A stretch of DNA of 64,000 nt from assembly GCF_014696435.1 (NCBI RefSeq), contig NZ_JACJQG010000007.1, forward strand, positions 114,477-178,476, written 5' to 3'. The notes beneath the pieces are model-generated. The model had not been told where the DNA came from, did not search any database, and saw nothing but the letters and a program-made list of their open reading frames with translations. The position numbers and the translations under genes are program-made. Positions 1-64,000 of this stretch are shown one piece after another. The DNA comes from Calothrix anomala FACHB-343 (lineage in GTDB: Bacteria; Cyanobacteriota; Cyanobacteriia; Cyanobacteriales; Nostocaceae). The number at the start of each line of letters is the position of its first letter. Position 1 is the first letter of the stretch.

Positions 1-887
1 ACTACATGAATTTCTGCACCCAAATGTTGTAATTGTTCGATGGCTTTAGTAACTGCTTGTTCTACTACCGAGTCTAAGCCTTCACCAAAGGTTTCTTTGA
101 TAATTCCGATGCGGATTTTTTTTCTGGCTTTCAGGTCTGGCTTTAAGGTAGCAGCATAATCGGGAATTTCCACTTTTAAGCTAGTGGAGTCTTTAGGATC
201 GTAACCTGCGATCGCACTTAATAATATCGCCGCATCTTCTACTGTCCGCCCAAACGGCCCGATTTGATCCAAAGAAGAAGCGTAAGCCACCAAACCATAA
301 CGCGAAACCAAGCCATAAGTAGGTTTTAAGCCAACTACACCGCAAAACGAAGCCGGTTGGCGAATTGATCCACCAGTATCCGAACCCAAGGCGACAACGC
401 ATTCATCAGCCGCCACAGCCGCAGCCGAACCGCCAGAAGAACCGCCAGGAACCCGCGATAAATCCCAAGGATTCGCTGTCACTTGGTAAGCTGAGTTTTC
501 TGTGGAACTACCCATAGCAAACTCATCCAAGTTGGTTTTACCCACCATCACCGCCCCAGCATCAGCCAGCTTTTGCGTTACTGTTGATTCATAAGGCGGT
601 ACAAAATTTTCTAAAATCCGGGAAGCGCAGGTAGTGGTAATACCTTTAGTACAAAGATTGTCTTTAATCCCGATAGGAATCCCTGCTAACAGTCCAATTT
701 CTTCACCAGCTGCGATTTTTGCATCCACCGCACGAGCCTGGTCTAACGCCTGTTGTGCAGTTACACACAAGAAACTGTGCAATTTCGGTTCTAAAGCTTG
801 GATGCGGTCTAAAGCTTCTTGGGTAATTTCAACAGCAGAACGTTCTTTTTTAATTAATTGTTCGTGCAACTCGCGGATGAATGCCAT
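1..887 (-). CDS. gatA: Asp-tRNA(Asn)/Glu-tRNA(Gln) amidotransferase subunit A, N-terminal part (cut by window edge)
   Basis: This is the amidase subunit of GatCAB, which turns Glu-tRNA(Gln) into Gln-tRNA(Gln) using ammonia from glutamine; it acts in the cytoplasm during translation. The frame is open from an ATG at 885-887 (protein start [20 protein letters not shown]) to the window edge, giving about 295 residues. It contains the amidase signature: GIKDN carries the catalytic lysine, and the Gly/Ser-rich [13 protein letters not shown] segment is followed by [16 protein letters not shown], which holds the serine pair of the Ser-cisSer-Lys triad. The family is usually about 480 residues, so roughly the last 190 lie outside the window. 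It is divergent from dnaE-C, with a 314-bp repeat-rich spacer between them. The identification is firm. Confidence 0.95.
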
Positions 888-930
888 GATTGCTTCCTTT
901 GTGTCTCAAGTCATTGATTTTAGTACATTA

Positions 931-1085
931 TGATTGGGAATTGGGCATTGGGCATGGGGCATTGGGCATGGGGCATTGGACATTGGTCAATAGTCAATAG
1001 TCAATAGTCAATAGTCAACAGTCATTTGTCCTCCTTGTCCCCCTTCCCTTGTCTCCCCTGCTCCCTGCTCCCTGCCCCCCTGCTC
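931..1085. repeat. Short tandem repeats between gatA and dnaE-C
   Basis: Three simple-repeat blocks follow each other: GGGCATT/GGGGCAT units (about 940-985), CAATAGT heptamers (about 987-1018) and a C-rich CTCCCTG block (about 1025-1085). They fill most of the divergent promoter spacer. The remaining 110 bp before dnaE-C contains one HIP1 site (GCGCGATCGC near 1150) and an AT-rich stretch where its promoter probably lies. Confidence 0.85.
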
Positions 1086-1201
1086 TATCTAGCTCCTAGC
1101 CCCTAAACTGTGCAATAGATTTTATATTATTGTCATTACCTAGCTAATAAGCGCGATCGCTGTTTACTCCATCTCATAAATTTACTGAAGATATTAATTT
1201 T

Positions 1202-2551
1202 ATGGTCAAAATAGTTACACGTAAATCTTTAGGCGTACAAAATGTTTACGATATTGGCGTAGAGCAAGACCATAATTTTGCGATTGAAAATGGTTTTATT
1301 GCTTCTAATTGTTTTAATAAATCTCACTCTACTGCTTACGGTTATGTAACTTATCAAACAGCATATTTAAAAGCTAATTATCCTTTAGAATATATGGCCG
1401 CTTTGTTGACGGCTAATAGTGGCGATACTGACAAGGTGCAAAAATATATCGCTACTTGTATCAGTATGAACATTCAAATTGAGCCGCCAGATATTAATCG
1501 CTCTGGGGTAGATTTTACACCAGCAGGCAACAAAATATTATTCGGTTTTTCGGCGGTGCGCAATGTGGGACAAAATGCGATCGCTTCTATTTTAGAAGCC
1601 AGAGAGGAAGGTGGTGAGTTTAAATCTTTAGGTGATTTTTGCGATCGCATTGATTTACGTGCTGTTAACAAGCGGACTTTGGAATCCCTGATATCTTGCG
1701 GTGCTTTCGACAAAATCCAATCTAACCGTCACCAGCTAACTCAAGACTTACCACTAGTGTATGATTGGGCACAATCTCGCGCTAAAGACAGATCTAGCGG
1801 TCAAGGTAGTATTTTTGACTTGTTAGGCGGGTTTTCTGCTGGTAGTGAGAAAAAAGCGAATAATGCTTTTGAAATTGCACCGAAAGCTCAAGCTGTGGAA
1901 GATTTTCCACCACAGAAAAAATTACAAATGGAAAAAGAACTTTTGGGGTTTTATGTGTCAGATCATCCCCTGAAAGCTCTTAAACAACCATCTTCAGTAC
2001 TCGCGCCAATTAATCTTTCTCAGCTTGGCGAACAAAGGGAAGATACACTGCTTTGTGCGGTTGTCATGCTCAATAATGTGAAAAAAGTGATGACCAAAAA
2101 AGGCGATCCAATGGCTATTTTACAAATCGAAGATTTAACTACTCAATCAGAAGCAGTAGTTTTTCCCAAAACCTACGAACGGATTAGTTCTCTACTCGTA
2201 GTTGATGCGAGATTAATTATTTGGGGAAAAGTAGATCGCCGCGAAGACCAAACACAATTGATTGTGGAAGATGCGGAAGTAGTTGATACTGTCAAAATGG
2301 TGATGGTAGAACTCACTCCTTCTCAAGCAGTCAATATTGAAGAACGCGATCGTTTAAGAAGCGTTTTAAAAGAACAATCAGGAGACAAAGATAAAGCGAA
2401 AATCCCTGTAATTGGCGTAGTTAAAGATGGAAATTCTCGACAACTTGTCCGATTTGGTCGTCAATTTTGGGTACAAGATTCTCTCAGTACCGTGATCGCT
2501 CTGCAAAATGCTAGATTCCCAGCACATATTAAACCGCTAACAGGTAGTTAA
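1202..2551 (+). CDS. dnaE: DNA polymerase III alpha subunit C-terminal half, fused to a split-intein C-fragment
   Basis: Residues 1-36 are a DnaE C-intein: block F reads YDIGVEQDHNF and block G reads NGFIASN, ending in Asn36 for cyclisation, followed by Cys37 as the +1 extein nucleophile (codon 1310-1312). Residues 37-449 are the C-extein. They start CFNKSHSTAYG, the end of the polymerase finger/palm region, continue through a helix-hairpin-helix part (AVNKRTLESLISCGAFD) and end in an OB-fold (about 280-360). In cyanobacteria the N-half (polymerase N-extein plus N-intein) is encoded at a distant locus, and protein trans-splicing makes active replicative polymerase; no N-half is present here. 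From memory the intein resembles Npu DnaE-C but is less basic. The ATG at 1202 is the only sensible start because it begins the intein exactly. Confidence 0.97.
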   Translation: MVKIVTRKSLGVQNVYDIGVEQDHNFAIENGFIASNCFNKSHSTAYGYVTYQTAYLKANYPLEYMAALLTANSGDTDKVQKYIATCISMNIQIEPPDINRSGVDFTPAGNKILFGFSAVRNVGQNAIASILEAREEGGEFKSLGDFCDRIDLRAVNKRTLESLISCGAFDKIQSNRHQLTQDLPLVYDWAQSRAKDRSSGQGSIFDLLGGFSAGSEKKANNAFEIAPKAQAVEDFPPQKKLQMEKELLGFYVSDHPLKALKQPSSVLAPINLSQLGEQREDTLLCAVVMLNNVKKVMTKKGDPMAILQIEDLTTQSEAVVFPKTYERISSLLVVDARLIIWGKVDRREDQTQLIVEDAEVVDTVKMVMVELTPSQAVNIEERDRLRSVLKEQSGDKDKAKIPVIGVVKDGNSRQLVRFGRQFWVQDSLSTVIALQNARFPAHIKPLTGS

Positions 2552-2587
2552 AGTCAGCTATTCTCCTTTTAAATTACACAATCCATT

Positions 2588-2644
2588 GTCAGGACTGTTG
2601 ACTGTTGACTGTTGACTGTTGACTGTTGACCGTTGACCGTTGAC
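2588..2644. repeat. TTGACTG heptamer array (about 8 units)
   Basis: Tandem 7-bp units TTGACTG, the last ones TTGACCG, lie 40 bp after the dnaE-C stop. No variable spacers are present. Confidence 0.9.
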
Positions 2645-2834
2645 TTGTCATTACTTATATTTGCTGAACGAGCTTGACATAACATTTACTACAACGTCAA
2701 CAGTATATAGCCGGAGACAAAAGCCCCTGTAGTTGGTTTTTTCCTTACTTATGCGGATGATACTTCCCTAATTAAGTGGTATCTTTTGATGCTATGCCAT
2801 TTAGGCAATAGTCAGGGGAAGGAGCTAGGATTTG

Positions 2835-3377
2835 ATGATCGTCAATGATCTACATAAATTTGTCTCATATTGTAAAAGAGTTCAACCCCAAACGTATGAG
2901 GATATCAAAAAATTTTTTGAAGGAGTGATTGTCTTTCCCTATGACAAGGAACTGCTATTGCAAGCCTATTTATTTTTAAATATCAAAACCTTATTTCCTT
3001 CATGTACTGAATTACTGCTATTTGAAAAATCGCCAATTGCAGATTATACAGATTTGGGTAAATGTGATTTCGTTTACCTAACAAATCGGGGTAATATACT
3101 TTTGATTGAAACTAAATTTATAGACACAGAAGCAACAGGAGCAACAGAAAGAAAACGCAGGAACAAGCATAGAAATAAAGTTTTTGAACAAGTTATTACT
3201 TTAAAAAGCCGATTTAGTGAATATTGGCATATTAGAAATGAGCAATTAGAATGTGGCGTATTTACCACAGATCCAGAAGTAGATTGGCGGGGTAATGGCG
3301 TCAACGTAGTCACTAAATCAGTCACTATTGAAAATTTAGAGAAATGGCGCAGAAATTATCAAATAATTCGCGATTAA
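2835..3377 (+). CDS. Putative PD-(D/E)XK-fold nuclease-like protein, orphan
   Basis: This 180-residue protein has the core of a PD-(D/E)XK nuclease fold: an aspartate in GKCDFVYL (about residue 78), then 14 residues later IETK (Glu92, Lys94) in a predicted beta-hairpin. It is followed by a Lys/Arg-rich helix (ERKRRNKHRNK), suitable for nucleic-acid contact. No membrane segment or signal peptide is visible. ATG 2835 is chosen over the overlapping TTG at 2832 because AAGGAG lies about 10 bp upstream. No methyltransferase, specificity subunit or immunity gene is adjacent, so it is not an obvious restriction system. I do not recognise the family. The nuclease reading rests on the motif alone; it could be a non-catalytic fold relative. 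Confidence 0.6.
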   Translation: MIVNDLHKFVSYCKRVQPQTYEDIKKFFEGVIVFPYDKELLLQAYLFLNIKTLFPSCTELLLFEKSPIADYTDLGKCDFVYLTNRGNILLIETKFIDTEATGATERKRRNKHRNKVFEQVITLKSRFSEYWHIRNEQLECGVFTTDPEVDWRGNGVNVVTKSVTIENLEKWRRNYQIIRD

Positions 3378-3775
3378 TTATTCAAAATTAATTGCTATTT
3401 CTGGTACAACTAGCTGCGAATCATTCGTTAATATTTTTATTAATCTCAATATAGAAATTTAACTAAATTTTTTACCTAGAGCAATTTCTCCTAAAACTAC
3501 CTGTAATTAGTAATTCCTCATACCTTATACCAATTCTCCAAAATGCAGCAACAGATCCAATCTCAAAAACCCTTGCTACATATGGCTTTCTTAATTTTGA
3601 ATTTTGAATTTTGAATTTTGAATTTTGAATTGGTATTACCTGCTCCTAAACTTAGTTTTTCAATAAATATACTTATGTAAAATTTATTACATTTTTTTAT
3701 CTAGGAAATTAGATTTCCCCTCGGTTTTCTCAAAAGCCATCACGAATCCGCACGCATTTAGTACAAATGTACTAA
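3378..3775. other. Intergenic spacer, AT-rich, with TTTTGAA repeat
   Basis: No gene is seen in these 398 bp. About 3592-3631 holds five TTTGAAT-type 7-bp units. The rest is AT-rich sequence that may carry the promoter of the gene starting near 3776-3824. Confidence 0.6.
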
Positions 3776-4252
3776 ATGCTGCTAAAATACCTTCAACGCC
3801 AGTTACCCATCATCAGCAACACCATGAAACCTTACGCAGACAACAACACCAAAGCTGATTTGCACGAAATTGCGCTATTACAGACAAAAACTATATCAAC
3901 TGCGTTAGCCACAAGAGCGATCGCGCCATTGCAACTGCCAGAGGATAATCAAGATAATGAGACCGATGCTTTACTAGTGCAAGCACAACGCATCAATCAA
4001 ATGGCTGCACAGTTAGAAGCAATGATTTTAGAGTTCAAGACAACCGCTAGCAAACTCCAAGAAAAAGGTAAGCCATACAAAAGCATTTGCGAGTATTTAC
4101 CAATTAGCGTTCCTTGGGTAATCCAGAAGCAAGATCGGTCATTTATCTTTACAATGCAAAAAGTAGATATCTTTAAAGCCGAAAGACAAGCAGCACAGCT
4201 AGCACAGCAACTACGTCAGCATAGCAAAATTAAAGAAGAGCGATCGCACTAA
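3776..4252 (+). CDS. Hypothetical protein, Gln/Ala-rich helices
   Basis: I do not recognise this 158-residue protein. The middle (about residues 60-100) is helical and Gln/Ala-rich (LVQAQRINQMAAQLEAMILEF), suggesting a coiled coil. It is followed by a short segment with Pro and Trp (YLPISVPWVIQKQDRSFIF) and a second amphipathic helix ending in a basic tail. No signal peptide or membrane span is visible. An internal ATG at 3824 (MKPYADNNT) is an equally good start, which would leave 142 residues. Codon use resembles the neighbours. It is probably a real gene of unknown function. Confidence 0.55.
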   Translation: MLLKYLQRQLPIISNTMKPYADNNTKADLHEIALLQTKTISTALATRAIAPLQLPEDNQDNETDALLVQAQRINQMAAQLEAMILEFKTTASKLQEKGKPYKSICEYLPISVPWVIQKQDRSFIFTMQKVDIFKAERQAAQLAQQLRQHSKIKEERSH

Positions 4253-4257
4253 CATTA

Positions 4258-4281
4258 CCACTGACCATTGACCATTGACAA
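4258..4281. repeat. TGACCAT heptamers
   Basis: About three CATTGAC/TGACCAT units lie just after the stop at 4252. Confidence 0.75.
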
Positions 4282-4389
4282 ATCTTAAAGATCCGAAATC
4301 ATAACTATCGCCCAACCGATAAACTGTAAAAGTTATGCTGTTTTACAGTGGTAATAGATAATTCTTGTTTAAAGTCTCTAGCACCACGA

Positions 4390-4437
4390 GCCTTTGTAGT
4401 TGGCAAATTTACTGTCAAAGCACAAAGGCGAAACTAC
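4390..4437 (+). promoter_or_regulatory. Hairpin with two alternative pairings upstream of the DUF6464-like gene
   Basis: GCCTTTGT (4390-4397) pairs with ACAAAGGC (4422-4429). The overlapping GTAGTT (4396-4401) can instead pair with AACTAC (4432-4437). The two cannot form together, as in attenuators, but no known riboswitch core was recognised. It may also be a simple 5'-UTR hairpin. Confidence 0.35.
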
Positions 4438-4516
4438 CTAATAGCTGCACTTAGAAAAACAATCCTAGTGCAATATCAGGGGTAATAAATCAGCAAATCA
4501 AACAGTCAAGGAAAAA

Positions 4517-4867
4517 ATGTTAAGGACTCTTTTGGTAATCGCCATTGGTTTCTTACCTTCCCTGTTCTCCCTGTGGGTAATCCGCAAAACTCATTTGCGG
4601 ACACGTTTAAGAATGAGACAAGCAGCCATGAATGTCTCAGGGATGCGGGTTAGACAAAATATCAGGTCTATTGAAGGCGATACTGGCGGCAGCCTCTCTG
4701 GGGAACGCTATTATTTAGAAGGGGTTGGTTACTTAGTTGGTGACATCAGCTGCAAATTCAATGCTAGATCCGGCTATATCCGTTGCGCTGTCAACCCCGA
4801 TGGGCCTTGTCAGGGATGTCGTCACTACGAACCAAAAGAATTAGCTGGGAGCGAACAGAGAACGTAA
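4517..4867 (+). CDS. DUF6464-like small protein with N-terminal membrane anchor
   Basis: This 116-residue protein begins with one hydrophobic segment (LLVIAIGFLPSLFSLWVI, about residues 4-21) and a basic stretch (RKTHLRTRLRMR), so the C-terminal part should stay in the cytoplasm. The conserved-looking C-terminal block FNARSGYIRCAVNPDGPCQGC plus HYE contains three cysteines (Cys91, Cys98 and Cys101 approximately), possibly a metal or redox site. I associate this block from memory with the cyanobacterial DUF6464 family. No function is known to me. It stands alone between two spacers longer than 250 bp and is probably monocistronic. Confidence 0.6.
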   Translation: MLRTLLVIAIGFLPSLFSLWVIRKTHLRTRLRMRQAAMNVSGMRVRQNIRSIEGDTGGSLSGERYYLEGVGYLVGDISCKFNARSGYIRCAVNPDGPCQGCRHYEPKELAGSEQRT

Positions 4868-5033
4868 AAATCAGCTTTACCCTATTGATTTCAGGCTATG
4901 CACTCTCCCAAAAATGTGTCAAACTGACTCTAAATTTCGTCAATTTTTGTTATTAAATAACCAAATATTAGCAGTTATTAATATTTTTTTATCAACAATT
5001 AAGGGAACTCCAAAAAATAAATTATGCCAAATT

Positions 5034-5060
5034 GTAGGGGCGGGGTAACCCCGCCCCTAC
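5034..5060. repeat. GTAGGGGCGGGG palindrome
   Basis: GTAGGGGCGGGG (5034-5045), a TAA loop, then the perfect complement CCCCGCCCCTAC (5049-5060). It has no T-tract, so it is not a clear terminator. The same GC-rich palindrome recurs at 44347-44369. The 322-bp spacer around it shows nothing else recognisable. Confidence 0.85.
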
Positions 5061-5190
5061 GAGTTGCGGATGTGGTAAGTTAATGATTAGAATATTTTTT
5101 TATTTGGAAGTCTCTAATAGGCGATCAATAACATTGGCTCAAATATAAATATAATACTGTCCTTTCAGTTTATTACTACTATTAAAAAAT

Positions 5191-5637
5191 ATGACAATTT
5201 ATTTTTATACTGTTGGCGAAGAATATGGTTGTTTTTCCAACTTTTCACGCCACGGTTTTGAATTAGATGGCTTGTATTGGTTTACTAGCGAGCATTATTT
5301 TCAAGCACAAAAATTTATTGGTACTGACCATGTAGAACAAATCCGGTTAGTTAAAAGCCCTAAAGAAGCAGCAAAAATGGGTCGCGAACGCAGTCGTCCT
5401 CTCAGAAAGGATTGGGAACAAGTTAAAGATGATGTGATGAGAAAAGCTGTACTGCAAAAATTTACTACCCATACAGATATTAGAGAAATTTTACTTTCTA
5501 CAGGTAATGAAGAAATTATTGAAAACTCCCCGATAGATTTTTACTGGGGTTGTGGTGCTGATGGTAGTGGTAAAAATATGTTGGGAATAATTTTAATGGA
5601 GGTGAGAGAAAAACTTCGTTTAGTTACAACAATTTAG
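5191..5637 (+). CDS. NADAR family protein (YbiA-like N-glycosidase)
   Basis: This 148-residue protein covers the full NADAR (DUF1768) domain. The conserved blocks are GCFSNFSRHGFELDG (residues 13-27), the TSEHYFQAQKF segment (32-42) with Glu34, and the C-terminal WGCGADGSGKNMLG. Family members such as E. coli YbiA remove damaged riboflavin-synthesis intermediates by cleaving an N-glycosidic bond. Related proteins also process ADP-ribose on nucleic acids or NAD-linked defence metabolites. This copy has no fused domain and no adjacent riboflavin or ADP-ribosyltransferase gene. A stand-alone metabolite-repair role is the simplest reading, but the substrate cannot be told from the sequence. Confidence 0.85.
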   Translation: MTIYFYTVGEEYGCFSNFSRHGFELDGLYWFTSEHYFQAQKFIGTDHVEQIRLVKSPKEAAKMGRERSRPLRKDWEQVKDDVMRKAVLQKFTTHTDIREILLSTGNEEIIENSPIDFYWGCGADGSGKNMLGIILMEVREKLRLVTTI

Positions 5638-5748
5638 GGGTGAAAATGTAATTTTACGGACGAATTCGTAGAAAATTAGACTGAGTGAAGATTTACTGAC
5701 TATTTTGGGCATACTAGACATATCAGCGAACTTAATAGGACTTGGTCG

Positions 5749-6843
5749 ATGTCTACAGGCGGATGGAATCCTGACTTTCAGAAAAAAGATCCTTTAAATA
5801 TTCCCAAAAAATCCGGGAAATTAAAGCAGCAAAACACCATTACCCATGATTTTGACCAAGCTTCGCCAGAAGATATTACTCTTTACGAAGAAAGTAACCA
5901 TCAGTTATCAGAAGCATCTCAACTACTGCGACAAGGAGTAAAACAGCAAAAAGCTGGTGATTTAACCGCAGCAATTAAGACTTTAGAAGCATCTTTTGTG
6001 CTATTTCAAGCCGCAGGCCATTCTCCTAGACAAGAACAGGTATTATCTTTATTAGCATTAATAGCTTATACAGTAGGAGACTACCAAAAAACTATTTCCT
6101 ATTGTCAACAATGTTTATCCTTGATGGGAGAAGAATCAGATATATCCTTGCGGATACAAGTGCTTTCCCATTTAGGAAATTCTTACCGTCACATCAACAA
6201 TTATGAACAAGCTATTAAGTTTTTAGAAGAAAGTTTGCAAATTACTCAGCAACAGTCAGACAAGCGTAGTCAAGTCGCAGCTTTAAATAATCTGGGTTTA
6301 TTGTATAAAGCCTTAGGTAACTTGGAACAGGCGATTAATTATCAAGAACAGAGTTTAACAATTGTTCAAGAACTGCAAGATCGTTGGGGTGAGGAACAAG
6401 TACTCAAAAATTTAGGTAATGCATGGTATGCATTAGATGATTACACAAAAGCGATCGCATATTATGAAAAGTGTGTAGTCTTATGCCGTTCTTTGAAAAA
6501 TCTGCGTAGTGCTGTACATGTCCTGAAAAATCTAGGTAATGCTTGCTATGCTTTAAGCGATTATGCCAAAGCCATGATTTATTACGAAGAACGATTGCAA
6601 GTAGCCAGAGAACTTCAAGACAAGCGCAGTGAAGAACAGTCTTTAGGAAGTTTAGGAGTAGCTTGTGAGGCTTTAGGCGATTATAACAAAGCGATCGCCT
6701 ATCACGAACAACGTTTATATTTAGCCAAAGCCCTAAAAGACATTCGCAGTCAAGAACAAGCACTCGCTAGTCTCAAACTTGCTTGTTACGCCTTAGGCGA
6801 TTATGCCAAAGCCATGCAATATCAAACAATGGAACCAGAATAA
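5749..6843 (+). CDS. Tetratricopeptide-repeat protein
   Basis: This 364-residue protein is built of TPR units. After a polar N-terminus (about 1-50), helical pairs begin around residue 60. From about 110 there are six or more 40-residue units with alternating patterns such as LNNLGLLYKALGNLEQAINYQEQSL. The 40- rather than 34-residue spacing is typical of Kinesin-light-chain/NB-ARC-type TPRs. There is no catalytic domain, signal peptide or membrane segment. It should be a protein-binding scaffold in the cytoplasm; no partner is encoded beside it. Adjacent units are similar in DNA sequence, suggesting growth by tandem duplication. Confidence 0.85.
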   Translation: MSTGGWNPDFQKKDPLNIPKKSGKLKQQNTITHDFDQASPEDITLYEESNHQLSEASQLLRQGVKQQKAGDLTAAIKTLEASFVLFQAAGHSPRQEQVLSLLALIAYTVGDYQKTISYCQQCLSLMGEESDISLRIQVLSHLGNSYRHINNYEQAIKFLEESLQITQQQSDKRSQVAALNNLGLLYKALGNLEQAINYQEQSLTIVQELQDRWGEEQVLKNLGNAWYALDDYTKAIAYYEKCVVLCRSLKNLRSAVHVLKNLGNACYALSDYAKAMIYYEERLQVARELQDKRSEEQSLGSLGVACEALGDYNKAIAYHEQRLYLAKALKDIRSQEQALASLKLACYALGDYAKAMQYQTMEPE

Positions 6844-6985
6844 TTCTGGCTCTCCAAACAATCTCACATCTCTCTCCCCTAGCCCCTAGCCCCTATTTTC
6901 AACACAGACAACTGATACAATAAAGGTTTGGTAAATATTGCCCGCAAATTTCACAGGCGCGACTTACCCCCAAGTTCAGATTGTC

Positions 6986-7669
6986 ATGAGCAACGAAACC
7001 CAACTCAGTCTATTTGACGAATCCAGCTTTAACCAAAAAAACCTAATTCCTACAGACGCCAAAATTCCCATACCTTCTAATACATATTCCGACATGACTG
7101 AGTTGGCACAACACTGCAATCAGTGCCGCCGTTGTGGATTAGGAGACAACCGTACTCATGCAGTCGTAGGGCGTGGAAACCTCAAAGCACAGATTATGGT
7201 TGTTGGGGAAGCACCAGGTCAAAATGAAGACGAAACAGGTTTACCCTTTGTCGGCAAATCTGGGCAGTTATTAGAGAAAATTTTAGCATCTGTTCATCTC
7301 AGTACAGAGCATGATGTATACATTTGTAACATCAACAAATGCCGCCCACCAGAGAATCGGGTTCCGACTACTGAAGAAATGACAGCTTGTTTGCCTTATT
7401 TATTAGAACAAATTCGCCTGGTAGATCCAAAAATTATTCTGTTAACTGGTGCCACTGCTGTTAAAGGTTTAACTGGTGATAAACGCGGGATTACGAAAAT
7501 TCGCGGGCAGTGGATCGAGTGGCAAGGGCGTTTGTGTATGCCAATTTTCCACCCTTCCTATCTACTGCGTAACCCTTCCAGAGAAGTAAATAGTCCAAAA
7601 TGGCTCATGTGGCAAGATATACAAGCTGTACGTGCCAAGTACGACGAAATCACAGGTAGTAACAAATAG
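6986..7669 (+). CDS. Uracil-DNA glycosylase, family 4 (Fe-S type)
   Basis: Removes uracil from DNA in base excision repair. The start is set at ATG 6986 (protein MSNETQLSLF) rather than a TTG at 6938, because the intervening residues show no conservation pattern. The four cysteines expected to bind the 4Fe-4S cluster are visible at about Cys47, Cys50, Cys119 (NKCRPPENR) and Cys135. Motif 1, GEAPG, is at about 74-78, and motif 2, HPSYLL, is near the C-terminus. The roughly 35 residues before the first cysteine are an N-terminal extension of low conservation. The gene follows the TPR gene on the same strand after about 140 bp. Confidence 0.93.
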   Translation: MSNETQLSLFDESSFNQKNLIPTDAKIPIPSNTYSDMTELAQHCNQCRRCGLGDNRTHAVVGRGNLKAQIMVVGEAPGQNEDETGLPFVGKSGQLLEKILASVHLSTEHDVYICNINKCRPPENRVPTTEEMTACLPYLLEQIRLVDPKIILLTGATAVKGLTGDKRGITKIRGQWIEWQGRLCMPIFHPSYLLRNPSREVNSPKWLMWQDIQAVRAKYDEITGSNK

Positions 7670-7723
7670 CCAACAACATAGAATTGGCAATTGAAATAGT
7701 CAACAGTCAACAGTCAACAGTCA

Positions 7724-7786
7724 GTAGGGGCGGGTTTATTGAGAATAATCGTTGCTCAGTGAGGATATTTGTGAACCCGCCCGTAC
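7724..7786. repeat. 63-bp MITE-like inverted repeat (GTAGGGGCGGGT ends)
   Basis: The left arm GTAGGGGCGGGTTTA and right arm TGAACCCGCCCGTAC are imperfect inverted repeats around a 33-bp AT-rich core. CAACAGT heptamers flank it on both sides (7697-7722 and about 7796-7820). Confidence 0.8.
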
Positions 7787-7890
7787 AGTTGTCATCAGTC
7801 AACATTCATCAGTCAACAGTTATTTCTCGTGATACAGGACAAGTCAGACTCAATTAGGGCAATCTAAGAGTAGTAGAAATATCGTAAATT

Positions 7891-8301
7891 ATGGACGCAG
7901 CTAAACGCCTTGCTACTCTCAACCGCATCCGCAAACTCAGTCGCCTGATGGATACATCTATACGCATTCCTGGTATAGGTTTTCGTATAGGAATAGACCC
8001 GATTATTGGGTTGATTCCTGGTGCAGGTGATTTAATTAGTACAGGGTTTTCAGCTTACATCATATTTTTAGCCACACGCTTTGGTCTACCACACCGAGAT
8101 TTAGCGAAAATGATATTTAATGTAGGTTTAGAGGCGGTTGTTGGTACTGTGCCTTTGGTAGGTGATTTGTTTGACGCTTTCTATAAATCTAATATTCGTA
8201 ATTTAGAAATTTTAGAGCAACATTTAACAGTCGTTGAACCGGAAATTGCCACAGTCCCTGTAGAAAATTACGCCATTAAAAGCTCAACTGCTTCTTCCTA
8301 G
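7891..8301 (+). CDS. DUF4112 membrane protein
   Basis: This 136-residue protein matches the DUF4112 layout. An N-terminal basic helix (LNRIRKLSRLMD) precedes the conserved FRIGIDPIIGLIPGAGDL block (about 31-48), a hydrophobic span STGFSAYIIFLATRFGL (about 50-66), then a second conserved loop VGTVPLVGDLFDAFYKSN (about 91-108). Family members are small membrane proteins of unknown role. The gene is preceded by a MITE-like repeat and followed by a long empty spacer, so it is likely transcribed alone. Confidence 0.85.
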   Translation: MDAAKRLATLNRIRKLSRLMDTSIRIPGIGFRIGIDPIIGLIPGAGDLISTGFSAYIIFLATRFGLPHRDLAKMIFNVGLEAVVGTVPLVGDLFDAFYKSNIRNLEILEQHLTVVEPEIATVPVENYAIKSSTASS

Positions 8302-9032
8302 TTCAGCAAATACACTCACCCTATTGGACACATTACAAACTGGCTGATTGCAAGGTCTAAGGTAATAACTATTACGGTACTATAAGATACAAGAAGGTTA
8401 GAAAAAGTCCTAGCTCCGGCCTTTACTTACAAAAACTGAACTTGAATGTATCCAGCAACCTCACATAACTGTGGGGTTGTTCTTTAGGCAGAAAATTTGA
8501 TAGATAGATTGATCGGGTTGGGGTTTAGGTACGAAAATCTATATAGTTTGGTTTATTCACACCGATTTACTTATTTAATAAATATTAATTATTTCGATGG
8601 GTAATACCAAACCTACAAAGTTTTAATCTGCTATAAAAGCTAATGGGAAGTTATGGCTCTTTCTTGTTAGCTATCAGAGCCATCAAATATTTCTTACTGG
8701 GGTATTTTTTATTAGGGTTAACCTCTGCGTAACTGAATGAAGCTAGAAGTTAATCAAAATTAGAAAAAATGTGACAGTTGGGTATAAGCATAAAATTATA
8801 ACTTAAGCATAAATTAGCAAAAAGCTTAATTTATCTAAGCACCAGGATGCCAAGGACGCCAAGAATTTGTTGAGCGTGTATAAGTTATAGAAATATTTTC
8901 TATGCATAATTTTATGTGCTATGGGATATCATCTTCGTAGTATGAGTTAACCCTCCTAAAAATTTTTTATGCAACTGTACCGCTCGCTATATTTTTAAAA
9001 CTAGGAAATAAATTTGAGGAACTCGTGAGGAA
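8302..9032. other. Long intergenic spacer before the pentapeptide gene
   Basis: In these 731 AT-rich bases I see no ORF with coding character and no tRNA. A remnant of a dispersed repeat (GCACCAGGATGCCAAGGACG, about 8838-8857) is present. A regulatory RNA or promoter is possible, but I see no structure that supports one. Confidence 0.5.
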
Positions 9033-9422
9033 ATGACTGAAAAAAATACGCAACAACCCATTAATACTGTAGCTGGTATCTTAGAAGGCTACGCATTAGG
9101 ACACCGTAGCTTTAGTAGGGCAGAATTGAGTGATGCTAATTTACAAGGTGCTGACCTCAAAGGTTCTGACTTAAGCTATGCTGACTTGAGCCAAGCTAAC
9201 TTGAGTGGTGCGAACCTGAGAGGTTCTGACTTGAGCTTTGCCGATTTGAGTCAGGCGAATCTCCAAGATACTGATTTACGAGGAGCGTTATTATTTTCGG
9301 CGAATCTGCGCTCTGCGGATATAACAGGAGCAAAGTTTGACAAAGCAGATTGCGATCGCAATACCCATTTTCCCGACAATTTTGACTTAGTTCAGGCGGG
9401 CTTGCAAGTTAAGGAAGGTTAA
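9033..9422 (+). CDS. Pentapeptide-repeat protein
   Basis: This 129-residue protein has about 13-15 consecutive A(D/N)LXX pentapeptides between residues 33 and 105 (for example LQGADLKGSDLSYADLSQAN). These fold into a right-handed four-sided beta-helix. There is no signal peptide or membrane segment. Many cyanobacteria carry dozens of such proteins, mostly of unknown role; some pentapeptide proteins mimic DNA and inhibit gyrase, but nothing here points to that. An SD-like GTGAGGA lies just upstream of ATG 9033. The C-terminal 25 residues are not repeats. Confidence 0.9.
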   Translation: MTEKNTQQPINTVAGILEGYALGHRSFSRAELSDANLQGADLKGSDLSYADLSQANLSGANLRGSDLSFADLSQANLQDTDLRGALLFSANLRSADITGAKFDKADCDRNTHFPDNFDLVQAGLQVKEG

Positions 9423-9561
9423 GAACTTTCAGACAAAACTTTATCCACAAAGGATCGAGTTTTGTCTAAAAGTGGGTATTGCCTTATACCGCAAAGGTCT
9501 ACTGTATCAGCCTTTGTTGACAGTACCCACTGATTAACAATTCAAAATTCAAAATTAAAGA

Positions 9562-9598
9562 CATTTTCAGTCGGGGATTTAAACCCCGACTGAAAATG
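9562..9598. repeat. Palindrome, 15-bp stem
   Basis: CATTTTCAGTCGGGG and CCCCGACTGAAAATG flank the loop ATTTAAA. It lies in the convergent space after the pentapeptide gene, so it may serve as a bidirectional terminator, although the T-tract is weak. Confidence 0.75.
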
Positions 9599-9662
9599 AT
9601 ACTACGTATAGACGCAGGGGTCTTAAACCCTTTTATTTACGATAAAATTGTTATTTGCGCAT

Positions 9663-9878
9663 TTAACTCAGCCCTAAACAAGCTTTGATCGAATAACCGA
9701 AGATTCTAGAAACTTGGCGACGACATATGGGACATTTATTGATATCTGGTTGATCTGGGGTGACATCAATTGGTTGCCAATAAATTTTACTGGTACCATT
9801 TGCTGTTATCTCTACTTCCATGCGGTAACGAATCATCTTCTTGCAAACAAAGCAGGGCTTTTCTGTGTATTGAAGCAT
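9663..9878 (-). CDS. Small zinc-ribbon-like protein, hypothetical
   Basis: This 71-residue protein has two CxxC knuckles: Cys9/Cys12 (PCFVCKK) and Cys49/Cys52 (KCPICRR), about 37 residues apart, as in small zinc ribbons. The segment between them is a predicted beta-sheet with KIYWQPIDVTPD. I do not recognise the family. The start ATG at 9876-9878 is followed by a frame with normal codon use. Such proteins usually bind nucleic acid or protein partners. It is convergent with the pentapeptide gene. The competing plus-strand frame over the same bases lacks any motif. Confidence 0.6.
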   Translation of the reverse strand: MLQYTEKPCFVCKKMIRYRMEVEITANGTSKIYWQPIDVTPDQPDINKCPICRRQVSRIFGYSIKACLGLS

Positions 9879-10042
9879 ACTGTAATCCTGTTGTAGCTGA
9901 GTAGTCAGTTGATGACTGTGCCAATGCTTTTACTGAAGCATTTATCTATCAGCACTTAAAAGAAGCAATATGCAGTTTTTTTAATTATTTTTTAATAATT
10001 AACTATTCTATGAATAAATACTCATTTTTGCCGATAAACTAA

Positions 10043-10071
10043 TAGCCTTGCACCGAGATAGTGCAAGGCTA
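10043..10071. terminator. Hairpin, 11-bp perfect stem
   Basis: TAGCCTTGCAC (10043-10053), loop CGAGATA, GTGCAAGGCTA (10061-10071). There is no long T-run on either side, so termination is only likely. It could also be a small palindromic repeat. Confidence 0.5.
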
Positions 10072-10149
10072 AGATGTGGTTCAAGAGTTTATCTTAAATT
10101 TGGCAACACTTCCGTACTGAGTACGTGCTGATTAAAATTAGTCCAAGCA

Positions 10150-10492
10150 TTGACAACTCACCGCACTTTTAGGGCGGTGATTCTTGGGCTGATCACTGCC
10201 TCCACCAACAATGTTGATCTTGGTCTTACACGATCATGTCTGACTCGACTACACCCTTTAGGGGCAAGCCTCTTAACGAGTCAATCCCACAAGCGTAACT
10301 TTCCGTATGCCCTACGGTAGTTTATTTCTTTTTTTCGTCCTTACAGTTTGGATTTACTTGAATACCATTGACTGCTAGGAATTTTGAGATCACGGAGTAG
10401 GACGTTTAACCTGTTTCCTCATCGTTCTCACGGTCAACAACCTATTAAAATTATCTCACAAAGCCGTCCTACAAGGACGGGGTTTTAGACCC
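10150..10492 (-). mobile_element. IS200/IS605-family relic (two end hairpins plus tnpB tail)
   Basis: Read on the minus strand, the segment starts with the hairpin CCGTCCT-TGT-AGGACGG (10464-10480) and ends with the hairpin TCACCGC...GCGGTGA (10158-10180) followed by GTTGTCAA at 10150. I know this pairing of subterminal hairpins, with no terminal inverted repeats, from IS200/IS605 elements. Between them lies the decayed end of a tnpB frame. Only about 340 bp remain, so the element is internally deleted and cannot move by itself. Confidence 0.6.
10226..10318 (-). pseudogene. TnpB C-terminal fragment
   Basis: A 30-codon frame reads TVGHTESYACGIDSL and continues with GLPLKG before a stop at 10226-10228. 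This resembles TnpB C-terminal tails, where a VGHT-type segment follows the RuvC core. A stop codon lies in frame a few codons upstream, so it is a dead remnant. The RE-proximal part of such genes normally also encodes the omega RNA scaffold. Confidence 0.5.
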
Positions 10493-10505
10493 ATTTTTCT
10501 GATAA

Positions 10506-11264
10506 CTAGAATAATCCTTCTTGTTCTAAGGTTTCGATCAACTGCAAACCGCGAGGATCGCCTACACCTAATAAGGAGGCTTTAGCGTCTTCTCTGACAC
10601 CTAAGTCTTGATCTTCAGCAAAGGCTTCAATTAAAGCATCAATTGCTGAGGCATAAATTACATTAGATGGTAGTTCGCGGCATAATTGCCCAATAGCCCA
10701 AGCGCTGTTACTACGTACAGCAGCTATAGGATCTTTGACTAAAGCTTCAATTAGTGGTGGTATGGCTCCTACAACTGATTCATAATTGACTTCTGCCATT
10801 TGTGCTAAAGCACTAGCAGCCCATAATCGCACGGCGGAAATATCGGTTCTTAAAGCGTCAGCTAGGGGTGCTAATGAACGGCGATCGCGGCAATTTCCTA
10901 AAGCCCATACTATACCTTTACGCACATAGCCGTTCCAGTCGCGGTTGAGTTGAGTAATTAACGGCTCTACCGCATCCTGACTGGGGTTGCGTCCTATGGC
11001 GTAGGCTGCACTTACCCGCACTAAAGGACATGTATCGGTTAACAGCCCGATGAGATGGGGAATAGCGCGTTTGTCTTCTAGGTCACAAAAAGCACGCGCC
11101 GCTAGCATTCGTTGCTGCGGTTGGGGATTTTCTAACAGAGCTAGCATCACCTCTGGATCGGGTTTTACCACTTCTGCTTCAGCAGTTAGTGGCTCCATGC
11201 GATCTAGGGGACTTTCTAGCTCGACATCGAGATCGAGTAGGCTTAGGTCTTCTTCGTCATACAT
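10506..11264 (-). CDS. HEAT-repeat protein (PBS-lyase-like repeats)
   Basis: This 252-residue protein has an acidic N-terminus (residues 1-25) and then five or six HEAT/PBS-lyase repeats of about 30-37 residues (for example DKRAIPHLIGLLTDTCPLVR followed by VSAAYAIGRNP). These repeats occur in phycobilin lyases (CpcE/F), in NblB and in many scaffold proteins. No phycobilisome gene is nearby and no lyase-specific residues were recognised, so I call only the fold. The protein is probably cytoplasmic. The start ATG at 11262-11264 opens with MYDEEDLSLLDLD. Confidence 0.85.
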   Translation of the reverse strand: MYDEEDLSLLDLDVELESPLDRMEPLTAEAEVVKPDPEVMLALLENPQPQQRMLAARAFCDLEDKRAIPHLIGLLTDTCPLVRVSAAYAIGRNPSQDAVEPLITQLNRDWNGYVRKGIVWALGNCRDRRSLAPLADALRTDISAVRLWAASALAQMAEVNYESVVGAIPPLIEALVKDPIAAVRSNSAWAIGQLCRELPSNVIYASAIDALIEAFAEDQDLGVREDAKASLLGVGDPRGLQLIETLEQEGLF

Positions 11265-11474
11265 AATAGTGCAAGAAGGCAGTAGGCAGATGGTAATACC
11301 TCGAATACCCTGGGTGACAACTGAGTATGAGTTGTTGAGAGCAACCGTACTCTTTTGGAGAAACCGCAGGGTAGCAAGTCGAAGTGAGGCAGCAAGCAGA
11401 AGACTGTATGTCTATAAAAGCTACTTTTTAGTCACATTTTAACTGCCTAAGTATTCATGCCATGCTGCACTAGT

Positions 11475-12041
11475 TTATTTTTCTATATTGAGTGATTTTA
11501 CCATCCACAGGGATTGGGTATGATAGCCAAGTTGATCGTAAAGATTCAAAGCGGCTTGGTTAGATTGAAATACTTGTAACCCAATTTGGCGATCGCCTCT
11601 TTGAGTTGCCCAGTTTTCTAAATATTTCATCAAAGCTGTACCAATACCCCGTCGCCGATGTTCGGGAACAACGTACAACAGAAAAATATGCGCATGGCGG
11701 CTACCACTAATTTGATCGATGGCGTTTCCTACCCAAAGACAAGCGACGGGGGAGGGGGAAGACAAGGGAGACAAGGGGGACAAGGGAGACAAGGGAGAAA
11801 ATTCTCCTCTGCTCCCTGGGGACTGAGCGGAGTCGAAGTCCACCTCTGCTCCTTTTTCTTCATCTACCCACCACAAGGGGGTTTTACTAGAGAAATATTG
11901 CTCGACGGTTTGCGCTAGGTGAGAAAAATCTTCAGAGGGAAAGATATCTTGGTAGCTCCGTTGCATGAATTTGACTAGTAACGCCCGATTTAAGACGGAG
12001 CCAAGGCGAATACTATACCCTGGTAGCAGTTGTTCAGGCAT
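11475..12041 (-). CDS. GNAT N-acetyltransferase with in-frame repeat insertion
   Basis: A GCN5-related acetyltransferase of about 188 residues. The acetyl-CoA loop is VVPEHRRRGIGTALMKYLE, followed by a typical C-terminal strand (LQVFQSNQAALNLYDQLGYH). The start is taken at MPEQLLPGYSIRLG (12039-12041); an upstream ATG at 12065 adds only residues read from GGGCATT repeats. Between the N-terminal helix and the central strands lies a low-complexity stretch (EFSPLSPLSPLSPLSSPSP). It is encoded by the GGGAGACAAGG-type repeat at about 11751-11800 and looks like an intergenic repeat inserted in frame. The acetyl-acceptor is unknown. Confidence 0.85.
   Translation of the reverse strand: MPEQLLPGYSIRLGSVLNRALLVKFMQRSYQDIFPSEDFSHLAQTVEQYFSSKTPLWWVDEEKGAEVDFDSAQSPGSRGEFSPLSPLSPLSPLSSPSPVACLWVGNAIDQISGSRHAHIFLLYVVPEHRRRGIGTALMKYLENWATQRGDRQIGLQVFQSNQAALNLYDQLGYHTQSLWMVKSLNIEK
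11748..11802. repeat. GACAAGGG(A/G) tandem repeat inside the GNAT gene
   Basis: About five 9-bp units of the GACAAGGGA type. The same unit occurs between genes at 16219-16245 and 36445-36475. Being a multiple of three, it preserves the reading frame and adds the SPL tripeptide repeat. Confidence 0.85.
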
Positions 12042-12102
12042 TTTGGGGCATTGGGCATTGGGCATTGGGCATTGGGCAAGACTTGATTGACTGACTTTAT
12101 AT

Positions 12103-12267
12103 TTAGCTGAATGAGTGATGTTGGGTAAAAATTACTCCAACTTCTTCAATGGGTGCTGGCGCTGCCATATCTGAAGGTAAAAAGATGCGGGCGCTAACGG
12201 CTACTAAAGCCAGGATAAATACTAGCACTACCAGCAAAGGGGCAATGTATTGACGAAAAATAGCCAT
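12103..12267 (-). CDS. Small single-span membrane protein (54 aa)
   Basis: A short frame from ATG 12265-12267 to TAA 12103-12105. The protein begins MAIFRQYIAP, has one strongly hydrophobic span (LLVVLVFILALVAVSARIFL, about residues 11-30), then a short tail with SDMAAPAPIEEV. The composition and clean hydrophobic core fit a real small membrane protein. I do not recognise it as a named photosystem or cytochrome complex subunit. No clear SD is present. It sits between the GNAT gene and the next membrane-protein gene on the same strand. Confidence 0.6.
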   Translation of the reverse strand: MAIFRQYIAPLLVVLVFILALVAVSARIFLPSDMAAPAPIEEVGVIFTQHHSFS

Positions 12268-12297
12268 AATTGGGGTGAGAAGGAGCTAGGGATGTTG

Positions 12298-12330
12298 ACG
12301 GTTGACTGTTGACTGTTGACTGTTGACTGT
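12298..12330. repeat. TTGACTG heptamers
   Basis: About four 7-bp units (GTTGACG, then GTTGACT) upstream of the small membrane-protein gene. Confidence 0.85.
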
Positions 12331-12420
12331 GAACCATCAACAGCGAACAATTTAATAGTTGTAGATTTGTAACGTTTGCTTGATTTATTTTAGCGATGTT
12401 CTGGGATTTACCAACAGAAG

Positions 12421-12828
12421 TTATTCGCGATCGCTATCAAAATCATCAATTGCTTTCTGGATATACCAATCTTCAGACATCCCTGGATTATTTTGCCTAG
12501 CTTGCTCTATTAACTGTTCAGCAGTGTTGATGTCACCATCTAAGCGAGCAATTAATCTATTTTTGAGGTCGTTTTCGTAGGAAAATGCCTCGGTTTGGTT
12601 GGATAGTGCGGGATTGAATGCTTGTGATTGCATTTGTTCTCGGCGCAGCTGCCAAAATAGAACGTAATACAGGGTGCCAAAAATCAGAATCAGACTGAGT
12701 GTGCCCAAAAAAGTTAGGAGGTTAAAGCCTAAAAATCCTAATACTAATTGGGAGAGAACGTAGCCTAGTAATAGGCCAGTCAGTAAGAGGATAAACGTGC
12801 CGACAATAATTACTACTTGGTTTCCCAT
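12421..12828 (-). CDS. Conserved-looking two-span membrane protein
   Basis: This 135-residue protein has two hydrophobic segments (VVIIVGTFILLLTGLLLGYV, about 5-24, and FNLLTFLGTLSLILIFGTLYYVLF, about 35-58). A soluble C-terminal tail follows, with a small helical pair (ENDLKNRLIARLDGDINTAE). I do not recognise a family. Its start overlaps the 3' end of the AmpG-like gene by 16 bp, so the two are translationally coupled and probably functionally linked. The tail ends in an acidic run (DDFDSDRE). Confidence 0.75.
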   Translation of the reverse strand: MGNQVVIIVGTFILLLTGLLLGYVLSQLVLGFLGFNLLTFLGTLSLILIFGTLYYVLFWQLRREQMQSQAFNPALSNQTEAFSYENDLKNRLIARLDGDINTAEQLIEQARQNNPGMSEDWYIQKAIDDFDSDRE

Positions 12829-14102
12829 AAATCCTCTTCTTCCTCAAGTCCTGGTCTTGTCATTGTTGCTGGTTTTGGGTTCCAGGGGGCAAATATTGGT
12901 AATAGCAACAGTCCGGGAACAGCTGCCACAATGGTAATGATAAAAAATAATGGCCAACCTGTGTTTTGGGCGATCGCTCCACCGGGAGAAGCCAGAATAT
13001 CACGACTAACAGCCATTAAACTAGAAAGTAAAGCATATTGGGTGGCAGAAAATTTCTGGTTACACAGACTCATTAAGAATGCCACAAAAGCTGCTGTGCC
13101 TAAACCCCCACAGAACTGTTCTATATTAATAGCCAGCACCATAGCTTGATAACTTTTACCTGTATAAGCTACAGCTAAGTAAGCGAAATTACTTACAGCC
13201 TGTAGAATTCCAAACACCCAGAGCGACCGATTGATACCGATTCTACTTAAAATTGCTCCCCCAGCCAACGCCCCAACTATGGTAGCAATTAATCCCATAC
13301 CTACTTGAATCGCGCCGATGTCGGTTTTAGTAAAACCAACTTGTAGCAAAAACGGCGTGGTCATGTTACTCAGTAAAGCATCACCCAATTTGTACAGGGT
13401 AATAAATACCAGCATCAAAAACCCTTGAAGGACTCCCTGGCGTTGGAAAAATTCACCAAAAGGTAAAATTACGGCTTCTGATAATGAAGCGGGAGGGCTA
13501 GTTTCTGTCGGTTCTGGTGCAAACAAGGTGGCTAAAATCCCCAATGCCATTGTACCTGCCATCAATAAATAAACCGATGACCAGGGAATGCGATCGGCAA
13601 GGATTAAGGCTAAAGCACCTGCGACTAACAAGGCGATGCGATAACCCAAAATAAATACTGCTGCACCTGCACCCATTTCTAATTTTTCTAAAACGTCGGT
13701 GCGGTAAGCATCTGCGGCAATATCTTGAGTTGCACTTAAAAAAGCAATTACTATGGCGTTAATAGCTAGCAGCTGTAAAGCTTGTTTCGGTTGCTGGAAA
13801 GCCATAATTGCGATCGCAACTATTAACGCCAACTGAGTCAAAATTAACCAACCCCGTCGCCGCCCTAACCAGGGGACAGTAAATCTGTCAAGAAATGGTG
13901 ACCAAAGAAACTTTAATGAATAAGGTAAACTAGCGAGGCTAAACCAGCCAATAGCCGCCAAATCTACCTGTTCTACAGTCATCCATGCCTTTAAAGTGTT
14001 ACCGATTAAAAGTAACGGTAACCCCGATGCAAAGCCGAGAAATAATAAAGCCGCCATTTTACGGCTACCAAATACTTGTAGTAGCGATCGCACTGGATTC
14101 AT
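12813..14102 (-). CDS. MFS transporter, AmpG/PAT-like
   Basis: About 429 residues with 12 predicted membrane spans. The N-terminus LLFLGFASGLPLLLIGNTLK and the loop SLPYSLKFLWSPFLDRF followed by GRRRGW are the AmpG/PAT signature. AmpG in Gram-negatives imports muropeptides for recycling; in cyanobacteria the substrate is not established. The start is ATG 14100-14102 (MNPVRSLLQVFG). An upstream start at 14180 would add 26 residues that lie in a duplicated, non-conserved region. It forms an operon with the overlapping downstream gene. Its 5' end and upstream region are partly duplicated at 14388-14566. Confidence 0.85.
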   Translation of the reverse strand: MNPVRSLLQVFGSRKMAALLFLGFASGLPLLLIGNTLKAWMTVEQVDLAAIGWFSLASLPYSLKFLWSPFLDRFTVPWLGRRRGWLILTQLALIVAIAIMAFQQPKQALQLLAINAIVIAFLSATQDIAADAYRTDVLEKLEMGAGAAVFILGYRIALLVAGALALILADRIPWSSVYLLMAGTMALGILATLFAPEPTETSPPASLSEAVILPFGEFFQRQGVLQGFLMLVFITLYKLGDALLSNMTTPFLLQVGFTKTDIGAIQVGMGLIATIVGALAGGAILSRIGINRSLWVFGILQAVSNFAYLAVAYTGKSYQAMVLAINIEQFCGGLGTAAFVAFLMSLCNQKFSATQYALLSSLMAVSRDILASPGGAIAQNTGWPLFFIITIVAAVPGLLLLPIFAPWNPKPATMTRPGLEEEEDLWETK

Positions 14103-14273
14103 CCTGTAATTTTCCTCCTCACTCTGACGAATTGCAGTAATATTGCCATAGTTACCGGATAATTTTACGCAATTGGACAAAATAGGTTCTAGGGAAAAGG
14201 ATTGAGGGCGTCATTGCAAAATCATTGTTGCTTGAGAAGTAACAATGAAGATGCAGCAAAATAATTTATTAGG
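14091..14273. repeat. Direct duplication, copy 1 (start of the AmpG-like gene)
   Basis: About 180 bp covering the first codons and upstream region of the AmpG-like gene. It recurs nearly identically at 14388-14566; both copies share, for example, TTGAGGGCGTCATTGCAAAA. Confidence 0.9.
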
Positions 14274-14310
14274 CAATACCGTTCAGTTAGCATCAAAAAC
14301 CTTAAACCGT

Positions 14311-14384
14311 GTAGGTTGGGTTGAGGAACGAAACCCAACATTTTCGGCGATTTGTTGGGTTTCACTTCGTTCAACCCAACCTAC
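14311..14384. mobile_element. 74-bp MITE-like palindromic element
   Basis: The ends GTAGGTTGGGTTGA (14311-14324) and TCAACCCAACCTAC (14371-14384) are perfect 14-bp inverted repeats, and the inner arms (AAACCCAACA / TGTTGGGTTT) also pair. I know this motif as a common dispersed repeat in cyanobacteria. It sits between the two copies of the duplicated segment. Confidence 0.8.
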
Positions 14385-14387
14385 TAG

Positions 14388-14566
14388 CGCTGGATTCATC
14401 CTAGAATTTTCCTCCTCACTCTGACGAATTGCAGTAATATTGCCATAGTTACCGGATGATTTTACGCAATTGGACAAAATAGGGTCTAGGGAAAAGGATT
14501 GAGGGCGTCATTGCAAAATCATTGTTGCTTGAGAAGTAACAATGAAGATGCAGCAAAATAATTTAT
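14388..14566. repeat. Direct duplication, copy 2
   Basis: Second copy of the 14091-14273 segment, with few substitutions. It contains a truncated start of the AmpG-like reading frame that runs straight into the MITE-like element, so this copy encodes no functional protein. Confidence 0.9.
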
Positions 14567-14588
14567 TGTTTGCAGTTCGCTGAGTTGA

Positions 14589-15194
14589 TTACGGAAAGAA
14601 CAACTCGCGAATTCCCGTACTACCAATTTCTATCGCCAGCGCGGCTAAGAGAAATCCGAAAAGCTGAGTCACTATTACTGCACCTTCAGCACCAATCCAT
14701 TTGTCAATGTAGGTTCCTAGACGCAAAATTACCCAACTAATGAACATTGCGGCAACCATACCTAACAATACACTGATAGGCGAACTGGGAGATTTTGACA
14801 TAAATAACATGACTGTTGTTAAGGTACCAGGCCCGGCTAATAAGGGCAAAGCTAGGGGAGTAATTGCTACATCCCGTCCTTCTTCGGTAATCGGTGTATC
14901 TAATTCGCCGCGTAACATTTGCAAAGAAATTAACAGTAATAATAGTCCTCCAGCTACGCGCAAAGATGCCATGCTGATTTCTAAATAATCCAAAATTAGT
15001 TGCCCAGCAAAAGCAAACAGTAATAAAACTGCGATCGCTACCACCATCGCTTTATCTATGACTTTGTTTCTTTCCTCCGGTGTCATCCCTTTAGTTAAAA
15101 TCAGCACTATCGGTATATTACCGATCGCATCCGCTAAGACAAATACAGCAATAAAAGTATGAACGAGAGCAGAGGTATCCACAGGAGATCGCAT
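14589..15194 (-). CDS. MarC family integral membrane protein (UPF0056)
   Basis: This 201-residue protein has six predicted spans in the MarC arrangement: an N-terminal FIAVFVLADAIGNIPIVLIL helix, a central VAGGLLLLLISLQML helix, and the conserved TPLALPLLAGPGTLTTVML loop. MarC was once thought to be linked to multiple antibiotic resistance, which has since been doubted; the transported substrate is unknown. The length is normal for the family. It is divergent from the nitrilase-family gene, with about 200 bp of shared promoter space. Confidence 0.9.
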   Translation of the reverse strand: MRSPVDTSALVHTFIAVFVLADAIGNIPIVLILTKGMTPEERNKVIDKAMVVAIAVLLLFAFAGQLILDYLEISMASLRVAGGLLLLLISLQMLRGELDTPITEEGRDVAITPLALPLLAGPGTLTTVMLFMSKSPSSPISVLLGMVAAMFISWVILRLGTYIDKWIGAEGAVIVTQLFGFLLAALAIEIGSTGIRELFFP

Positions 15195-15394
15195 TTATCA
15201 ACATTTGATAACAACCTAGCTTGAAACCTGTTCAAATTCCCAGATCCCATAGCAAGATTGATCTGAGGCGATAAGTATCATCAGCTGCTTAAAGAAAAAC
15301 AACCCTATTGTTGGTCTAACGGAGTTCCCCAGTTCTTTAAGTAACGATATAGTTGGAATCTACCTCGCACAATTCATTGTTTGTTGTCGAAGCT

Positions 15395-16207
15395 ATGAAG
15401 CCTTATTTAGCAGCTGCTATCCAGTTAACTAGCGTGCCCAATTTACAAAAAAATTTGGCACAAGCAGAAGAATTAATTGATCTTGCCGTGCGTCGAGGTG
15501 CTGAATTAGTAGGTTTGCCGGAAAACTTTTCTTTTATGGGAGAGGAAAAAGACAAACTTGCCCAAGCAGAGGCGATCGCCCGTGAAAGCGAAATATTTCT
15601 CAAAAAAATGGCCCAGCGTTTTCAAGTGACTATTCTGGGCGGTAGCTTTCCCGTGCTTGTAGAAAATACAGGCAAATTTTACAACACCACTATACTCGTT
15701 GACCCTAACGGACAAGAAGTTGCTAGATATCATAAAGTACATTTATTTGATGTCAATGTACCTGATGGTAATACCTATCAAGAATCTAGTACAGTCATGT
15801 CTGGGAAGCAACTGCCACCTGTATATTTTTCCGAAAAGTTAGGTAATTTAGGATTGTCTATTTGTTACGATGTTCGCTTTCCTGAATTGTATCGCCATCT
15901 CGCAGATAAAGGCGCAGATGTAATTTTTGTACCTGCGGCTTTTACTGCCTTCACGGGGAAAGATCATTGGCAAACATTACTCCAAGCCAGAGCAATTGAA
16001 AACACCTGTTACGTGATTGCTCCCGCGCAAACTGGTACCCATTACGCCAGACGCCAAACCCACGGACATGCCACGATTATCGATCCTTGGGGGGTAATTT
16101 TAGCTGATGCTGGCGAACAACCAGGAATTGCGATCGCGGAAATCAAACCCACTCGTCTAGAACAAGTCCGTCGGCAAATGCCTTCGTTGCAACACCGGAT
16201 ATTTTAG
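15395..16207 (+). CDS. Carbon-nitrogen hydrolase (Nit1/deaminated-glutathione amidase-like)
   Basis: This 270-residue nitrilase-superfamily amidase shows the complete Glu-Lys-Cys triad: Glu43 in GLPENFSF, Lys114 in YHKVHLFD and Cys157 in LSICYDVRFPE. The HLFDV segment and length match the Nit1 branch, whose members hydrolyse deaminated glutathione, a repair reaction. The start is ATG 15395; an upstream alternative at 15353 would add 14 residues with no family counterpart. It has no partner gene in an operon; the next gene, dhaL, is convergent. Confidence 0.9.
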   Translation: MKPYLAAAIQLTSVPNLQKNLAQAEELIDLAVRRGAELVGLPENFSFMGEEKDKLAQAEAIARESEIFLKKMAQRFQVTILGGSFPVLVENTGKFYNTTILVDPNGQEVARYHKVHLFDVNVPDGNTYQESSTVMSGKQLPPVYFSEKLGNLGLSICYDVRFPELYRHLADKGADVIFVPAAFTAFTGKDHWQTLLQARAIENTCYVIAPAQTGTHYARRQTHGHATIIDPWGVILADAGEQPGIAIAEIKPTRLEQVRRQMPSLQHRIF

Positions 16208-16218
16208 TTGAATAACAG

Positions 16219-16278
16219 GGGACAAGGGGGACAAGGAGGACAAGGCAGAAAATTGTACAGACGCGATGAATCGCGTCT
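16219..16278. repeat. GACAAGG units followed by AGACGCGAT palindrome
   Basis: Three GACAAGG(G/A)GG-type units, then the 20-bp palindrome AGACGCGAT-GA-ATCGCGTCT (16259-16278), with ATTGTAC on its left. The same unit lies in opposite orientation at 21281-21310. Confidence 0.85.
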
Positions 16279-16911
16279 CTATTGACCATTGACCACCACT
16301 AACAAACATTTCAACAGCAAATAAGCAGAAGTAGCGCCGGGATCTTGGTGTCCAATACTGCGTTCTCCTAAGTAACTGGCGCGTCCTTTTTTGGCTAACA
16401 TCGGTGTAGTATTTTTCATTCCCTGTTCGGCGGCGGTTACTGCTTGTTGCAAAGCTGTGACTGTATCTCCACCTGCATTGACAACTTGTGCAAAAGCTAC
16501 TACGGCAGGAGATAAGACATCTATCATGGTCTTGTCTCCTAATTGAGCTTTACCACGGCTAAGTACGCCATTTAAACCAGATTGCAGTAATTGCAGTAAA
16601 TCTTGCTCGTTTAGTTCTTGCTTACCTGCAACCTCTGTACTTGCACGGAGAAACCAAGTACCATAAAGGGGGCCGCTAGCACCGCCAATAGTAGAAATTA
16701 AGGTCATGCTCACGGCTTTGAAAATGCTACCGATGTCTTTGTCAGCAACGGTTGGTAATTGAGCGATCGCTTTTTTAAACCCACGATCCATATTAATACC
16801 ATGGTCAGCATCCCCAATCGCCGCGTCTAATTCGGTTAGATATGCTTTATTTTGCTCTATTTCCCTAGCAAATAGCTGTAACCATTGCAAAATCTGCTCT
16901 TGACTGACCAT
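16279..16911 (-). CDS. dhaL: Dihydroxyacetone kinase subunit DhaL
   Basis: The nucleotide- or phosphate-transfer subunit of dihydroxyacetone kinase, 210 residues. The Mg-binding signature is intact: Asp29, Asp34, Asp36 and His37 in LDAAIGDADHGINMD. A Gly-rich loop TIGGASGPLYGTWF and the C-terminal GKASYLGERS-like block (here GRASYLGERSIGHQDPGATS) follow. In PTS-type systems DhaL holds ADP and is rephosphorylated by DhaM; other types use ATP. No dhaM is seen in the window. dhaK lies 4.1 kb away on the same strand, separated by a divergent lipoprotein gene and dus, so the usual dhaKL operon is broken up. Confidence 0.95.
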   Translation of the reverse strand: MVSQEQILQWLQLFAREIEQNKAYLTELDAAIGDADHGINMDRGFKKAIAQLPTVADKDIGSIFKAVSMTLISTIGGASGPLYGTWFLRASTEVAGKQELNEQDLLQLLQSGLNGVLSRGKAQLGDKTMIDVLSPAVVAFAQVVNAGGDTVTALQQAVTAAEQGMKNTTPMLAKKGRASYLGERSIGHQDPGATSAYLLLKCLLVVVNGQ

Positions 16912-17031
16912 TTATCGCCTCTGTTGAGTTTGGTAATATTAAATAAGGTAACGCCGCAATATATCCGAATTTGTACGGCTATGTTGATGAAGTTCGTGTA
17001 AGAGTAGGAAGTAGCAATTAGCCAAGAGAGT

Positions 17032-19038
17032 ATGCATTTTATGATTCGTCCTCGGGCATTATTCTTAAAACTACTCCCTTTATTATTTTTAATCGCTTTT
17101 TTAACTACTACTTGCGCTCAGTCCAGCCAAACTAGTGAAAGTAAGATTGTTGCTTTAGGTGCAGCAGTCACATCAGTTAAAGAAAATATTGTTTATCCAG
17201 AAAATGCAACTGTCGTTGATGTAACTGCACCAGAATATGGAGCCATACCCAACGATAGTCAAGATGATACCGCAGCTATTCAAAAAGCGCTGAGTCGGTA
17301 TCCTGCTGGTAGCAGAGTAATTTATTTACCCAATGGGGTTTATAACATCTCAAATTCCCTCTACTGGCCTAAAGGTAAGCGTTTCCGCTCTGATTACAAG
17401 CGAACTATACTCCAAGGACAAAGCACAGAAGGGGTAATTATTCAACTCCAAGATAACTCTCCTAATTTTCAAAATCCCCAAAAACCAAGGCCAGTAGTAT
17501 CTACAGGTTTTGATCCCGATGAAAATCCTAAATCTGAAGATTTCCGAGCCAGTAAGATAGCGCAACGCTTTAGTAATTCAGTCAGAAATCTGACTATTAA
17601 TATCGGGAATAAAAATCCGGGAGCAGAAGGACTCAATTTTGCTGCTAATAATCAAGGCGCAGTTCGCAGTGTAAAAATTATCTCTCCTGACGGACAGGGA
17701 ACAACAGGTTTAGCATTAACTCATGGCGAAATTGGGCCGCTGTTAATAGAAGATGTGGAAATTGTTGGATTTGACAACGGAATCCTGACAAATAACGGGA
17801 TTAATAGCGTGACATTGCAAAATATTACAGTCCGCGACCAAAAACGCGCAGGTATTTACAATGGCGGACAGGTAATGAGTCTTGAGGGTTTCAGTAGTTT
17901 TAATTCTGTACCTGCAATTATTAATGGCAAAAATCCTCATAAAGGTAACGAGCCAGGTAGTATATTAACTCTGGTGAATGCCAAACTCATTGGTCGTGGT
18001 AAAGCAAACAAGACTGTGGCAATTTCTTCGGCGGGGTTTGTCTATGCCAGAAATGTAACATCTTCAGGCTATAGAAACATTTTCACCAGCAATGCCCGTA
18101 AAGCCGAAAAAAATCTCAAAAATGCGGCTGTAGATGAATTTACTTCCCGTCCTATCCTCTCTAACTTTCCTTCACCAGAGCGTTCTTTACAACTACCAAT
18201 TAAGCAATTTCCTAAGCTGGAATGGGACGATCGCAAAAATTGGGCAAGTGTGGAGAAATTTGGCGCAAATCCCAAAGATAAAAAGGATGATACAGCAGCT
18301 TTTCAAGCCGCCATCGATTCTGGTGCAACTACTGTCTTTGTGCCAAATAAGGGTAGGTTTACAATCGACGGTTCCCTAAAACTCAGAGGAAAAGTACAAA
18401 GATTTCTCAGTACTGGCGGAATCATTGAGGGTGATGGGGAGATAGTTGCAGATAATGGTAACCAACCAACGTTGATTGTCGAAAACTTTTTTGTAGGATA
18501 TAAATCCAAGCTCAAGTGGAAAAGTATTGCTAATCGCACTGTAGTTTTCCGCAGTATGATGCACCTTGATTTAGAAAGTCAAGGTACTGGGGATCTGTTC
18601 ATTGATGATGCAAGTATGGGACAACTGAGATTTCTCAACCCCAAGCAAAGCATTTGGGCACGCCAGATTAATCCTGAAGGTGGTTCAGCAACTAATGTGG
18701 TGAATAATGGCGCTAAACTGTGGATTTTGGGCATGAAAACCGAGAAAGCTCAAACAAAAATTGAAACTGCCAATGGCGGCTTGACTGAACTTTTAGGTGC
18801 ATTGATTTATGCCACTTCTAAAGAAGATCCAAAAGTTCCCCTGTTCAGAATCAATAATGCTAGTGCTAGTTTTGCTGGAGTAGGCGAAGCATATTTTGAT
18901 AAAGACACTTATGAAATTTGGGTTGAAGAAACAAGGGGTAGTAATACCAAAATCCTCAAAAGAAACGATATTCCTAGCAGAATGACTGCAAACGGGCGTG
19001 CTTTGGTGCTGTATAGCGGCTTCGATAAGCGACCCTAG
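17032..19038 (+). CDS. Secreted pectate-lyase-fold (GH55-like) lipoprotein
   Basis: This 668-residue protein has an N-terminal signal segment (LKLLPLLFLIAFLTTTC, about residues 12-28) with a possible lipobox cysteine at 28. Two pectate-lyase-3 type units follow, each opening with the same signature: VDVTAPEYGAIPNDSQDDTA (about 62-81) and the SVEKFGANPKDKKDDTAAFQ region (about 405-424). Parallel beta-helix repeats run between and after them. This duplicated entry pattern is found in GH55-type glucanases and related polysaccharide enzymes. The substrate is unknown; it is probably exported and cell-surface bound. The gene is divergent from dhaL and convergent with dus. Confidence 0.8.
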   Translation: MHFMIRPRALFLKLLPLLFLIAFLTTTCAQSSQTSESKIVALGAAVTSVKENIVYPENATVVDVTAPEYGAIPNDSQDDTAAIQKALSRYPAGSRVIYLPNGVYNISNSLYWPKGKRFRSDYKRTILQGQSTEGVIIQLQDNSPNFQNPQKPRPVVSTGFDPDENPKSEDFRASKIAQRFSNSVRNLTINIGNKNPGAEGLNFAANNQGAVRSVKIISPDGQGTTGLALTHGEIGPLLIEDVEIVGFDNGILTNNGINSVTLQNITVRDQKRAGIYNGGQVMSLEGFSSFNSVPAIINGKNPHKGNEPGSILTLVNAKLIGRGKANKTVAISSAGFVYARNVTSSGYRNIFTSNARKAEKNLKNAAVDEFTSRPILSNFPSPERSLQLPIKQFPKLEWDDRKNWASVEKFGANPKDKKDDTAAFQAAIDSGATTVFVPNKGRFTIDGSLKLRGKVQRFLSTGGIIEGDGEIVADNGNQPTLIVENFFVGYKSKLKWKSIANRTVVFRSMMHLDLESQGTGDLFIDDASMGQLRFLNPKQSIWARQINPEGGSATNVVNNGAKLWILGMKTEKAQTKIETANGGLTELLGALIYATSKEDPKVPLFRINNASASFAGVGEAYFDKDTYEIWVEETRGSNTKILKRNDIPSRMTANGRALVLYSGFDKRP

Positions 19039-19063
19039 TACACTGTTCCACCTAGTTTTGCTT

Positions 19064-20089
19064 TTAGGGAACGCCTGCGTAGGGTGCTAAAGCTAAAGTT
19101 TTCGTAATATCAGTCAGGAGAAAGCGATCGCACAGGTTAAACAGTTCTACCTCGGTTTGGGTTTGTCGCATCAGCCGCAGGAAATGACCTTCAGCGTCAA
19201 CACTCAGGGCAATATAGTTAAGGAACATTTTCAAGTAGCCTACGCGCGATCGCATTGGCATAGTTGACGCTGTGGGCGTTTGCCATAAACGATCAATATA
19301 GTTGCGTACCTCTACTAAAGGAACGGGCGCGATCGCTTCTCCTCGCAAAACCTGGCGAATTTGATGAAAAATCCAAGGATTCCCGATGGCCCAGCGTCCC
19401 ACCATTACACCCGCAGCCCCTGTTTGAGACAGCACTTCCATAGCTGTTGTCGCCGAGTTAATATTGCCATTAGCCAGCACTGGACAATCAACTCTTCTCA
19501 CCGCTTCGGCAATCAAATCATATTTCACTACCCCGTGGTACATATCTTTCACCGTGCGACCATGCAAAGAGAGCAAATCAATGCTGTGGCGATTGATGAT
19601 ATCTAGGATTTTGTCAAAGTTATCTGTATTTTCAAAGCCTACGCGCATTTTGACAGTTAAAGGGCGATCGTTGACTGCTTGTCGCAGTTCTCCCAAAATC
19701 CGCTCCACTTTTTCTGGTTCTCGCAGCAATCCACCCCCAACATTTTTGCGATAGATTCGCGGTGCTGGACAGCCCATATTCAAGTCAACTCCCGCGATAT
19801 TATAGCCGCAGAGTTCCTTTGCTGTTCTGACTAAGTCGGGAATGCTTTCGCCAATCATTTGCGCAAAAACCGGGCGATCGGTGTCGTTTTCGGTGATTGC
19901 TGCCAAAATGTGACGATTGAGCCGTGAGGTATCATTGACGCGGAAATACTCAGTAAAGAAGTAGTCAGGACTACCATAGTGGGCAATCACCTTCATAAAC
20001 CAGAGATTTGTCACATCCTGCATAGGCGCAAGAGCGGTGAGCGGTAGGTCTTTCTGAAGCGATTGGGGGAGCGATACCTGGGACGACAT
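19064..20089 (-). CDS. dus: tRNA-dihydrouridine synthase
   Basis: An FMN enzyme reducing uridine to dihydrouridine in tRNA D-loops. From ATG 20087-20089 the 341-residue protein shows TALAPMQDVTN at the N-terminus, the catalytic cysteine Cys107 in VDLNMGCPAP, Lys/Arg contacts in KMRVGF, LHGRTV and the FMN phosphate loop GVMVGRWAIGNPW. A TTG start at 20110 would add seven unconserved residues. The substrate position (DusA/B/C type) cannot be assigned with confidence. It is on the same strand as dhaK and 63 bp downstream of it, so co-transcription is likely. Confidence 0.93.
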   Translation of the reverse strand: MSSQVSLPQSLQKDLPLTALAPMQDVTNLWFMKVIAHYGSPDYFFTEYFRVNDTSRLNRHILAAITENDTDRPVFAQMIGESIPDLVRTAKELCGYNIAGVDLNMGCPAPRIYRKNVGGGLLREPEKVERILGELRQAVNDRPLTVKMRVGFENTDNFDKILDIINRHSIDLLSLHGRTVKDMYHGVVKYDLIAEAVRRVDCPVLANGNINSATTAMEVLSQTGAAGVMVGRWAIGNPWIFHQIRQVLRGEAIAPVPLVEVRNYIDRLWQTPTASTMPMRSRVGYLKMFLNYIALSVDAEGHFLRLMRQTQTEVELFNLCDRFLLTDITKTLALAPYAGVP

Positions 20090-20152
20090 AGAGGTGAAGA
20101 GCGTTGACAAAGCATCACTTTATCAAAAAATCGTTAGCGCGATCGCTGTCCC

Positions 20153-21226
20153 CTAAATTCCCCAGCGTAAGCTTGGTGTTTTAACTGGTGCATCCCATAG
20201 CCGGAGCATTTCATCATCTAATTTTAATAGGGTAATTGAGCATCCTTGCATTTCTAAAGATGTCATATAAGAGCCGATAAGATTGCGGACGATTTGCAAT
20301 CCCTGCTGGGCGCAGATTTGTGCTAGTTGGCGATAGACCAGATATAGTTCAGAAAGGGGAGTACCACCCATACCATTGACGAATGCTAAAATGCGATCGC
20401 CTGTTTGCAATGGTGGATCTGTTAATTCTACATCTACCCATTCGCCTTGATTTTCATCCCATTCCCTGACTGTACGGTGATAGCCTGTATCTTCAATGAG
20501 CGATCGCGTCAAAATTTCGGTAATCTCATCTGCGGATTGTAAGAGAATGCGTTCTCTACCGGGTTCGCCATGTATGCCGATACCAATTTCTAATTCGCGA
20601 TCGCTTAATGTAAATGTTGGTGAACCTTTAGCGGGTACTGTACAAGAACTCAAGGCAATTCCCATACTCCGTCCATGCAAGTTTACCCGACGGCATAAAT
20701 CGGCAATTTGCGGCAAATCGTAACCCTGTTCTGCTGCTGCACCGCAAATTTTTTCTGCTAATACTGTTGTGCCTACACCCCGCCTGCCCTGAGTATAAAG
20801 GCTATCCTTCACCGCCACATCATCATCAATCAAAATATTCAGCACCCGGATACCCTCACTGCGGGCTAATTCCGTCGCCATTTCAAAGTTCATCACATCG
20901 CCGCTATAATTTTTGACGATATAAAGGATACCAGCCCCGCCATTTACTTGCTGGGCTGCTGCTAACATTTGATCGGGCGTGGGTGAAGTGAAAACCTCTC
21001 CCGGACAAGCTGCATCTAACATTCCCCGTCCCACAAAACCCCCGTGCATCGGCTCGTGTCCGCTACCACCACCAGAAATAATGGCTACTTTTCCCTGTAC
21101 TGGTGCATCGGCTCGATAAACAAAAGTAGGATCGTAACTCACTTGAATTAAATCGCTATGAGCCGCAGCCATACCTTGTAAGCTTTCTCGGACAAAGTCT
21201 TCTGGGTTGTTAATTAGTTTTTTCAT
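20153..21226 (-). CDS. dhaK: Dihydroxyacetone kinase subunit DhaK
   Basis: The substrate-binding subunit of dihydroxyacetone kinase, about 357 residues from ATG 21224-21226. It shows [16 protein letters not shown] (51-66), which holds the substrate pocket, Asp110 in NYSGD and His219 in IGIHGEPG, the histidine that binds dihydroxyacetone covalently as a hemiaminal. The upstream extension to 21244 is encoded by a dispersed palindromic repeat and is rejected. The gene is intact with normal length, so a functional two-subunit kinase with DhaL is likely despite the separation. The phosphoryl donor (ATP or PTS) is not decided by this window. Confidence 0.95.
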
Positions 21227-21232
21227 AATTAT

Positions 21233-21312
21233 TAGAGACGCCATGAATCGCTTCTGTACAATTGTTATTTGTCATTTGTTAGAGACGCGATGAATCGCGT
21301 CTGTACAATTTC
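21233..21312. repeat. Two AGACGC...CGTCT palindromic repeats
   Basis: A degenerate copy (21233-21258, AGAGACGCCATGAATCGC core) and a perfect one (21283-21302), each followed by TGTACAATT and separated by ATTTGTC units. They match 16250-16278 in opposite orientation. Confidence 0.85.
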
Positions 21313-21430
21313 AAGAGAATAAGAGTTTAAGAGAGTTATTGCATAAGTCCTAAATCTAACGAAACAATAACAGATATATTACATAAAGATATCTGCTCAA
21401 CCATCCTTTGCTGACACAACAGAAGTAAAT

Positions 21431-22702
21431 ATGGTCACAGTTAATACATCTCCAGTCATATCTAGCAGTGATTTATTTTTGCGTGTCGCTGCTTTGGCTG
21501 CTGATTTTGCGACTCGCGTCGCAATTCACGATCGCGAAGGTTCTTTTCCTTTTGAAAATTTCGCCGCCCTTCAGCAAGCACAACTCTTGAATTTGACGAT
21601 TCCCCAAGAGTTTGGCGGACAAGGTGTGGGATTTGCTACTGTTTGTCGGGTAATTGAAGCGATCGCATCTGGGGATGCAGCTACGGCATTAGTATTAACG
21701 ATGCATTATTTACAACATGCTAATGCTGGACGTAATCGACGCTGGCCGGAAGCGATTTATCAACGGTTGTGTGCGGAATCGGTAGCAGGTATCGCTTTAT
21801 TAAATGCGGCGCGTGTGGAACCGGAATTAGGTACGCCAGCAAGGGGCGGATTACCAGCAACGACTGCGGAATATACTGCTGATGGTTGGCTATTAAATGG
21901 TCATAAAATATACACTACAGGTAGCCCAATTTTAAGTTACTTTGTAGTTTGGGCACGCACTACAGAAGCAGAACCCCGTGTAGGTAATTTTCTCGTACCC
22001 CGTAATCTTGCTGGTGTCTGCATTCAAGACACTTGGGATCATTTGGGAATGCGGGCGACTGGTAGCCACGACCTAATTTTAGAAAATGTCTTAATTCCTA
22101 GAGATTATGCTTTGGATGTGCGTCCATTATCGGCTTGGTCATCTGCCGATCCCTTGCAATTAGCGCTTAATAGTCTATGGTTGAGTGCATTATATCAAGG
22201 CGTAGCCAAAGCAGCGCGAGATTGGCTAGTAGGTTATTTAAACGAGCGATCGCCTAGTAATTTAGGCACGAGTTTAGCCACTTTACCCCGCTTTCAAACA
22301 GCGATGGGGGAAATTGAAGCGTTATTGTATGCAAGCGATCGCCTAATTTACGGTTTAGCCAATGATATGGATGGCGGAAATTATGACAGCAGCGTAGGTT
22401 TACAGGCGCAGACTGTTAAATATATCACTACATCTAATGCGATTCGGGCTGTAGAAACAGGATTATCATTAATCGGCAATCCTGGTTTATCGCGCCATAA
22501 CCCCTTAGAAAGACATTACCGTGATGTACTTTGCAGCCGCATTCATACCCCACAAAACGATGCGATTTGTTTAGCTTTAGGAAAGAAGGTTTTGGGTAAT
22601 GTCAATAGTCAATGGTCAACAGTCAACAGTCAACAGTCAACAGTTAACAGTCAACCGTCAACAGTCAACCCCATTACACATAATGTCAAATATGACTTGT
22701 AA
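21431..22702 (+). CDS. Acyl-CoA dehydrogenase-family flavoprotein with repeat-derived tail
   Basis: About 390 residues of acyl-CoA dehydrogenase fold, then a 34-residue tail. Visible family parts: IPQEFGGQGVGFATVCRVIE (N-terminal helices), GHKIYTTGSPI and NFLVPRN (middle beta-domain), DHLGMRATGSHDLILENV, and a C-terminal FAD-binding region with SLIGNPGLSR. The architecture resembles the SfnB/DszC-type flavin monooxygenases as much as true dehydrogenases, and no catalytic glutamate could be assigned. Residues from about 390 (VNSQWSTVNSQQSTVNSQ...) are translated CAACAGT heptamers, and the frame overlaps the convergent kinase gene by 45 bp. The ancestral stop was probably near 22600. Confidence 0.85.
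   Translation: MVTVNTSPVISSSDLFLRVAALAADFATRVAIHDREGSFPFENFAALQQAQLLNLTIPQEFGGQGVGFATVCRVIEAIASGDAATALVLTMHYLQHANAGRNRRWPEAIYQRLCAESVAGIALLNAARVEPELGTPARGGLPATTAEYTADGWLLNGHKIYTTGSPILSYFVVWARTTEAEPRVGNFLVPRNLAGVCIQDTWDHLGMRATGSHDLILENVLIPRDYALDVRPLSAWSSADPLQLALNSLWLSALYQGVAKAARDWLVGYLNERSPSNLGTSLATLPRFQTAMGEIEALLYASDRLIYGLANDMDGGNYDSSVGLQAQTVKYITTSNAIRAVETGLSLIGNPGLSRHNPLERHYRDVLCSRIHTPQNDAICLALGKKVLGNVNSQWSTVNSQQSTVNSQPSTVNPITHNVKYDL
22600..22668. repeat. CAACAGT heptamer array within the ACAD-like coding end
   Basis: About nine 7-bp units (CAATAGT, CAATGGT, CAACAGT, CAACCGT). Because 7 is not a multiple of 3, three units give seven residues, visible as the STVNSQQ heptapeptide periodicity. 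Confidence 0.9.
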
Positions 22703-25700
22703 CAATTCTTCAACATCAATGGGTTTAGAAATATGCTGTTGAAAGCCGGCGAGTAGAGAACGTTGCCGATCTTCTATTCTGGCGTAGGCTGTGAGCGCGA
22801 TCGCGGGAATTTGCCCGCCTTTTTCATTTGGTAAAGAACGAATCTTTTGGATGAGGGTATAACCATCAACTTCAGGCATACCAATATCGCTGACTAACAC
22901 ATTTGGTTGAAAGGATTCCAGGGCGGCTAAAACTTCGGTAGCAGAGGTGACGGTGAGAACTTCGGCACCGTATTGAGTCAGCAGGGTGCTGCATAATTCA
23001 CGGGTATCTGGTTCGTCATCAACCAATAAGATGCGAACCCCGGTAATATCTGCTGGTTGCTTGGTTGATTGACAAGGCTGGCTTTTTTGCAGATCAATAT
23101 CTAGTAAGGGTAATTGGACTGTAAATTTTGCGCCCTTTCCCTCACCTTGGCTTTCTGCCCAAATCGTTCCCCCATGCGCTTCTACTAGAGAACGAACGAT
23201 CGCTAATCCTAAACCCAATCCTCCATACTGGCGCGTAGTGGAAGCATCTTCTTGACGGAAAGACTCAAAGATATGGGGGAGAAATTCGGGGTTGATGCCT
23301 TTACCTGTATCGCTGACTGTAATTTGGGCAAAGTTGTCAACTTTTTCTAGGCGAATGTCTACCCGTCCGTTGTTGGGGGTAAATTTGATGGCGTTAGATA
23401 ACAGATTCCATACAATTTGCTGAATTCTAGCAGCATCACCCGATACTCTCCCTACTGGTGATAATACGGGATATAACAAAATGGATTTGGCAACGGCTGC
23501 GGTGCGCATGGTGTCAATCGCGGCTTCAATTACAAATGCGAGATTGACGGGAGTGGCATTCATACTGAGTTTACCGCGCAAAATTTTGGCTATATCTAGC
23601 AAATCATCAATTAGTTGGGTTTGCAGCTTGGCGTTGCGTTCAATACTGGCTAGGGCTTGTTGGGTTTTGGTTTCGTCTAATTTGCGTGTTTGTAAGAGCG
23701 TTGCCCAACCTAAAATTGGGTTCAGGGGCGATCGCAATTCGTGAGATAAAATTGCTAAAAATTCATCTTTAATGCGGTTGGCGCGTTCGGCTTCTACTCT
23801 AGCTGTTTGCTCTAATTGTAATAAGCGATCGCGTTCAATTTCTAGTTGTTTTTGAGCTTCAATATCTGTTGCCGTCCCAAACCATTTGATAATTTCACCT
23901 TGCTCATTCTTTTGCCCAACTGCTTGGTGTAAGTGCCAGCGATATACCCCATCTGCTCGCCGCATCCGACCTTGGGCTTGATAGGGAGTATTCTTTTTTA
24001 CAGACTCTAACCACTTTTGCGCCATCACAGGTACATCTTCGGGATGCACAACTTCTTTCCAGCCAACGGTGCGGGCTTGTTCTATGGTTAATCCTGTAAA
24101 CTCCAACCAACGTTTATTGACATCAAGTAAGGCTCCTTGAGCGTTAGCTGTCCAAACTAATTGGGGAATTAGTTCTGCTAAACAACGATAGCGTTCTTCG
24201 CTTTGGCGTAATGCTGCTTCTGCTTGTTTGCGATCGCTAATATCCACCGTAGAGCCGACTACCCGAATTACCTGTCCTTGCTCGTCGCGAATTAAACAAC
24301 CCCGTTCCCACACATTTACCCAATGCCCATTTTTGTGGCGCACGCGATATTCACCTTCATAAAGATGTTGGGAACTGCCAAATAATTTGGGTACTAGTGG
24401 TTGTAAACGGGCAACATCTGCGGGATCGACTAATTCTTGCCACCAACTAGCGCTAGCGGGGACATCTTCCGGGTGAAAACCCACCAAATCGAAGAGTTTT
24501 TCGGAACGATAGACTTCGTTGGTTTTTAAGTTCCAGTCAAATACCAAACCATTGACAGCGTTAGTTACCAAGCGAAAACGTTCTCGGCTTTCTTCTAGGG
24601 CTTGCTCTGAGAGTTTGCGATCGCTAATATTGCGCCAAGTAGCAATAAAACCATCAGCAAATTTTGCAACGCGGATATCAAATGCTCTGATTAAGCGCTT
24701 TTGTCCGGATTCTTCTGCATAAACCAAATCATCTTTAATGAGCGATCGCCCAGTCTCTACTACCTGACAATATTCATGAAATAAGCTGCGGTCATTATAT
24801 CCGGGCAATAACTCCTCGCAAGTCATCTCATTGTGGATGCAGGCGGCATTATTGACATAATCTACCCGAAAATCAACAATTTCGCCTTGGTTGTTGCGTA
24901 CAGCCTGGTAAATCCCAAAGCAGTCTAACATCGTTTCCACCGAGGTGCGAAAGCGGGTTTCACTGGCGCGTAATGCTTGAACCGCGCGGGTTTGTTCAAT
25001 TAACGCCCAGACGCGCGCCCAAGTTGCTTGCAACAGTGCTATTTCATCATCGCGCCACACTCGTGGTATTTCCGAATAAAGCGTCAAACTTGCTACCCAC
25101 TGCCCCTGATAAATACCAGGAACGCTGGCAAAGGCTCTCACGTGATATGGCTCATAATTGCTAGCAAAAGCGGCGGTGCGGGGGTCTTGAGTTATGTCTT
25201 CAATCGCGGCAAACTTACCAGCAGCAAAGGTGGCTTGAAATTCTGGGGTGATATAATCCGACAAGGAATAAGCACCAGCCATACTAGGGCCATTTGGGCA
25301 CCAATCTCCCTCGATATTAATTAGACCCTGTTGCCAATCAATCTCGATCCAGGTACAGCGATTCACTTGGAAATATGTACCGAGACTGCTGAGAGTTTCC
25401 CACACCATTGCTTGAGCATCTGTGAGTTGTCGCAGCCGCCCTTCTAGCTCATTGATAAATCGCTCGTTAAGTTCTTGGCGTTTGCGTTCAGTAATATCCT
25501 CAGCAATACCTGTAAGCCGATATACTTTACCTGAATCATCGCGAATGGGAAAACAGCGATCGCGTACCCAGCACACCCTACCATTAGGTAAAACAATCCG
25601 ATACTCTTCGTCAAATCGCCCCGCAGCCGCTTTCGCTTCAAATGCTCTCTCTGTGGCTTCACGGTCTTCTGGATGTAAGAAATTCACCCAGTTTTGTTGA

Positions 25701-26812
25701 TTATCATATAACTCTTGGGCGTCCAATCCCCAAAGGCGGTTATAAGCTGGGCTAACGTAGCTAATTCGGCGGTCTGGGAGTTCAGTTACCCAAAATACCG
25801 CCTGAATATTTTCTGCTAGCTGGCGGAAGCGTTCTTCACTTTGGCGCAAAGCTACTTCAGTTCGTCTGCGTTCCGCTAGTTCATTCTGCGCCTGTTGATA
25901 AAGTTCCGCTTGTTGGATAGCAATACCTACTTGAGTAGCTAATTCTGTGAGTAACTCAACTTCTAAGGCTTGCCATTGTCGGGGAGCTTGGCAATGATGG
26001 GCGATTAACATCCCCCACAATTTACCATTTTGTAAAATTGGGACTACTAGGTTCGCCCTAACTTGTAACTTTTTTAACAGTTCAACGTGACAGATATCAA
26101 TACTACCATCGTAAATATCTGCTTTCTGTGTCACTTGTCCCTGACGGAAATATTCCACATAGTCTTCATTGAGACAAGGATCATGTAGTGAAGTAGAAAG
26201 CAGGGAAATCCAACCTGCACCAACAGATTCCGTCACTACTGTACCCCAGCCATCGGACTGCAAGCGGAAAATCAAAACCCGGTCAGTCTGGAGAAACTGC
26301 CGCACCTGGGACACAGTTGTTTGCCAAATTTCTGCTAAATCGAGGGATTGATGGAGTTTTTGAGTAATTTGCCAGACTAAACGCTCTCGTTCAATACGCT
26401 GTTGCAATTGCGTGCGTAACTGCACAGCTTCAATTGCGCCATTTACCGCCAGTTGTAACCCTTCTGGGGTAATTTGCTCCTTCACCAGATAATCTTGTGC
26501 GCCGGCTTTCATCGCCTGGACTGCGATCGCCTCATTACCCTGCCCAGTTACCATAATTACTGGTAAGCAAGGCTTTTGTGTCAAAGATTGTAAGCGATTG
26601 AGAAATTCCAGCCCATCTAAATCGGGTAATCGATAGTCAAGTAACACCACATCGATTTGGTGCTGCTGCCATAGCTCTAACCCTTGTCGCCCCAGTTCCG
26701 CCTCGAAAATATTGTAAGCATATTCGCGATCGCGCCGTAAATAGCGCCGATAAAGTTCCCGGTCTTCTGGGGAATCATCAACAATTAACAGGATGCGCCC
26801 GGTTTGACACAT
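22658..26812 (-). CDS. Hybrid histidine kinase: REC, dual-Cys GAF, multiple PAS/GAF, HisKA, HATPase, REC
   Basis: This is a 1384-residue soluble sensor kinase. Order: receiver (Asp59, acidic pair Asp12/Asp13), GAF about 145-310, PAS plus PAC about 325-450, a second GAF about 455-615, three further PAS/PAC units (about 620-1000), HisKA (ILSHELRSPLNPILGW), HATPase (NLLSNAIKFTPN, DTGKG, GLGLGL) and a C-terminal receiver (VSDIGMPEVDG). The first GAF has Cys240-His241 in DICHVELL and a second cysteine in DPC212L, 28 residues apart. That is the spacing of DXCF-type cyanobacteriochromes, although Phe is replaced by Leu. It is thus a possible bilin-binding light sensor. The output regulator is unknown; the next gene encodes a universal stress protein. 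Confidence 0.9.
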   Translation of the reverse strand: MCQTGRILLIVDDSPEDRELYRRYLRRDREYAYNIFEAELGRQGLELWQQHQIDVVLLDYRLPDLDGLEFLNRLQSLTQKPCLPVIMVTGQGNEAIAVQAMKAGAQDYLVKEQITPEGLQLAVNGAIEAVQLRTQLQQRIERERLVWQITQKLHQSLDLAEIWQTTVSQVRQFLQTDRVLIFRLQSDGWGTVVTESVGAGWISLLSTSLHDPCLNEDYVEYFRQGQVTQKADIYDGSIDICHVELLKKLQVRANLVVPILQNGKLWGMLIAHHCQAPRQWQALEVELLTELATQVGIAIQQAELYQQAQNELAERRRTEVALRQSEERFRQLAENIQAVFWVTELPDRRISYVSPAYNRLWGLDAQELYDNQQNWVNFLHPEDREATERAFEAKAAAGRFDEEYRIVLPNGRVCWVRDRCFPIRDDSGKVYRLTGIAEDITERKRQELNERFINELEGRLRQLTDAQAMVWETLSSLGTYFQVNRCTWIEIDWQQGLINIEGDWCPNGPSMAGAYSLSDYITPEFQATFAAGKFAAIEDITQDPRTAAFASNYEPYHVRAFASVPGIYQGQWVASLTLYSEIPRVWRDDEIALLQATWARVWALIEQTRAVQALRASETRFRTSVETMLDCFGIYQAVRNNQGEIVDFRVDYVNNAACIHNEMTCEELLPGYNDRSLFHEYCQVVETGRSLIKDDLVYAEESGQKRLIRAFDIRVAKFADGFIATWRNISDRKLSEQALEESRERFRLVTNAVNGLVFDWNLKTNEVYRSEKLFDLVGFHPEDVPASASWWQELVDPADVARLQPLVPKLFGSSQHLYEGEYRVRHKNGHWVNVWERGCLIRDEQGQVIRVVGSTVDISDRKQAEAALRQSEERYRCLAELIPQLVWTANAQGALLDVNKRWLEFTGLTIEQARTVGWKEVVHPEDVPVMAQKWLESVKKNTPYQAQGRMRRADGVYRWHLHQAVGQKNEQGEIIKWFGTATDIEAQKQLEIERDRLLQLEQTARVEAERANRIKDEFLAILSHELRSPLNPILGWATLLQTRKLDETKTQQALASIERNAKLQTQLIDDLLDIAKILRGKLSMNATPVNLAFVIEAAIDTMRTAAVAKSILLYPVLSPVGRVSGDAARIQQIVWNLLSNAIKFTPNNGRVDIRLEKVDNFAQITVSDTGKGINPEFLPHIFESFRQEDASTTRQYGGLGLGLAIVRSLVEAHGGTIWAESQGEGKGAKFTVQLPLLDIDLQKSQPCQSTKQPADITGVRILLVDDEPDTRELCSTLLTQYGAEVLTVTSATEVLAALESFQPNVLVSDIGMPEVDGYTLIQKIRSLPNEKGGQIPAIALTAYARIEDRQRSLLAGFQQHISKPIDVEELLQVIFDIMCNGVDC

Positions 26813-26825
26813 GATTAATCATCCA

Positions 26826-26978
26826 GATAAGCAGGGAGCAGGGGGGCAGGGAGCAGGGAGCAGGGAGCAGAGGGGCAGGAAGCAGGGGGAGCAATAGCAA
26901 ATGACAATTGACAATTGACTCTTGCCCAATGCCCCATGCCCAATGCCCAATGCCCCATGCCCAATGCCCAATGCCCCA
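26826..26978. repeat. GCAGGGA and GCCCAAT heptamer arrays
   Basis: About seven GGGAGCA units (26834-26890) and about seven CCCAATG/CCCCATG units (26926-26978) fill the gap between the kinase and the stress-protein gene. The second array reaches the stop codon of the stress-protein gene. Confidence 0.9.
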
Positions 26979-27386
26979 TTACGGCACAATCAAAACTGGA
27001 CAAGGTGAAAGATTAATCACGCGGGTAGTGACACTATCTGTTGCACCTTCTTCAGTTAAACCTAAACCGCGACAACCCATAATAATTAAATCTGCCCCAA
27101 TTTCGTCAGCCACATCACAAATGGTAAAAGCTGGTTTTCCTTGCTTCTCCAGAACTTCGGCGGGAATTCCTTGTTGCTCAAATAAGGCGCGGGCACTTTC
27201 GAGTAATTTTGCAACTACCTCCGGTGACACCATAGGATCGGCGCTGGGCGCTTCTGCAGTTGGTTCTTCCACCACGGATAGTATTACCAAACGACTACCA
27301 TATTTTTGGACAACGTTGGTAACCACATCAGCTGCTTCCCTGGCTTCGCGACTTTGATCGATGGGAAATAAAACTGTCTTGAACAT
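26979..27386 (-). CDS. Universal stress protein (UspA family)
   Basis: This 135-residue single-domain Usp starts at ATG 27384-27386 (MFKTVLFPIDQS). The N-terminal strand with Asp10, the middle ADLIIMGCRGLGL motif and the C-terminal SPCPVLIVP strand fit the Usp fold. The GxxG part of the ATP motif (GCRG) is present, but the expected following G(S/T) is unclear, so nucleotide binding is uncertain. It is followed on the same strand by the large hybrid kinase and is divergent from pgk. Confidence 0.9.
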   Translation of the reverse strand: MFKTVLFPIDQSREAREAADVVTNVVQKYGSRLVILSVVEEPTAEAPSADPMVSPEVVAKLLESARALFEQQGIPAEVLEKQGKPAFTICDVADEIGADLIIMGCRGLGLTEEGATDSVTTRVINLSPCPVLIVP

Positions 27387-27476
27387 ATCTCTCACCTGCG
27401 TACCCCAGTCTCCGGTAAAATCTGGATGGTTATACTTTCAAAACAATAACAAAAAGGCGATCGGGAGGGTCTGGCT

Positions 27477-28679
27477 GTGTCCAAAAAAACTTTAGCAAAT
27501 TTATCTGCGGCTGAGATATCTGGTAAACGTGCCTTAGTACGGGTGGACTTTAACGTGCCTGTTGATGATAACGGTAACATCACAGACGACACTCGGATTC
27601 GGGCAGCTTTGCCAACCATCCAAGATTTAACGCAGAAGGGCGCTAAGGTAATTCTAGCAAGCCATTTTGGTCGTCCTAAAGGTGTGGATGACAAATTGCG
27701 TTTGACTCCAGTAGCTAAACGTCTGTCGGAATTACTGGGACAAGAAGTGGTAAAAACTGATGATTCTATCGGTGATGAAGTAGCTGCTAAAGTTGCGGCT
27801 TTAGAAAATGGCCAAGTGCTGTTGTTAGAAAACGTCCGCTTCTACAAGGAAGAAGAAAAGAACGACCCAGAATTTGCGCAAAAACTGGCAGCTAATGCCG
27901 ATTTTTATGTCAATGATGCGTTTGGTACTGCACACCGCGCCCACGCTTCTACTGAAGGTGTAACTAAATTCCTCAGCCCTTCTGTGGCTGGATATTTGGT
28001 GGAAAAGGAATTGCAATATCTGCAAAGCGCGATTGAAAGTCCCCAACGTCCTTTGGCAGCAATTATCGGTGGTTCTAAAGTTTCTAGCAAAATTGGCGTT
28101 ATTGAAACCCTGCTAGAGAAATGCGACAAGCTCATCATCGGCGGTGGGATGATTTTCACATTCTACAAAGCCCGTGGTTTGAGTGTTGGTAAGTCTCTGG
28201 TTGAAGAAGACAAGCTAGAACTAGCAAAATCTTTAGAAGCTAAAGCCAAAGAACGCGGTGTTACTTTCCTGTTACCTACAGATGTAGTCGTAGCCGATAA
28301 GTTTGCGCCTGATGCTAATGCGGAAACCGTCAGCATCGAAAATATCCCCGATGGTGGTATGGGTTTAGATATTGGCCCAGACTCAGTTAAAGTGTTCCAA
28401 GAAGCTCTTGCAGATTGCAAATCAGTGGTTTGGAACGGCCCTATGGGTGTATTTGAGTTTGATCAATTTGCTAAGGGTACAGAAGCGATCGCTCATACTT
28501 TAGCAGAAATTGGCAAAACAGGCGCTACCACCATCATCGGCGGCGGCGACTCTGTAGCGGCTGTAGAAAAAGTCGGTTTAGCCGAGCAAATGAGCCACAT
28601 CTCCACCGGCGGCGGCGCTAGCTTGGAGTTACTCGAAGGCAAAGTACTACCCGGTATCGCTGCTTTAGACGAGGCATAA
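27477..28679 (+). CDS. pgk: Phosphoglycerate kinase
   Basis: Converts 1,3-bisphosphoglycerate plus ADP to 3-phosphoglycerate plus ATP in glycolysis, and the reverse in the Calvin cycle. The 400-residue protein is full length, with the RVDFNVP substrate motif near the N-terminus, the SHFGRPKG loop, [15 protein letters not shown], the nucleotide-binding GPMGVFEFD, and the [14 protein letters not shown] and [13 protein letters not shown] phosphate loops. The start is GTG at 27477 ([20 protein letters not shown]), consistent with Pgk N-termini. It is divergent from the stress-protein gene with only about 90 bp between. Confidence 0.98.
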
Positions 28680-28683
28680 TAAA

Positions 28684-28840
28684 TAGGGCATTGGGCATTG
28701 GGCAAGAGTCAAGAGTCAAGAGTCAAGAGTCAAGAGTCAAGAGTCAATTGTCAATTGTCATTTGCTATTGCTCCCCCCTGCTCCCTGCCCCCTGCCCCTC
28801 TGCTCTCCCTAGCCCCTAGCCCCTAACCCCTAGCCCCTAT
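28684..28840. repeat. GGGCATT, AAGAGTC and TAGCCCC repeats
   Basis: Behind pgk: two GGGCATT units, about six AGAGTCA heptamers (28704-28746), then a CCCTGCT/CCCCTAG block to about 28840. Confidence 0.85.
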
Positions 28841-28948
28841 TCCAAAGAACCATTACACTTCATTGCAAAATAAAAAGTAGGGCAAAACAACGTGATAGGT
28901 TTTGTTTTATGGAAAACACTGCACCCGACTAATTAAAGGAGAATACCA

Positions 28949-29155
28949 GTGGCAATGGAATCAAATCTCTTAACAGACACAAGTGTAGTCAATGAAGATT
29001 TTAGCGAGTATGTAGCCCACCTCCAGCTACACATGACTTTACAAGCTCGCAATCTGGTTCCACCCCTGAAGCAAAATCTTGAAGATAGCCGAGATCAATT
29101 ACTGCATCAAACCCAAGCACACTTTGAAAAGTTGGCTTCTCGCCAAGGTTTGTAA
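28949..29155 (+). CDS. Hypothetical small helical protein (68 aa)
   Basis: I do not recognise it. The start is GTG 28949, chosen because AAGGAG (28936-28941) sits 7 bp upstream; the alternative ATG at 28955 would have a 13-bp spacing. The protein is polar and largely alpha-helical (HLQLHMTLQARNLVPPLKQN, then LEDSRDQLLHQTQAHFEKLA), without cysteines or membrane span. The good SD and the terminator directly behind it at 29192-29247 support a genuine monocistronic gene. Confidence 0.7.
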   Translation: MAMESNLLTDTSVVNEDFSEYVAHLQLHMTLQARNLVPPLKQNLEDSRDQLLHQTQAHFEKLASRQGL

Positions 29156-29191
29156 ATTATCTAAATCTTAAATTAAAATTTACGTAGAATT

Positions 29192-29247
29192 AAAGCAGAT
29201 ATTGTTGATTAATGCTATGAGTGTTATCATCAAATCTGCTTTTTTTA
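29192..29247 (+). terminator. Rho-independent terminator
   Basis: AAAGCAGAT (29192-29200) pairs with ATCTGCTTT (29234-29242), the 33-nt apical part partly pairs further (TTGTTGAT with ATCATCAA), and a T-tract follows (TTTTTTT). Confidence 0.75.
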
Positions 29248-29382
29248 TTTAATTTACGTATTTCTTTAAGAAGATCGCTCTTTTGGATAGCTAGCAAATG
29301 GCGGAAAGCCGCTAATATTATTATTACAGCACTTACTCAGCAAGAGCAGTTAATTAAGGCTTAATGGCGGCTCGAAACTAAA

Positions 29383-30621
29383 ATGACTTCATTACTTCCT
29401 CGAAATCTCAGCGTTATCATTCGACCAGTCCAATACCGGGATCTGGACGGGATCGAACGCCTAACTCAAGAGTCATTCGCAGCCCAAACCCCTAAAGGAG
29501 CAGGTTCTGCCACGCGCCAAATGCAATGGCTGCGACGCTGGTATGGCTTTTTGAAATTTTTAAGTTGGTTCCCTAACCCGTTACAATACCTGTTTTGTTC
29601 CTATGTGGCAGAGCAAGGGCGATCGCTCTTAGGGATGATTCAAGTATCGCCGTTTAACCGCACGCGCAGTACTTGGCGGGTTGATAAGGTAATCCTTGAC
29701 CGAGCTACTGACAAGCAAGTAACTGGTTCCCAGCTTTTACGCCATTGCTTTGAGTCGATTGTTGAGGCGCGTACTTGGGTACTGGAAGTTAATGTCAACG
29801 ATTTAGAGGCGCTAGCACTATATCGGCAAAATGGATTTCAGCGTCTAGCGGAAATGACTTATTGGGAAATTGAACCCCAATTATTAACCGAATTGGCTCA
29901 CGCTGAACCAGATTTACCGAATTTGCTGCCAATTAGTAATGCGGATGCCCAATTGCTCTATCAACTAGATACAGCATCTATGCCGCCTTTGGTGCGTCAG
30001 GTGTTCGATCGCAATACCCGCGACTTCAAAACAAGTTTGTTTGGAGCCTTAAGCGATGCTGTGAAGCAATGGGTGACAAAAACCGAAGTAGTCAGTGGTT
30101 ACGTATTTGAACCCCAACGCAAAGCCGCGATTGGACATTTTCAGGTGCAACTAGATCGCCAGGGAATTACCCCCCACATCGCCACGCTGACAGTTCACCC
30201 CGCCTATACTTGGCTATATCCTGAGTTGCTGTCGCAATTAGCGCGGATTGTCCAAGATTTTCCCCAGCAAGGCTTGCAACTGGCTTCTTCTGATTATCAA
30301 CCAGAGCGAGAAGAGTATTTAGAACGTATTGGTGCTAAACGAATAGAACATACTCTAATCATGTCGCGCTCGGTTTGGCATAAACTAAGGGAGTCGAAAT
30401 TTGTCTCTTTAGAGGGAATTCAATGGCCGGAAGTATTGCAAGGCTTACAACCTGCACGTAAACCGATCCCAGGGGGTATGTCATGGACGCAACAACTCCA
30501 ACAGCGATCGCATGATATCTCATTACCCACAAAATCTGAACCTCCCGCTTTTGGTAATAAACCCGCGAATATCGAAGCATCTTCCCCGCCAGAATCAGCA
30601 GATACACAGCAACAGCAGTAA
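29383..30621 (+). CDS. GNAT-family acetyltransferase-like protein (412 aa)
   Basis: Residues 10-165 fit a GNAT fold: VIIRPVQYRDLDGIERLTQE as the first strand and helix, DKVILDRATDKQVTGSQLLR near the acetyl-CoA site, and VLEVNVNDLEALALYRQNGF as the C-terminal GNAT strand and helix. The canonical Q/RxxGxG/A loop is not conserved (here DKQVTGS), so catalytic activity is uncertain. Residues about 190-345 may be a second, degenerate GNAT half, followed by a disordered Pro/Gln-rich tail. The ruvX start lies 28 bp downstream, suggesting one transcript. Confidence 0.75.
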   Translation: MTSLLPRNLSVIIRPVQYRDLDGIERLTQESFAAQTPKGAGSATRQMQWLRRWYGFLKFLSWFPNPLQYLFCSYVAEQGRSLLGMIQVSPFNRTRSTWRVDKVILDRATDKQVTGSQLLRHCFESIVEARTWVLEVNVNDLEALALYRQNGFQRLAEMTYWEIEPQLLTELAHAEPDLPNLLPISNADAQLLYQLDTASMPPLVRQVFDRNTRDFKTSLFGALSDAVKQWVTKTEVVSGYVFEPQRKAAIGHFQVQLDRQGITPHIATLTVHPAYTWLYPELLSQLARIVQDFPQQGLQLASSDYQPEREEYLERIGAKRIEHTLIMSRSVWHKLRESKFVSLEGIQWPEVLQGLQPARKPIPGGMSWTQQLQQRSHDISLPTKSEPPAFGNKPANIEASSPPESADTQQQQ

Positions 30622-30648
30622 GTCATACCTTAGGAGCAACCATAGCCA

Positions 30649-31098
30649 TTGATTTCAGCATTAGGATTAGATTTAGGGCGCAAGCGCATTGGCGTAGCAG
30701 GTTGTGATGGTACCGGCTTAATCGCTACGGGGATCGCCACCATTGAACGCGCATCTTTTGCCCAAGATGTGGAGCAACTCAAACAAATCGTTGAGGAGCG
30801 CCAAGTGCAGGTGCTAGTAATTGGGTTACCTTATTCGATGGATGGCTCCTTAGGCTTTCAAGCCCGTCACGTGCAAAAGTTAGCTAATAGGCTGGCGAAA
30901 GCGCTCAATTTACCGATGGAATATGTGGATGAGCGATTAACCTCATATCAAGCAGAGGAATTGCTCAAAGCGGAAAATCGCTCGCCATCACGCCACAAAG
31001 CCTTAATTGACAGAAAAGCCGCCGCCTTAATTTTGCAACAATGGCTGGATACTCGCCGCGCTCAATCTCGCAGTTCGGCGGTAGCTGTTGAGTATTGA
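30649..31098 (+). CDS. ruvX: Holliday junction resolvase-like RuvX/YqgF
   Basis: This 149-residue RNase H-fold nuclease implicated in pre-16S rRNA 5'-end maturation and possibly in Holliday junction processing. The motifs are present: LGLDLGRKRIGVA with the first catalytic Asp, VIGLPYSMDGSLG, YVDERLTSYQAE with the middle acidic residues, and IDRKAAALILQQWL with the last Asp. The start is TTG 30649, with AGGAG at about 30632-30636, 12 bp upstream; no ATG is available before the first motif. It lies directly downstream of the GNAT-like gene and upstream of the DUF3727 gene. Confidence 0.92.
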   Translation: MISALGLDLGRKRIGVAGCDGTGLIATGIATIERASFAQDVEQLKQIVEERQVQVLVIGLPYSMDGSLGFQARHVQKLANRLAKALNLPMEYVDERLTSYQAEELLKAENRSPSRHKALIDRKAAALILQQWLDTRRAQSRSSAVAVEY

Positions 31099-31247
31099 TA
31101 CCTTTTAACATGATATTCTGAAAACTGTTACCCGGCAGTTGTATATAAAACTCAACCTGTTTATTGAGATATATTTCATTAAATAGTTGAGCAAATGCAA
31201 ATTTCACATTTGCTGGTAGTTATAAAAAAAGTTTCCACACCTCGGCT

Positions 31248-31820
31248 ATGTTTTCTTCTCCATTTTCCGACGACAACGATAACGATCGCACTGGCTCCAT
31301 CAGTTTAACTGACGAAAAAGGGCGCAATCTCGATTGTTATATTGAGCATTCCCTGGAAGTAGATGGGCAAGAATATGTTTTACTACTACCCGTCGATTCA
31401 CCTGTAGAAATTTTTGCTTGGCAAGGTGAAGATGAGGAAGAAGAAGCTGTTCTGGTAGAAGACGATCTCACAATTGATAAGATTTTTCCTACAGCCCAAG
31501 CTGTCTTATCCGAGCAGAATTTAATCTTAAAAAATACTGCTTATGCTCTCACCGTCTCTGGTGATTTACCCCCTGTAGAAGAATCTGAACTCTTCACTTT
31601 AGAAATTGAGGATGATGAAGCAGATTTAGAACCAGAGCAGTTACAACTTCTAGCTAGATTCTACGATGAAGAGCAGGAATACGCCATTTACACCCCCCTC
31701 GATCCCCTGTTATTTTTTGCCCGAATCGCTAAAAATGGACAGCCGCACCTCCTTTCTCCAGAGGAATTCCGCAAGGTACAACCATTGCTAGAAGAACATT
31801 TGTTTAATGAAGTTGAATGA
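31248..31820 (+). CDS. DUF3727/DUF1292-like acidic protein
   Basis: This 190-residue, very acidic protein has two similar halves: SISLTDEKGRNLDCYIEHSL (about 17-36) and a second beta-rich part after residue 100 (DLEPEQLQLLARFYDEEQEYAIYTPLDPLLFFARI). The layout fits cyanobacterial DUF3727, with an N-terminal part like Bacillus YrzB (DUF1292). YrzB is also encoded next to the ruvX homologue in Firmicutes, which makes the neighbourhood meaningful, although the function is unknown. It is cytoplasmic, with no signal or membrane segment. Confidence 0.85.
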   Translation: MFSSPFSDDNDNDRTGSISLTDEKGRNLDCYIEHSLEVDGQEYVLLLPVDSPVEIFAWQGEDEEEEAVLVEDDLTIDKIFPTAQAVLSEQNLILKNTAYALTVSGDLPPVEESELFTLEIEDDEADLEPEQLQLLARFYDEEQEYAIYTPLDPLLFFARIAKNGQPHLLSPEEFRKVQPLLEEHLFNEVE

Positions 31821-32332
31821 TAGATAGCAAAAAATAATTAAATTCCTGAATGATAGCTGTTGACTGTTGACTGTTGACTGTTGACTGGTTTAAAAGCCTT
31901 TTATTGTCAAGGTTTTATCTTAGCTTGATGTCTTAATCTATCTGGCTACAGCTATATAAATTGCGAAAAAAACTTTTTTGGCAATAATTAAGGAATATAT
32001 GTTGGCTGGTTAGGCAAATTTAACCATCGCATCAGTCATAGGTTTGGGATTATCCCAGCCCTAACATTTGCGATCGCTTTTTTTATTCCCATCACCTTAT
32101 TCCTGAAGCGATCGCATTTATTTAAAATCAGAGAATAAATTACTGCTTGGCAAGGTTACCAGGCAAGCTATATTCTAAAAAAACTAGGTATTTGTATTTT
32201 GTGAAAAGTTATCATAGCACAAGTGTGCTTTGTTATTTATGACAAAATATAAATTATTTGTTGTAGAAATTTACAAAGTAAAACAGTATTTACTTATTCT
32301 TTAGTAAATTATCACATCCTTAACTCGAAAAT
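31821..32332. other. Intergenic spacer with TTGACTG heptamers
   Basis: About four TTGACTG units at 31858-31886; two HIP1-like sites near 32072 and 32110; otherwise AT-rich. No gene, tRNA or clear structured RNA was seen in these 512 bp. Confidence 0.6.
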
Positions 32333-32875
32333 ATGGCTTGGAATAACCTTTTGCAGCCTGACTTGATTTTGGCGGGTTCAATTTTAACCTTAACACCAGA
32401 CATTATCCAGCAATATGGATTGAAGGGATTGGTGCTGGATGTAGATGAAACTTTAGTACCGATGAAAGTTGGCGCAGTTTCGCCAGAATTACGCGAATGG
32501 GTAGAACAAATCCGCGCCCATACCGTCTTATGGTTGGTGAGTAATAACTTAAGCGAAATGCGGATTGGCGGAATTGCGCGTTCTTTAAACTTACCTTACT
32601 ACCTGGGTGCAGTTAAACCTTCACGACGCAAAATTAGAGCCGCACTCAGAGCGATGAATTTACCAGTACATCAAGTAGGGATGGTAGGCGATCGCTTATT
32701 TACCGATGTCTTAGCGGGTAATCGCTTAGGTATGTTCACCATCCTAGTCGAACCGATGATTCATCCAGATGTAGAACTACTGCGTACTCACCCCGTGAGA
32801 AACTTTGAAGTCTGGGTATCAGAAGCCTTAGGAGCCTCCATCAGCCCTAAGTATACAAAAATTCGCAAACATTGA
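32333..32875 (+). CDS. YqeG-family HAD (subclass IIIA) phosphatase
   Basis: This 180-residue HAD-like phosphatase has motif I LVLDVDETLVP (Asp37 and Asp39), motif II LWLVSNN, the motif III lysine in LGAVKPSRR and motif IV GMVGDRLFTDVLAGN. This is the YqeG arrangement; homologues dephosphorylate phosphatidylglycerophosphate (PGP phosphatase, as in plant PTPMT-independent pathways). A PGP phosphatase role is plausible here because cyanobacteria need phosphatidylglycerol for thylakoids, but it is an inference. It is followed by a terminator-like hairpin and proB. Confidence 0.9.
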   Translation: MAWNNLLQPDLILAGSILTLTPDIIQQYGLKGLVLDVDETLVPMKVGAVSPELREWVEQIRAHTVLWLVSNNLSEMRIGGIARSLNLPYYLGAVKPSRRKIRAALRAMNLPVHQVGMVGDRLFTDVLAGNRLGMFTILVEPMIHPDVELLRTHPVRNFEVWVSEALGASISPKYTKIRKH

Positions 32876-33009
32876 TAATAAGACAGAAAAGTAAATCTAA
32901 AAAAATAATTAAGGAATCTTTCGCAATGAAAAAAATCTGAGAATATAAGTATCAATAACATCGGGTCAGCCAAAAAAGACCCAAGCCGATAATAAATAAA
33001 TTTAAAACC

Positions 33010-33051
33010 GTAAAGCGTCAGACTTCACTTATAGAAGACCTGGCGCTTTAC
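33010..33051 (+). terminator. Hairpin terminator behind the YqeG-type gene
   Basis: GTAAAGCG (33010-33017) pairs with CGCTTTAC (33044-33051), extended by TCAG/CTGG with one mismatch. A weak AT-rich tail follows. Confidence 0.6.
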
Positions 33052-33058
33052 AATTTAG

Positions 33059-33175
33059 TCAATAGTCAAAAGTCCAGAGTCCACAGTCAAAAGTCTGATG
33101 AGTATTGACCCTTAACCCTTGACCATTGACTATTAACCATTGACCATTGACCATTGACTATTGACCCTTGACTAA
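33059..33175. repeat. TTGAC(C/T)(A/C) heptamer array overlapping the proB start
   Basis: Mixed 7-bp units (GTCAATA, AGTCCAG, CATTGAC, TATTGAC) run without a gap from the YqeG terminator to codon 2 of proB. Confidence 0.9.
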
Positions 33176-34277
33176 AACTATTGTTGTTAAAATCGGTACT
33201 TCTAGCCTGACTCAACCGGAAACTGGACAATTAGCACTGTCTACAATTGCTACCTTGGCAGAAACCCTGTCTGATTTAAGACGCCAAGGACATCAGGTGA
33301 TTTTGGTGTCTTCTGGTGCGGTGGGGGTGGGTTGTGCGCGGTTGGGTTTAACGGAACGCCCAAAAGCGATCGCACTTAAACAAGCAGTAGCAGCTGTGGG
33401 ACAAGGGCGGTTAATGCGGGTGTATGATGATTTATTTACTACCCTGCAACAACCTATCGCCCAAGTTCTATTAACCCGTAGCGATTTAGTACAGCGCAGT
33501 CGCTATCTCAACATCTACAATACCTTTCGGGAATTGCTGGGATTGGGAGTGATTCCGGTAGTTAATGAGAACGATACGGTGGCGGTAGATGAGCTAAAAT
33601 TTGGCGATAATGACACCCTTTCAGCCTTAGTTGCCAGTTTAGTGGAAGCAGACTGGCTATTTTTGCTGACAGATGTGGATCGATTGTACTCCGCCGATCC
33701 CCGTTCCGTACCCGATGCCCAACCCATCGCCTTGGTAAGCAGTATTAAAGAATTAGCCGAATTACAGATACAAACAGGTGCGCAAGGTTCCCAATGGGGT
33801 ACTGGGGGGATGGTAACGAAAATTTCCGCCGCCAGAATTGCGATCGCGGCTGGTGTGCGTACTGTCATTACCCAAGGGCGATATCCCCGCAATATTGAAA
33901 AAATCATCGCCGGGGAAGCCATCGGTACGCATTTTGAACCCCAACCAGAACCCACCTCAGCCCGCAAACGCTGGATTGCTTACGGCCTTGTACCAATGGG
34001 AAAATTATATTTAGATGCAGGCGCGATCGCGGCGATTTCCCAAAGTGGAAAATCATTATTAGCGGCGGGTATTAAAGCCGTAGAAGGTGAATTTGATACT
34101 CAAGAAGCCGTGCAACTATGCGATCGTGAAGGTAACGAAATTGCTAGAGGATTAGTGAATTACAACAGCGAAGAACTGCAAAAGATTCGTGGCTGTCATT
34201 CCCGCGAAATTCCCCAAATTTTAGGCTATGGCGGTGCAGAAACTGTAGTTCATCGTGATAACTTAGTTTTGACTTAA
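33168..34277 (+). CDS. proB: Glutamate 5-kinase
   Basis: First step of proline synthesis: phosphorylation of L-glutamate. The 369-residue protein has the amino-acid kinase fold ([61 protein letters not shown]) and a C-terminal PUA domain (about 275-360; [18 protein letters not shown]). The start must be TTG 33168 or further inside: an in-frame TGA lies two codons upstream at 33162-33164, and the kinase motif begins at residue 5. This TTG is the first triplet of a TTGACTA repeat unit, and no SD exists. proB is commonly feedback-inhibited by proline at the kinase domain. Confidence 0.96.
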
Positions 34278-34282
34278 GATAT

Positions 34283-34320
34283 GGGGCATTGGGCATTGGG
34301 CATTGGGCATTGGGCATTGG
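34283..34320. repeat. GGGCATT heptamers behind proB
   Basis: About five GGGCATT units immediately after the proB stop. Confidence 0.9.
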
Positions 34321-34440
34321 TGTCAACTTAATACCAATTTGAAAAAAGAATGTGACAGATTGTAGGGTCATGGCACTGCCGTGACCTATAGAATATATAA
34401 ATGTGTCGCCAACATTATTTGAATTGGTATAAGTTCTCTG

Positions 34441-34589
34441 GCTTACCCGACGTACCGCCCGCAGGCTGTAAGGCACTGGCTCACGCTACATGAGCTTACC
34501 TGCGTGGGCTAAGAAAATTTAGCCCACGCAGGTGGGCTTTGTTCAATTAGCCGCACCCTTCAAGGGTGACGGCGGTTTATCGGGTAAGC
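34441..34589. repeat. 149-bp compound palindromic element
   Basis: The ends GCTTACCCGA (34441-34450) and TCGGGTAAGC (34580-34589) are perfect inverted repeats. Inside is a perfect 14-bp hairpin, CCTGCGTGGGCTAA (34499-34512) with TTAGCCCACGCAGG (34519-34532), and a third hairpin CCGCACCCTT...AAGGGTGACGG. It could be a MITE or a cloverleaf-like RNA; it encodes no protein. Confidence 0.75.
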
Positions 34590-34682
34590 GAGGGGTTAGG
34601 AGTGAGGACAAAACCTTGTCCACCAAAAGGGTTTCACATTAAGTTGATACTATGCCCCATACCCCATGCCCATGCCCTATCA

Positions 34683-36350
34683 CTAACCTTTGTGTTCGAT
34701 AATCAACTTAATTGCTGCTAAGAATTCTTGCTCAATGTAGGGTTTTGTAAAGTAAGTAGTAGCACCTAATTGCATTGCTAATAAGCGGTGATTATTGGTG
34801 GTGCAACTACTTAGCATCACCACAGGAATTGTCGATAAAAACTGCTCTTTGAGACGATAGCTAAGAAACTCAAAGCCATTCATATTTGGCATTTCTACAT
34901 CACAAATCACTAATTGCACCTGGGAATTTTGCTGCAATTGAGCGATCGCTTCTTGTCCATCTTGGGCATGTAAAATTTTATAACCGACTTTTTGCAAAGT
35001 CATCGATATCAAATGTCGCACGCTATTAGAATCATCAACGATCAGCACGGTAGATTCTCTGTTAGCTGTGGCAGTGTCGGTTGGATTGAATAAGTTAGCA
35101 TTTGCCGAAATATCGGGATTTTGAGCAACGGTTTCGCTTAACAATGCAGCTAGATCGATGACTTGCAGTGGTTTATCTTTCCAAGTCGTCAAACCATACA
35201 CATAACTAGGCAGTTTGACTGAGGCTGGTACAGGTTGAATGGGTAACTCTAATTCAGCAATTAAAGACTGAATCTGTGGTTGTAAAGCGATAATTTGCTG
35301 CCCTAAGCTAATAATAAATATTGGTTCTGGTTGAGTTTTTTCTGGTGGTAAATTTTCGGCATTCAGCAGTTGCGAAACTCCATAGGTAGGGATAATTTTA
35401 CCTTGCCAATGTAAAAACCACTGTTGTTGAGAATAAATAAGTTGATCGGCTTGAGCAACTAAAATTTCTTTAACATTGTTGGAATTAATGGTAAAAATAT
35501 TACCACTCGCAGTCCAGACAAATAACTGCGAAGTTTTTAGGGTTTTTGGTTGGTTAGAGCGATCGCTATTTGGCTTAACAATAGCAATTGCGCTATTAAT
35601 TGACTTACCATTAGAAGAAATAACTGGTTTTGATATGCCCTCATAGGCTGTGCGCCAACCGGCTAAGGCGATACGTCCGATAGTTGGTGCAGCTTTAGGG
35701 CTATTTTCTAGGCTAGCAATCGCTACTTGCGCGATCGCCACAAATTCAGTTATCTTTAAGCGATCGCCAAAGCTTAAAAATACATTGGCGGCTAATTTCA
35801 GTTTCTCGACTAAATTATCAGCCTCCGATTGAGCCAGAATCATTTCCAAGTTGTTTAATGCTTGAGTCACCTCTGCTGTATCAACCAAATGAGATAACCC
35901 TGGTTCTACATTCAATTTAGGAAGTGAATTAGCTGCTATTGGTTGCTGATAATTTCTCGTCTCTAAATTAGCAAACACAGAATCTGTTTTTGCTAAGAGA
36001 TTAACTGCGTCATCAGTTTTACCTTGAATTTGGGCAATTAATAATAAACCGAGATTTTCATTAGCTTCTATGAGTAAAGCTGTAATATTTGCGTCAATTA
36101 TCTGATTTTCTAAGGATAAAAGCCGAAAAATCTTCTCAAGACGATAAGCTAAATTTTGGATATCCGCCAAATCAACTTGAGCGCTGACATCTTTGATTAG
36201 CTGCGCAACTCGTACCAGAGTCCGCATTTTGCCTGGAGAATAGTTATTTGGTAGTTCTAACAATCCATTGTGAATTTGCTGTAGCAGCCCTAAAGCTTCT
36301 TGCACAAATTCTGGATTAATATTACTTTTTATACCCAAGTCAAGAACCAT
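34683..36350 (-). CDS. CheA-like scaffold lacking the kinase core: degenerate Hpt, CheW-like, REC
   Basis: This 555-residue protein has an N-terminal Hpt-like helical bundle (about 12-85). The phosphorylatable His expected in the RAAHTLKG-type motif is replaced by Gln50 (RVAQLIKD). A second helical bundle (about 155-230) and a CheW-like adaptor domain (about 275-420; FVWTASGNIFTINSNNVKEI, IIPTYGVSQLL, YVYGLTTWKDKPLQVIDL) follow. A C-terminal receiver contains VLIVDDSNSVRHLIS and phosphoacceptor VICDVEMPNMNG. The dimerisation and HATPase domains that make CheA a kinase are absent. It lies 258 bp downstream of the PixJ-like receptor on the same strand, so it probably works with it. Adaptor or phosphate-sink roles are inference. 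Confidence 0.85.
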   Translation of the reverse strand: MVLDLGIKSNINPEFVQEALGLLQQIHNGLLELPNNYSPGKMRTLVRVAQLIKDVSAQVDLADIQNLAYRLEKIFRLLSLENQIIDANITALLIEANENLGLLLIAQIQGKTDDAVNLLAKTDSVFANLETRNYQQPIAANSLPKLNVEPGLSHLVDTAEVTQALNNLEMILAQSEADNLVEKLKLAANVFLSFGDRLKITEFVAIAQVAIASLENSPKAAPTIGRIALAGWRTAYEGISKPVISSNGKSINSAIAIVKPNSDRSNQPKTLKTSQLFVWTASGNIFTINSNNVKEILVAQADQLIYSQQQWFLHWQGKIIPTYGVSQLLNAENLPPEKTQPEPIFIISLGQQIIALQPQIQSLIAELELPIQPVPASVKLPSYVYGLTTWKDKPLQVIDLAALLSETVAQNPDISANANLFNPTDTATANRESTVLIVDDSNSVRHLISMTLQKVGYKILHAQDGQEAIAQLQQNSQVQLVICDVEMPNMNGFEFLSYRLKEQFLSTIPVVMLSSCTTNNHRLLAMQLGATTYFTKPYIEQEFLAAIKLIIEHKG

Positions 36351-36439
36351 AGCTATGTTCCTGTATTTATGTAAAATGGCAGAATTTAGTAAATTATTTA
36401 ACAGGCAATCTCGATGAAAAAATTTTCATCACATATATG

Positions 36440-36552
36440 AAAGAGAAGGGGGACAAGGGAAGGGAGACAAGGGAGATATAAATTTTGCAACTCAGGCGAT
36501 CGCGAGAAAATATCTCTTAAGAGTCAACAGTCAACAGTCAACAGTCAACAGT
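36440..36552. repeat. GACAAGGGA units and CAACAGT heptamers
   Basis: Four GGGGACAAGGGA-type units (36445-36475), then five AGTCAAC units (36521-36552) between the receptor and scaffold genes. Confidence 0.85.
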
Positions 36553-36607
36553 CATTTATCAATTATCTTCCTTGCCCTCCTATATTTATTTAGTAAGATA
36601 AAATACT

Positions 36608-39583
36608 CTATATGTCTTGTGTAAATATGTCTATATTGCTTAAAGACTCTGCTAATTCTAAGGCTTGCTCGGAGGCTTGATTAGTAATATTAGCGACTTC
36701 CAAAACTTGTTGATTTGCGGAATATGAAGTTTGGGCTTGGAGAGTAGCGATTTGATTAATTTCAGCAGCCAGGGTTTTCATTTCTTGACTGATTGCGATC
36801 GCCTGATGAAGTTGCTGTTGAGTTTTTTCGATAAATGTTGTATCGCTGGCGACTTGTTCGGCTTTGGTTTCAATCGCCGCAATGATTTGGTGAGTTTCTG
36901 TCTGAATTTCCGCCACCAGTGGTTGCACTGCGGCAATATCTGAGTCTAACTCTTGAATTAAAGACAGTACCTTTTGCGCGATCGCTGCAAATTGTTGCCC
37001 GACTTCTCCAGCACGAGAAGCTTCTAATGCTGTCTGCATAGCTTGGAGTTTCATTTGTGAAACAACATTACTCATCAAATTGACAGTCTCACCGAGTTTT
37101 TGTGCAGGTTGTTCTATCCGGTTAGCGTTTTCGCCAGCTTCTACAATTGTTTTTTGGATAGTACAAATATTATTTAATAATTCGTTAATCGATTGATTTT
37201 CATCTTCTACCCATTGATTAAGATTTTGTTCTTGAAGTTCCATTTTTTGGGCAGAAACAATTAATTCTGTAGCAGAATCCCCTAATATTTGCATTTGATG
37301 GCAAATAGAATTAATCGATTGCATCTGCTGCGGTACAATTTCTGTAGATAAATTATGCACCACTTGATTGCTATTCTTGAGCAGTTTGACAACTTGCGAT
37401 TGCAGCTGTTCTTGTTTTTGTCGTTCCTGCACAGAAGTTGCCGAGGCAGATTGGTAGGCGCGATCTATTTGGTTGAGAAATCTGGCACGATCGAGAGCAA
37501 AGCCTACTTGCATAGCGACTTGCGCCAACAAATCAATTTCATGTTGTTGCCAATCGCGAGAACTAGAACATTGATGGGCAATTAATAAGCCATATAACTG
37601 ACCATCGTTGAGAATTGGCGCAACTAAATTAGCTATAACATCAAAGGGTGCAAGCTGCTGAAGATGACACTCACTCAAACCAGCTTCATGGATATTACTA
37701 ATAGCTTGGACTCTGCCGGCTTGATACTTTTCTACATAACCTTCAGTAAAACAGGGATCTTTAATTCTCGCCCACAAAGCTTTAGGAAAACCAGGTAGCA
37801 CCGATTCGGCAATCACAGTACCATACCAATCGGGATCGAAGCCATAAACCATGACTCTATCCGCACTAATGGCTTTACGAACTTCTTCCACCGTGGTTTT
37901 CAGGACATCATCCTCATTCAGGGACTCGTGAATCCGGCGCGTTAACTCTGCTAACAACTGAGTGCGCGCGCCTTCAGCGTCAATTCGTTGCAGCAGTCTT
38001 GCATGATCCAGCGCAAATCCTACTTGCATGGCGATTTGGGCGAATAAATCAATCTCACCTTGTCGCCAATCACGGGAACTAGTACATTGATGGGCAATTA
38101 ATAAGCCATATAACTTGTCATCTTTGAGAATTGGTGCGACTAAATTAGCTTTAACATCAAAGGGTGCAAGTTGATTAATATGACAGTCACTCAAACCAGC
38201 TTCATAAATATTACTAACAGCTTGAATTCTTCCTGCTTGGTACTTTTCTACATAGCCTTCCGCAAAACAAGGATCTTTAATTTTCGCCCACAAAGCTTTA
38301 GGAAAGCCTGGTAAAACTGATTCGGCAATTACAGTACCATACCATTCGGGATCGAAGCCATAAACTATAACTCGATCTGCACTAATTGTTTTGCGGACTT
38401 CTTCCACCGTAGTTTTGAGGACATCATCTTCATTCAGGGATTCGCGGATGCGGCGGGTAATCTCGACAAATAGCTGAGTTTGATTGGCTTTTGTATCTAC
38501 TTCTGCGAGTAGCTGGGTGTAGTTGAGCGTAAATCCTACTTGGCTAGCTACTTGAGAGAACAAATCAATCTCAAACTTCTGCCAAAAGCGGGGTTGAGAA
38601 CATTGATGAGCAATTAATAGACCGAATAGTTGCCCTTTTTTGATAATGGGTGCAACTAAATTCGCTTTCACCCCAAATCTTTCTAACAAGTTGATATGAC
38701 AATCAGTTAAACCTGCTTGGTAGATATCATCTATGGCAAAAATATAGCCATCGCGGTATTTTTCCACACAATCCCCTTGAAAACAAGGGTCTTTGACAGT
38801 AGTCCATAAGGTTTTTGGCAAACCAAATGCTACAGATTCAGCAATAAAAGTACCTTCACCATGAGGATTGAGGCGGAAAATGGTGACGCGATCGCAACTT
38901 AAAACTGTGCGGACTTGTTCAACAGTAGTTTTCAGGACATCTTCTTCATTCAAGCATTCTTGAATGCGGTGAGTAATGTCCATCACAATGTGGATTTGTT
39001 CTGCTTCCGCTTCTTGCTTCCACAGTAAATCTGGTAGCTGTTTTGTGATTAAGCTGATATTTTTCTCTAAGGTTAGCAGTTCATTTTTGCTGGTTTCGGC
39101 ACTGCGAATCCCTACATTTTCTGATATTAGCCTTTGCACAATATTATTAGACAGCGCAGCTGCATTTAACAGTGGACGAATGGCACGATTAGCTAAAATT
39201 GCCGCGATCGCACCTGCTAATACAGTTGTTACCCCTGTTCCCAGTAACAACATTGCTAGCTGTTTTTGCAGTTCTTCTTTACTGAGAGTTAAATTTTCAT
39301 TGCCAGCTGGTTTGGTATCGGGAATTTGCTCTTTAATTAGCTGATTACCCATGTAATAAGTTGCAGTCCCAATTGCCAACAAGGGAAGCATACTAATGGC
39401 GCAAGACCAAACTGTAGTTTTAGCCTTCAAACTCCAATTGCTCACTCCGAGTTGACGATAAGGAACTTGAATGATTGTCGGCAGTTTTGCATGATCTATA
39501 GTTGATTTCCCCACAGTTGGCTGACTACCCTGTAACTGATTTTTATCGTTACCTGCTTGCTTTCCACGAGAAGACTGAGTCAT
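36608..39583 (-). CDS. PixJ-like photosensory methyl-accepting chemotaxis protein with three DXCF-type GAF domains
   Basis: This 991-residue receptor has two membrane spans (about 57-78 and 111-132) around a small 32-residue outer loop, a linker, then three GAF domains (about 200-360, 372-532, 543-703), a coiled region and a methyl-accepting signalling domain (about 760-991). Each GAF holds a DPCF motif (Cys267, Cys439, Cys611) and a CH motif (Cys295, Cys467, Cys639). Every pair is exactly 28 residues apart, the layout of dual-cysteine, blue/green-type cyanobacteriochromes such as TePixJ. GAF2 and GAF3 are very alike, suggesting recent duplication. The protein should bind phycocyanobilin-type chromophores and control motility or pili through a CheA kinase encoded elsewhere. 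The scaffold gene follows it. Confidence 0.93.
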   Translation of the reverse strand: MTQSSRGKQAGNDKNQLQGSQPTVGKSTIDHAKLPTIIQVPYRQLGVSNWSLKAKTTVWSCAISMLPLLAIGTATYYMGNQLIKEQIPDTKPAGNENLTLSKEELQKQLAMLLLGTGVTTVLAGAIAAILANRAIRPLLNAAALSNNIVQRLISENVGIRSAETSKNELLTLEKNISLITKQLPDLLWKQEAEAEQIHIVMDITHRIQECLNEEDVLKTTVEQVRTVLSCDRVTIFRLNPHGEGTFIAESVAFGLPKTLWTTVKDPCFQGDCVEKYRDGYIFAIDDIYQAGLTDCHINLLERFGVKANLVAPIIKKGQLFGLLIAHQCSQPRFWQKFEIDLFSQVASQVGFTLNYTQLLAEVDTKANQTQLFVEITRRIRESLNEDDVLKTTVEEVRKTISADRVIVYGFDPEWYGTVIAESVLPGFPKALWAKIKDPCFAEGYVEKYQAGRIQAVSNIYEAGLSDCHINQLAPFDVKANLVAPILKDDKLYGLLIAHQCTSSRDWRQGEIDLFAQIAMQVGFALDHARLLQRIDAEGARTQLLAELTRRIHESLNEDDVLKTTVEEVRKAISADRVMVYGFDPDWYGTVIAESVLPGFPKALWARIKDPCFTEGYVEKYQAGRVQAISNIHEAGLSECHLQQLAPFDVIANLVAPILNDGQLYGLLIAHQCSSSRDWQQHEIDLLAQVAMQVGFALDRARFLNQIDRAYQSASATSVQERQKQEQLQSQVVKLLKNSNQVVHNLSTEIVPQQMQSINSICHQMQILGDSATELIVSAQKMELQEQNLNQWVEDENQSINELLNNICTIQKTIVEAGENANRIEQPAQKLGETVNLMSNVVSQMKLQAMQTALEASRAGEVGQQFAAIAQKVLSLIQELDSDIAAVQPLVAEIQTETHQIIAAIETKAEQVASDTTFIEKTQQQLHQAIAISQEMKTLAAEINQIATLQAQTSYSANQQVLEVANITNQASEQALELAESLSNIDIFTQDI

Positions 39584-40055
39584 AAATTATAGTCAGATGG
39601 TGCTACAGAATTTCTGTTATCAAAAACATTCTTCGCCACATTCATTTCATCAACTAAGTTGGTAGGGTAGTGCACTTAAGTATGACTGCGGCTTAGTCAA
39701 AGGTAGAGTTCAAAAAGTCCAAATTTTCCTGATGATTACGTATTAGACTTTTGTATCTCAGCTTATTTAGCTGATTACTCAGGCTTACAAGATTTTTGTA
39801 ATCTGCTAACAAATTACTCACAAAACCTGAGCTTGCTGAATTTACACCCTTGAGACTTTTTGTTTTTCCTGAGATATCTGATGCACCCAATTGCTACTGA
39901 TTGTGTATTTAGCTGAATCAAAAAGAAGCCTCTCACTCAGTCCGAAGGACGAGTGATGAGATGAATTTTTGGGTGATGACGAATTGACCCACAACCCTTT
40001 GGGTTCGCCAGTCACCTGCGACGGGAAACCCGTCTTCAGTGCTGGACTCACCAAT
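39584..40055. other. Spacer with chained small palindromes
   Basis: No credible gene is seen. 39930-40055 carries a series of small palindromes of dispersed Nostocales type (ACCCTTTGGGT at about 39994; GACGGGAAACCCGTC at about 40020). The chain continues into the ribbon-helix-helix gene. Confidence 0.6.
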
Positions 40056-40178
40056 TCAATCCGTAGGATTGACAGGGCAGGGGGTCGATGATACGCAGCG
40101 TAAAGCCTTCTCTTCGAGAGGCTTCGCCAACGGCATAGCTTCGCTTAGAGCGAGTCCGCGAGCGTCGGAATCACCAGT
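39955..40178. repeat. Dispersed palindrome-rich repeat invading the ribbon-helix-helix gene end
   Basis: Contains GACGGGAAACCCGTC, CTTCTCTTCGAGAGGCTTCG and GCTTCGCTTAGAGCGAG. I know such blocks as repeated elements in Nostoc-type genomes. It covers about the last 40 codons of the gene at 40056-40310. Confidence 0.65.
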
Positions 40179-40310
40179 TTTAGGGTTTGGCAACCTATCG
40201 ATCCAATCCTCTATTAGTTGTGTCACTGTTTTATCCTTGCCTGCTGCATACTGCCTCAGCTTGTTTAATCTACGTGTTGACATCCTGACGCTTAATCTAG
40301 AATCTTTCAT
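40056..40310 (-). CDS. Ribbon-helix-helix (CopG-like) protein with repeat-derived C-terminus
   Basis: Residues 1-45 form a ribbon-helix-helix DNA-binding domain: MKDSRLSVRMSTRRLNKLRQ, then YAAGKDKTVTQLIEDWIDRL. Such proteins dimerise and bind DNA through the N-terminal strand, often as transcription repressors or antitoxins. From about residue 50 (GDSDARGLALSEAMPLAKPL) the sequence is translated from a dispersed palindrome-rich repeat, so the natural stop has been lost and the tail is probably disordered. The start is ATG 40308-40310; an upstream ATG at 40334 adds 8 residues. No toxin gene is adjacent. It is divergent from the structured RNA, with about 40 bp between them. Confidence 0.7.
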   Translation of the reverse strand: MKDSRLSVRMSTRRLNKLRQYAAGKDKTVTQLIEDWIDRLPNPKTGDSDARGLALSEAMPLAKPLEEKALRCVSSTPCPVNPTD

Positions 40311-40350
40311 AACGGATATACATTGTGTACCCATTATGATATACTAAATT

Positions 40351-40680
40351 CATCCCAAACCCCTAGTTGGGAGAGAGGAGTAGCCGTGGTGGGCGAACCG
40401 CTCAAAGGGGAGCTAAAAAGGCTAGACACCACACTGGAACTAGAGGCGAATACTGTAGTCTCTACGCAAAAGTTCCTAAATAAAAGAGTTTACTGCCTGC
40501 GGGAGGCGGGCGGCTGCCTGGGTTCTCTCCTTAAAGAGATAAAGGACGCAAGTCCAGAGATGCTGTGTAAGTCTTGGAGCGTTTTTGGTAACGCACATTG
40601 TCTAGCAATGTCCCCAACAGAGCAACGGCAGATGAGACAGGAAGCCTACACTGTATACGAAGTATCATTGTAGGCACTTC
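40351..40680 (+). ncRNA. Large structured RNA, probable IscB-type omega RNA (HEARO), protein-less
   Basis: At least eight helices can be drawn by hand: TCCCAA/TTGGGA (40353/40367), GTGGTG/CACCAC (40386/40427), GCTC/GAGC (40400/40410), GGAACT/AGTTCC (40436/40471), AGAG/CTCT (40442/40460), TCTCT/AGAGA (40524/40556) enclosing GGAC-GCAA-GTCC, GCGTT/AACGC (40579/40590), ACATTG/CAATGT (40595/40606) and the closing GCCTACA/TGTAGGC (40644/40669). CCCCT (40360) can also pair with AGGGG (40406) as a pseudoknot. A frame is open across it, but its translation lacks protein character. Size, pseudoknot and style fit HEARO RNA, the guide RNA of IscB nucleases. No iscB follows within 300 bp on this strand. 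The family name is from memory of the motif and unverified; the RNA structure itself is clear. Confidence 0.6.
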
Positions 40681-40833
40681 ACTATCTTAGTGCTTAATTG
40701 AGCAGATGTATATTGTTAAACTTGGTAATTCTCATATATGCAGCAAGTAGCTGTATTTATGCAAATATATAAATTTTTGCATCTTCCAATAGACATATAA
40801 TTATCTATAAGTAGATTTTTTCGATAAAAAAAG

Positions 40834-40851
40834 GTGTCTATCAAGACACCC
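40834..40851 (-). terminator. Terminator of the binding-protein gene
   Basis: Minus-strand hairpin GGTGTC (complement 40846-40851), loop TTGATA, GACACC (complement 40834-40839), followed on that strand by TTTTTTTATCG. Confidence 0.7.
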
Positions 40852-40960
40852 ATAACCAAACATGAAAATTTCTTTGAAGAGTCAGTAGTCAGTAGTCAGT
40901 AGTCAACAGTCAACAGTCAACAGTCAACAGTCAACAGTCAACAGTCAACGCTATTTTCCA
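40849..40960. repeat. Composite repeat: CATAACCAAACATGAAAAT plus heptamers
   Basis: The short unit CATAACCAAACATGAAAAT is followed by about ten AGTCAAC/AGTCAGT heptamers and CAACGCTATTTTC. The same assembly recurs at 61240-61312. Confidence 0.8.
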
Positions 40961-40993
40961 GTTAGTATTTTTTGGCATCGACAAAAACAAAAT

Positions 40994-42463
40994 TCACTGA
41001 ACTAAGACAAAATCGTAGCCAGTACCAGAGGGACAAGGCTTTGCGGGATCGCAAGGTTCAATTTTGACTAAAAAGACACCACCTTCGCGATCGCCCGATC
41101 GCGTAAACTGAATCTTACCTGTAGCACCCATTGCGGAAAAATTCTCATTAGACAATACCTTTTGTAAACCTTGGCGGGTACTATCTTCTTTTAAGCCTGC
41201 AATAATGACTTGCATTGCATCATAAGCTGTAGCAGTGCGCGGACTTACTTCACCACCCCAGAGTTTAGCGGCTTTTTCCGCAAAGGAATTACCCGGACTC
41301 ATATTCCGGTTAGCATCCCGATGCCAAGGTACAGCCACCACCATTCCTTTGACATCACCTTGTCCAAATTTTAACACCCTAGCACTGTAGAGTTGTTGCG
41401 AACCAAATAGTGCCAATCTGCCGCGATTTTCTTTAGCAATATCAATCACTGGATTAATATTAGTAAATCTGGGAATCAGTAGTACAGCTTCTGCACCATC
41501 ACTAGTAGCTCTAGAAATAAAATTACTCGCGCTAAAATTCCCAGCACCTAAATCGCATTCTGTACTAGTAACTTTACCTCCAAATTGAGCAATTAAATCG
41601 CTATATTCTTTGACAACTTCTTGATTTGGTCTTTCTGTGTTAGATGTTTGTTGATTATTACTCGATGAAGAATCTCGACAAATGACGATATTTGTCCGCC
41701 GTTGTTTTTTGACAATATATTCTGCTAAAGCTTGAGTAAATATATTGCGATTAGGGCTGATATTAAACACATATTTACTATCCCCTAACATCTGTGTCTG
41801 ATTTTGTCCGTCTTGACTTCTTCTACCGCTATTTGGGGAAATTCTCACCAAACTATTTTTTCTATAAAGCTCTTCGTTGCGACCAAATCCAACTACTGCT
41901 AAAAGACTGCTATCTTTGACTAATTCAGTATCTATTTTTTCTATCTGTCCAACATTATTTAAACTAGCAATTTCAACTTGTAAAGGTACGCCATTAATTC
42001 CACCACTAATATTAACTTCTTCTTGAGCTTGCGCTATCCCGCGTAAAGTCTCTTGCGCTTCATTTAAACTAGTGCCAATCGGTGCAATTACAGCTACCTT
42101 TAAAGCTTTAGAGTTGCCTATTTTGGCATTATTCAAATAAATTAATGATTCTGGATCGTTGCGCTGCTTTTGTAGGGATGCTTGAAAGTTAATAATCGCT
42201 GTCCCATAATCACTAGATTTAAAAGCGTTAATTCCGGCTTCTTTTTCTGCTGTTTTATCTGCGGTTACTAAAATTTTTTCACCTTTACTCATCCATTCAG
42301 GAGAAGATGGAATATTCAATTCCGGTGAAATTCTTAAAGGTGTTTTTGGTTGATTAGCTGTTTTGGCAGAAAAATTACTCACCAACCATAAAATCCCTGC
42401 TACCATCACTCCAGCAATTCCTAGAGAGATTAGTAAGCGAACGTTTTCGTCCTTAGCTGCCAT
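40994..42463 (-). CDS. Membrane-anchored periplasmic-binding-protein-like sensor (Peripla_BP_6 type)
   Basis: This 489-residue protein has an N-terminal membrane anchor (LLISLGIAGVMVAGILWLVS, about 10-29) and a TPR-like helical hairpin (about 65-105; SDYGTAIINFQASLQKQRND). A type 1 periplasmic binding fold follows (about 115-480; VAVIAPIGTSLNEAQETLRG, GINGVPLQVEIA, VVGFGRNEEL, LFGSQQLYSARVL). It resembles branched-chain amino-acid binding proteins, but no permease or ATPase is nearby. It is encoded directly after a Ser/Thr kinase on the same strand (83 bp gap), so it is more likely a sensor or input partner of the kinase than a transporter component; that is inference. A terminator lies behind it. 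Confidence 0.8.
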   Translation of the reverse strand: MAAKDENVRLLISLGIAGVMVAGILWLVSNFSAKTANQPKTPLRISPELNIPSSPEWMSKGEKILVTADKTAEKEAGINAFKSSDYGTAIINFQASLQKQRNDPESLIYLNNAKIGNSKALKVAVIAPIGTSLNEAQETLRGIAQAQEEVNISGGINGVPLQVEIASLNNVGQIEKIDTELVKDSSLLAVVGFGRNEELYRKNSLVRISPNSGRRSQDGQNQTQMLGDSKYVFNISPNRNIFTQALAEYIVKKQRRTNIVICRDSSSSNNQQTSNTERPNQEVVKEYSDLIAQFGGKVTSTECDLGAGNFSASNFISRATSDGAEAVLLIPRFTNINPVIDIAKENRGRLALFGSQQLYSARVLKFGQGDVKGMVVAVPWHRDANRNMSPGNSFAEKAAKLWGGEVSPRTATAYDAMQVIIAGLKEDSTRQGLQKVLSNENFSAMGATGKIQFTRSGDREGGVFLVKIEPCDPAKPCPSGTGYDFVLVQ

Positions 42464-42546
42464 AGATGATTACCCCTACTAATTAAATAAAATTTATTGA
42501 AAAAGCTTTGTAAAAGTTTAAATTTATTTACAAATAATTAACAAAT

Positions 42547-43959
42547 TCAAAAATATTTAGCAATTAACTTGTCCACAAGCAGGGATGTTACCATCAGCAT
42601 AAATGCCAATAAACCGGCCAGTACGATTAATAAGAATACAACAATCAAACCATTTGTTCCTGATTGCCACAGATTTTTCAGGTTCAAAGAGTGAAATACA
42701 GAAAAAATGAAGAAATTTGTGACGATCGCGATCGCTAATAAATAAATCTTTTCAAATAAAGACCGAGATTGAATTAAGATGACACCTCCTAAGATGAGTA
42801 ACCATAATCCCCAACTCATGATACTACTGCCTAAATAGCTCAATAAAATAATAGCTAAAACTGCACCCCCTATACTAGTAATGACAATTCCAGGTAGTAG
42901 TTGACTCACCGATAATTGGGACAGATAAGTATGTTGTTTTGATTGCGGTTGTGGTTGCGGTTGTGGTTGTGGCGTTGAGAATGGCTGCGGCTGAGGTTGC
43001 GGCGTTGAGAATGGCTGCGGCGAAAGTATGGTGTGGGGTACATTCCAAGGCGCAGCTGTTTGGTTATTTAAGTCTTGTAAAACTTCCCTAGCTGATTGAT
43101 AGCGTTGTTCGGGGGTTTCTTGCAATAACTTATCGAGAATATGCTCTAATCCATCGCTTATTGGCTGATTAATTTGATTGCGCCAACTATTAGTCCAGCT
43201 AAAACCTTGTTTTAACCATAGTTGAGATGGCGGAAAATCAGCTAACAGGTGAAAACAAGCTATTCCTAAACTGTATAAATCGCTAGCAGGATAAGCTTGA
43301 CCAAGCTGGATTTGTTCCATTGGTGCATATCCTAAAGAACCAATAATAGTACCAGGCGAAGTGTTAATCAAATCGGTTTTTTGTTTCGATACACCAAAAT
43401 CAATCAGCACCAACTTTCCATCACTTTGACGGCGAATAACATTTTCTGGCTTAATATCTCGGTGAATTACCTGTTGCTGATGTATTAATTCCAGCACAGG
43501 TAACAAATCGTTTAATAGTTGGCGAATTTTTGTTTCATTAAATGCTCCCTGCTGCTTTAACTCCTGTAATAAATTTTGTCCGACAATTAATTCTTGGACT
43601 AAATATAAGTAATCATTTTCTTTAAAATAAGCATACAGAGTCGGAATTTGATCGTATTTTCCTAGTTCTTGTAAGCGTTTTGCTTCTCGTTCAAACAACT
43701 CAGTTGCTTTTTTTTGAGCTTCACTACCACCCCCACTATAAAATTGACCGCGCACTAGCTGTTTAACTACACATGGTTCGTTTAGCTTGTCTACATCTTC
43801 TGCAAGATAAGTACGCGCAAACCCACCTCTACCGATTGGTTGGATAATGCGGTAACGATTTCTCAGCAGCGATACTAAACCGGTTCCACAGGTGAGACAA
43901 AAGTTTGCACCGTCAGCATTTAGAGGATTTGGACAGTCGGGGTTGAGGCAGCAGATCAT
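42547..43959 (-). CDS. Ser/Thr protein kinase with N-terminal zinc ribbon and C-terminal membrane spans
   Basis: This 470-residue protein has a cysteine cluster (Cys3, Cys4, Cys9, Cys21, Cys24; CCLNPDCPN and FCLTCGTGL) forming a likely zinc ribbon. A Hanks-type kinase domain (about 36-295) is complete: GRGGFARTYLAE, VVKQL (Lys), HRDIKPENV, LIDFGVSK and a GYAPMEQ activation segment. A Pro/Gln linker of PQPQPQPF repeats (about 312-340) leads to four hydrophobic spans (about 350-465). All catalytic residues are present, so it should be active. It is the first gene of a two-gene unit with the binding-protein-like gene; the targets are unknown. Confidence 0.92.
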   Translation of the reverse strand: MICCLNPDCPNPLNADGANFCLTCGTGLVSLLRNRYRIIQPIGRGGFARTYLAEDVDKLNEPCVVKQLVRGQFYSGGGSEAQKKATELFEREAKRLQELGKYDQIPTLYAYFKENDYLYLVQELIVGQNLLQELKQQGAFNETKIRQLLNDLLPVLELIHQQQVIHRDIKPENVIRRQSDGKLVLIDFGVSKQKTDLINTSPGTIIGSLGYAPMEQIQLGQAYPASDLYSLGIACFHLLADFPPSQLWLKQGFSWTNSWRNQINQPISDGLEHILDKLLQETPEQRYQSAREVLQDLNNQTAAPWNVPHTILSPQPFSTPQPQPQPFSTPQPQPQPQPQSKQHTYLSQLSVSQLLPGIVITSIGGAVLAIILLSYLGSSIMSWGLWLLILGGVILIQSRSLFEKIYLLAIAIVTNFFIFSVFHSLNLKNLWQSGTNGLIVVFLLIVLAGLLAFMLMVTSLLVDKLIAKYF

Positions 43960-44429
43960 AGAGTTATCGCTGTCGTTTTATTAATAATTAAAATATACCT
44001 CAAATTATGTGATTTTCTGGGATATATTTGGCTTTTACTAATAATTTGGGATAACTGCTGCTATCTAAAGGTTGAGAGCGGTGTAAGATAGGTGAATTTT
44101 GTCAATGGTCAATGGTCATTGGTCATTGGTCATTGGTCATTTGTGATTTGTAATTCTTACAAAGTTCTGAACGGAGGAAACCTCTGCTCAGACTTTGCGC
44201 TTTGTAATTTGTAAATATACATAATTCATGACAATTTTAATCAGCATTTATCGATTATTTACTAATAATTTTGGGTTGTGGATAACGATAAACTGCAATT
44301 AATTTGGTTTAATATTTTAGGTATCAGGTATTAACAACACACACAAGGGCGGGGAAACCCCGCCCCTACGAAAATTTTAATTACGTATCACAACCCGAAT
44401 TGTTATAACTATTGACTATTGACTATTGA
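43960..44429. other. Spacer with repeats and palindrome
   Basis: Holds CATTGGT heptamers (44101-44141), the palindrome GGGCGGGG-AAA-CCCCGCCC (44347-44365) followed by CTACG, and TATTGAC heptamers (44405-44445) that run into the end of the ROK gene. No gene is seen. Confidence 0.7.
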
Positions 44430-45380
44430 CTATTGACCATTGACCTGAGTAAGTGCAACAGCACCCCACAATGGCGCGTCATCTCCTAAAGCTGCGGGGA
44501 GAATTTGAAATTCAACTTCTGGTAATGCTGTTTCTCGCGCTAGTTGACGGACAATTTCCCACCAGCGATTACCGGCTTTGGTGACACTTCCGCCTAAAAT
44601 AAATAATTGCGGGTTGACTAAATTGGCGACATTACCTATGCCTACACCTAAAGCCCAAGCAGATTTTTGGATAATTTCCTGTGCTAAATCATCACCTGCG
44701 GCGGCGGCTTGACTGATTAACTGTCCTGTGAGTAATTCTAAATTATCCTCAACTAAATTCTGCAAGATTTTACCCCTAGTGCGATCGCTTGCTAATAATT
44801 CCCTGGCATTTTGCGCCATATAGGGGCCTGAGGCTAAACGTTCCACACATCCCCGCTTTCCACACAAACATACAGGGCCATTGGGATCTACAACTATATG
44901 GCCGATTTCTCCAGCCATTCCCCCAGAACCGCGCCAAGGTTGATGATTGAGTATCCAACCACCACCTACACCAGTGCTGATGGTGATGTAAAACAAACTA
45001 TCGTATCCTTGACCTGCTCCAAAATGATGTTCCCCTAAAGCTGCCACATTAGCATCATTATCTACATAAGCGGGGACGCCAAACTCGGCTTCTAACAATT
45101 GTTTTAGGGGAAGATTTTCCCAGCCAGCAACATGATGGGAAAGTAGCACGCATCCGGTAGTCGCGTCTACAGGGCCGCCAAAGCTGACACCTATCGCCGT
45201 TGGTTTGCTATCTTGCAGTACAGAGTGAATGAGCGATCGCATAATTTCTAAATCCGTGTTAGCATCTGCATTCGCGGGAGATAAGCGGCGTTCATAACTC
45301 AACCATTCTCTAGCACCGATATTTACCGTTGCTGCTGCTAATTTAGTTCCCCCAAAATCCAGGGCTAATATTAATGACAT
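44430..45380 (-). CDS. ROK-family sugar kinase (glucokinase-like)
   Basis: This 316-residue protein has an N-terminal phosphate loop LALDFGGTKLAAATV, a second loop TISTGVGGGWI, the catalytic Asp in VDNDANVAALGEH and the ROK zinc site CLCGKRGCVE with the preceding EIGHIVVDP histidine. These are complete, so it should be an active ATP-dependent kinase of glucose or a related sugar. There is no N-terminal helix-turn-helix, so it is not a NagC-type repressor. The last residues (TQVNGQ) are read from a TTGACCA heptamer array, so the native end is slightly altered. It is on the same strand as the Mut7-C gene upstream. Confidence 0.92.
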   Translation of the reverse strand: MSLILALDFGGTKLAAATVNIGAREWLSYERRLSPANADANTDLEIMRSLIHSVLQDSKPTAIGVSFGGPVDATTGCVLLSHHVAGWENLPLKQLLEAEFGVPAYVDNDANVAALGEHHFGAGQGYDSLFYITISTGVGGGWILNHQPWRGSGGMAGEIGHIVVDPNGPVCLCGKRGCVERLASGPYMAQNARELLASDRTRGKILQNLVEDNLELLTGQLISQAAAAGDDLAQEIIQKSAWALGVGIGNVANLVNPQLFILGGSVTKAGNRWWEIVRQLARETALPEVEFQILPAALGDDAPLWGAVALTQVNGQ

Positions 45381-45443
45381 AGAATTTTTAATTCGTAATT
45401 CGTAATGCGTAATTCGTCATTGAAAAGGATGAGAATTATTAAT

Positions 45444-46190
45444 TCATGCTTTTTGCTGAAGTACGCCATCAATAAATTGTTGTAAGCGTTCGTAATGGGT
45501 GCCCTTCCAATAAATTTGTTGGCATTCTTGACAGCGATGAAATTCATCGTTTTGTAATTGTACGCTTTCTGGTAATTGGTCAATGACTAATGCTTTGGCT
45601 ATAGGTTGTAATAATCCATTGCAACGCAAACATCTGTGAAAAGGCGATACTATATTAAATAAATCAAAGCGGCGGAGAACTTCAATTATTTGTTGTTGAG
45701 GATTAGTACTTCTGACATAATAGCCATAATTTACTAAACTCCGCATTAATAAACCTTTGTCACGAGTTAATAAAATTCTTGATTGTGTATGAGAAACTTC
45801 TGCTAACTCTTCATCTGCGTAGTCATTGCGATATAAAGTATCAAAACCTAATAACCTTAATGATGTCGCTAGTTTACCTAAATGAATATCAAGCACGAAG
45901 CGCATCTCGCTTAAAGGTTGCGGACGTACTAAAATTGTTGGCGGATGAATATCAATGACAGAAATCGGATAGACATAAATGTTATCTTCATCCTGGATAA
46001 TATAAGAAAAATCTACATAGCTATCGTTGACTTTTATATAATCAACTTCTGGATGCGGAACGCCTAAAGACTCAATGGTGTCTTTAATTGAGGCTCTTTC
46101 TGAAAAATTATGGATGATTTGCACCTGGCGTTTATGGCGGGGGAGAAAATCATTGAGTTCGGCATAAAAGTGAAAGTAAGCAACAGCCAT
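45444..46190 (-). CDS. Mut7-C RNase-domain protein with ubiquitin-like N-terminus
   Basis: This 248-residue protein has an N-terminal ubiquitin-like beta-grasp (about 1-85; MAVAYFHFYAELNDFLPRHK to NIYVYPIS) and a Mut7-C (DUF82) PIN-like domain (about 95-200; RFVLDIHLGKLATSLRLLGF, then ILLTRDKGLLMR), with acidic residues suitable for metal binding. A zinc ribbon follows with CLRCNG and CQECQQIYW. This is the standard bacterial Mut7-C layout; an RNA-processing nuclease is predicted from the fold, with no defined substrate. It lies upstream of the ROK gene with a 63-bp gap. Confidence 0.9.
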   Translation of the reverse strand: MAVAYFHFYAELNDFLPRHKRQVQIIHNFSERASIKDTIESLGVPHPEVDYIKVNDSYVDFSYIIQDEDNIYVYPISVIDIHPPTILVRPQPLSEMRFVLDIHLGKLATSLRLLGFDTLYRNDYADEELAEVSHTQSRILLTRDKGLLMRSLVNYGYYVRSTNPQQQIIEVLRRFDLFNIVSPFHRCLRCNGLLQPIAKALVIDQLPESVQLQNDEFHRCQECQQIYWKGTHYERLQQFIDGVLQQKA

Positions 46191-46494
46191 ATTTATTTAA
46201 TTTGTCATTTGTCATTTGTCATTTGTCATTTAGATTCACAAATTTTGAAAATCTCCCTATTTTAAATGGTTGATTTCTCAGTTCAATTGTAATGTACATA
46301 CTTTTCATACCGAGTCAATATACCGCCTGAGAATTTACAGCAGATTGCCATTTGGTGAGGTACAGATTATCGTTAATTGTAGGGGCACTGGCACTGCCAT
46401 GCCCCGAAGCGCGTACCTCATTTACCTGAAATATGCTGTATTTCTTGGCGACATGAAAAGTAGAGTTTAATTACGAATTACGAATTACAAATTA
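46191..46494. other. Spacer with CATTTGT repeats and a palindrome
   Basis: Four TCATTTG units (46201-46230) and a GGGGCA-type palindrome (TAGGGGCACTGG...GCCATGCCCC, about 46380-46404), plus ACGAATT repeats just before argJ's stop. No gene is seen. Confidence 0.65.
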
Positions 46495-47736
46495 TTAAGT
46501 TGTATATTCGGCGTTAATCTTCACGTAGTCATAGCTTAAATCACAACCCCAAGCTTTACCTGTACCGTGACCATTGCCAACGTTAACAGAAATTAATACT
46601 GTATCTTCTTTGAGATAAGCACCTGTTGAGGCTTGTTTTAAATAAGCGCTGGCGGCTGGACGATCGAATGTTAAAGGTTGACCATTTTCTAATAATAAGA
46701 AATCGCCTAATTTGATTTGCAAATTTTCTTGCTCAAATAGTACACCTGCGCGTCCGGCGGCGGCGGCGATGCGTCCCCAGTTGGGATCGCGACCAAAAAT
46801 TGCTGATTTAACTAGGGATGAACCGGCAATAGTTTTGGCTATTTGACGAGCGGAGGTTTCATCCTGTGCGCCAGTAACTTGAACTTCGATTAAGCAAGTA
46901 GCACCTTCACCATCACGGGCGATCGCTTTTGCTAAATGCTGACATACTGCTGTTAACATGGCTTCTAGTTTTTCCGCTTCTGAACCCATTTCAATAATCG
47001 CTGGGGTGCGGGATTGACCATTGGCTAAGGCGATTAAACTATCATTGGTGCTGGTATCGCCATCGACTGTAATCGAATTAAAACTTCTATCGGCAGCGCG
47101 ACTTAACATTTGTTGCCATAAAGCAGGCGATACTGCCGCATCACAGGTAACAAATGCTAACATCGTTGCCATATTGGGATGAATCATCCCCGAACCTTTA
47201 GCAATTCCGCCAATGCGCACCGGGCGATCGCCTATAGTGGTTTCTAGGGCAATTGATTTTGGGACTAAATCTGTAGTAATAATTGCGCCGGCGGCTGTAT
47301 CGGAACCTGTTTCCGAAAGCGCCGCTACTAATGAGGGAATTCCGGCTTTGAGTGCATCCATCTTGATCCGCTGGCCAATTACCCCAGTAGAAGCTAATAA
47401 CACCGATTCGCTGGGAATATTTAAAGCTTGCGCTACTGCCATAGCTGATTCTAGAGCATCAAACCAACCTTGAGTACCTGTAGCGGCATTTGCTTGTCCG
47501 GCATTACAAAGAATAGCACGGGCATTATGCTTGGCTTGCAAACGTTGACGACAATAATCTACGCAGGCGGCTTTAACTTGACTGGTAGTAAACACACCAG
47601 CTGCGATCGCTTCTACATCAGATACTATTAAAGCTAAATCGGGTAATCCCGAAGGCTTTAAACCTGCGGTAATTCCTGCGGCCCGATAACCTCTTGGTGC
47701 TGTGATTCCACCAGTAATCTCCTGCCAATCTGCCAT
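46495..47736 (-). CDS. argJ: Bifunctional glutamate N-acetyltransferase / N-acetylglutamate synthase
   Basis: Arginine synthesis: transfers acetyl from N-acetylornithine to glutamate, and may also use acetyl-CoA. The 413-residue precursor is cut autocatalytically between Ala190 and Thr191 in KGSGMIHPNMATML, making the beta-subunit threonine the nucleophile. Other family parts are ILCNAGQANAATG (about 75-87), the TGVIGQ oxyanion loop (117-122), TVDGDTSTNDSL and the C-terminal end DLSYDYVKINAEYTT. It is complete and of normal length. The ATG at 47734-47736 is followed directly by the conserved ITGGITAPRG segment. Confidence 0.97.
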   Translation of the reverse strand: MADWQEITGGITAPRGYRAAGITAGLKPSGLPDLALIVSDVEAIAAGVFTTSQVKAACVDYCRQRLQAKHNARAILCNAGQANAATGTQGWFDALESAMAVAQALNIPSESVLLASTGVIGQRIKMDALKAGIPSLVAALSETGSDTAAGAIITTDLVPKSIALETTIGDRPVRIGGIAKGSGMIHPNMATMLAFVTCDAAVSPALWQQMLSRAADRSFNSITVDGDTSTNDSLIALANGQSRTPAIIEMGSEAEKLEAMLTAVCQHLAKAIARDGEGATCLIEVQVTGAQDETSARQIAKTIAGSSLVKSAIFGRDPNWGRIAAAAGRAGVLFEQENLQIKLGDFLLLENGQPLTFDRPAASAYLKQASTGAYLKEDTVLISVNVGNGHGTGKAWGCDLSYDYVKINAEYTT

Positions 47737-48475
47737 GATTATTCTCTTGCAACTATATAGTGGCTCGACTGGCGATTATACCAAGACTCAAGAGTCAATG
47801 GTCAATGGTTAATGGTCAATAGTTAGTAGGGGTGGTAACAATTTTCATCTCCTGAAGCACAGTAGCAAATTTATCTATTACCTATTTCCACCTTAAGTTG
47901 ACTGATTTTTAAGTATATTCTCGGTCAAATATGATTCTATAAAGTTGCCATAAAAGGTTGTGGATCGGCAATTTTGTGGGGCTAATGTCCGTCTCATCTT
48001 GGGTTTGCAGCTTTTTCGCCAGCAACACACAAAAATTAAATTCCGCAGAATCAGCATAATTTACGCGATCGCACGATAGTCACATTTCAACTTCATTTGT
48101 CATGATGTAGTTAACAAATATTCAAGTAACTTGAATTACATATTCAACTTAACCAATCATACTTCGATTCATCTGAAACTGTTGATTATGGAGGGTGAAA
48201 TTACAGTCATGTACTGATATTGTCTAGTTGCATAAGTAATTGAATTTACGTAAATATTTGGTGATTTTAATTTTTGGATGTCCTGATTTATGTACCCAGG
48301 AACGTGGATGAATCAAAACAACCGAAAACTGACTTTTACAACCAAAAAATTATCAATTTAATTGGCTGATTTTTTTAAGATCATTTCAGGGTTCATCATT
48401 CCGCAAATTCTATTCAATCTAGATTTTTTAATTAAAAATTTCTGTTGAGTTCCCAGAGTGGGAGCCAGTTTAACT
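47737..48475. other. Long intergenic spacer before the FG-GAP protein
   Basis: CAATGGT heptamers at about 47789-47822, a HIP1 site near 48066, and AT-rich sequence. I see no gene, tRNA or conserved motif in these 739 bp; a promoter for the downstream gene is expected near the 3' end. Confidence 0.5.
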
Positions 48476-50446
48476 ATGTTTGAAAACCCTGAATCTGGCA
48501 TCGATTCCCTATTGGGGGAATTAAATTGTGCTGCCAATTTTATCAATTCTTCTTCCTTTAATTCTTTGCTAGCAGACTGGCAAGAATTTACTTCCCAGCA
48601 ACTTTTGACTTTAGCGGGCGAAACTCTCATTCAAGCATGGCAGAATCAAGGCGAGCCAAGCCAAGCATTAGTTTATGCGGCTGGGAGTATTTTTAAAAGT
48701 GATTTTGCTGCTAATGCCCAAATCGCTTTTGGCGATGCTTTTGATGTAAATCAAGCAGAAGCATTAGGTACAGAAATTTTGGGGGGAAATTATGGTGTAC
48801 TGCCAGATTTACAATTTCTCTCTGATGCAAATATGAATGGTGCCTTAGGTGCATATGCTAACAGTACAAATACCATTTACATTAATAGAGATTTTCTGAC
48901 GCAGAGTTCAGATAATCCAATTGCGATCGCTAAAATTCTCGTGGAAGAAACAGGACATTTCCTCGATGCTTACGCTAGCTATATTGATTCCCCAGGCGAT
49001 GAAGGGGAAATTCTCACAGATTTGATTTCTGGTCAGCAACTAACTGTAGATGAGTTAACCCAGCTACGTGCAGAAGATGACTCTACAACGATTTTTTTAA
49101 ACGGTCAATTCTTGAAAGTTGAACAACGAGTCAACAAAGATGATTTCAACGGCGATGGCATCTCCGATATTTTGTTGCGTAACAGCACGAGTATTGATAC
49201 TTGGTTAGTCAATAGTAATGCTCAAGTCGTAGCACCTACGAGGGCGGGAAATGCCCCTGTTGACTGGCAAATTCAAGGTACAGGTGATTTCAACGGCGAT
49301 CGCATCTCTGATATTTTGTTGCGTAATGGCACGAGTATTGATACTTGGTTAGTCAATAGTAATGCTCAAGTCGTAGCACCTACGAGGGCGGGAAATGCCC
49401 CTGTTGACTGGCAAATTCAAGGTACAGGTGATTTCAACGGCGATGGCATCTCTGATATTTTGTTGCGCAATGGCACGAGTATTGATGTCTGGTTAGTCAA
49501 TAGCAATGGTCAAGTAGCTGCACCCACGAGGCTAGGAAATGCTCCTGTTGACTGGCAAATTCAAGGTACAGGTGATTTCAACGGTGATGGCATCTCTGAT
49601 ATTTTGTTGCGTAATGGCATGAGTCTTGATGTTTGGTTGGTCAATAGCAATGCTCAAGTAGCTGCACCAACGAGGGCGGGAAATGCTCCTATTGACTGGC
49701 AAATCCAAGGTACAGGCGATTTCAATGGGGATGGGATCTCCGATATTTTGTTGCGTAATAGCACGAGTATTGATGCTTGGTTAGTCAATAGCAATGGTCG
49801 AATTACAACCACAACGAGGGTAGGAAATGCTCCTGTTGACTGGCAAATTCAAGGCACAGGCGATTTCAACGGCGATCGCATCTCTGATATTGTGTTACGT
49901 AATGGCACAAGTATTGATGCTTGGTTAGTCAATAGCAATGCTCAAGTAACAGCGCCAACAAGGGCGGGAAATGCTCCCGTTGACTGGAAAATTCAACTCA
50001 GCCCTGTTAATTTGACAGCCCCTCTAGGTTTGATGACTAGTTCCCAGAAACTAACGACACTAGTTGATGGACAGTTGAATGGTCTATCTTTTGATATGGA
50101 TGGCTATTATGGCGCTCAATGTTGGGATTTGGTGGCTTATGCGACGGGTAATAACACATCAACCTATAACTGGAAATGCGGCGAGAATGTGATGGCGAAT
50201 GGCAATATCGCTATTGGTACAGCGATCGCTACTTTTCTCGGCCCCAATCAAACCTATGACACGCCACCAAATTATAGTAGCCAGCACACAGCAATCTTTG
50301 CCGGTTATGGCGTTGAGTATGGGGTAGCTGGTTTCTACGTCTGGGATCAAAATTGGAATTGGAAGCAATATGTCCAAAAACACTTTATTCGCAGTAATGG
50401 CTCAGGTACTAGTGATGCGGATAATTACTATGTGATTCAGGTTTAA
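48476..50446 (+). CDS. Modular protein: metallopeptidase-like motif, six 48-residue FG-GAP/VCBS repeats, BPSL0067/CHAP-like C-domain
   Basis: This 656-residue protein, from ATG 48476, has an N-terminal domain with EETGHFLDA (Glu157-His161) and PGDEGEI (174-179), a pattern I know from cyanobacterial exported hydrolases. Six nearly identical 48-residue repeats (residues 223-510) each open with DFNGDGISDILLRN, a calcium-loop FG-GAP/VCBS motif. The C-terminal domain has Cys549 in YGAQCWDLVAYATG and His604 in SSQHTAIFAGYG, matching the Cys-His pair of BPSL0067/CHAP-type amidases. There is no Sec signal; calcium repeats would suit type I secretion, but no transporter is nearby. It could be a cell-wall-acting exoprotein or an antibacterial effector. 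No immunity gene is obvious. Confidence 0.75.
   Translation: MFENPESGIDSLLGELNCAANFINSSSFNSLLADWQEFTSQQLLTLAGETLIQAWQNQGEPSQALVYAAGSIFKSDFAANAQIAFGDAFDVNQAEALGTEILGGNYGVLPDLQFLSDANMNGALGAYANSTNTIYINRDFLTQSSDNPIAIAKILVEETGHFLDAYASYIDSPGDEGEILTDLISGQQLTVDELTQLRAEDDSTTIFLNGQFLKVEQRVNKDDFNGDGISDILLRNSTSIDTWLVNSNAQVVAPTRAGNAPVDWQIQGTGDFNGDRISDILLRNGTSIDTWLVNSNAQVVAPTRAGNAPVDWQIQGTGDFNGDGISDILLRNGTSIDVWLVNSNGQVAAPTRLGNAPVDWQIQGTGDFNGDGISDILLRNGMSLDVWLVNSNAQVAAPTRAGNAPIDWQIQGTGDFNGDGISDILLRNSTSIDAWLVNSNGRITTTTRVGNAPVDWQIQGTGDFNGDRISDIVLRNGTSIDAWLVNSNAQVTAPTRAGNAPVDWKIQLSPVNLTAPLGLMTSSQKLTTLVDGQLNGLSFDMDGYYGAQCWDLVAYATGNNTSTYNWKCGENVMANGNIAIGTAIATFLGPNQTYDTPPNYSSQHTAIFAGYGVEYGVAGFYVWDQNWNWKQYVQKHFIRSNGSGTSDADNYYVIQV
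49142..50005. repeat. Six 144-bp in-gene tandem repeats
   Basis: Period exactly 144 bp (48 codons). Copies 1 and 2 are almost identical in DNA, including third positions, while copies 4-6 diverge more. Confidence 0.95.
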
Positions 50447-50900
50447 ACTGATTCTAAACAAGCTAATGCGCATCTAAATTGCATAACTACTAATAAGGGT
50501 TGTTAACAGTCAACAGTCAACAGTCAACAGTCAACAGCCCTCACAATGGATTGTGCAACTTAAAAGCAAAATAGCTTATATCGTGAAAATTCCGCGATCG
50601 CACTCTCATCATTTCCACAAATCAAATTTTTTAGCCAGACTGGTAAAATTGCGAAATCTATGGTTAGGATTGTGAATCTTATATGATAGCAATCCAATTT
50701 GCGTTGGCTATTAGTAATTTATTATACAATATCTGCTGAAAGACTTATTGTTTATTCAGACAGGTAGAAATGCTAATAATCAGTGATTATACTGACTGGA
50801 GATTGCACATACTATGGCAAGGTTATATCTATGACATGAGAGTTAATTCTTTCAGTCATAAAAGCAATTTTCCAGCTAGGTGGAAATGTGAGGGTGGAAT
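50447..50900. other. Spacer with CAACAGT heptamers
   Basis: Five AACAGTC units (50504-50538); otherwise AT-rich with one HIP1-like site near 50596. Probably holds the promoter of the cyclase gene. No gene is seen. Confidence 0.6.
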
Positions 50901-52586
50901 ATGTTCTATTTAATCTATGCTCCTAACACTACGCAAGAAAAAACCTATCAGTTGATGTTTGGAGTCAACACGATTGGTCGTTCTACCGAAAACACGATCG
51001 CCCTCGCAGATGAGAGCCTATCCCGTTCTCACGCAGAAATTACAGTCACCAATGAGCGGCTAGTTATTAAAGATTTACAAAGCCTTAACCACACTTTCGT
51101 GAATAAGGTAAAAATCGATCAATGTGAACTGAAAAATGGCGACTTGATTAATTGTGGGAATGTAGAGTTCAAGTTTGTTCAAAAAGTCAATACTACACCC
51201 AACCCTACCGATGATCCTCATCCCCCACAACCACCAGTAGAGGATGTCAAAGAGGAAGCACCTATTGCAGAAACGATTATTAAACAATTTTCTACCGGGC
51301 CCAGTAGCATTAAAATTCAGGATTTACTCGATAATCCAGGCAGAAGCGATTCTCTGCTGAGAATATCACAAAGAGCGAGTAATCAACGGACGGTAGATAA
51401 GTTAAAAATTCTTTTAGAAGTCAGCAAACAGCTGTCTTCTCCAGAGGAACCCGATCGCCTATTAGAGAAAATTCTCGATCTACTGTTTGAGATTATGAAT
51501 GTAGACCGAGCAGTTATTTTGATGGTGAATGAAACTAGCAAGCAGCTAGAGCATAAAGCCATCAAACTACGTCCAGGAATACCTCAAGACAGTCAATTTT
51601 TTTATAGTAAAAATATTACGAATTATGTTTACATCAATGGCACAGCAATTTTAACTACTGATGCTTGCCTAGATAATCGATTTAATGAGTCCGAGTCGAT
51701 TTTTGTGCAAACTATTCGGGCTTCAATTTGCATTCCGCTCAAACCCAGGGAAGAGGTAATTGGCGTATTATATGTAGATAATTTATCCATGTGTGATGTT
51801 TACTCGGATGAAGATGTCGAGTTTGTAACGGCGTTAGCCAACCAAGCGGCGATCGCAATTGACAACGCCAAGCTCTACCAGCAAATTGAAGCCGAAGCTA
51901 TCATGCGAAATAAATTAGAGCGTTTCTTCCCAGAAGCTGTGAGAAAAAAGCTCAGGGAAGAAGGCACTTTAGGTATTGTTGATACAGAAGTTACAGCTTT
52001 ATTTGCTGATATTAGTAATTTCACAAAAATGTCTTCCACAATGCATCCCCGTCAAGTAATTACGATGCTCAATGAATATTTTGAGGTAATTGTGGAGGAA
52101 ATTGTCTTTCGCTATGAAGGCACGTTAGAGAAATATATTGGTGATGCTTTATTTGCAATTTGGGGTGCGCCTTATCGCAAACCAAACGATCCAGAATTGG
52201 CAATACAAGCCGCAATTGATATGCAATGGGCTGTGTTAAAACTAAATCAAAAATGGATTCAGCAAGGAAAACAACCGATTCAAATTCATATAGGCTTGAA
52301 TACAGGTAAAGTAGCAGCAGGTAATATTGGTTCAGAAAAATTAATTCAGTACGCGACTATTGGCGATACAACAAATGTCACTAGTAGAATATGTAATGTT
52401 GCCCAAGCTGGTGAAATAGTTATATCTCAAACTACATTTGAGCGCATACAGTCGCGAAATTTCCCTTTAGGAAAAATGCCATTAGTACAAGTTAAAGGTC
52501 AAGACCAGCCTTTACAACTTTATCGCTTGATGTGGCATTTGTGTCCATCACAACAAACTCAAGTGGGTATGGGGCATAGGGCATAG
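50901..52586 (+). CDS. Adenylate cyclase, class III, with FHA and GAF domains
   Basis: This 561-residue protein has an FHA domain (about 5-92: GVNTIGRSTENTIALAD, SRSHAEI, NHTFVN), a Pro-rich linker, a GAF domain (about 165-325) and a class III cyclase domain (about 355-535). The catalytic parts are complete: the metal-binding Asp in TALFADISNFT, the second Asp with adenine-selecting Lys in EKYIGDALFAIWG, and TIGDTTNVTSR with the transition-state Asn/Arg. Lys plus Asp indicate ATP rather than GTP. FHA suggests control by a phosphothreonine protein, so a Ser/Thr kinase could feed into cAMP. The last residues (GMGHRA) come from a GGGCATA repeat. Confidence 0.93.
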   Translation: MFYLIYAPNTTQEKTYQLMFGVNTIGRSTENTIALADESLSRSHAEITVTNERLVIKDLQSLNHTFVNKVKIDQCELKNGDLINCGNVEFKFVQKVNTTPNPTDDPHPPQPPVEDVKEEAPIAETIIKQFSTGPSSIKIQDLLDNPGRSDSLLRISQRASNQRTVDKLKILLEVSKQLSSPEEPDRLLEKILDLLFEIMNVDRAVILMVNETSKQLEHKAIKLRPGIPQDSQFFYSKNITNYVYINGTAILTTDACLDNRFNESESIFVQTIRASICIPLKPREEVIGVLYVDNLSMCDVYSDEDVEFVTALANQAAIAIDNAKLYQQIEAEAIMRNKLERFFPEAVRKKLREEGTLGIVDTEVTALFADISNFTKMSSTMHPRQVITMLNEYFEVIVEEIVFRYEGTLEKYIGDALFAIWGAPYRKPNDPELAIQAAIDMQWAVLKLNQKWIQQGKQPIQIHIGLNTGKVAAGNIGSEKLIQYATIGDTTNVTSRICNVAQAGEIVISQTTFERIQSRNFPLGKMPLVQVKGQDQPLQLYRLMWHLCPSQQTQVGMGHRA

Positions 52587-52618
52587 GGCATAGGGCATAG
52601 GGCATGGGGCATGGGGAT
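52568..52618. repeat. GGGCATA/GGGGCAT repeats overlapping the cyclase stop
   Basis: Six heptamer units begin four codons before the cyclase stop and end at the convergent gene. Confidence 0.85.
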
Positions 52619-52620
52619 AA

Positions 52621-53853
52621 TCATGAATTAATTAAAGCTATTTTTTGTGTAGCGGTATAACTGGGCAAAACTTGATTGATGGTGCTTGAAGGAAGCTGCA
52701 TGTGATCTTTTAACAATGCAGAAATGACATCGCGAAAATCGGTAGCGATCGCTAAATCTCGCTTTTGGTAAAGTTGTTCTGTGGCTAATCCCGGCCATTC
52801 TCCATAAACTTTACCACCGCGCACTTTTCCACCCAATACCCAGATGACATTTCCATGTCCGTGATCTGTACCACGGTTACCGTTTTCTTTGACTGTGCGC
52901 CCAAATTCAGACATGACGACAATTGCTGTGTTTTGGTAAATTGGCCCCAAGGTTTGCGCCATCACAGCTAAACCATCTCCTAATTTTTTTAGGCGTTGGG
53001 CTAATTGTCCTTGACTACCGCCTTGATTGATGTGGGTATCCCAACCACCTAAAGCTATAAACCCTAATTCTACTTTAGAGTCTTTGACCATTAATCGCGC
53101 TAATCTTTGGGCATCTCTGGCAAAACCGTCAGGTAAAGGTGCGCCATTATTTGCCATTTTCATTTCATCGGCTAAATCTTTGGCGATCGCTTGTCGCGCC
53201 ATCCGCCCTTCTTGGTAACTTTGACTTAAGGTATCATTACCATCATAAAGTTTGTCAAATGCTGCACCTACTTGGGGACGATCCACCGACAAGGGATTAT
53301 TGATTCTTTTCCCCGTTGGTAAACTAGCTACAGACATCTTACCGTACAAAATTCTGGGAATAGTTTCTCCGACATTAATTGCTTGAATCGGTTCTTTGTT
53401 GGAGATATTCGCTAATAAACGATTCATCCACCCATCTTTAGTATTTTTTGTCCCAGGAATGCCGTTTTCCATGTAATATTGGGCATCAAAGTGAGAACGA
53501 GTGGGATCGGGAGAACCACAAGCATGAATAAACGCCAGACTACCTTGTTCCCATAAAGGTTTTAAGGAACTTAAAGCGGGATTTAAGCCAAAACGTCCAT
53601 CTAAATCCAGCACTCCCCCTTGTTTACCCGGTTGGGGAATAGCAATATTCGGTCTTACTTGGTAATAAGCTGTTTCTGAGTAGGGAACTACCACATTTAA
53701 ACCATCAACTCCACCACGCAGAAAAATGACAATCAAGCGTTTTGCATTGCTGTTGTTGTTAGCAGATCTAGCTACCCATGCATTAGTTCCGACGGCGACT
53801 AATGCTGAGGCGGAAAACATACCTGCTTGGAGAAGAAAGTTGCGTCTTTGCAT
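52621..53853 (-). CDS. DUF1501 protein with Tat signal
   Basis: This 410-residue protein has a twin-arginine-type signal (MQRRNFLLQAGMFSASALVA), predicting export in folded form. The body is a DUF1501 (sulfatase/alkaline-phosphatase-like) domain: LIVIFLRGGVDGLNVVVPYS, LAFIHACGSPDPTRSHFDAQ, ALGGWDTHINQGG and VVMSEFGRTVKENGNRGTDH plus GHGNVIWVLGG, with metal-ligand-like Asp/His clusters. DUF1501 genes nearly always pair with DUF1800 genes, as here, and the pair is thought to work on an unknown extracellular substrate. It lies downstream of the DUF1800 gene on the same strand, separated by the hairpin array. Confidence 0.92.
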   Translation of the reverse strand: MQRRNFLLQAGMFSASALVAVGTNAWVARSANNNSNAKRLIVIFLRGGVDGLNVVVPYSETAYYQVRPNIAIPQPGKQGGVLDLDGRFGLNPALSSLKPLWEQGSLAFIHACGSPDPTRSHFDAQYYMENGIPGTKNTKDGWMNRLLANISNKEPIQAINVGETIPRILYGKMSVASLPTGKRINNPLSVDRPQVGAAFDKLYDGNDTLSQSYQEGRMARQAIAKDLADEMKMANNGAPLPDGFARDAQRLARLMVKDSKVELGFIALGGWDTHINQGGSQGQLAQRLKKLGDGLAVMAQTLGPIYQNTAIVVMSEFGRTVKENGNRGTDHGHGNVIWVLGGKVRGGKVYGEWPGLATEQLYQKRDLAIATDFRDVISALLKDHMQLPSSTINQVLPSYTATQKIALINS

Positions 53854-53973
53854 ATAAATTTAGTTATCCGGTGGAAAGTTGAAGTTTTTTTGTAGAAAGG
53901 CAGAGGGCAGATGGCAGCACTTTGACAGGCTCAGTGATCTGGCAGATGGTAAAGATGGAAGGTTGAGGTTTTT

Positions 53974-54201
53974 GACTCGGATTGTCGAGTTCGGAAGGCG
54001 AAGGTTGGTGTTTTTAACTCGGATTGTCGAGTTCGGAAGGCGAAGGTTGATGTTTTTAACTCGGATTGTCGAGTTCGGAAGGCGAAGGTTGATGTTTTTT
54101 ACGCGGATTGTCGAGTTGTGAAGGCGAAGTTTGATGTTTTTGACTCGGATTGTCGAGTTCGGAAGGCGAAGTTTGGTGTTTTTAACTCGGATTGTCGAGT
54201 T
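53974..54201. repeat. Hairpin array: six copies of an 18-bp palindrome at exact 42-bp spacing
   Basis: AACTCG-GATTGT-CGAGTT or close variants begin at 53974, 54016, 54058, 54100, 54142 and 54184. The 24 bp between them (CGGAAGGCGAAGGTTGATGT type) are also conserved, so this is a 42-bp minisatellite, not a CRISPR. On the minus strand it reads as a 14-residue repeat (NSTIRVKNINLRLP), which I regard as incidental. Confidence 0.95.
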
Positions 54202-54357
54202 ATTTATCTTCTCAATCACCTCTTAGGAACTTCCAGAAAATAAATTATCCCATTTTCATAGCAGCAGATTCTTTCTCCTCAGTTTCCTCTGCCTCCTCTG
54301 CACCCCTGCACCCTGCCCCCTGCCCCTTTTCCTCTCTAACTCCTAGCTCCTAACCTC

Positions 54358-55899
54358 TCAACGACGCATAAATTCAGGACTACCTAAAATTAAAGCTGCA
54401 TGGAGTTGTGGTGGACTAGAAGCGATCGCGCTTTGGGTTTTGCTAGATAATAAATTACCTAATGTATTGCTGAGTTGTCCGCTATCAATGGGGGCTGGTT
54501 TGACTTTGACGGCTAATACATCGCCTTTGGGTATATTATTAGCTTGGTTTCTCGGCTCTGGTGAACCGGATAGGGCTAATTTACCACTAGCGATCGCTGT
54601 TGCAAAGTTCAAGCGACGAGTCATAGCATAGGAGTTTAACCATGCTTCTTCTGTGTTTTTGTAGCCATCGGGAGTTTGACAACCATAAATCGGCATTCCC
54701 GACTGTTGCAGGAAACTCACGAGAGGTTTTGTATTATTAACTTCCATTCCCGTTGCCCGGACTGTGGAAATTACATATTGATAAGGTGTTTTAAATTTAA
54801 CGTTAAAGTTATTTGCGTCCCAAAACTCGGAACTTTTAAATAGCGTTTCCAAAACAGCGCGTATATTTCCATCAGTAGCTAGATAGCGTTGGGCTAGACG
54901 ATTAACTAAAGCTGTAGGCGGGCGATCGCTAACAAAATACTGTGCTAATTTGTAGCTAATATGCCGAGCAGTTGCCGGACTCCTGGCTAAAATATCTAAA
55001 GCTTGTTCTCCTTCCTCTTCACCACCGCCTTTAATTGTATTTCCGAGAAAAACTTTGTCACTGCCATCGTGGCGCTTGGGGTTAAAGTAAAATCCATCAC
55101 TATTAATATTGGGCTGATTGGCGCTAGGAATTCCCCAACCTGTAAGAATTTTGGCTAGAGCAATCACATCTTGCTGAGTATAACCACCATCTACCCCAAG
55201 AGTATGCAATTCCATTAACTCGCGGGCGTAATTTTCATTTAAACCTTGAGTTTTCCGCCGAGCATTCGGACTACTAGGCGCTGAACTTTGCCAATTATCT
55301 AAATAAAATAACATCGCCGGATGGTGAGCCGTTGCGCCTAACAAATCGCGAAACCGCCCCAGAGCATGAGGTCTAATTGCTTGTTGTTCGTAGGCTCCCA
55401 CCCAGAAGCGATCGCGTCCTTTATTGGCATATACATTAAAATGGTTATACCAAAAGTCCACCATCACCTCTTGCAGTTGTCTCGGACTTTGTGTCGCCCT
55501 TAACAAACGTGCTTGCATTGCTTGTTGCAGAATTGCTTTAGCTTTTTGGTCAGCTGCTTTTTTCTCTTCGCGGCTGAGTTTCTCGCCAACTTTCCCATAA
55601 GCTAACAATTCCATCGGCTTCAGGTTGAGAGTTTCCATCTGCGCCAATTGATTTTCGAGACTGGCTGATTCTGGGATAGTCTGCGGCGAGAGTTGTTCTT
55701 GAATGTAGCGCTCTACACCAATAGACTTAACCCGTTGCACATCTCCAGGGCTAGGCCCAAAACTCAAGCGGTTAATTAAATGTAAAATCTTCGGATCAAC
55801 AGGTTGAGATGCTGCATTACTAGGTGTAACTCCTAGTATTAAAATTAACAGCGACATGACAAAGAATTTCGGCTTCGCAGTCATAAAGCGATTTTTCAC
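54358..55899 (-). CDS. DUF1800 protein, exported
   Basis: This 513-residue protein has an N-terminal signal peptide (FFVMSLLILILGVTPSNAAS, about residues 12-31). The DUF1800 domain follows: ILHLINRLSFGPSPGDVQRV, DFWYNHFNVYANKGRDRFWV, NENYARELMELHTLGVDGGY with the TQQDVIALAKILTGW block, and the C-terminal YGCQTPDGYKNTEEAW. The function of the family is not known. An internal ATG at 55884 is a possible alternative start, but the signal peptide is intact with either. It is probably co-transcribed with the DUF1501 gene through the hairpin array. Confidence 0.92.
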   Translation of the reverse strand: MKNRFMTAKPKFFVMSLLILILGVTPSNAASQPVDPKILHLINRLSFGPSPGDVQRVKSIGVERYIQEQLSPQTIPESASLENQLAQMETLNLKPMELLAYGKVGEKLSREEKKAADQKAKAILQQAMQARLLRATQSPRQLQEVMVDFWYNHFNVYANKGRDRFWVGAYEQQAIRPHALGRFRDLLGATAHHPAMLFYLDNWQSSAPSSPNARRKTQGLNENYARELMELHTLGVDGGYTQQDVIALAKILTGWGIPSANQPNINSDGFYFNPKRHDGSDKVFLGNTIKGGGEEEGEQALDILARSPATARHISYKLAQYFVSDRPPTALVNRLAQRYLATDGNIRAVLETLFKSSEFWDANNFNVKFKTPYQYVISTVRATGMEVNNTKPLVSFLQQSGMPIYGCQTPDGYKNTEEAWLNSYAMTRRLNFATAIASGKLALSGSPEPRNQANNIPKGDVLAVKVKPAPIDSGQLSNTLGNLLSSKTQSAIASSPPQLHAALILGSPEFMRR

Positions 55900-55952
55900 C
55901 CATTTGGAAGATGGGGACGAAAATTAGCCAAAAAAGTTCAGTGAATTTTTTG

Positions 55953-56062
55953 GTTAGTCAATGGTCAATGGTCAATGGTCAATAGTCAATAGTCAATAGT
56001 CAATGGTCATTTGTTATTTTCCTTGTCCTCCTTGTCCTCCTTGTCCTCCTTGTCTCCCTTAT
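55953..56062. repeat. CAATGGT/CAATAGT heptamers and CCTTGTC repeats
   Basis: About seven AGTCAAT/GGTCAAT units (55957-56006) and five TCCTTGTCC units (56022-56058) between cytM's terminator and the DUF1800 start. Confidence 0.85.
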
Positions 56063-56079
56063 CTACCGATAAAACCGGA

Positions 56080-56112
56080 GAAAATAAAAAAGCCACGATA
56101 CAGAAACGTGGC
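56080..56112 (-). terminator. Terminator of cytM
   Basis: On the minus strand GCCACG (complement of 56107-56112) pairs with CGTGGC (complement of 56092-56097), followed by TTTTTTATTTTC. Confidence 0.8.
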
Positions 56113-56134
56113 GTCATGTAAAATTATCAATACT

Positions 56135-56509
56135 TTATAAAGACTCTAAGTAGCTCAACAGGTCTGCCATTTCTTGGGCGCTAGGTTGGAATTTTGGCAT
56201 TGGTGGCGTTTCTCCACTAATTACTTGATGAATTAATCCATACCGAGATTTACGCTTAGGAACACCTTGCAAACTAGGGCCGACTCGCCCATCTGCTTGC
56301 AAACCATGACAACCGGCACAATTAATTTGAAAAATAGCATTCCCTTGAACGGGGTCGCCATTTAAGGCGAAAACACTCTTGACATAGGGATCGGCAGCTT
56401 GAACCATTTGAACACCAAAAATGCACAATGAGATTGTTAGCAGTATGGCCAGAGCCAGCAAAGCCATCTGCTGAATTAGATTTTCAGGTTTGGTAATCTG
56501 GTTATCCAA
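56135..56509 (-). CDS. cytM: Cytochrome M-type c-type cytochrome
   Basis: This 124-residue membrane-anchored c-type cytochrome has one N-terminal hydrophobic segment (MALLALAILLTISLCIFGVQ, about 15-34), heme site Cys64-Ala-Gly-Cys67-His68 and Met104 in TPPMPKF as sixth ligand. The SLQGVPKRKS and MADLLSYLESL segments match cytochrome M as I remember it from Synechocystis. CytM is a low-potential cytochrome that appears to divert electrons between respiration and photosynthesis under stress. It is divergent from petG, which encodes a cytochrome b6f subunit. Cytochrome c6 is a less likely alternative, because c6 has a cleaved signal peptide and lacks these motifs. Confidence 0.85.
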   Translation of the reverse strand: MDNQITKPENLIQQMALLALAILLTISLCIFGVQMVQAADPYVKSVFALNGDPVQGNAIFQINCAGCHGLQADGRVGPSLQGVPKRKSRYGLIHQVISGETPPMPKFQPSAQEMADLLSYLESL

Positions 56510-56717
56510 AAGGTTTGTAGTTAAAGTCGAGGTGTGCTAAAAGTTTTTCTTTTCCTACACATAGCTTAAAAGTTCTTGATGCTGTCTGCAAGCACAAAGC
56601 ACAATTTTTTTGGGGACATTCCCTGTCTAAAATCCTATTGGCAGCCGGATTCACCCCGATTTGGTAAAATCAAAAACAGGAAACGAATGTTTAATAATTG
56701 CAAAGAGGAGATTTACA

Positions 56718-56831
56718 GTGGTTGAACCCCTGCTCTCAGGTATTGTCCTTGGTTTAATTGTGGTTACCCTTTCTGGCCTGTTCTACGCTGCCTATAAGCA
56801 ATATAAGCGCCCCACTGAGCTAGGAGGCTAG
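56718..56831 (+). CDS. petG: Cytochrome b6f complex subunit PetG
   Basis: A 37-residue single-span membrane protein, too short for most automatic calls. The GTG start at 56718-56720 is preceded by GAGGAG 7 bp upstream. The protein runs from [20 protein letters not shown] through [16 protein letters not shown] and ends at TAG 56829-56831; this is the PetG sequence pattern. PetG is needed for assembly and stability of the b6f complex in the thylakoid. GGGCATT repeats follow the stop almost directly. Confidence 0.96.
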
Positions 56832-56839
56832 GATTAGGG

Positions 56840-56956
56840 TATGGGGCATTGGGCATTGGGCATGGGGCATTGGGCATTGGGCATTGGGCATTGATAATTA
56901 ATGTTTTCTCCTCTGCTTCCTCTGCTTCCTCTGCTTCCTCTGCTTCCTCTGCCCCT
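56840..56956. repeat. GGGCATT heptamers and CTTCCTCTG repeats
   Basis: About seven GGGCATT/GGGGCAT units (56841-56893), then five 9-bp CTTCCTCTG units (56910-56955) reaching the rsmD stop. Confidence 0.9.
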
Positions 56957-57501
56957 CACTCAAAAGTTCTAAAAAATGTCAACCCTGTATTGCCATAAAC
57001 TTTCTGACGGCAAATTTCCCAATTGGCAATTACTGGAATCACCCAATCTTGGGAACTGTGTTCGGCTGCGAGTTCGCCGTCAGAATTTAAAAGTTGATAA
57101 TCTGCGATCGCTTCTAATACCGACTGATACAATCCACTAGCATAAGGTGGATCGAAATATATTCTGTCAAACTTTTTGCCTGATAAATTCTTTAGCTGCT
57201 GGAGTACATCTCCGCGCAATACTTTCCATTCTTGGTTAGCCTGCGCTACCTGCTGCCAATTTTGTTGAATAATATTACAGGCACGGCTCGATTGTTCAAT
57301 ACCTATGACTAAGCTGGCTCCTCTACACAAAGCCTCTGCACCCATTGAACCACTACCCGCACACAAATCTAACCAGCTACAACCGGCTATCTCTCCCTGC
57401 CAAATATTAAAGACAGCCTCTCGTACCCGCGCACTCGTGGGTCTGGTATCTTTACCAGGTAATGTTTTTAGCTGACGATTTCCGTAAATTCTCAGACTCA
57501 T
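56956..57501 (-). CDS. rsmD: 16S rRNA (guanine966-N2)-methyltransferase
   Basis: This 181-residue SAM-dependent rRNA methyltransferase has the N-terminal RsmD signature LRIYGNRQLKTLPGKDTRPT and TSARVREAVFNIW, SAM motif LDLCAGSGSMGAEAL, GIEQS and the catalytic FDPPY (DPPY form). It methylates G966 in the 30S P-site region. ATG 57499-57501 is directly followed by the conserved N-terminus. It precedes the heptamer-rich spacer and lies downstream of hisH on the same strand. Confidence 0.95.
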   Translation of the reverse strand: MSLRIYGNRQLKTLPGKDTRPTSARVREAVFNIWQGEIAGCSWLDLCAGSGSMGAEALCRGASLVIGIEQSSRACNIIQQNWQQVAQANQEWKVLRGDVLQQLKNLSGKKFDRIYFDPPYASGLYQSVLEAIADYQLLNSDGELAAEHSSQDWVIPVIANWEICRQKVYGNTGLTFFRTFE

Positions 57502-57510
57502 CTTGCATTA

Positions 57511-57602
57511 GTCATTTGTCATTGGTTAATTGGTCATTAGTCATTGAGTCAGCAGCAAGAATTATCAACTGACAACTGACAACTAACAACTGACAACTGA
57601 CA
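57511..57602. repeat. ATTAGTC and CTGACAA repeats
   Basis: GTCATTT/GGTCATT units, then five 9-bp AACTGACA units (57564-57602) between rsmD and hisH. Confidence 0.85.
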
Positions 57603-57618
57603 CCTAAATAAAATTATA

Positions 57619-58254
57619 TTATGCGGCAACTTCTTCTCGAACTTGAGCAACAAAATTAGACAATATTTGCAATCCGATATTCGATGATTTTTCAGGGTGA
57701 AATTGCACTGCCATCAGGTTATCACGAGCGATCGCAGCTGTCACTGTTTGAGTACCGTGGGTAACTATTGCAGCGCGAATTTGCGGATCGGTTGGTTCCA
57801 CATAGTAAGAGTGAACAAAATACACCCAAGGTTGGGATGGTAAATGCTCCCACATAATACTTTTTGGCTGAGTTATTTCTAGTTGATTCCAACCCATGTG
57901 AGGAATCGTAATATCTGGTTCGGGAATAAACCGTTTGACTTTTCCTTTGACAATTCCTAGTCCTGGTTGAGTACCTTCTGCACTCGATTCAAAGAGAATT
58001 TGCAACCCCAAGCAGATACCCAAAAATGGTTTACCAGATGCGATCGTATCTTTAATAGGTTGTTCTAAACCGCGCGATCGCAGGTGTTGGACAGCTGGAT
58101 CAAAAGCGCCTACTCCTGGTAAAACAACTGCATCTGCTTGTTCTATTTCCTTAAAAGAATGAGTGATTTTAGGAGTAGCTCCAGCTTTTTCCAAGCCTTT
58201 GCAAACTGAATGCAAATTTCCCATCTCATAATCTACGACCGCAATCACTGGCAT
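57619..58254 (-). CDS. hisH: Imidazole glycerol phosphate synthase, glutaminase subunit
   Basis: Histidine synthesis: supplies ammonia from glutamine to HisF. The 211-residue class I amidotransferase has the full triad: Cys81 in LGICLGLQ, His187 and Glu189 in VQFHPEKS. The N-terminus VIAVVDYEMGNLHSV and the PGVGAF loop (46-51) are typical. hisF is not in the window, which is common in cyanobacteria, where his genes are scattered. Confidence 0.97.
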   Translation of the reverse strand: MPVIAVVDYEMGNLHSVCKGLEKAGATPKITHSFKEIEQADAVVLPGVGAFDPAVQHLRSRGLEQPIKDTIASGKPFLGICLGLQILFESSAEGTQPGLGIVKGKVKRFIPEPDITIPHMGWNQLEITQPKSIMWEHLPSQPWVYFVHSYYVEPTDPQIRAAIVTHGTQTVTAAIARDNLMAVQFHPEKSSNIGLQILSNFVAQVREEVAA

Positions 58255-58312
58255 TGACCTGCTCCTTGTAAATTTATTATGGAGGCTAATTCTATTTTAA
58301 ATAATATTTCTT

Positions 58313-58825
58313 ATGAAGAAAAGATTTCTATTAACTTCTTTTGACACTTGGCAAAGCGATCAACTATCAAATTCTTCCGACGATCTATTACTAGAAGTCG
58401 CTAAACTTGACAATCTACCCCATCATTTGACTTTTTTACGTCAGTTACCTGTAGATGTGCAACTAGCTAGCGATCGCGTAATTCAAAAAATCACCGAAAT
58501 CCAACCAGATTGCATTATCTGTTGTGGGATGGCGGCTAGCCGGACGCAATTAACTGTGGAATTTTGTGCTTGTTGCCAAGAAAGAGTTTTGCAAACAGAA
58601 GTGGATTTAGAACAATTAGTGGCTGGTGCTAGGGAAATTGAGATTAGCCACGACTGTGGAAAATTTGTCTGCGAGGGTCTTTATTATTCCGTATTAGATC
58701 ACCTGCGTCAATCCCAAATCCGAGCTAATTGCATTTTTGTTCACGTACCAGTTTTGCAGCCAGAAAATTTGGTAAACATTGTGGCAGATTTCGTATTAAT
58801 AATTAACAAACTGGCACTTTCATAA
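58313..58825 (+). CDS. Peptidase C15 (pyroglutamyl-peptidase I)-like protein
   Basis: This 170-residue protein matches the C15 fold. It starts LLTSFDTWQSDQLSNSS, the family's substrate loop. It shows Glu83 in TVEF, Cys120 in GKFVCEGLYYSVL and His144 in FVHVP, the expected Glu-Cys-His triad with near-normal spacing. It is shorter than typical enzymes (about 210 residues), so it may have a narrower or different substrate. It is followed 14 bp later by the DUF3370 gene, so the two probably share a transcript. Confidence 0.8.
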   Translation: MKKRFLLTSFDTWQSDQLSNSSDDLLLEVAKLDNLPHHLTFLRQLPVDVQLASDRVIQKITEIQPDCIICCGMAASRTQLTVEFCACCQERVLQTEVDLEQLVAGAREIEISHDCGKFVCEGLYYSVLDHLRQSQIRANCIFVHVPVLQPENLVNIVADFVLIINKLALS

Positions 58826-58841
58826 ATTTGTCAGCGTCTTG

Positions 58842-60230
58842 ATGAGGAAGAAAATAGTTAAATTTATGTTGCCATTGTTACTAAGTTTGAGTCTGGCTCA
58901 ATCAATTTCGCCTACACAACCACCAGCAGAAGTAGTACAACCACAAATTGTCCGTCCTTTACCAGGGAAACTTGATTCAGTCCCAGTTTTTAATAGCAAC
59001 AGTCCAGAATTAGTATTGAAGGAAGGAATTTTACTTTCTACATTTCCCCCAGATGGCAAAAAAGTGCCAACAGCGCATTTAAATTTTCCCTTTCAAGGCA
59101 GATTTGATGTGTTTGCTCACCATATTGCCAAAGCTGAACCCGCAGATAATTTACGCTCTTTATATTTAGGTATCTTATTGCATAATCCCGGTGCGACTCC
59201 AGTAACTATAAATGTATTGCAAGCAGCTAGTTATTTGAGTCAACCAGATGCACCTTTTATTCAGGTACCATCTTTCAGTAACAATATCTTAGGTACAGTT
59301 TTTTCTGGCCCAGGCGATCGCATTACTAATGAAGTACTTAGAGGTAGGCGACAAGAAATTTTTCCGGCGCAAATAGTCATTCCCCCCAGGGAAAGTCAGA
59401 TGTTACTAAATTTACCAATTCCGGTGCAAGGACTTACCCCTCCCCTAAATGGACGCTCTACTTTAATGCGGTTGCGGAGTAACGGTAAAGTTTATGCAGC
59501 TAGCCTCGCCATGTTTGCACAAACTAATCCCGATGGTAGCGAGCGATCGCCAACTTTAGCAGAGTGGCAAAATTTACTGAATAATAGTGATGTAGCTGGC
59601 CCCAGAGATAAAATCCCCACGCCTTTAGAAGAGACTGGTAAACCCCGCATTTACGGAAGAGTATCTGGAGTCGCCAGTGGTTCTCAGTGGCGCGCCTTAT
59701 TGGTAGATGAACCCAAAGCCAAATACCTCACAATTCCTCAACCGGGACAAGCCTTATCCTACGCTTTAAGCACGGTGCATGGTGGTAGCTTAGGAACTAA
59801 TCAAATTCAAAGTGCAACCATGTTGGTGCGCTATCCTGACACCGCATATCGCGCTCATGGCAACTATGGGATTCAATATAGTTTGAAATTGCCACTATAT
59901 AATAATAGTCAAAGTCCAAAAACTGTCACGGTGTCATTTCAAACACCAATTAAAGAAGATCAATTAGTTCAACCAGGTTTACGCTTTTTCAATACCCCAG
60001 CCAAGCAGGTATTTTTCCGGGGTACAGTAAGAGTGCGTTACAAAGATGACCAAGGTAAGGCGCAAACCCAATTTTTTCACCTAATGCAAACTAGAGGTAA
60101 AGCTGGAGAACCCTTAACTACATTAAATATGCCAGCAGGCGATCGCCGCCTAGTACAAGTAGACTTTATCTATCCCCCCGATGCTTCCCCACCGCAAGTA
60201 TTAACAGTTGCAACTCAAGCTGAAAAATAA
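58842..60230 (+). CDS. DUF3370 exported protein
   Basis: This 462-residue protein has a signal peptide (KFMLPLLLSLSLAQSI) and the DUF3370 body: PQIVRPLPGKLDSVPVFNSN, TAHLNFPFQGRFDVFAHHIA, SLYLGILLHNPGATPVTINV, and GSLGTNQIQSATMLVRYPDT. Function unknown; the family is mostly cyanobacterial and probably periplasmic or extracellular. ATG 58842 is chosen over the TTG at 58839. A hairpin terminator lies just after the stop. Confidence 0.88.
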   Translation: MRKKIVKFMLPLLLSLSLAQSISPTQPPAEVVQPQIVRPLPGKLDSVPVFNSNSPELVLKEGILLSTFPPDGKKVPTAHLNFPFQGRFDVFAHHIAKAEPADNLRSLYLGILLHNPGATPVTINVLQAASYLSQPDAPFIQVPSFSNNILGTVFSGPGDRITNEVLRGRRQEIFPAQIVIPPRESQMLLNLPIPVQGLTPPLNGRSTLMRLRSNGKVYAASLAMFAQTNPDGSERSPTLAEWQNLLNNSDVAGPRDKIPTPLEETGKPRIYGRVSGVASGSQWRALLVDEPKAKYLTIPQPGQALSYALSTVHGGSLGTNQIQSATMLVRYPDTAYRAHGNYGIQYSLKLPLYNNSQSPKTVTVSFQTPIKEDQLVQPGLRFFNTPAKQVFFRGTVRVRYKDDQGKAQTQFFHLMQTRGKAGEPLTTLNMPAGDRRLVQVDFIYPPDASPPQVLTVATQAEK

Positions 60231-60236
60231 CCATCA

Positions 60237-60257
60237 CCCCCTGGATGTATCCGGGGG
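60237..60257 (+). terminator. Terminator-like hairpin behind the DUF3370 gene
   Basis: CCCCC (60237-60241) and GGA (60243-60245) pair with TCC and GGGGG (60250-60257), with one bulged T. There is no long T-tract. Confidence 0.6.
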
Positions 60258-60288
60258 CTGTAATTAACGCCGAGATACTTAGTATAAG

Positions 60289-60411
60289 AGGTCATTTATC
60301 AAGTACAAATCAAATTATGCTCAGAAAACCAACCGCAATTTTTCAGTTTCTTTACTGACATTGAAAATGCAAACAGTCTCTCTGAGCGAGGGTTTACCTG
60401 ATAAATGACCT
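60289..60411. ncRNA. Possible small RNA or attenuator bounded by 13-bp inverted repeats
   Basis: AGGTCATTTATCA (60289-60301) and TGATAAATGACCT (60399-60411) are perfectly complementary across 97 nt, followed by TTTT on the plus strand. The interior has no frame with coding character. It might also be a double terminator between the convergent genes. Confidence 0.35.
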
Positions 60412-60446
60412 TTTAGCTAATTTATCCCTAAATTAGCAGCTTGTTA

Positions 60447-61034
60447 TCATTTTGGTCTGTATTCAGTACCGTCAGCACGAAAACCTTTTTCTTGCAATTT
60501 CACCTGATTATCACGCAGAATTGTTAGTTCCGTATCAGCCCCAGGAATAAATCTCACTTGATAGGTAGAGCCATCTTTAATGGCAATGTATGTTGTCCAG
60601 TAATTCTTAGTATCATTGTTAGGTAATTTGGCAGCCGGAGCGCGTTCTGTAACTTCGGTTTTGTTGTCATACACATTCATATATACCTGATCCTGTTTGT
60701 GTATTCTTACCGTTTTTGTATCGGTCACAAAATACACTAAAGTTTGTGCATCTGTAGGATTTTTATCTGGTGAGGGTTTGCTTAAGGTAATTACATCTTC
60801 TCTTACCCAGCCAACATCCTTCGCTTGTGTACCAAATTGCACTTTGTACCAAGTACGAGGATCGCCTGAAGGCTTTTGTTTGTCCAAAATTTTCACGCGA
60901 TCGCCTGCTTTTCCTTGGCGTATAATATTACCTTCCTTAATTACAGGAGCAGAACGAATATTCACAACATTCGTGTTACTAGTATTAGTTTTCAAAACAC
61001 CTTCACTGGGGAGAACTTGGTTGGAGTTTGTCAT
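60447..61034 (-). CDS. SH3-like domain protein
   Basis: This 195-residue protein has a bacterial SH3 domain at about residues 15-85 (NVVNIRSAPVIKEGNIIRQG, GDRVKILDKQ, TWYKVQFG, GWVREDVITL), then a second beta-rich region (about 95-190) I cannot name. It has no signal peptide, although bacterial SH3 domains often bind cell-wall peptides after export. The start ATG 61032-61034 is followed directly by MTNSNQVLPSEG. It is convergent with DUF3370. Confidence 0.8.
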   Translation of the reverse strand: MTNSNQVLPSEGVLKTNTSNTNVVNIRSAPVIKEGNIIRQGKAGDRVKILDKQKPSGDPRTWYKVQFGTQAKDVGWVREDVITLSKPSPDKNPTDAQTLVYFVTDTKTVRIHKQDQVYMNVYDNKTEVTERAPAAKLPNNDTKNYWTTYIAIKDGSTYQVRFIPGADTELTILRDNQVKLQEKGFRADGTEYRPK

Positions 61035-61404
61035 ATTATTACTCAGCCAAATTGGATAGTTTTGATAATGGACGCTTCAAATGATACTACTGTGCCGCCA
61101 AATAGGGAAAAAATATACTTAAATTTCTTAATAATCTACGCAGGTGTGAGAATGTTTCTGAGTCGGTAGTCTAATTTCTTAACCAGAACAATAGCTCTAG
61201 ATTTTTCAGCCTCATTTCAAGACAGCTAAAACAAGAAAATCCCATAACCAAACATGAAAATCTCTCTTTCTTCCCAGTCAACAGTCAACAGTCAACAGTC
61301 AACGCTATTTTCAAGCTAGCTAATCACGGTAAAATCCCACAACTAAACATGAAAATCTCTCTTTCCCATGCCCAATGCCCAATGCCCATTTTACCGCTAG
61401 TCAA
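61035..61404. other. Spacer with composite repeats
   Basis: Two copies of a CCAAACATGAAAATCTCTCT-type unit (61243-61272 and about 61335-61364), each followed by heptamers (AGTCAAC at 61276-61304; CCCAATG at 61366-61389). The 40849-40960 repeat is related. No gene is seen. Confidence 0.75.
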
Positions 61405-62730
61405 TTATTTAAAACCCTTTGCAACTTTTTTCTGTACCTTACCTTGTGGTTTAGATTTTTGCACTTCTCCTAAAGCTGCTTGAAATAAGTTATGCAGATG
61501 TACAGGAACGCTAGCAATTTCTGGTAAATCTGGCTCTAGAGGTTTGTTAAATTCTTGTAATAGAGCATCTAAATCTCTACTTAACTGAAAATCACCACGT
61601 TGCAAAACTGTTTGCAGTACATTTTCTAATGTATGAGGATATTCTTGGGCTAATCGATACCAAATAAACGCATTAATGCTTTTATCTTCTAAATAAAAGC
61701 GAATTAGTTTTTGCGCACCTTCAATATTTTGCCAATCTGCTGTTGATAAGATAGTTTTTACTTTACTATATGTTGGTAAAAACATTTGTCCCCAACGAGG
61801 ATGAGAAATAGCTGTCACCTGTTCTGCTTTCTTCAATTCAGCAGGTAAATCAACCTTTGGCATTACCATCTTACTACTGCCATTATTCTTAAATATTTCT
61901 GATGCTACATTGGCATCAGCACCCATTTCTTTAACTGCTGCTTTGATTTCTTCCTCATTAATTCCAGCTTCTTTTACTAATTCATTGAGAGGTTTAGAAG
62001 TATCAATACCTGTAGCTGCTAAATATTTTTCAGTAATTAATTCTTGGAACTCAGCGATTTTTTTATTTAGTTGATATCCTGGTAGTGTAATTTCATCTTT
62101 ACCAAAAAAATCCACAAACTGCTGATGATATTGGACAACTGATTGCCAAGCTTCTGCTAATAAATCTGGTGCATCGCTGTAAAGATGATTTTTATATTCT
62201 TCTTTAAAATTACCAATAGCTACAGCCAGTTTAGGTTTACCCAATTTACCCATAATTGTATAGTTACTAAAAAATGTCCAGTAACTATCGGTAACAGGAG
62301 AAATCCGAGTTAACAAAATTTCTCCTTCTTTAAACCGAGATGTTTCTTGCAATATTTGAGCATTATTGGGTTTAACGATGTAATATTTATCCGTCAACCA
62401 GTTCCTTAACTCAAAGCCATCAGCTAATATTTTCGTAATGGCAAATAAGCCCATAAAACTATGATGCCAAGAGCTAATTAAATTGCGATCGCTCTGTGGT
62501 AAATCAGGATGGCTATCAATAAATAATTCTAGCGGTGACTTATCGCTTACTTTGCCTTCTGTAATAAAGCTATCAATAACTAAATCTTGCTGTGTACTGT
62601 TACCGTTACCACTGCGTAGCTTTCCAGCAGCATAGGTTTCTAAGGCTTGTGCTAAATCACCTTCTGCGTCCAAAACAAAATCTACCACAGCTTGTTTGAG
62701 TGCGTGCGATCGCTCTAAAATTGCATCCAC
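61405..62730 (-). CDS. Hypothetical 441-residue protein
   Basis: I do not recognise this protein. It opens with helices containing LKQAVVDFVLDAEGDLAQAL, has a central mixed region (YIVKPNNAQILQETSRFKEG, LLTRISPVTDSYWTFFSNYT; about 120-155) that looks like a compact alpha/beta domain, and a helical C-terminal part. It ends in a basic tail with several KK/KPQ motifs (SKPQGKVQKKVAKGF). There is no signal peptide, membrane span or known catalytic motif. Codon use matches neighbouring genes, so it is a genuine conserved-type gene. It is divergent from the Uma2 gene. Confidence 0.7.
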   Translation of the reverse strand: MDAILERSHALKQAVVDFVLDAEGDLAQALETYAAGKLRSGNGNSTQQDLVIDSFITEGKVSDKSPLELFIDSHPDLPQSDRNLISSWHHSFMGLFAITKILADGFELRNWLTDKYYIVKPNNAQILQETSRFKEGEILLTRISPVTDSYWTFFSNYTIMGKLGKPKLAVAIGNFKEEYKNHLYSDAPDLLAEAWQSVVQYHQQFVDFFGKDEITLPGYQLNKKIAEFQELITEKYLAATGIDTSKPLNELVKEAGINEEEIKAAVKEMGADANVASEIFKNNGSSKMVMPKVDLPAELKKAEQVTAISHPRWGQMFLPTYSKVKTILSTADWQNIEGAQKLIRFYLEDKSINAFIWYRLAQEYPHTLENVLQTVLQRGDFQLSRDLDALLQEFNKPLEPDLPEIASVPVHLHNLFQAALGEVQKSKPQGKVQKKVAKGFK

Positions 62731-62862
62731 AAGTTTATCTCTCTAACCAACAGAGGTAGACTATAGCTTTTGAGACTATTAGCGCATCTAGCAATAGCTA
62801 GATTTATAAACAGCCGTTAGTTTCTCTTAAACTAGATATAAGGCATCACAAGGTAACTATAC

Positions 62863-63441
62863 ATGGTTGCAACTCCAAACTCTACCTATATTTCCCCAGA
62901 AGACTATCTCAAAGCAGAAGAAAGTAGTCCCATTAAACACGAATATAGACAGGGATTGGTTTACGCAATGGCGGGAGCAAGTAACGCTCATGTAGTTATT
63001 TCTCTCAACATGGCTTCAATGCTGAGAAATCATTTGCGCGGCAGTGGATGTCAAACTTACATATCAGACACCAAAGCACATATTGAATCAATTAATATCT
63101 ATTACTACCCTGATGTCATAGTCAGTTGCGATCGGCGAGATAGAGAATTTGACAATTTTTTACGTTATCCTTGCTTAATTGTAGAAGTTCTATCACCTAC
63201 AACAGAAGCTTTTGATCGTGGTGATAAATTTGCTGACTACCGAAAAATGGAGTCCCTTCAGGAATATGTGCTTGTCAGTCAAACCCGGATGAACGTAGAG
63301 ATTTTTCGCCGCAACCCAGAGGGACAATGGGTACTTTATACTTATAGTCCAGGGGATAATATACACTTGGTAAGTGTTGATTTTAATTGTGCGATCGCAG
63401 ATGTGTATGAAGATGTTACTTTTGAAGGTTCTCAATCTTAG
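62863..63441 (+). CDS. Uma2-family (DUF820) PD-(D/E)XK protein
   Basis: This 192-residue Uma2-family protein shows the PD-(D/E)XK-like core of this group: the HEYRQGLVYAMAG strand pair (26-38), Asp84 in YYPDVIV, Glu108 in LIVEVLSP and Lys122 in GDKFADYRK. Cyanobacteria carry dozens of such genes, often near repeats and mobile elements. They are usually assumed to be endonucleases, but no substrate is known. It is complete and of standard length. There is no adjacent DNA-modification gene. Confidence 0.92.
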   Translation: MVATPNSTYISPEDYLKAEESSPIKHEYRQGLVYAMAGASNAHVVISLNMASMLRNHLRGSGCQTYISDTKAHIESINIYYYPDVIVSCDRRDREFDNFLRYPCLIVEVLSPTTEAFDRGDKFADYRKMESLQEYVLVSQTRMNVEIFRRNPEGQWVLYTYSPGDNIHLVSVDFNCAIADVYEDVTFEGSQS

Positions 63442-63545
63442 GGCTAAAGTGCGATCGCTTAATCTTGATTTGTCGATTGCTCTAAAGATCGAAATTAAAA
63501 TCGAAATTAAAACTGATTGGGTGACTTAAAAATTGTCACAAACAA

Positions 63546-63577
63546 AAAACCCTCTCTTGATTAAAAGAGAAGGCTTT
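63546..63577 (-). terminator. rRNA operon terminator
   Basis: On the minus strand CTTCTCTT pairs with AAGAGAGG across TTAATC, followed by GTTTTTTG. It sits directly downstream of the 5S gene. Confidence 0.85.
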
Positions 63578-63590
63578 TCGTATAATATTG

Positions 63591-63709
63591 CCCTGGCATC
63601 GAGCTATTGTAGCAGGAGGCAACCCTCAAACTATCGTCGCCGCAGCAGCGTTTCACCTCTGAGTTCGGGAAGGGGTCAGAGTGGTTCCACCGCGCAATAG
63701 ACACCAGGA
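63591..63709 (-). rRNA. rrf: 5S ribosomal RNA
   Basis: The minus strand reads TCCTGGTGTCTATTGCGCGG at the 5' end and GATGCCAGGG at the 3' end, which pair as helix I. The internal blocks CCACTCTGACC and CCGAACTCAGAGG are standard 5S motifs. The length is about 119 nt. It lies downstream of 23S in the usual rRNA operon order. Confidence 0.95.
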
Positions 63710-63897
63710 AAACCTGTGGGAATTCAAAATTCAAAATTCAAAATTCAAAATCAAGAAAAAAGAATTTTAAATTTGAAGTTTCAAAACCCTGAAGACTGCA
63801 AGTAACGCGAAATTCACCAAAGTTTAATTCAAAGCATCAAAACCCAAACTTCAGTCTTTAATTTTGAATTTTGCATTTTGAATTTTGAATTGATTTG
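63710..63897. repeat. 23S-5S spacer with inverted TTTTGAA heptamer arrays
   Basis: CAAAATT heptamers (63721-63751) and their inverse TTTTGAATT heptamers (63858-63890) could pair into a long hairpin that brackets the spacer. This may help in processing of the 23S and 5S ends. Confidence 0.75.
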
Positions 63898-64000
63898 TGA
63901 GGTCAAGCCCTCGGTCTGTTAGTACTCCTCTGCTACATGCATTACTGCACTTCCACATAGAGCCTATTAACCTGTAATCTACAGGTGACCTTACCTACTA
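63898..64000 (-). rRNA. rrl: 23S ribosomal RNA, 3' end (cut by window edge)
   Basis: The minus strand ends CTAACAGACCGAGGGCTTGA then CCTCA, the conserved 3' terminus of 23S rRNA (helix 101 region). The sequence GTAAGGTCACCTGTAGATTA and TAGGCTCTATGTGGAAGTGC upstream fits the last helices. Only the last 103 nt are inside the window. Confidence 0.95.

Follow-up and report, generated by a model that had tools for sequence, protein, structure and literature searches.

A cyanobacterial IS200/IS605-type element that appears to carry a free-standing TnpB-type omega RNA in place of a nuclease gene

Introduction

What would a large structured RNA of the guide type be doing in a genome where it has no nuclease of its own? 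The question is raised by positions 40351-40680 of the window, the 64,000-nucleotide stretch of Calothrix anomala FACHB-343 (contig NZ_JACJQG010000007.1) analyzed here, to which the original prediction assigned a solitary HEARO, the omega RNA of IscB, deprived of its nuclease and perhaps acting in trans. Trans-acting IscB RNAs have been proposed before, and in HEARO RNAs the guide lies on the 5' side, the other side from the guide of RNAs that serve TnpB, the DNA-cutting ancestor of Cas12. The outline of that prediction—a lone, nuclease-less RNA of the guide type—holds in our analysis, whereas the family and the polarity of the guide do not. We instead read 39913-40682 (Table 1) as a non-autonomous IS200/IS605-type element whose cargo would be a free-standing TnpB-type omega RNA used in trans, and give this reading a probability of about 0.68.

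Table 1. Features of the element and its flanks, in window coordinates.
Feature	Start	End	Strand	Remark
Target motif TTTAG, left of the element	39908	39912	+	present in three empty sites
Whole mobile element, 770 bp	39913	40682	+	borders set by empty sites of three congeners
Left end, with subterminal hairpin 39930-39960	39913	39975	+	DNA fold z = -3.1
Small ribbon-helix-helix-like gene, conserved part 40155-40310	40056	40310	-	divergent from the RNA
Promoter-like site, TATACA-17-TATACT, TG before the second box	40317	40345	+	
Putative omega RNA scaffold	40352	40682	+	5' end placed from the promoter-like site; sharp 3' edge of relatives after TTCAC
Predicted pseudoknot, CCCCU 40360-40364 with AGGGG 40406-40410	40360	40410	+	one compensatory pair, seven sequences
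Conserved core (model R2), with GUAAG motif and GNRA hairpin 40544-40555	40509	40641	+	
Right-end hairpin, common to tnpB elements	40644	40675	+	
Expected guide, the 3' flank TATCTTAGTGCTTAATTGAG	40683	40702	+	length by analogy

A conserved structured RNA without a conserved reading frame

The structured RNA is real. The minimum free energy of 40340-40690 is -118.4 kcal/mol (z = -3.2), a stability equaled by none of 100 shuffled sequences, and covariation bears out the same conclusion. In alignment A1, whose 36 rows—the window and 35 relatives—span the 3' half of the RNA, double-sided changes occur in 20 of the 25 pairs of five helices and 94.9% of the pairing cells hold pairs; neither figure is reached in any of 500 shuffles, and sliding the partners by 1-3 columns leaves only 32-49% pairing. 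The alignment was drawn from 44 loci, of which five lack the core start and four were left out (L067, L078, L079, and L080). The predicted GNRA tetraloop hairpin, GGAC-GCAA-GUCC, is present and covaries as helix 3 of A1, and single-stranded motifs such as GAUAAAG and GUAAG are nearly invariant. The long closing stem of the original prediction likewise exists and covaries (helix 5); it belongs to a mobile element, whose right-end hairpin it forms. In extent, too, the predicted RNA stands with a correction: the scaffold runs slightly further, and the mobile unit begins far upstream of it.

Support for the 5' domain is comparative, since the folding stability of 40350-40498 alone is unremarkable (z = -0.87). 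Across seven sequences, 10 of 26 pairs in this domain carry double-sided changes, which no shuffle among 500 reaches; further pair types do not rise above the shuffles, 369 of 500 of which reach the observed number. The predicted pseudoknot has one compensatory pair (five G-C and two C-G) in its favor and four remaining pairs that do not covary in the same seven sequences, and the first hairpin originally proposed contains no pair with double-sided changes among them.

The reading frame that is open across the RNA was said to have no protein character, and this proves correct: tblastn against the loci of 30 relatives meets frameshifts and in-frame stops. With the frames broken in relatives and nothing beyond a sub-threshold Pfam match (E 0.18), we rejected a protein-coding reading of 40323-40673.

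Relation to HEARO RNAs

In favor of a stand-alone HEARO with a 5' guide, this genome does contain HEAROs, and a long structured RNA of a mobile element, free of any conserved ORF, resembles them in kind. The resemblance does not extend to the covariance model. Rfam gives no match at the RNA at gathering thresholds and nothing relevant at E <= 10; the comparison with RF02033 found no match at E up to 10. This missing match is informative because the HEARO model, serving as its own positive control, finds nine matches elsewhere in the genome, seven of them over the cut-off. Within the supposed 5' guide, TATGATATACTAAATTC, lies an extended -10 box, TGA followed by TATACT at 40340-40345, and relatives of this type have an AT-rich block at the corresponding position. 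Together with a sharp 3' edge after TTCAC, which fits a 3' guide, and a similarity that leads to TnpB omega RNAs, these findings make a HEARO very improbable, and we rejected it. As a separate observation, the genome's own HEARO loci (L006-L013) may also stand apart from nucleases in places: around the two inspected, L006 and L011, there is no IscB-like ORF.

Homology to TnpB omega RNAs

The likeness among relatives ends right after (T/C)ACTTCAC, beyond which the flanks differ. A wider pattern finds this end motif in all 44 chosen loci, as TACTTCAC in 42, one base off in L067 and two bases off in L065, while the window has CACTTCAC; a narrower first pattern had left 4 of 59 listed loci without an end. 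The end also leads to TnpB: of ten loci in which the match is confined to roughly the final 50 bases, seven have a TnpB-like ORF that terminates there, as judged by reading, with two confirmed by protein search and one by motif.

Three covariance models connect the body of the RNA to the same source. R1, which combines the core with the end hairpin, has 14 matches in the own genome, comprising six strong stand-alone copies (132-188 bits), seven weaker matches (27-41 bits, E < 0.001), each immediately 3' of a TnpB TNB-domain match on the same strand, and a fourteenth at E 3.5 that is not behind a TnpB. To exclude that the end hairpin alone produced this result, R2 and R3 were built without it. 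R2, made from stand-alone cores, was run on 39 mixed sources, where the best matches after the window copy are three TnpB 3' ends (E 0.003-0.4), and on 30 TnpB loci, where eight of its nine matches lie at TnpB 3' ends in the sense orientation and the ninth is a stand-alone copy beside a tnpB. These eight are weak (13-20 bits, E 0.008-0.4) and, because all come from close relatives within one subgroup of 13 loci, not independent; the remaining 17 loci have none. The two sets share a gene, L293 of the 30 loci being L182 of the 39 sources, and in the own genome R2 finds no TnpB RNA at E <= 10.

The reciprocal test is the stronger. R3, made from 14 TnpB-gene 3' ends of the close subgroup, has 27 matches over 66 sources (375 kb), 23 of which fall, in 23 loci, inside stand-alone RNAs on the right strand at E 8e-7 to 0.044, the positions of those RNAs having been placed by R1 or blastn. 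Not counted are one match out of register (L076, E 0.16) and three second matches at E 1.1; the window copy is unmatched at E <= 10, and 42 further sources have no in-register match. RNAalifold gave R3 the same two core-framing helices as R1, and in both models one helix has UGUAAGACC following its 5' strand and GGC-A preceding its 3' strand. L182 and L152 are TnpBs by Pfam and NCBIfam. Taken together, these comparisons identify the window RNA as a putative TnpB-type omega RNA, the core of its family being homologous to the RNAs at TnpB 3' ends.

Borders of the element and the expected guide

Empty sites define the mobile unit. In one same-genus genome (L129, genome G108), the counterpart of window 39401-39912 runs directly into that of 40683 and beyond, at 93% identity and with neither a gap nor a duplication at the join, and the same empty junction recurs in L130 and L134 (genomes G149 and G056); in five of the eight other same-genus genomes the alignment does not reach the junction from both sides, and these are not counted. 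The segment between is thus an insertion after TTTAG that made no target duplication. Insertion of this kind, 3' of a short fixed motif, and subterminal hairpins at both ends are those of IS200/IS605-type elements, and the left end is common to tnpB elements of the own genome (for example, L180, L183, and L187) and of related genomes. Among 14 loci whose left-end match begins at base 1, the left flank is TTTAG in eight and one base away in six; TTTAG would be the transposon-associated motif of TnpB.

The interior holds neither the tnpA (Y1) nor the tnpB of an autonomous element: it has no ORF of TnpA or TnpB size, the longest being the 116-residue frame across the RNA, and the genome's Y1 and TnpB matches lie elsewhere. 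Since its own nuclease gene is absent, the element probably borrows TnpB from other elements for its maintenance in the genome. The layout of the DNA at its right end, with the 3' end of the RNA followed by a flank that could serve as guide, fits a TnpB omega RNA. The guide is expected in this 3' flank because the guide of a TnpB-type RNA lies 3', and the 20 bases concerned match the empty site beside TTTAG at 20 of 20 positions in L129 and at 19 of 20, read from the junctions, in L130 and L134.

ISDra2 is the nearest precedent. In the published account, its RNA derives from the right end, with about 16 terminal bases contributed by the flank, and the proposed mechanism has the insertion target double as the target-adjacent motif that licenses cutting of the donor joint (PMC8612924). 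With TTTAG and a 3' flank matching the empty site, the layout in the window is what that mechanism predicts, and the core is homologous to TnpB 3'-end RNAs of related genomes. Relative to the ISDra2 TnpB reRNA as described there, the window RNA differs in not lying at the 3' end of a tnpB, in a scaffold of about 330 rather than about 150 nucleotides, and in an extra 5' domain, two extra hairpins, and a promoter-like site of its own.

Could the element be an ends-only relic or MITE, mobilized in trans, whose fold is single-stranded DNA for transposase recognition and whose RNA has no function? Its ends and target motif are of the IS type, some copies are truncated, and PATE-like derivatives are known; a published one comprises 28 left-end bases, the final 58 bases of tnpB, and a right end (PMC7290912). 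Like it, the window element is a short IS605 derivative that keeps both ends, but the comparison stops at the interior. A PATE or MITE would be expected to have no conserved interior, whereas here the interior is a conserved, covarying RNA found in many genera, with helices that covary away from the ends, nearly invariant GAUAAAG and GUAAG motifs, and a promoter-like block conserved in front of the RNA. A relic is consequently unlikely as an account of the RNA. End-only remnants may nonetheless occur in the same genome, possibly represented by L141, L142, and L143 (on contigs C106, C102, and C103), which have window-like left ends with no TnpB-like ORF and no R1 match in 3 kb. A further peculiarity is found just right of the element, at window ~40877-40949, where heptamer direct repeats of CAACAGT resemble stretches in many places in the genus.

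A divergent small gene and a promoter-like site

Between the left end and the RNA lies a small gene on the opposite strand, with homologues in 107 of 193 family genomes. Its product resembles ribbon-helix-helix proteins, on the evidence of library matches below cut-off: Pfam returns sub-threshold matches only and NCBIfam none, and a single-sequence structure model has two helices at a mean pLDDT of 69. In the 30 best small-gene loci, a TnpB-like ORF stands beside the gene in 15 and an R1 match at E below 1e-13 in four; conversely, the gene is present in 9 of the 34 RNA loci of a first batch. These arrangements can be read as variants of a single plan, in which a left end and the small gene are followed by either tnpB or the RNA and then by a right end. 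Cyanobacterial TnpB elements with a divergent ribbon-helix-helix-like gene share the left end, the small gene, and the kind of target motif with the window element; they carry tnpB, where the window element has an RNA gene in its place. The promoter-like site precedes the RNA directly. By chance alone the region would hold 0.9 such sites, so its position and the AT-rich block of the relatives weigh more than its score.

These features invite the thought of a domesticated or regulatory RNA, used by a TnpB/Cas12-like or inactive effector for binding in place of cutting, or else regulating transposition, with the small protein as co-regulator. A scaffold longer than the ISDra2 TnpB RNA, the extra 5' domain, and the divergent gene in part of the copies would suit such a role, which we consider improbable: the flanks, and hence the guides, differ among copies, and the single guide compared agrees with the empty site of the element that carries it.

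Distribution of the family

A DNA search places the family at five sites in the own genome, the window included, and in 71 of 193 family genomes when partial and end-only matches are counted. R1 at E <= 1e-8 has matches in 23 of 292 phylum genomes, all in the order of the window. A core pattern applied to 84,980 species genomes yielded 64 stretches, every one from a cyanobacterial record, mostly Nostocales together with Microcoleus, Lyngbya, and a Phorm isolate. The pattern is absent from viral contigs and a 421-base query is unmatched in both the plasmid and the phage collection, on which grounds we set aside a plasmid or phage origin.

Nowhere among the 64 loci does the available sequence within 1.5 kb contain a credible TnpB, 33 loci having 1.5 kb on both sides and 47 having it upstream. 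The single TnpB match in that range (L267) was judged spurious, its query being a stop-to-stop ORF antisense of the small gene. The TTCAC end is present in 52 of the 64, with no [GT]A[CG]TTCAC in the searched span of the other 12, and the small gene in 9 of the 54 with at least 900 bases upstream. A nuclease encoded in cis by lower-scoring relatives was also considered and dropped: a motif search of 39 loci (L190-L228) turned up TnpB-like ORFs in just two, L218 and L219, whose scores are the lowest in the phylum R1 search. Encoding in or directly behind its tnpB, the usual place of such an RNA, is not what the window shows.

That the unit with the RNA is itself mobile is indicated most clearly by twelve aligned Calothrix copies, ten from Calothrix sp. 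MO_192.B10 and two from MO_167.B12, picked for matching left extents. All twelve start after TTTAA in their own flank and end in TACTTCAC, the right flank is readable in 11 and different in each, and none has a TnpB match or a small-gene match.

Candidate partners and proposed mechanism

The own genome offers 53 TnpB-domain matches and nine matches to Y1 transposases, the latter partial in some cases. A set of L182-like TnpBs at E <= 1e-60, which extends beyond the close subgroup, is represented in 28 of 60 genomes, namely in 18 of 20 that bear the RNA and 10 of 40 others (Fisher p = 1.7e-6), a comparison of hand-picked genome lists that is confounded by general IS load. The subgroup with the best-matching RNA is a candidate partner, but its left flank, in the one case read (L181), is TTTAC and not TTTAG; small-gene TnpB elements that do have TTTAG, such as L180, give weaker R1 matches or none.

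The reading of a TnpB acting in trans thus draws on the covariation, the homology found with R1, R2, and R3, the empty sites, and the left ends shared with tnpB elements, as well as on the TnpB and Y1 matches of the genome and the co-occurrence with TnpB. Against it stand the weak, non-independent scores of R2, the failure of R3 to match the window copy, the TTTAC of L181, and several copies that lack the 5' part of the RNA.

Beyond the layout of the DNA and the conservation of the RNA, we infer the following course. The RNA would be transcribed from its own promoter, starting near 40352, and read through TTCAC into the flank, which would thereby become the guide. Bound by a TnpB encoded elsewhere, it would direct cutting of the empty site—TTTAG plus the 3' flank—either once the element has been excised or on a sister copy that lacks the insertion, and repair from an element-bearing copy would restore the element. 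Excision and insertion would fall to a Y1 transposase, likewise encoded elsewhere and acting in trans, and the small ribbon-helix-helix-like protein probably regulates the divergent promoters.

It is conceivable that the window exemplifies widespread cyanobacterial guide-RNA-only transposons, which would have shed the nuclease, kept an enlarged, promoter-driven TnpB guide RNA, and parasitized the TnpBs of other elements for homing and retention, each insertion making a new guide; for this broader proposal we find belief and doubt evenly balanced. In searches confined to openly licensed papers we found no description of such elements. If the proposal is true, a TnpB system can have its guide RNA, in place of the nuclease, as the selfish unit. 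Whether the TnpBs of one genome act in trans for a whole community of elements becomes testable, and natural scaffolds of enlarged size become available for TnpB, with a structure defined by covariation.

Variation among copies

In L321, a stand-alone RNA copy at 586-692 is followed about 0.8 kb downstream, at 1501, by a tnpB from the subgroup whose RNA is most similar. Two copies of Calothrix sp. MO_192.B10, L261 and L282, share 99% identity across the 377 bases that extend from promoter to TTCAC but are unrelated upstream, and are probably rearranged or 5'-exchanged copies. The right-end hairpin is modular: two unrelated hairpin sequences both precede TACTTCAC, one in L074, L075, L077, L030, and L031 and the other in the remaining A1 rows, which suggests an exchange of right ends between element families.
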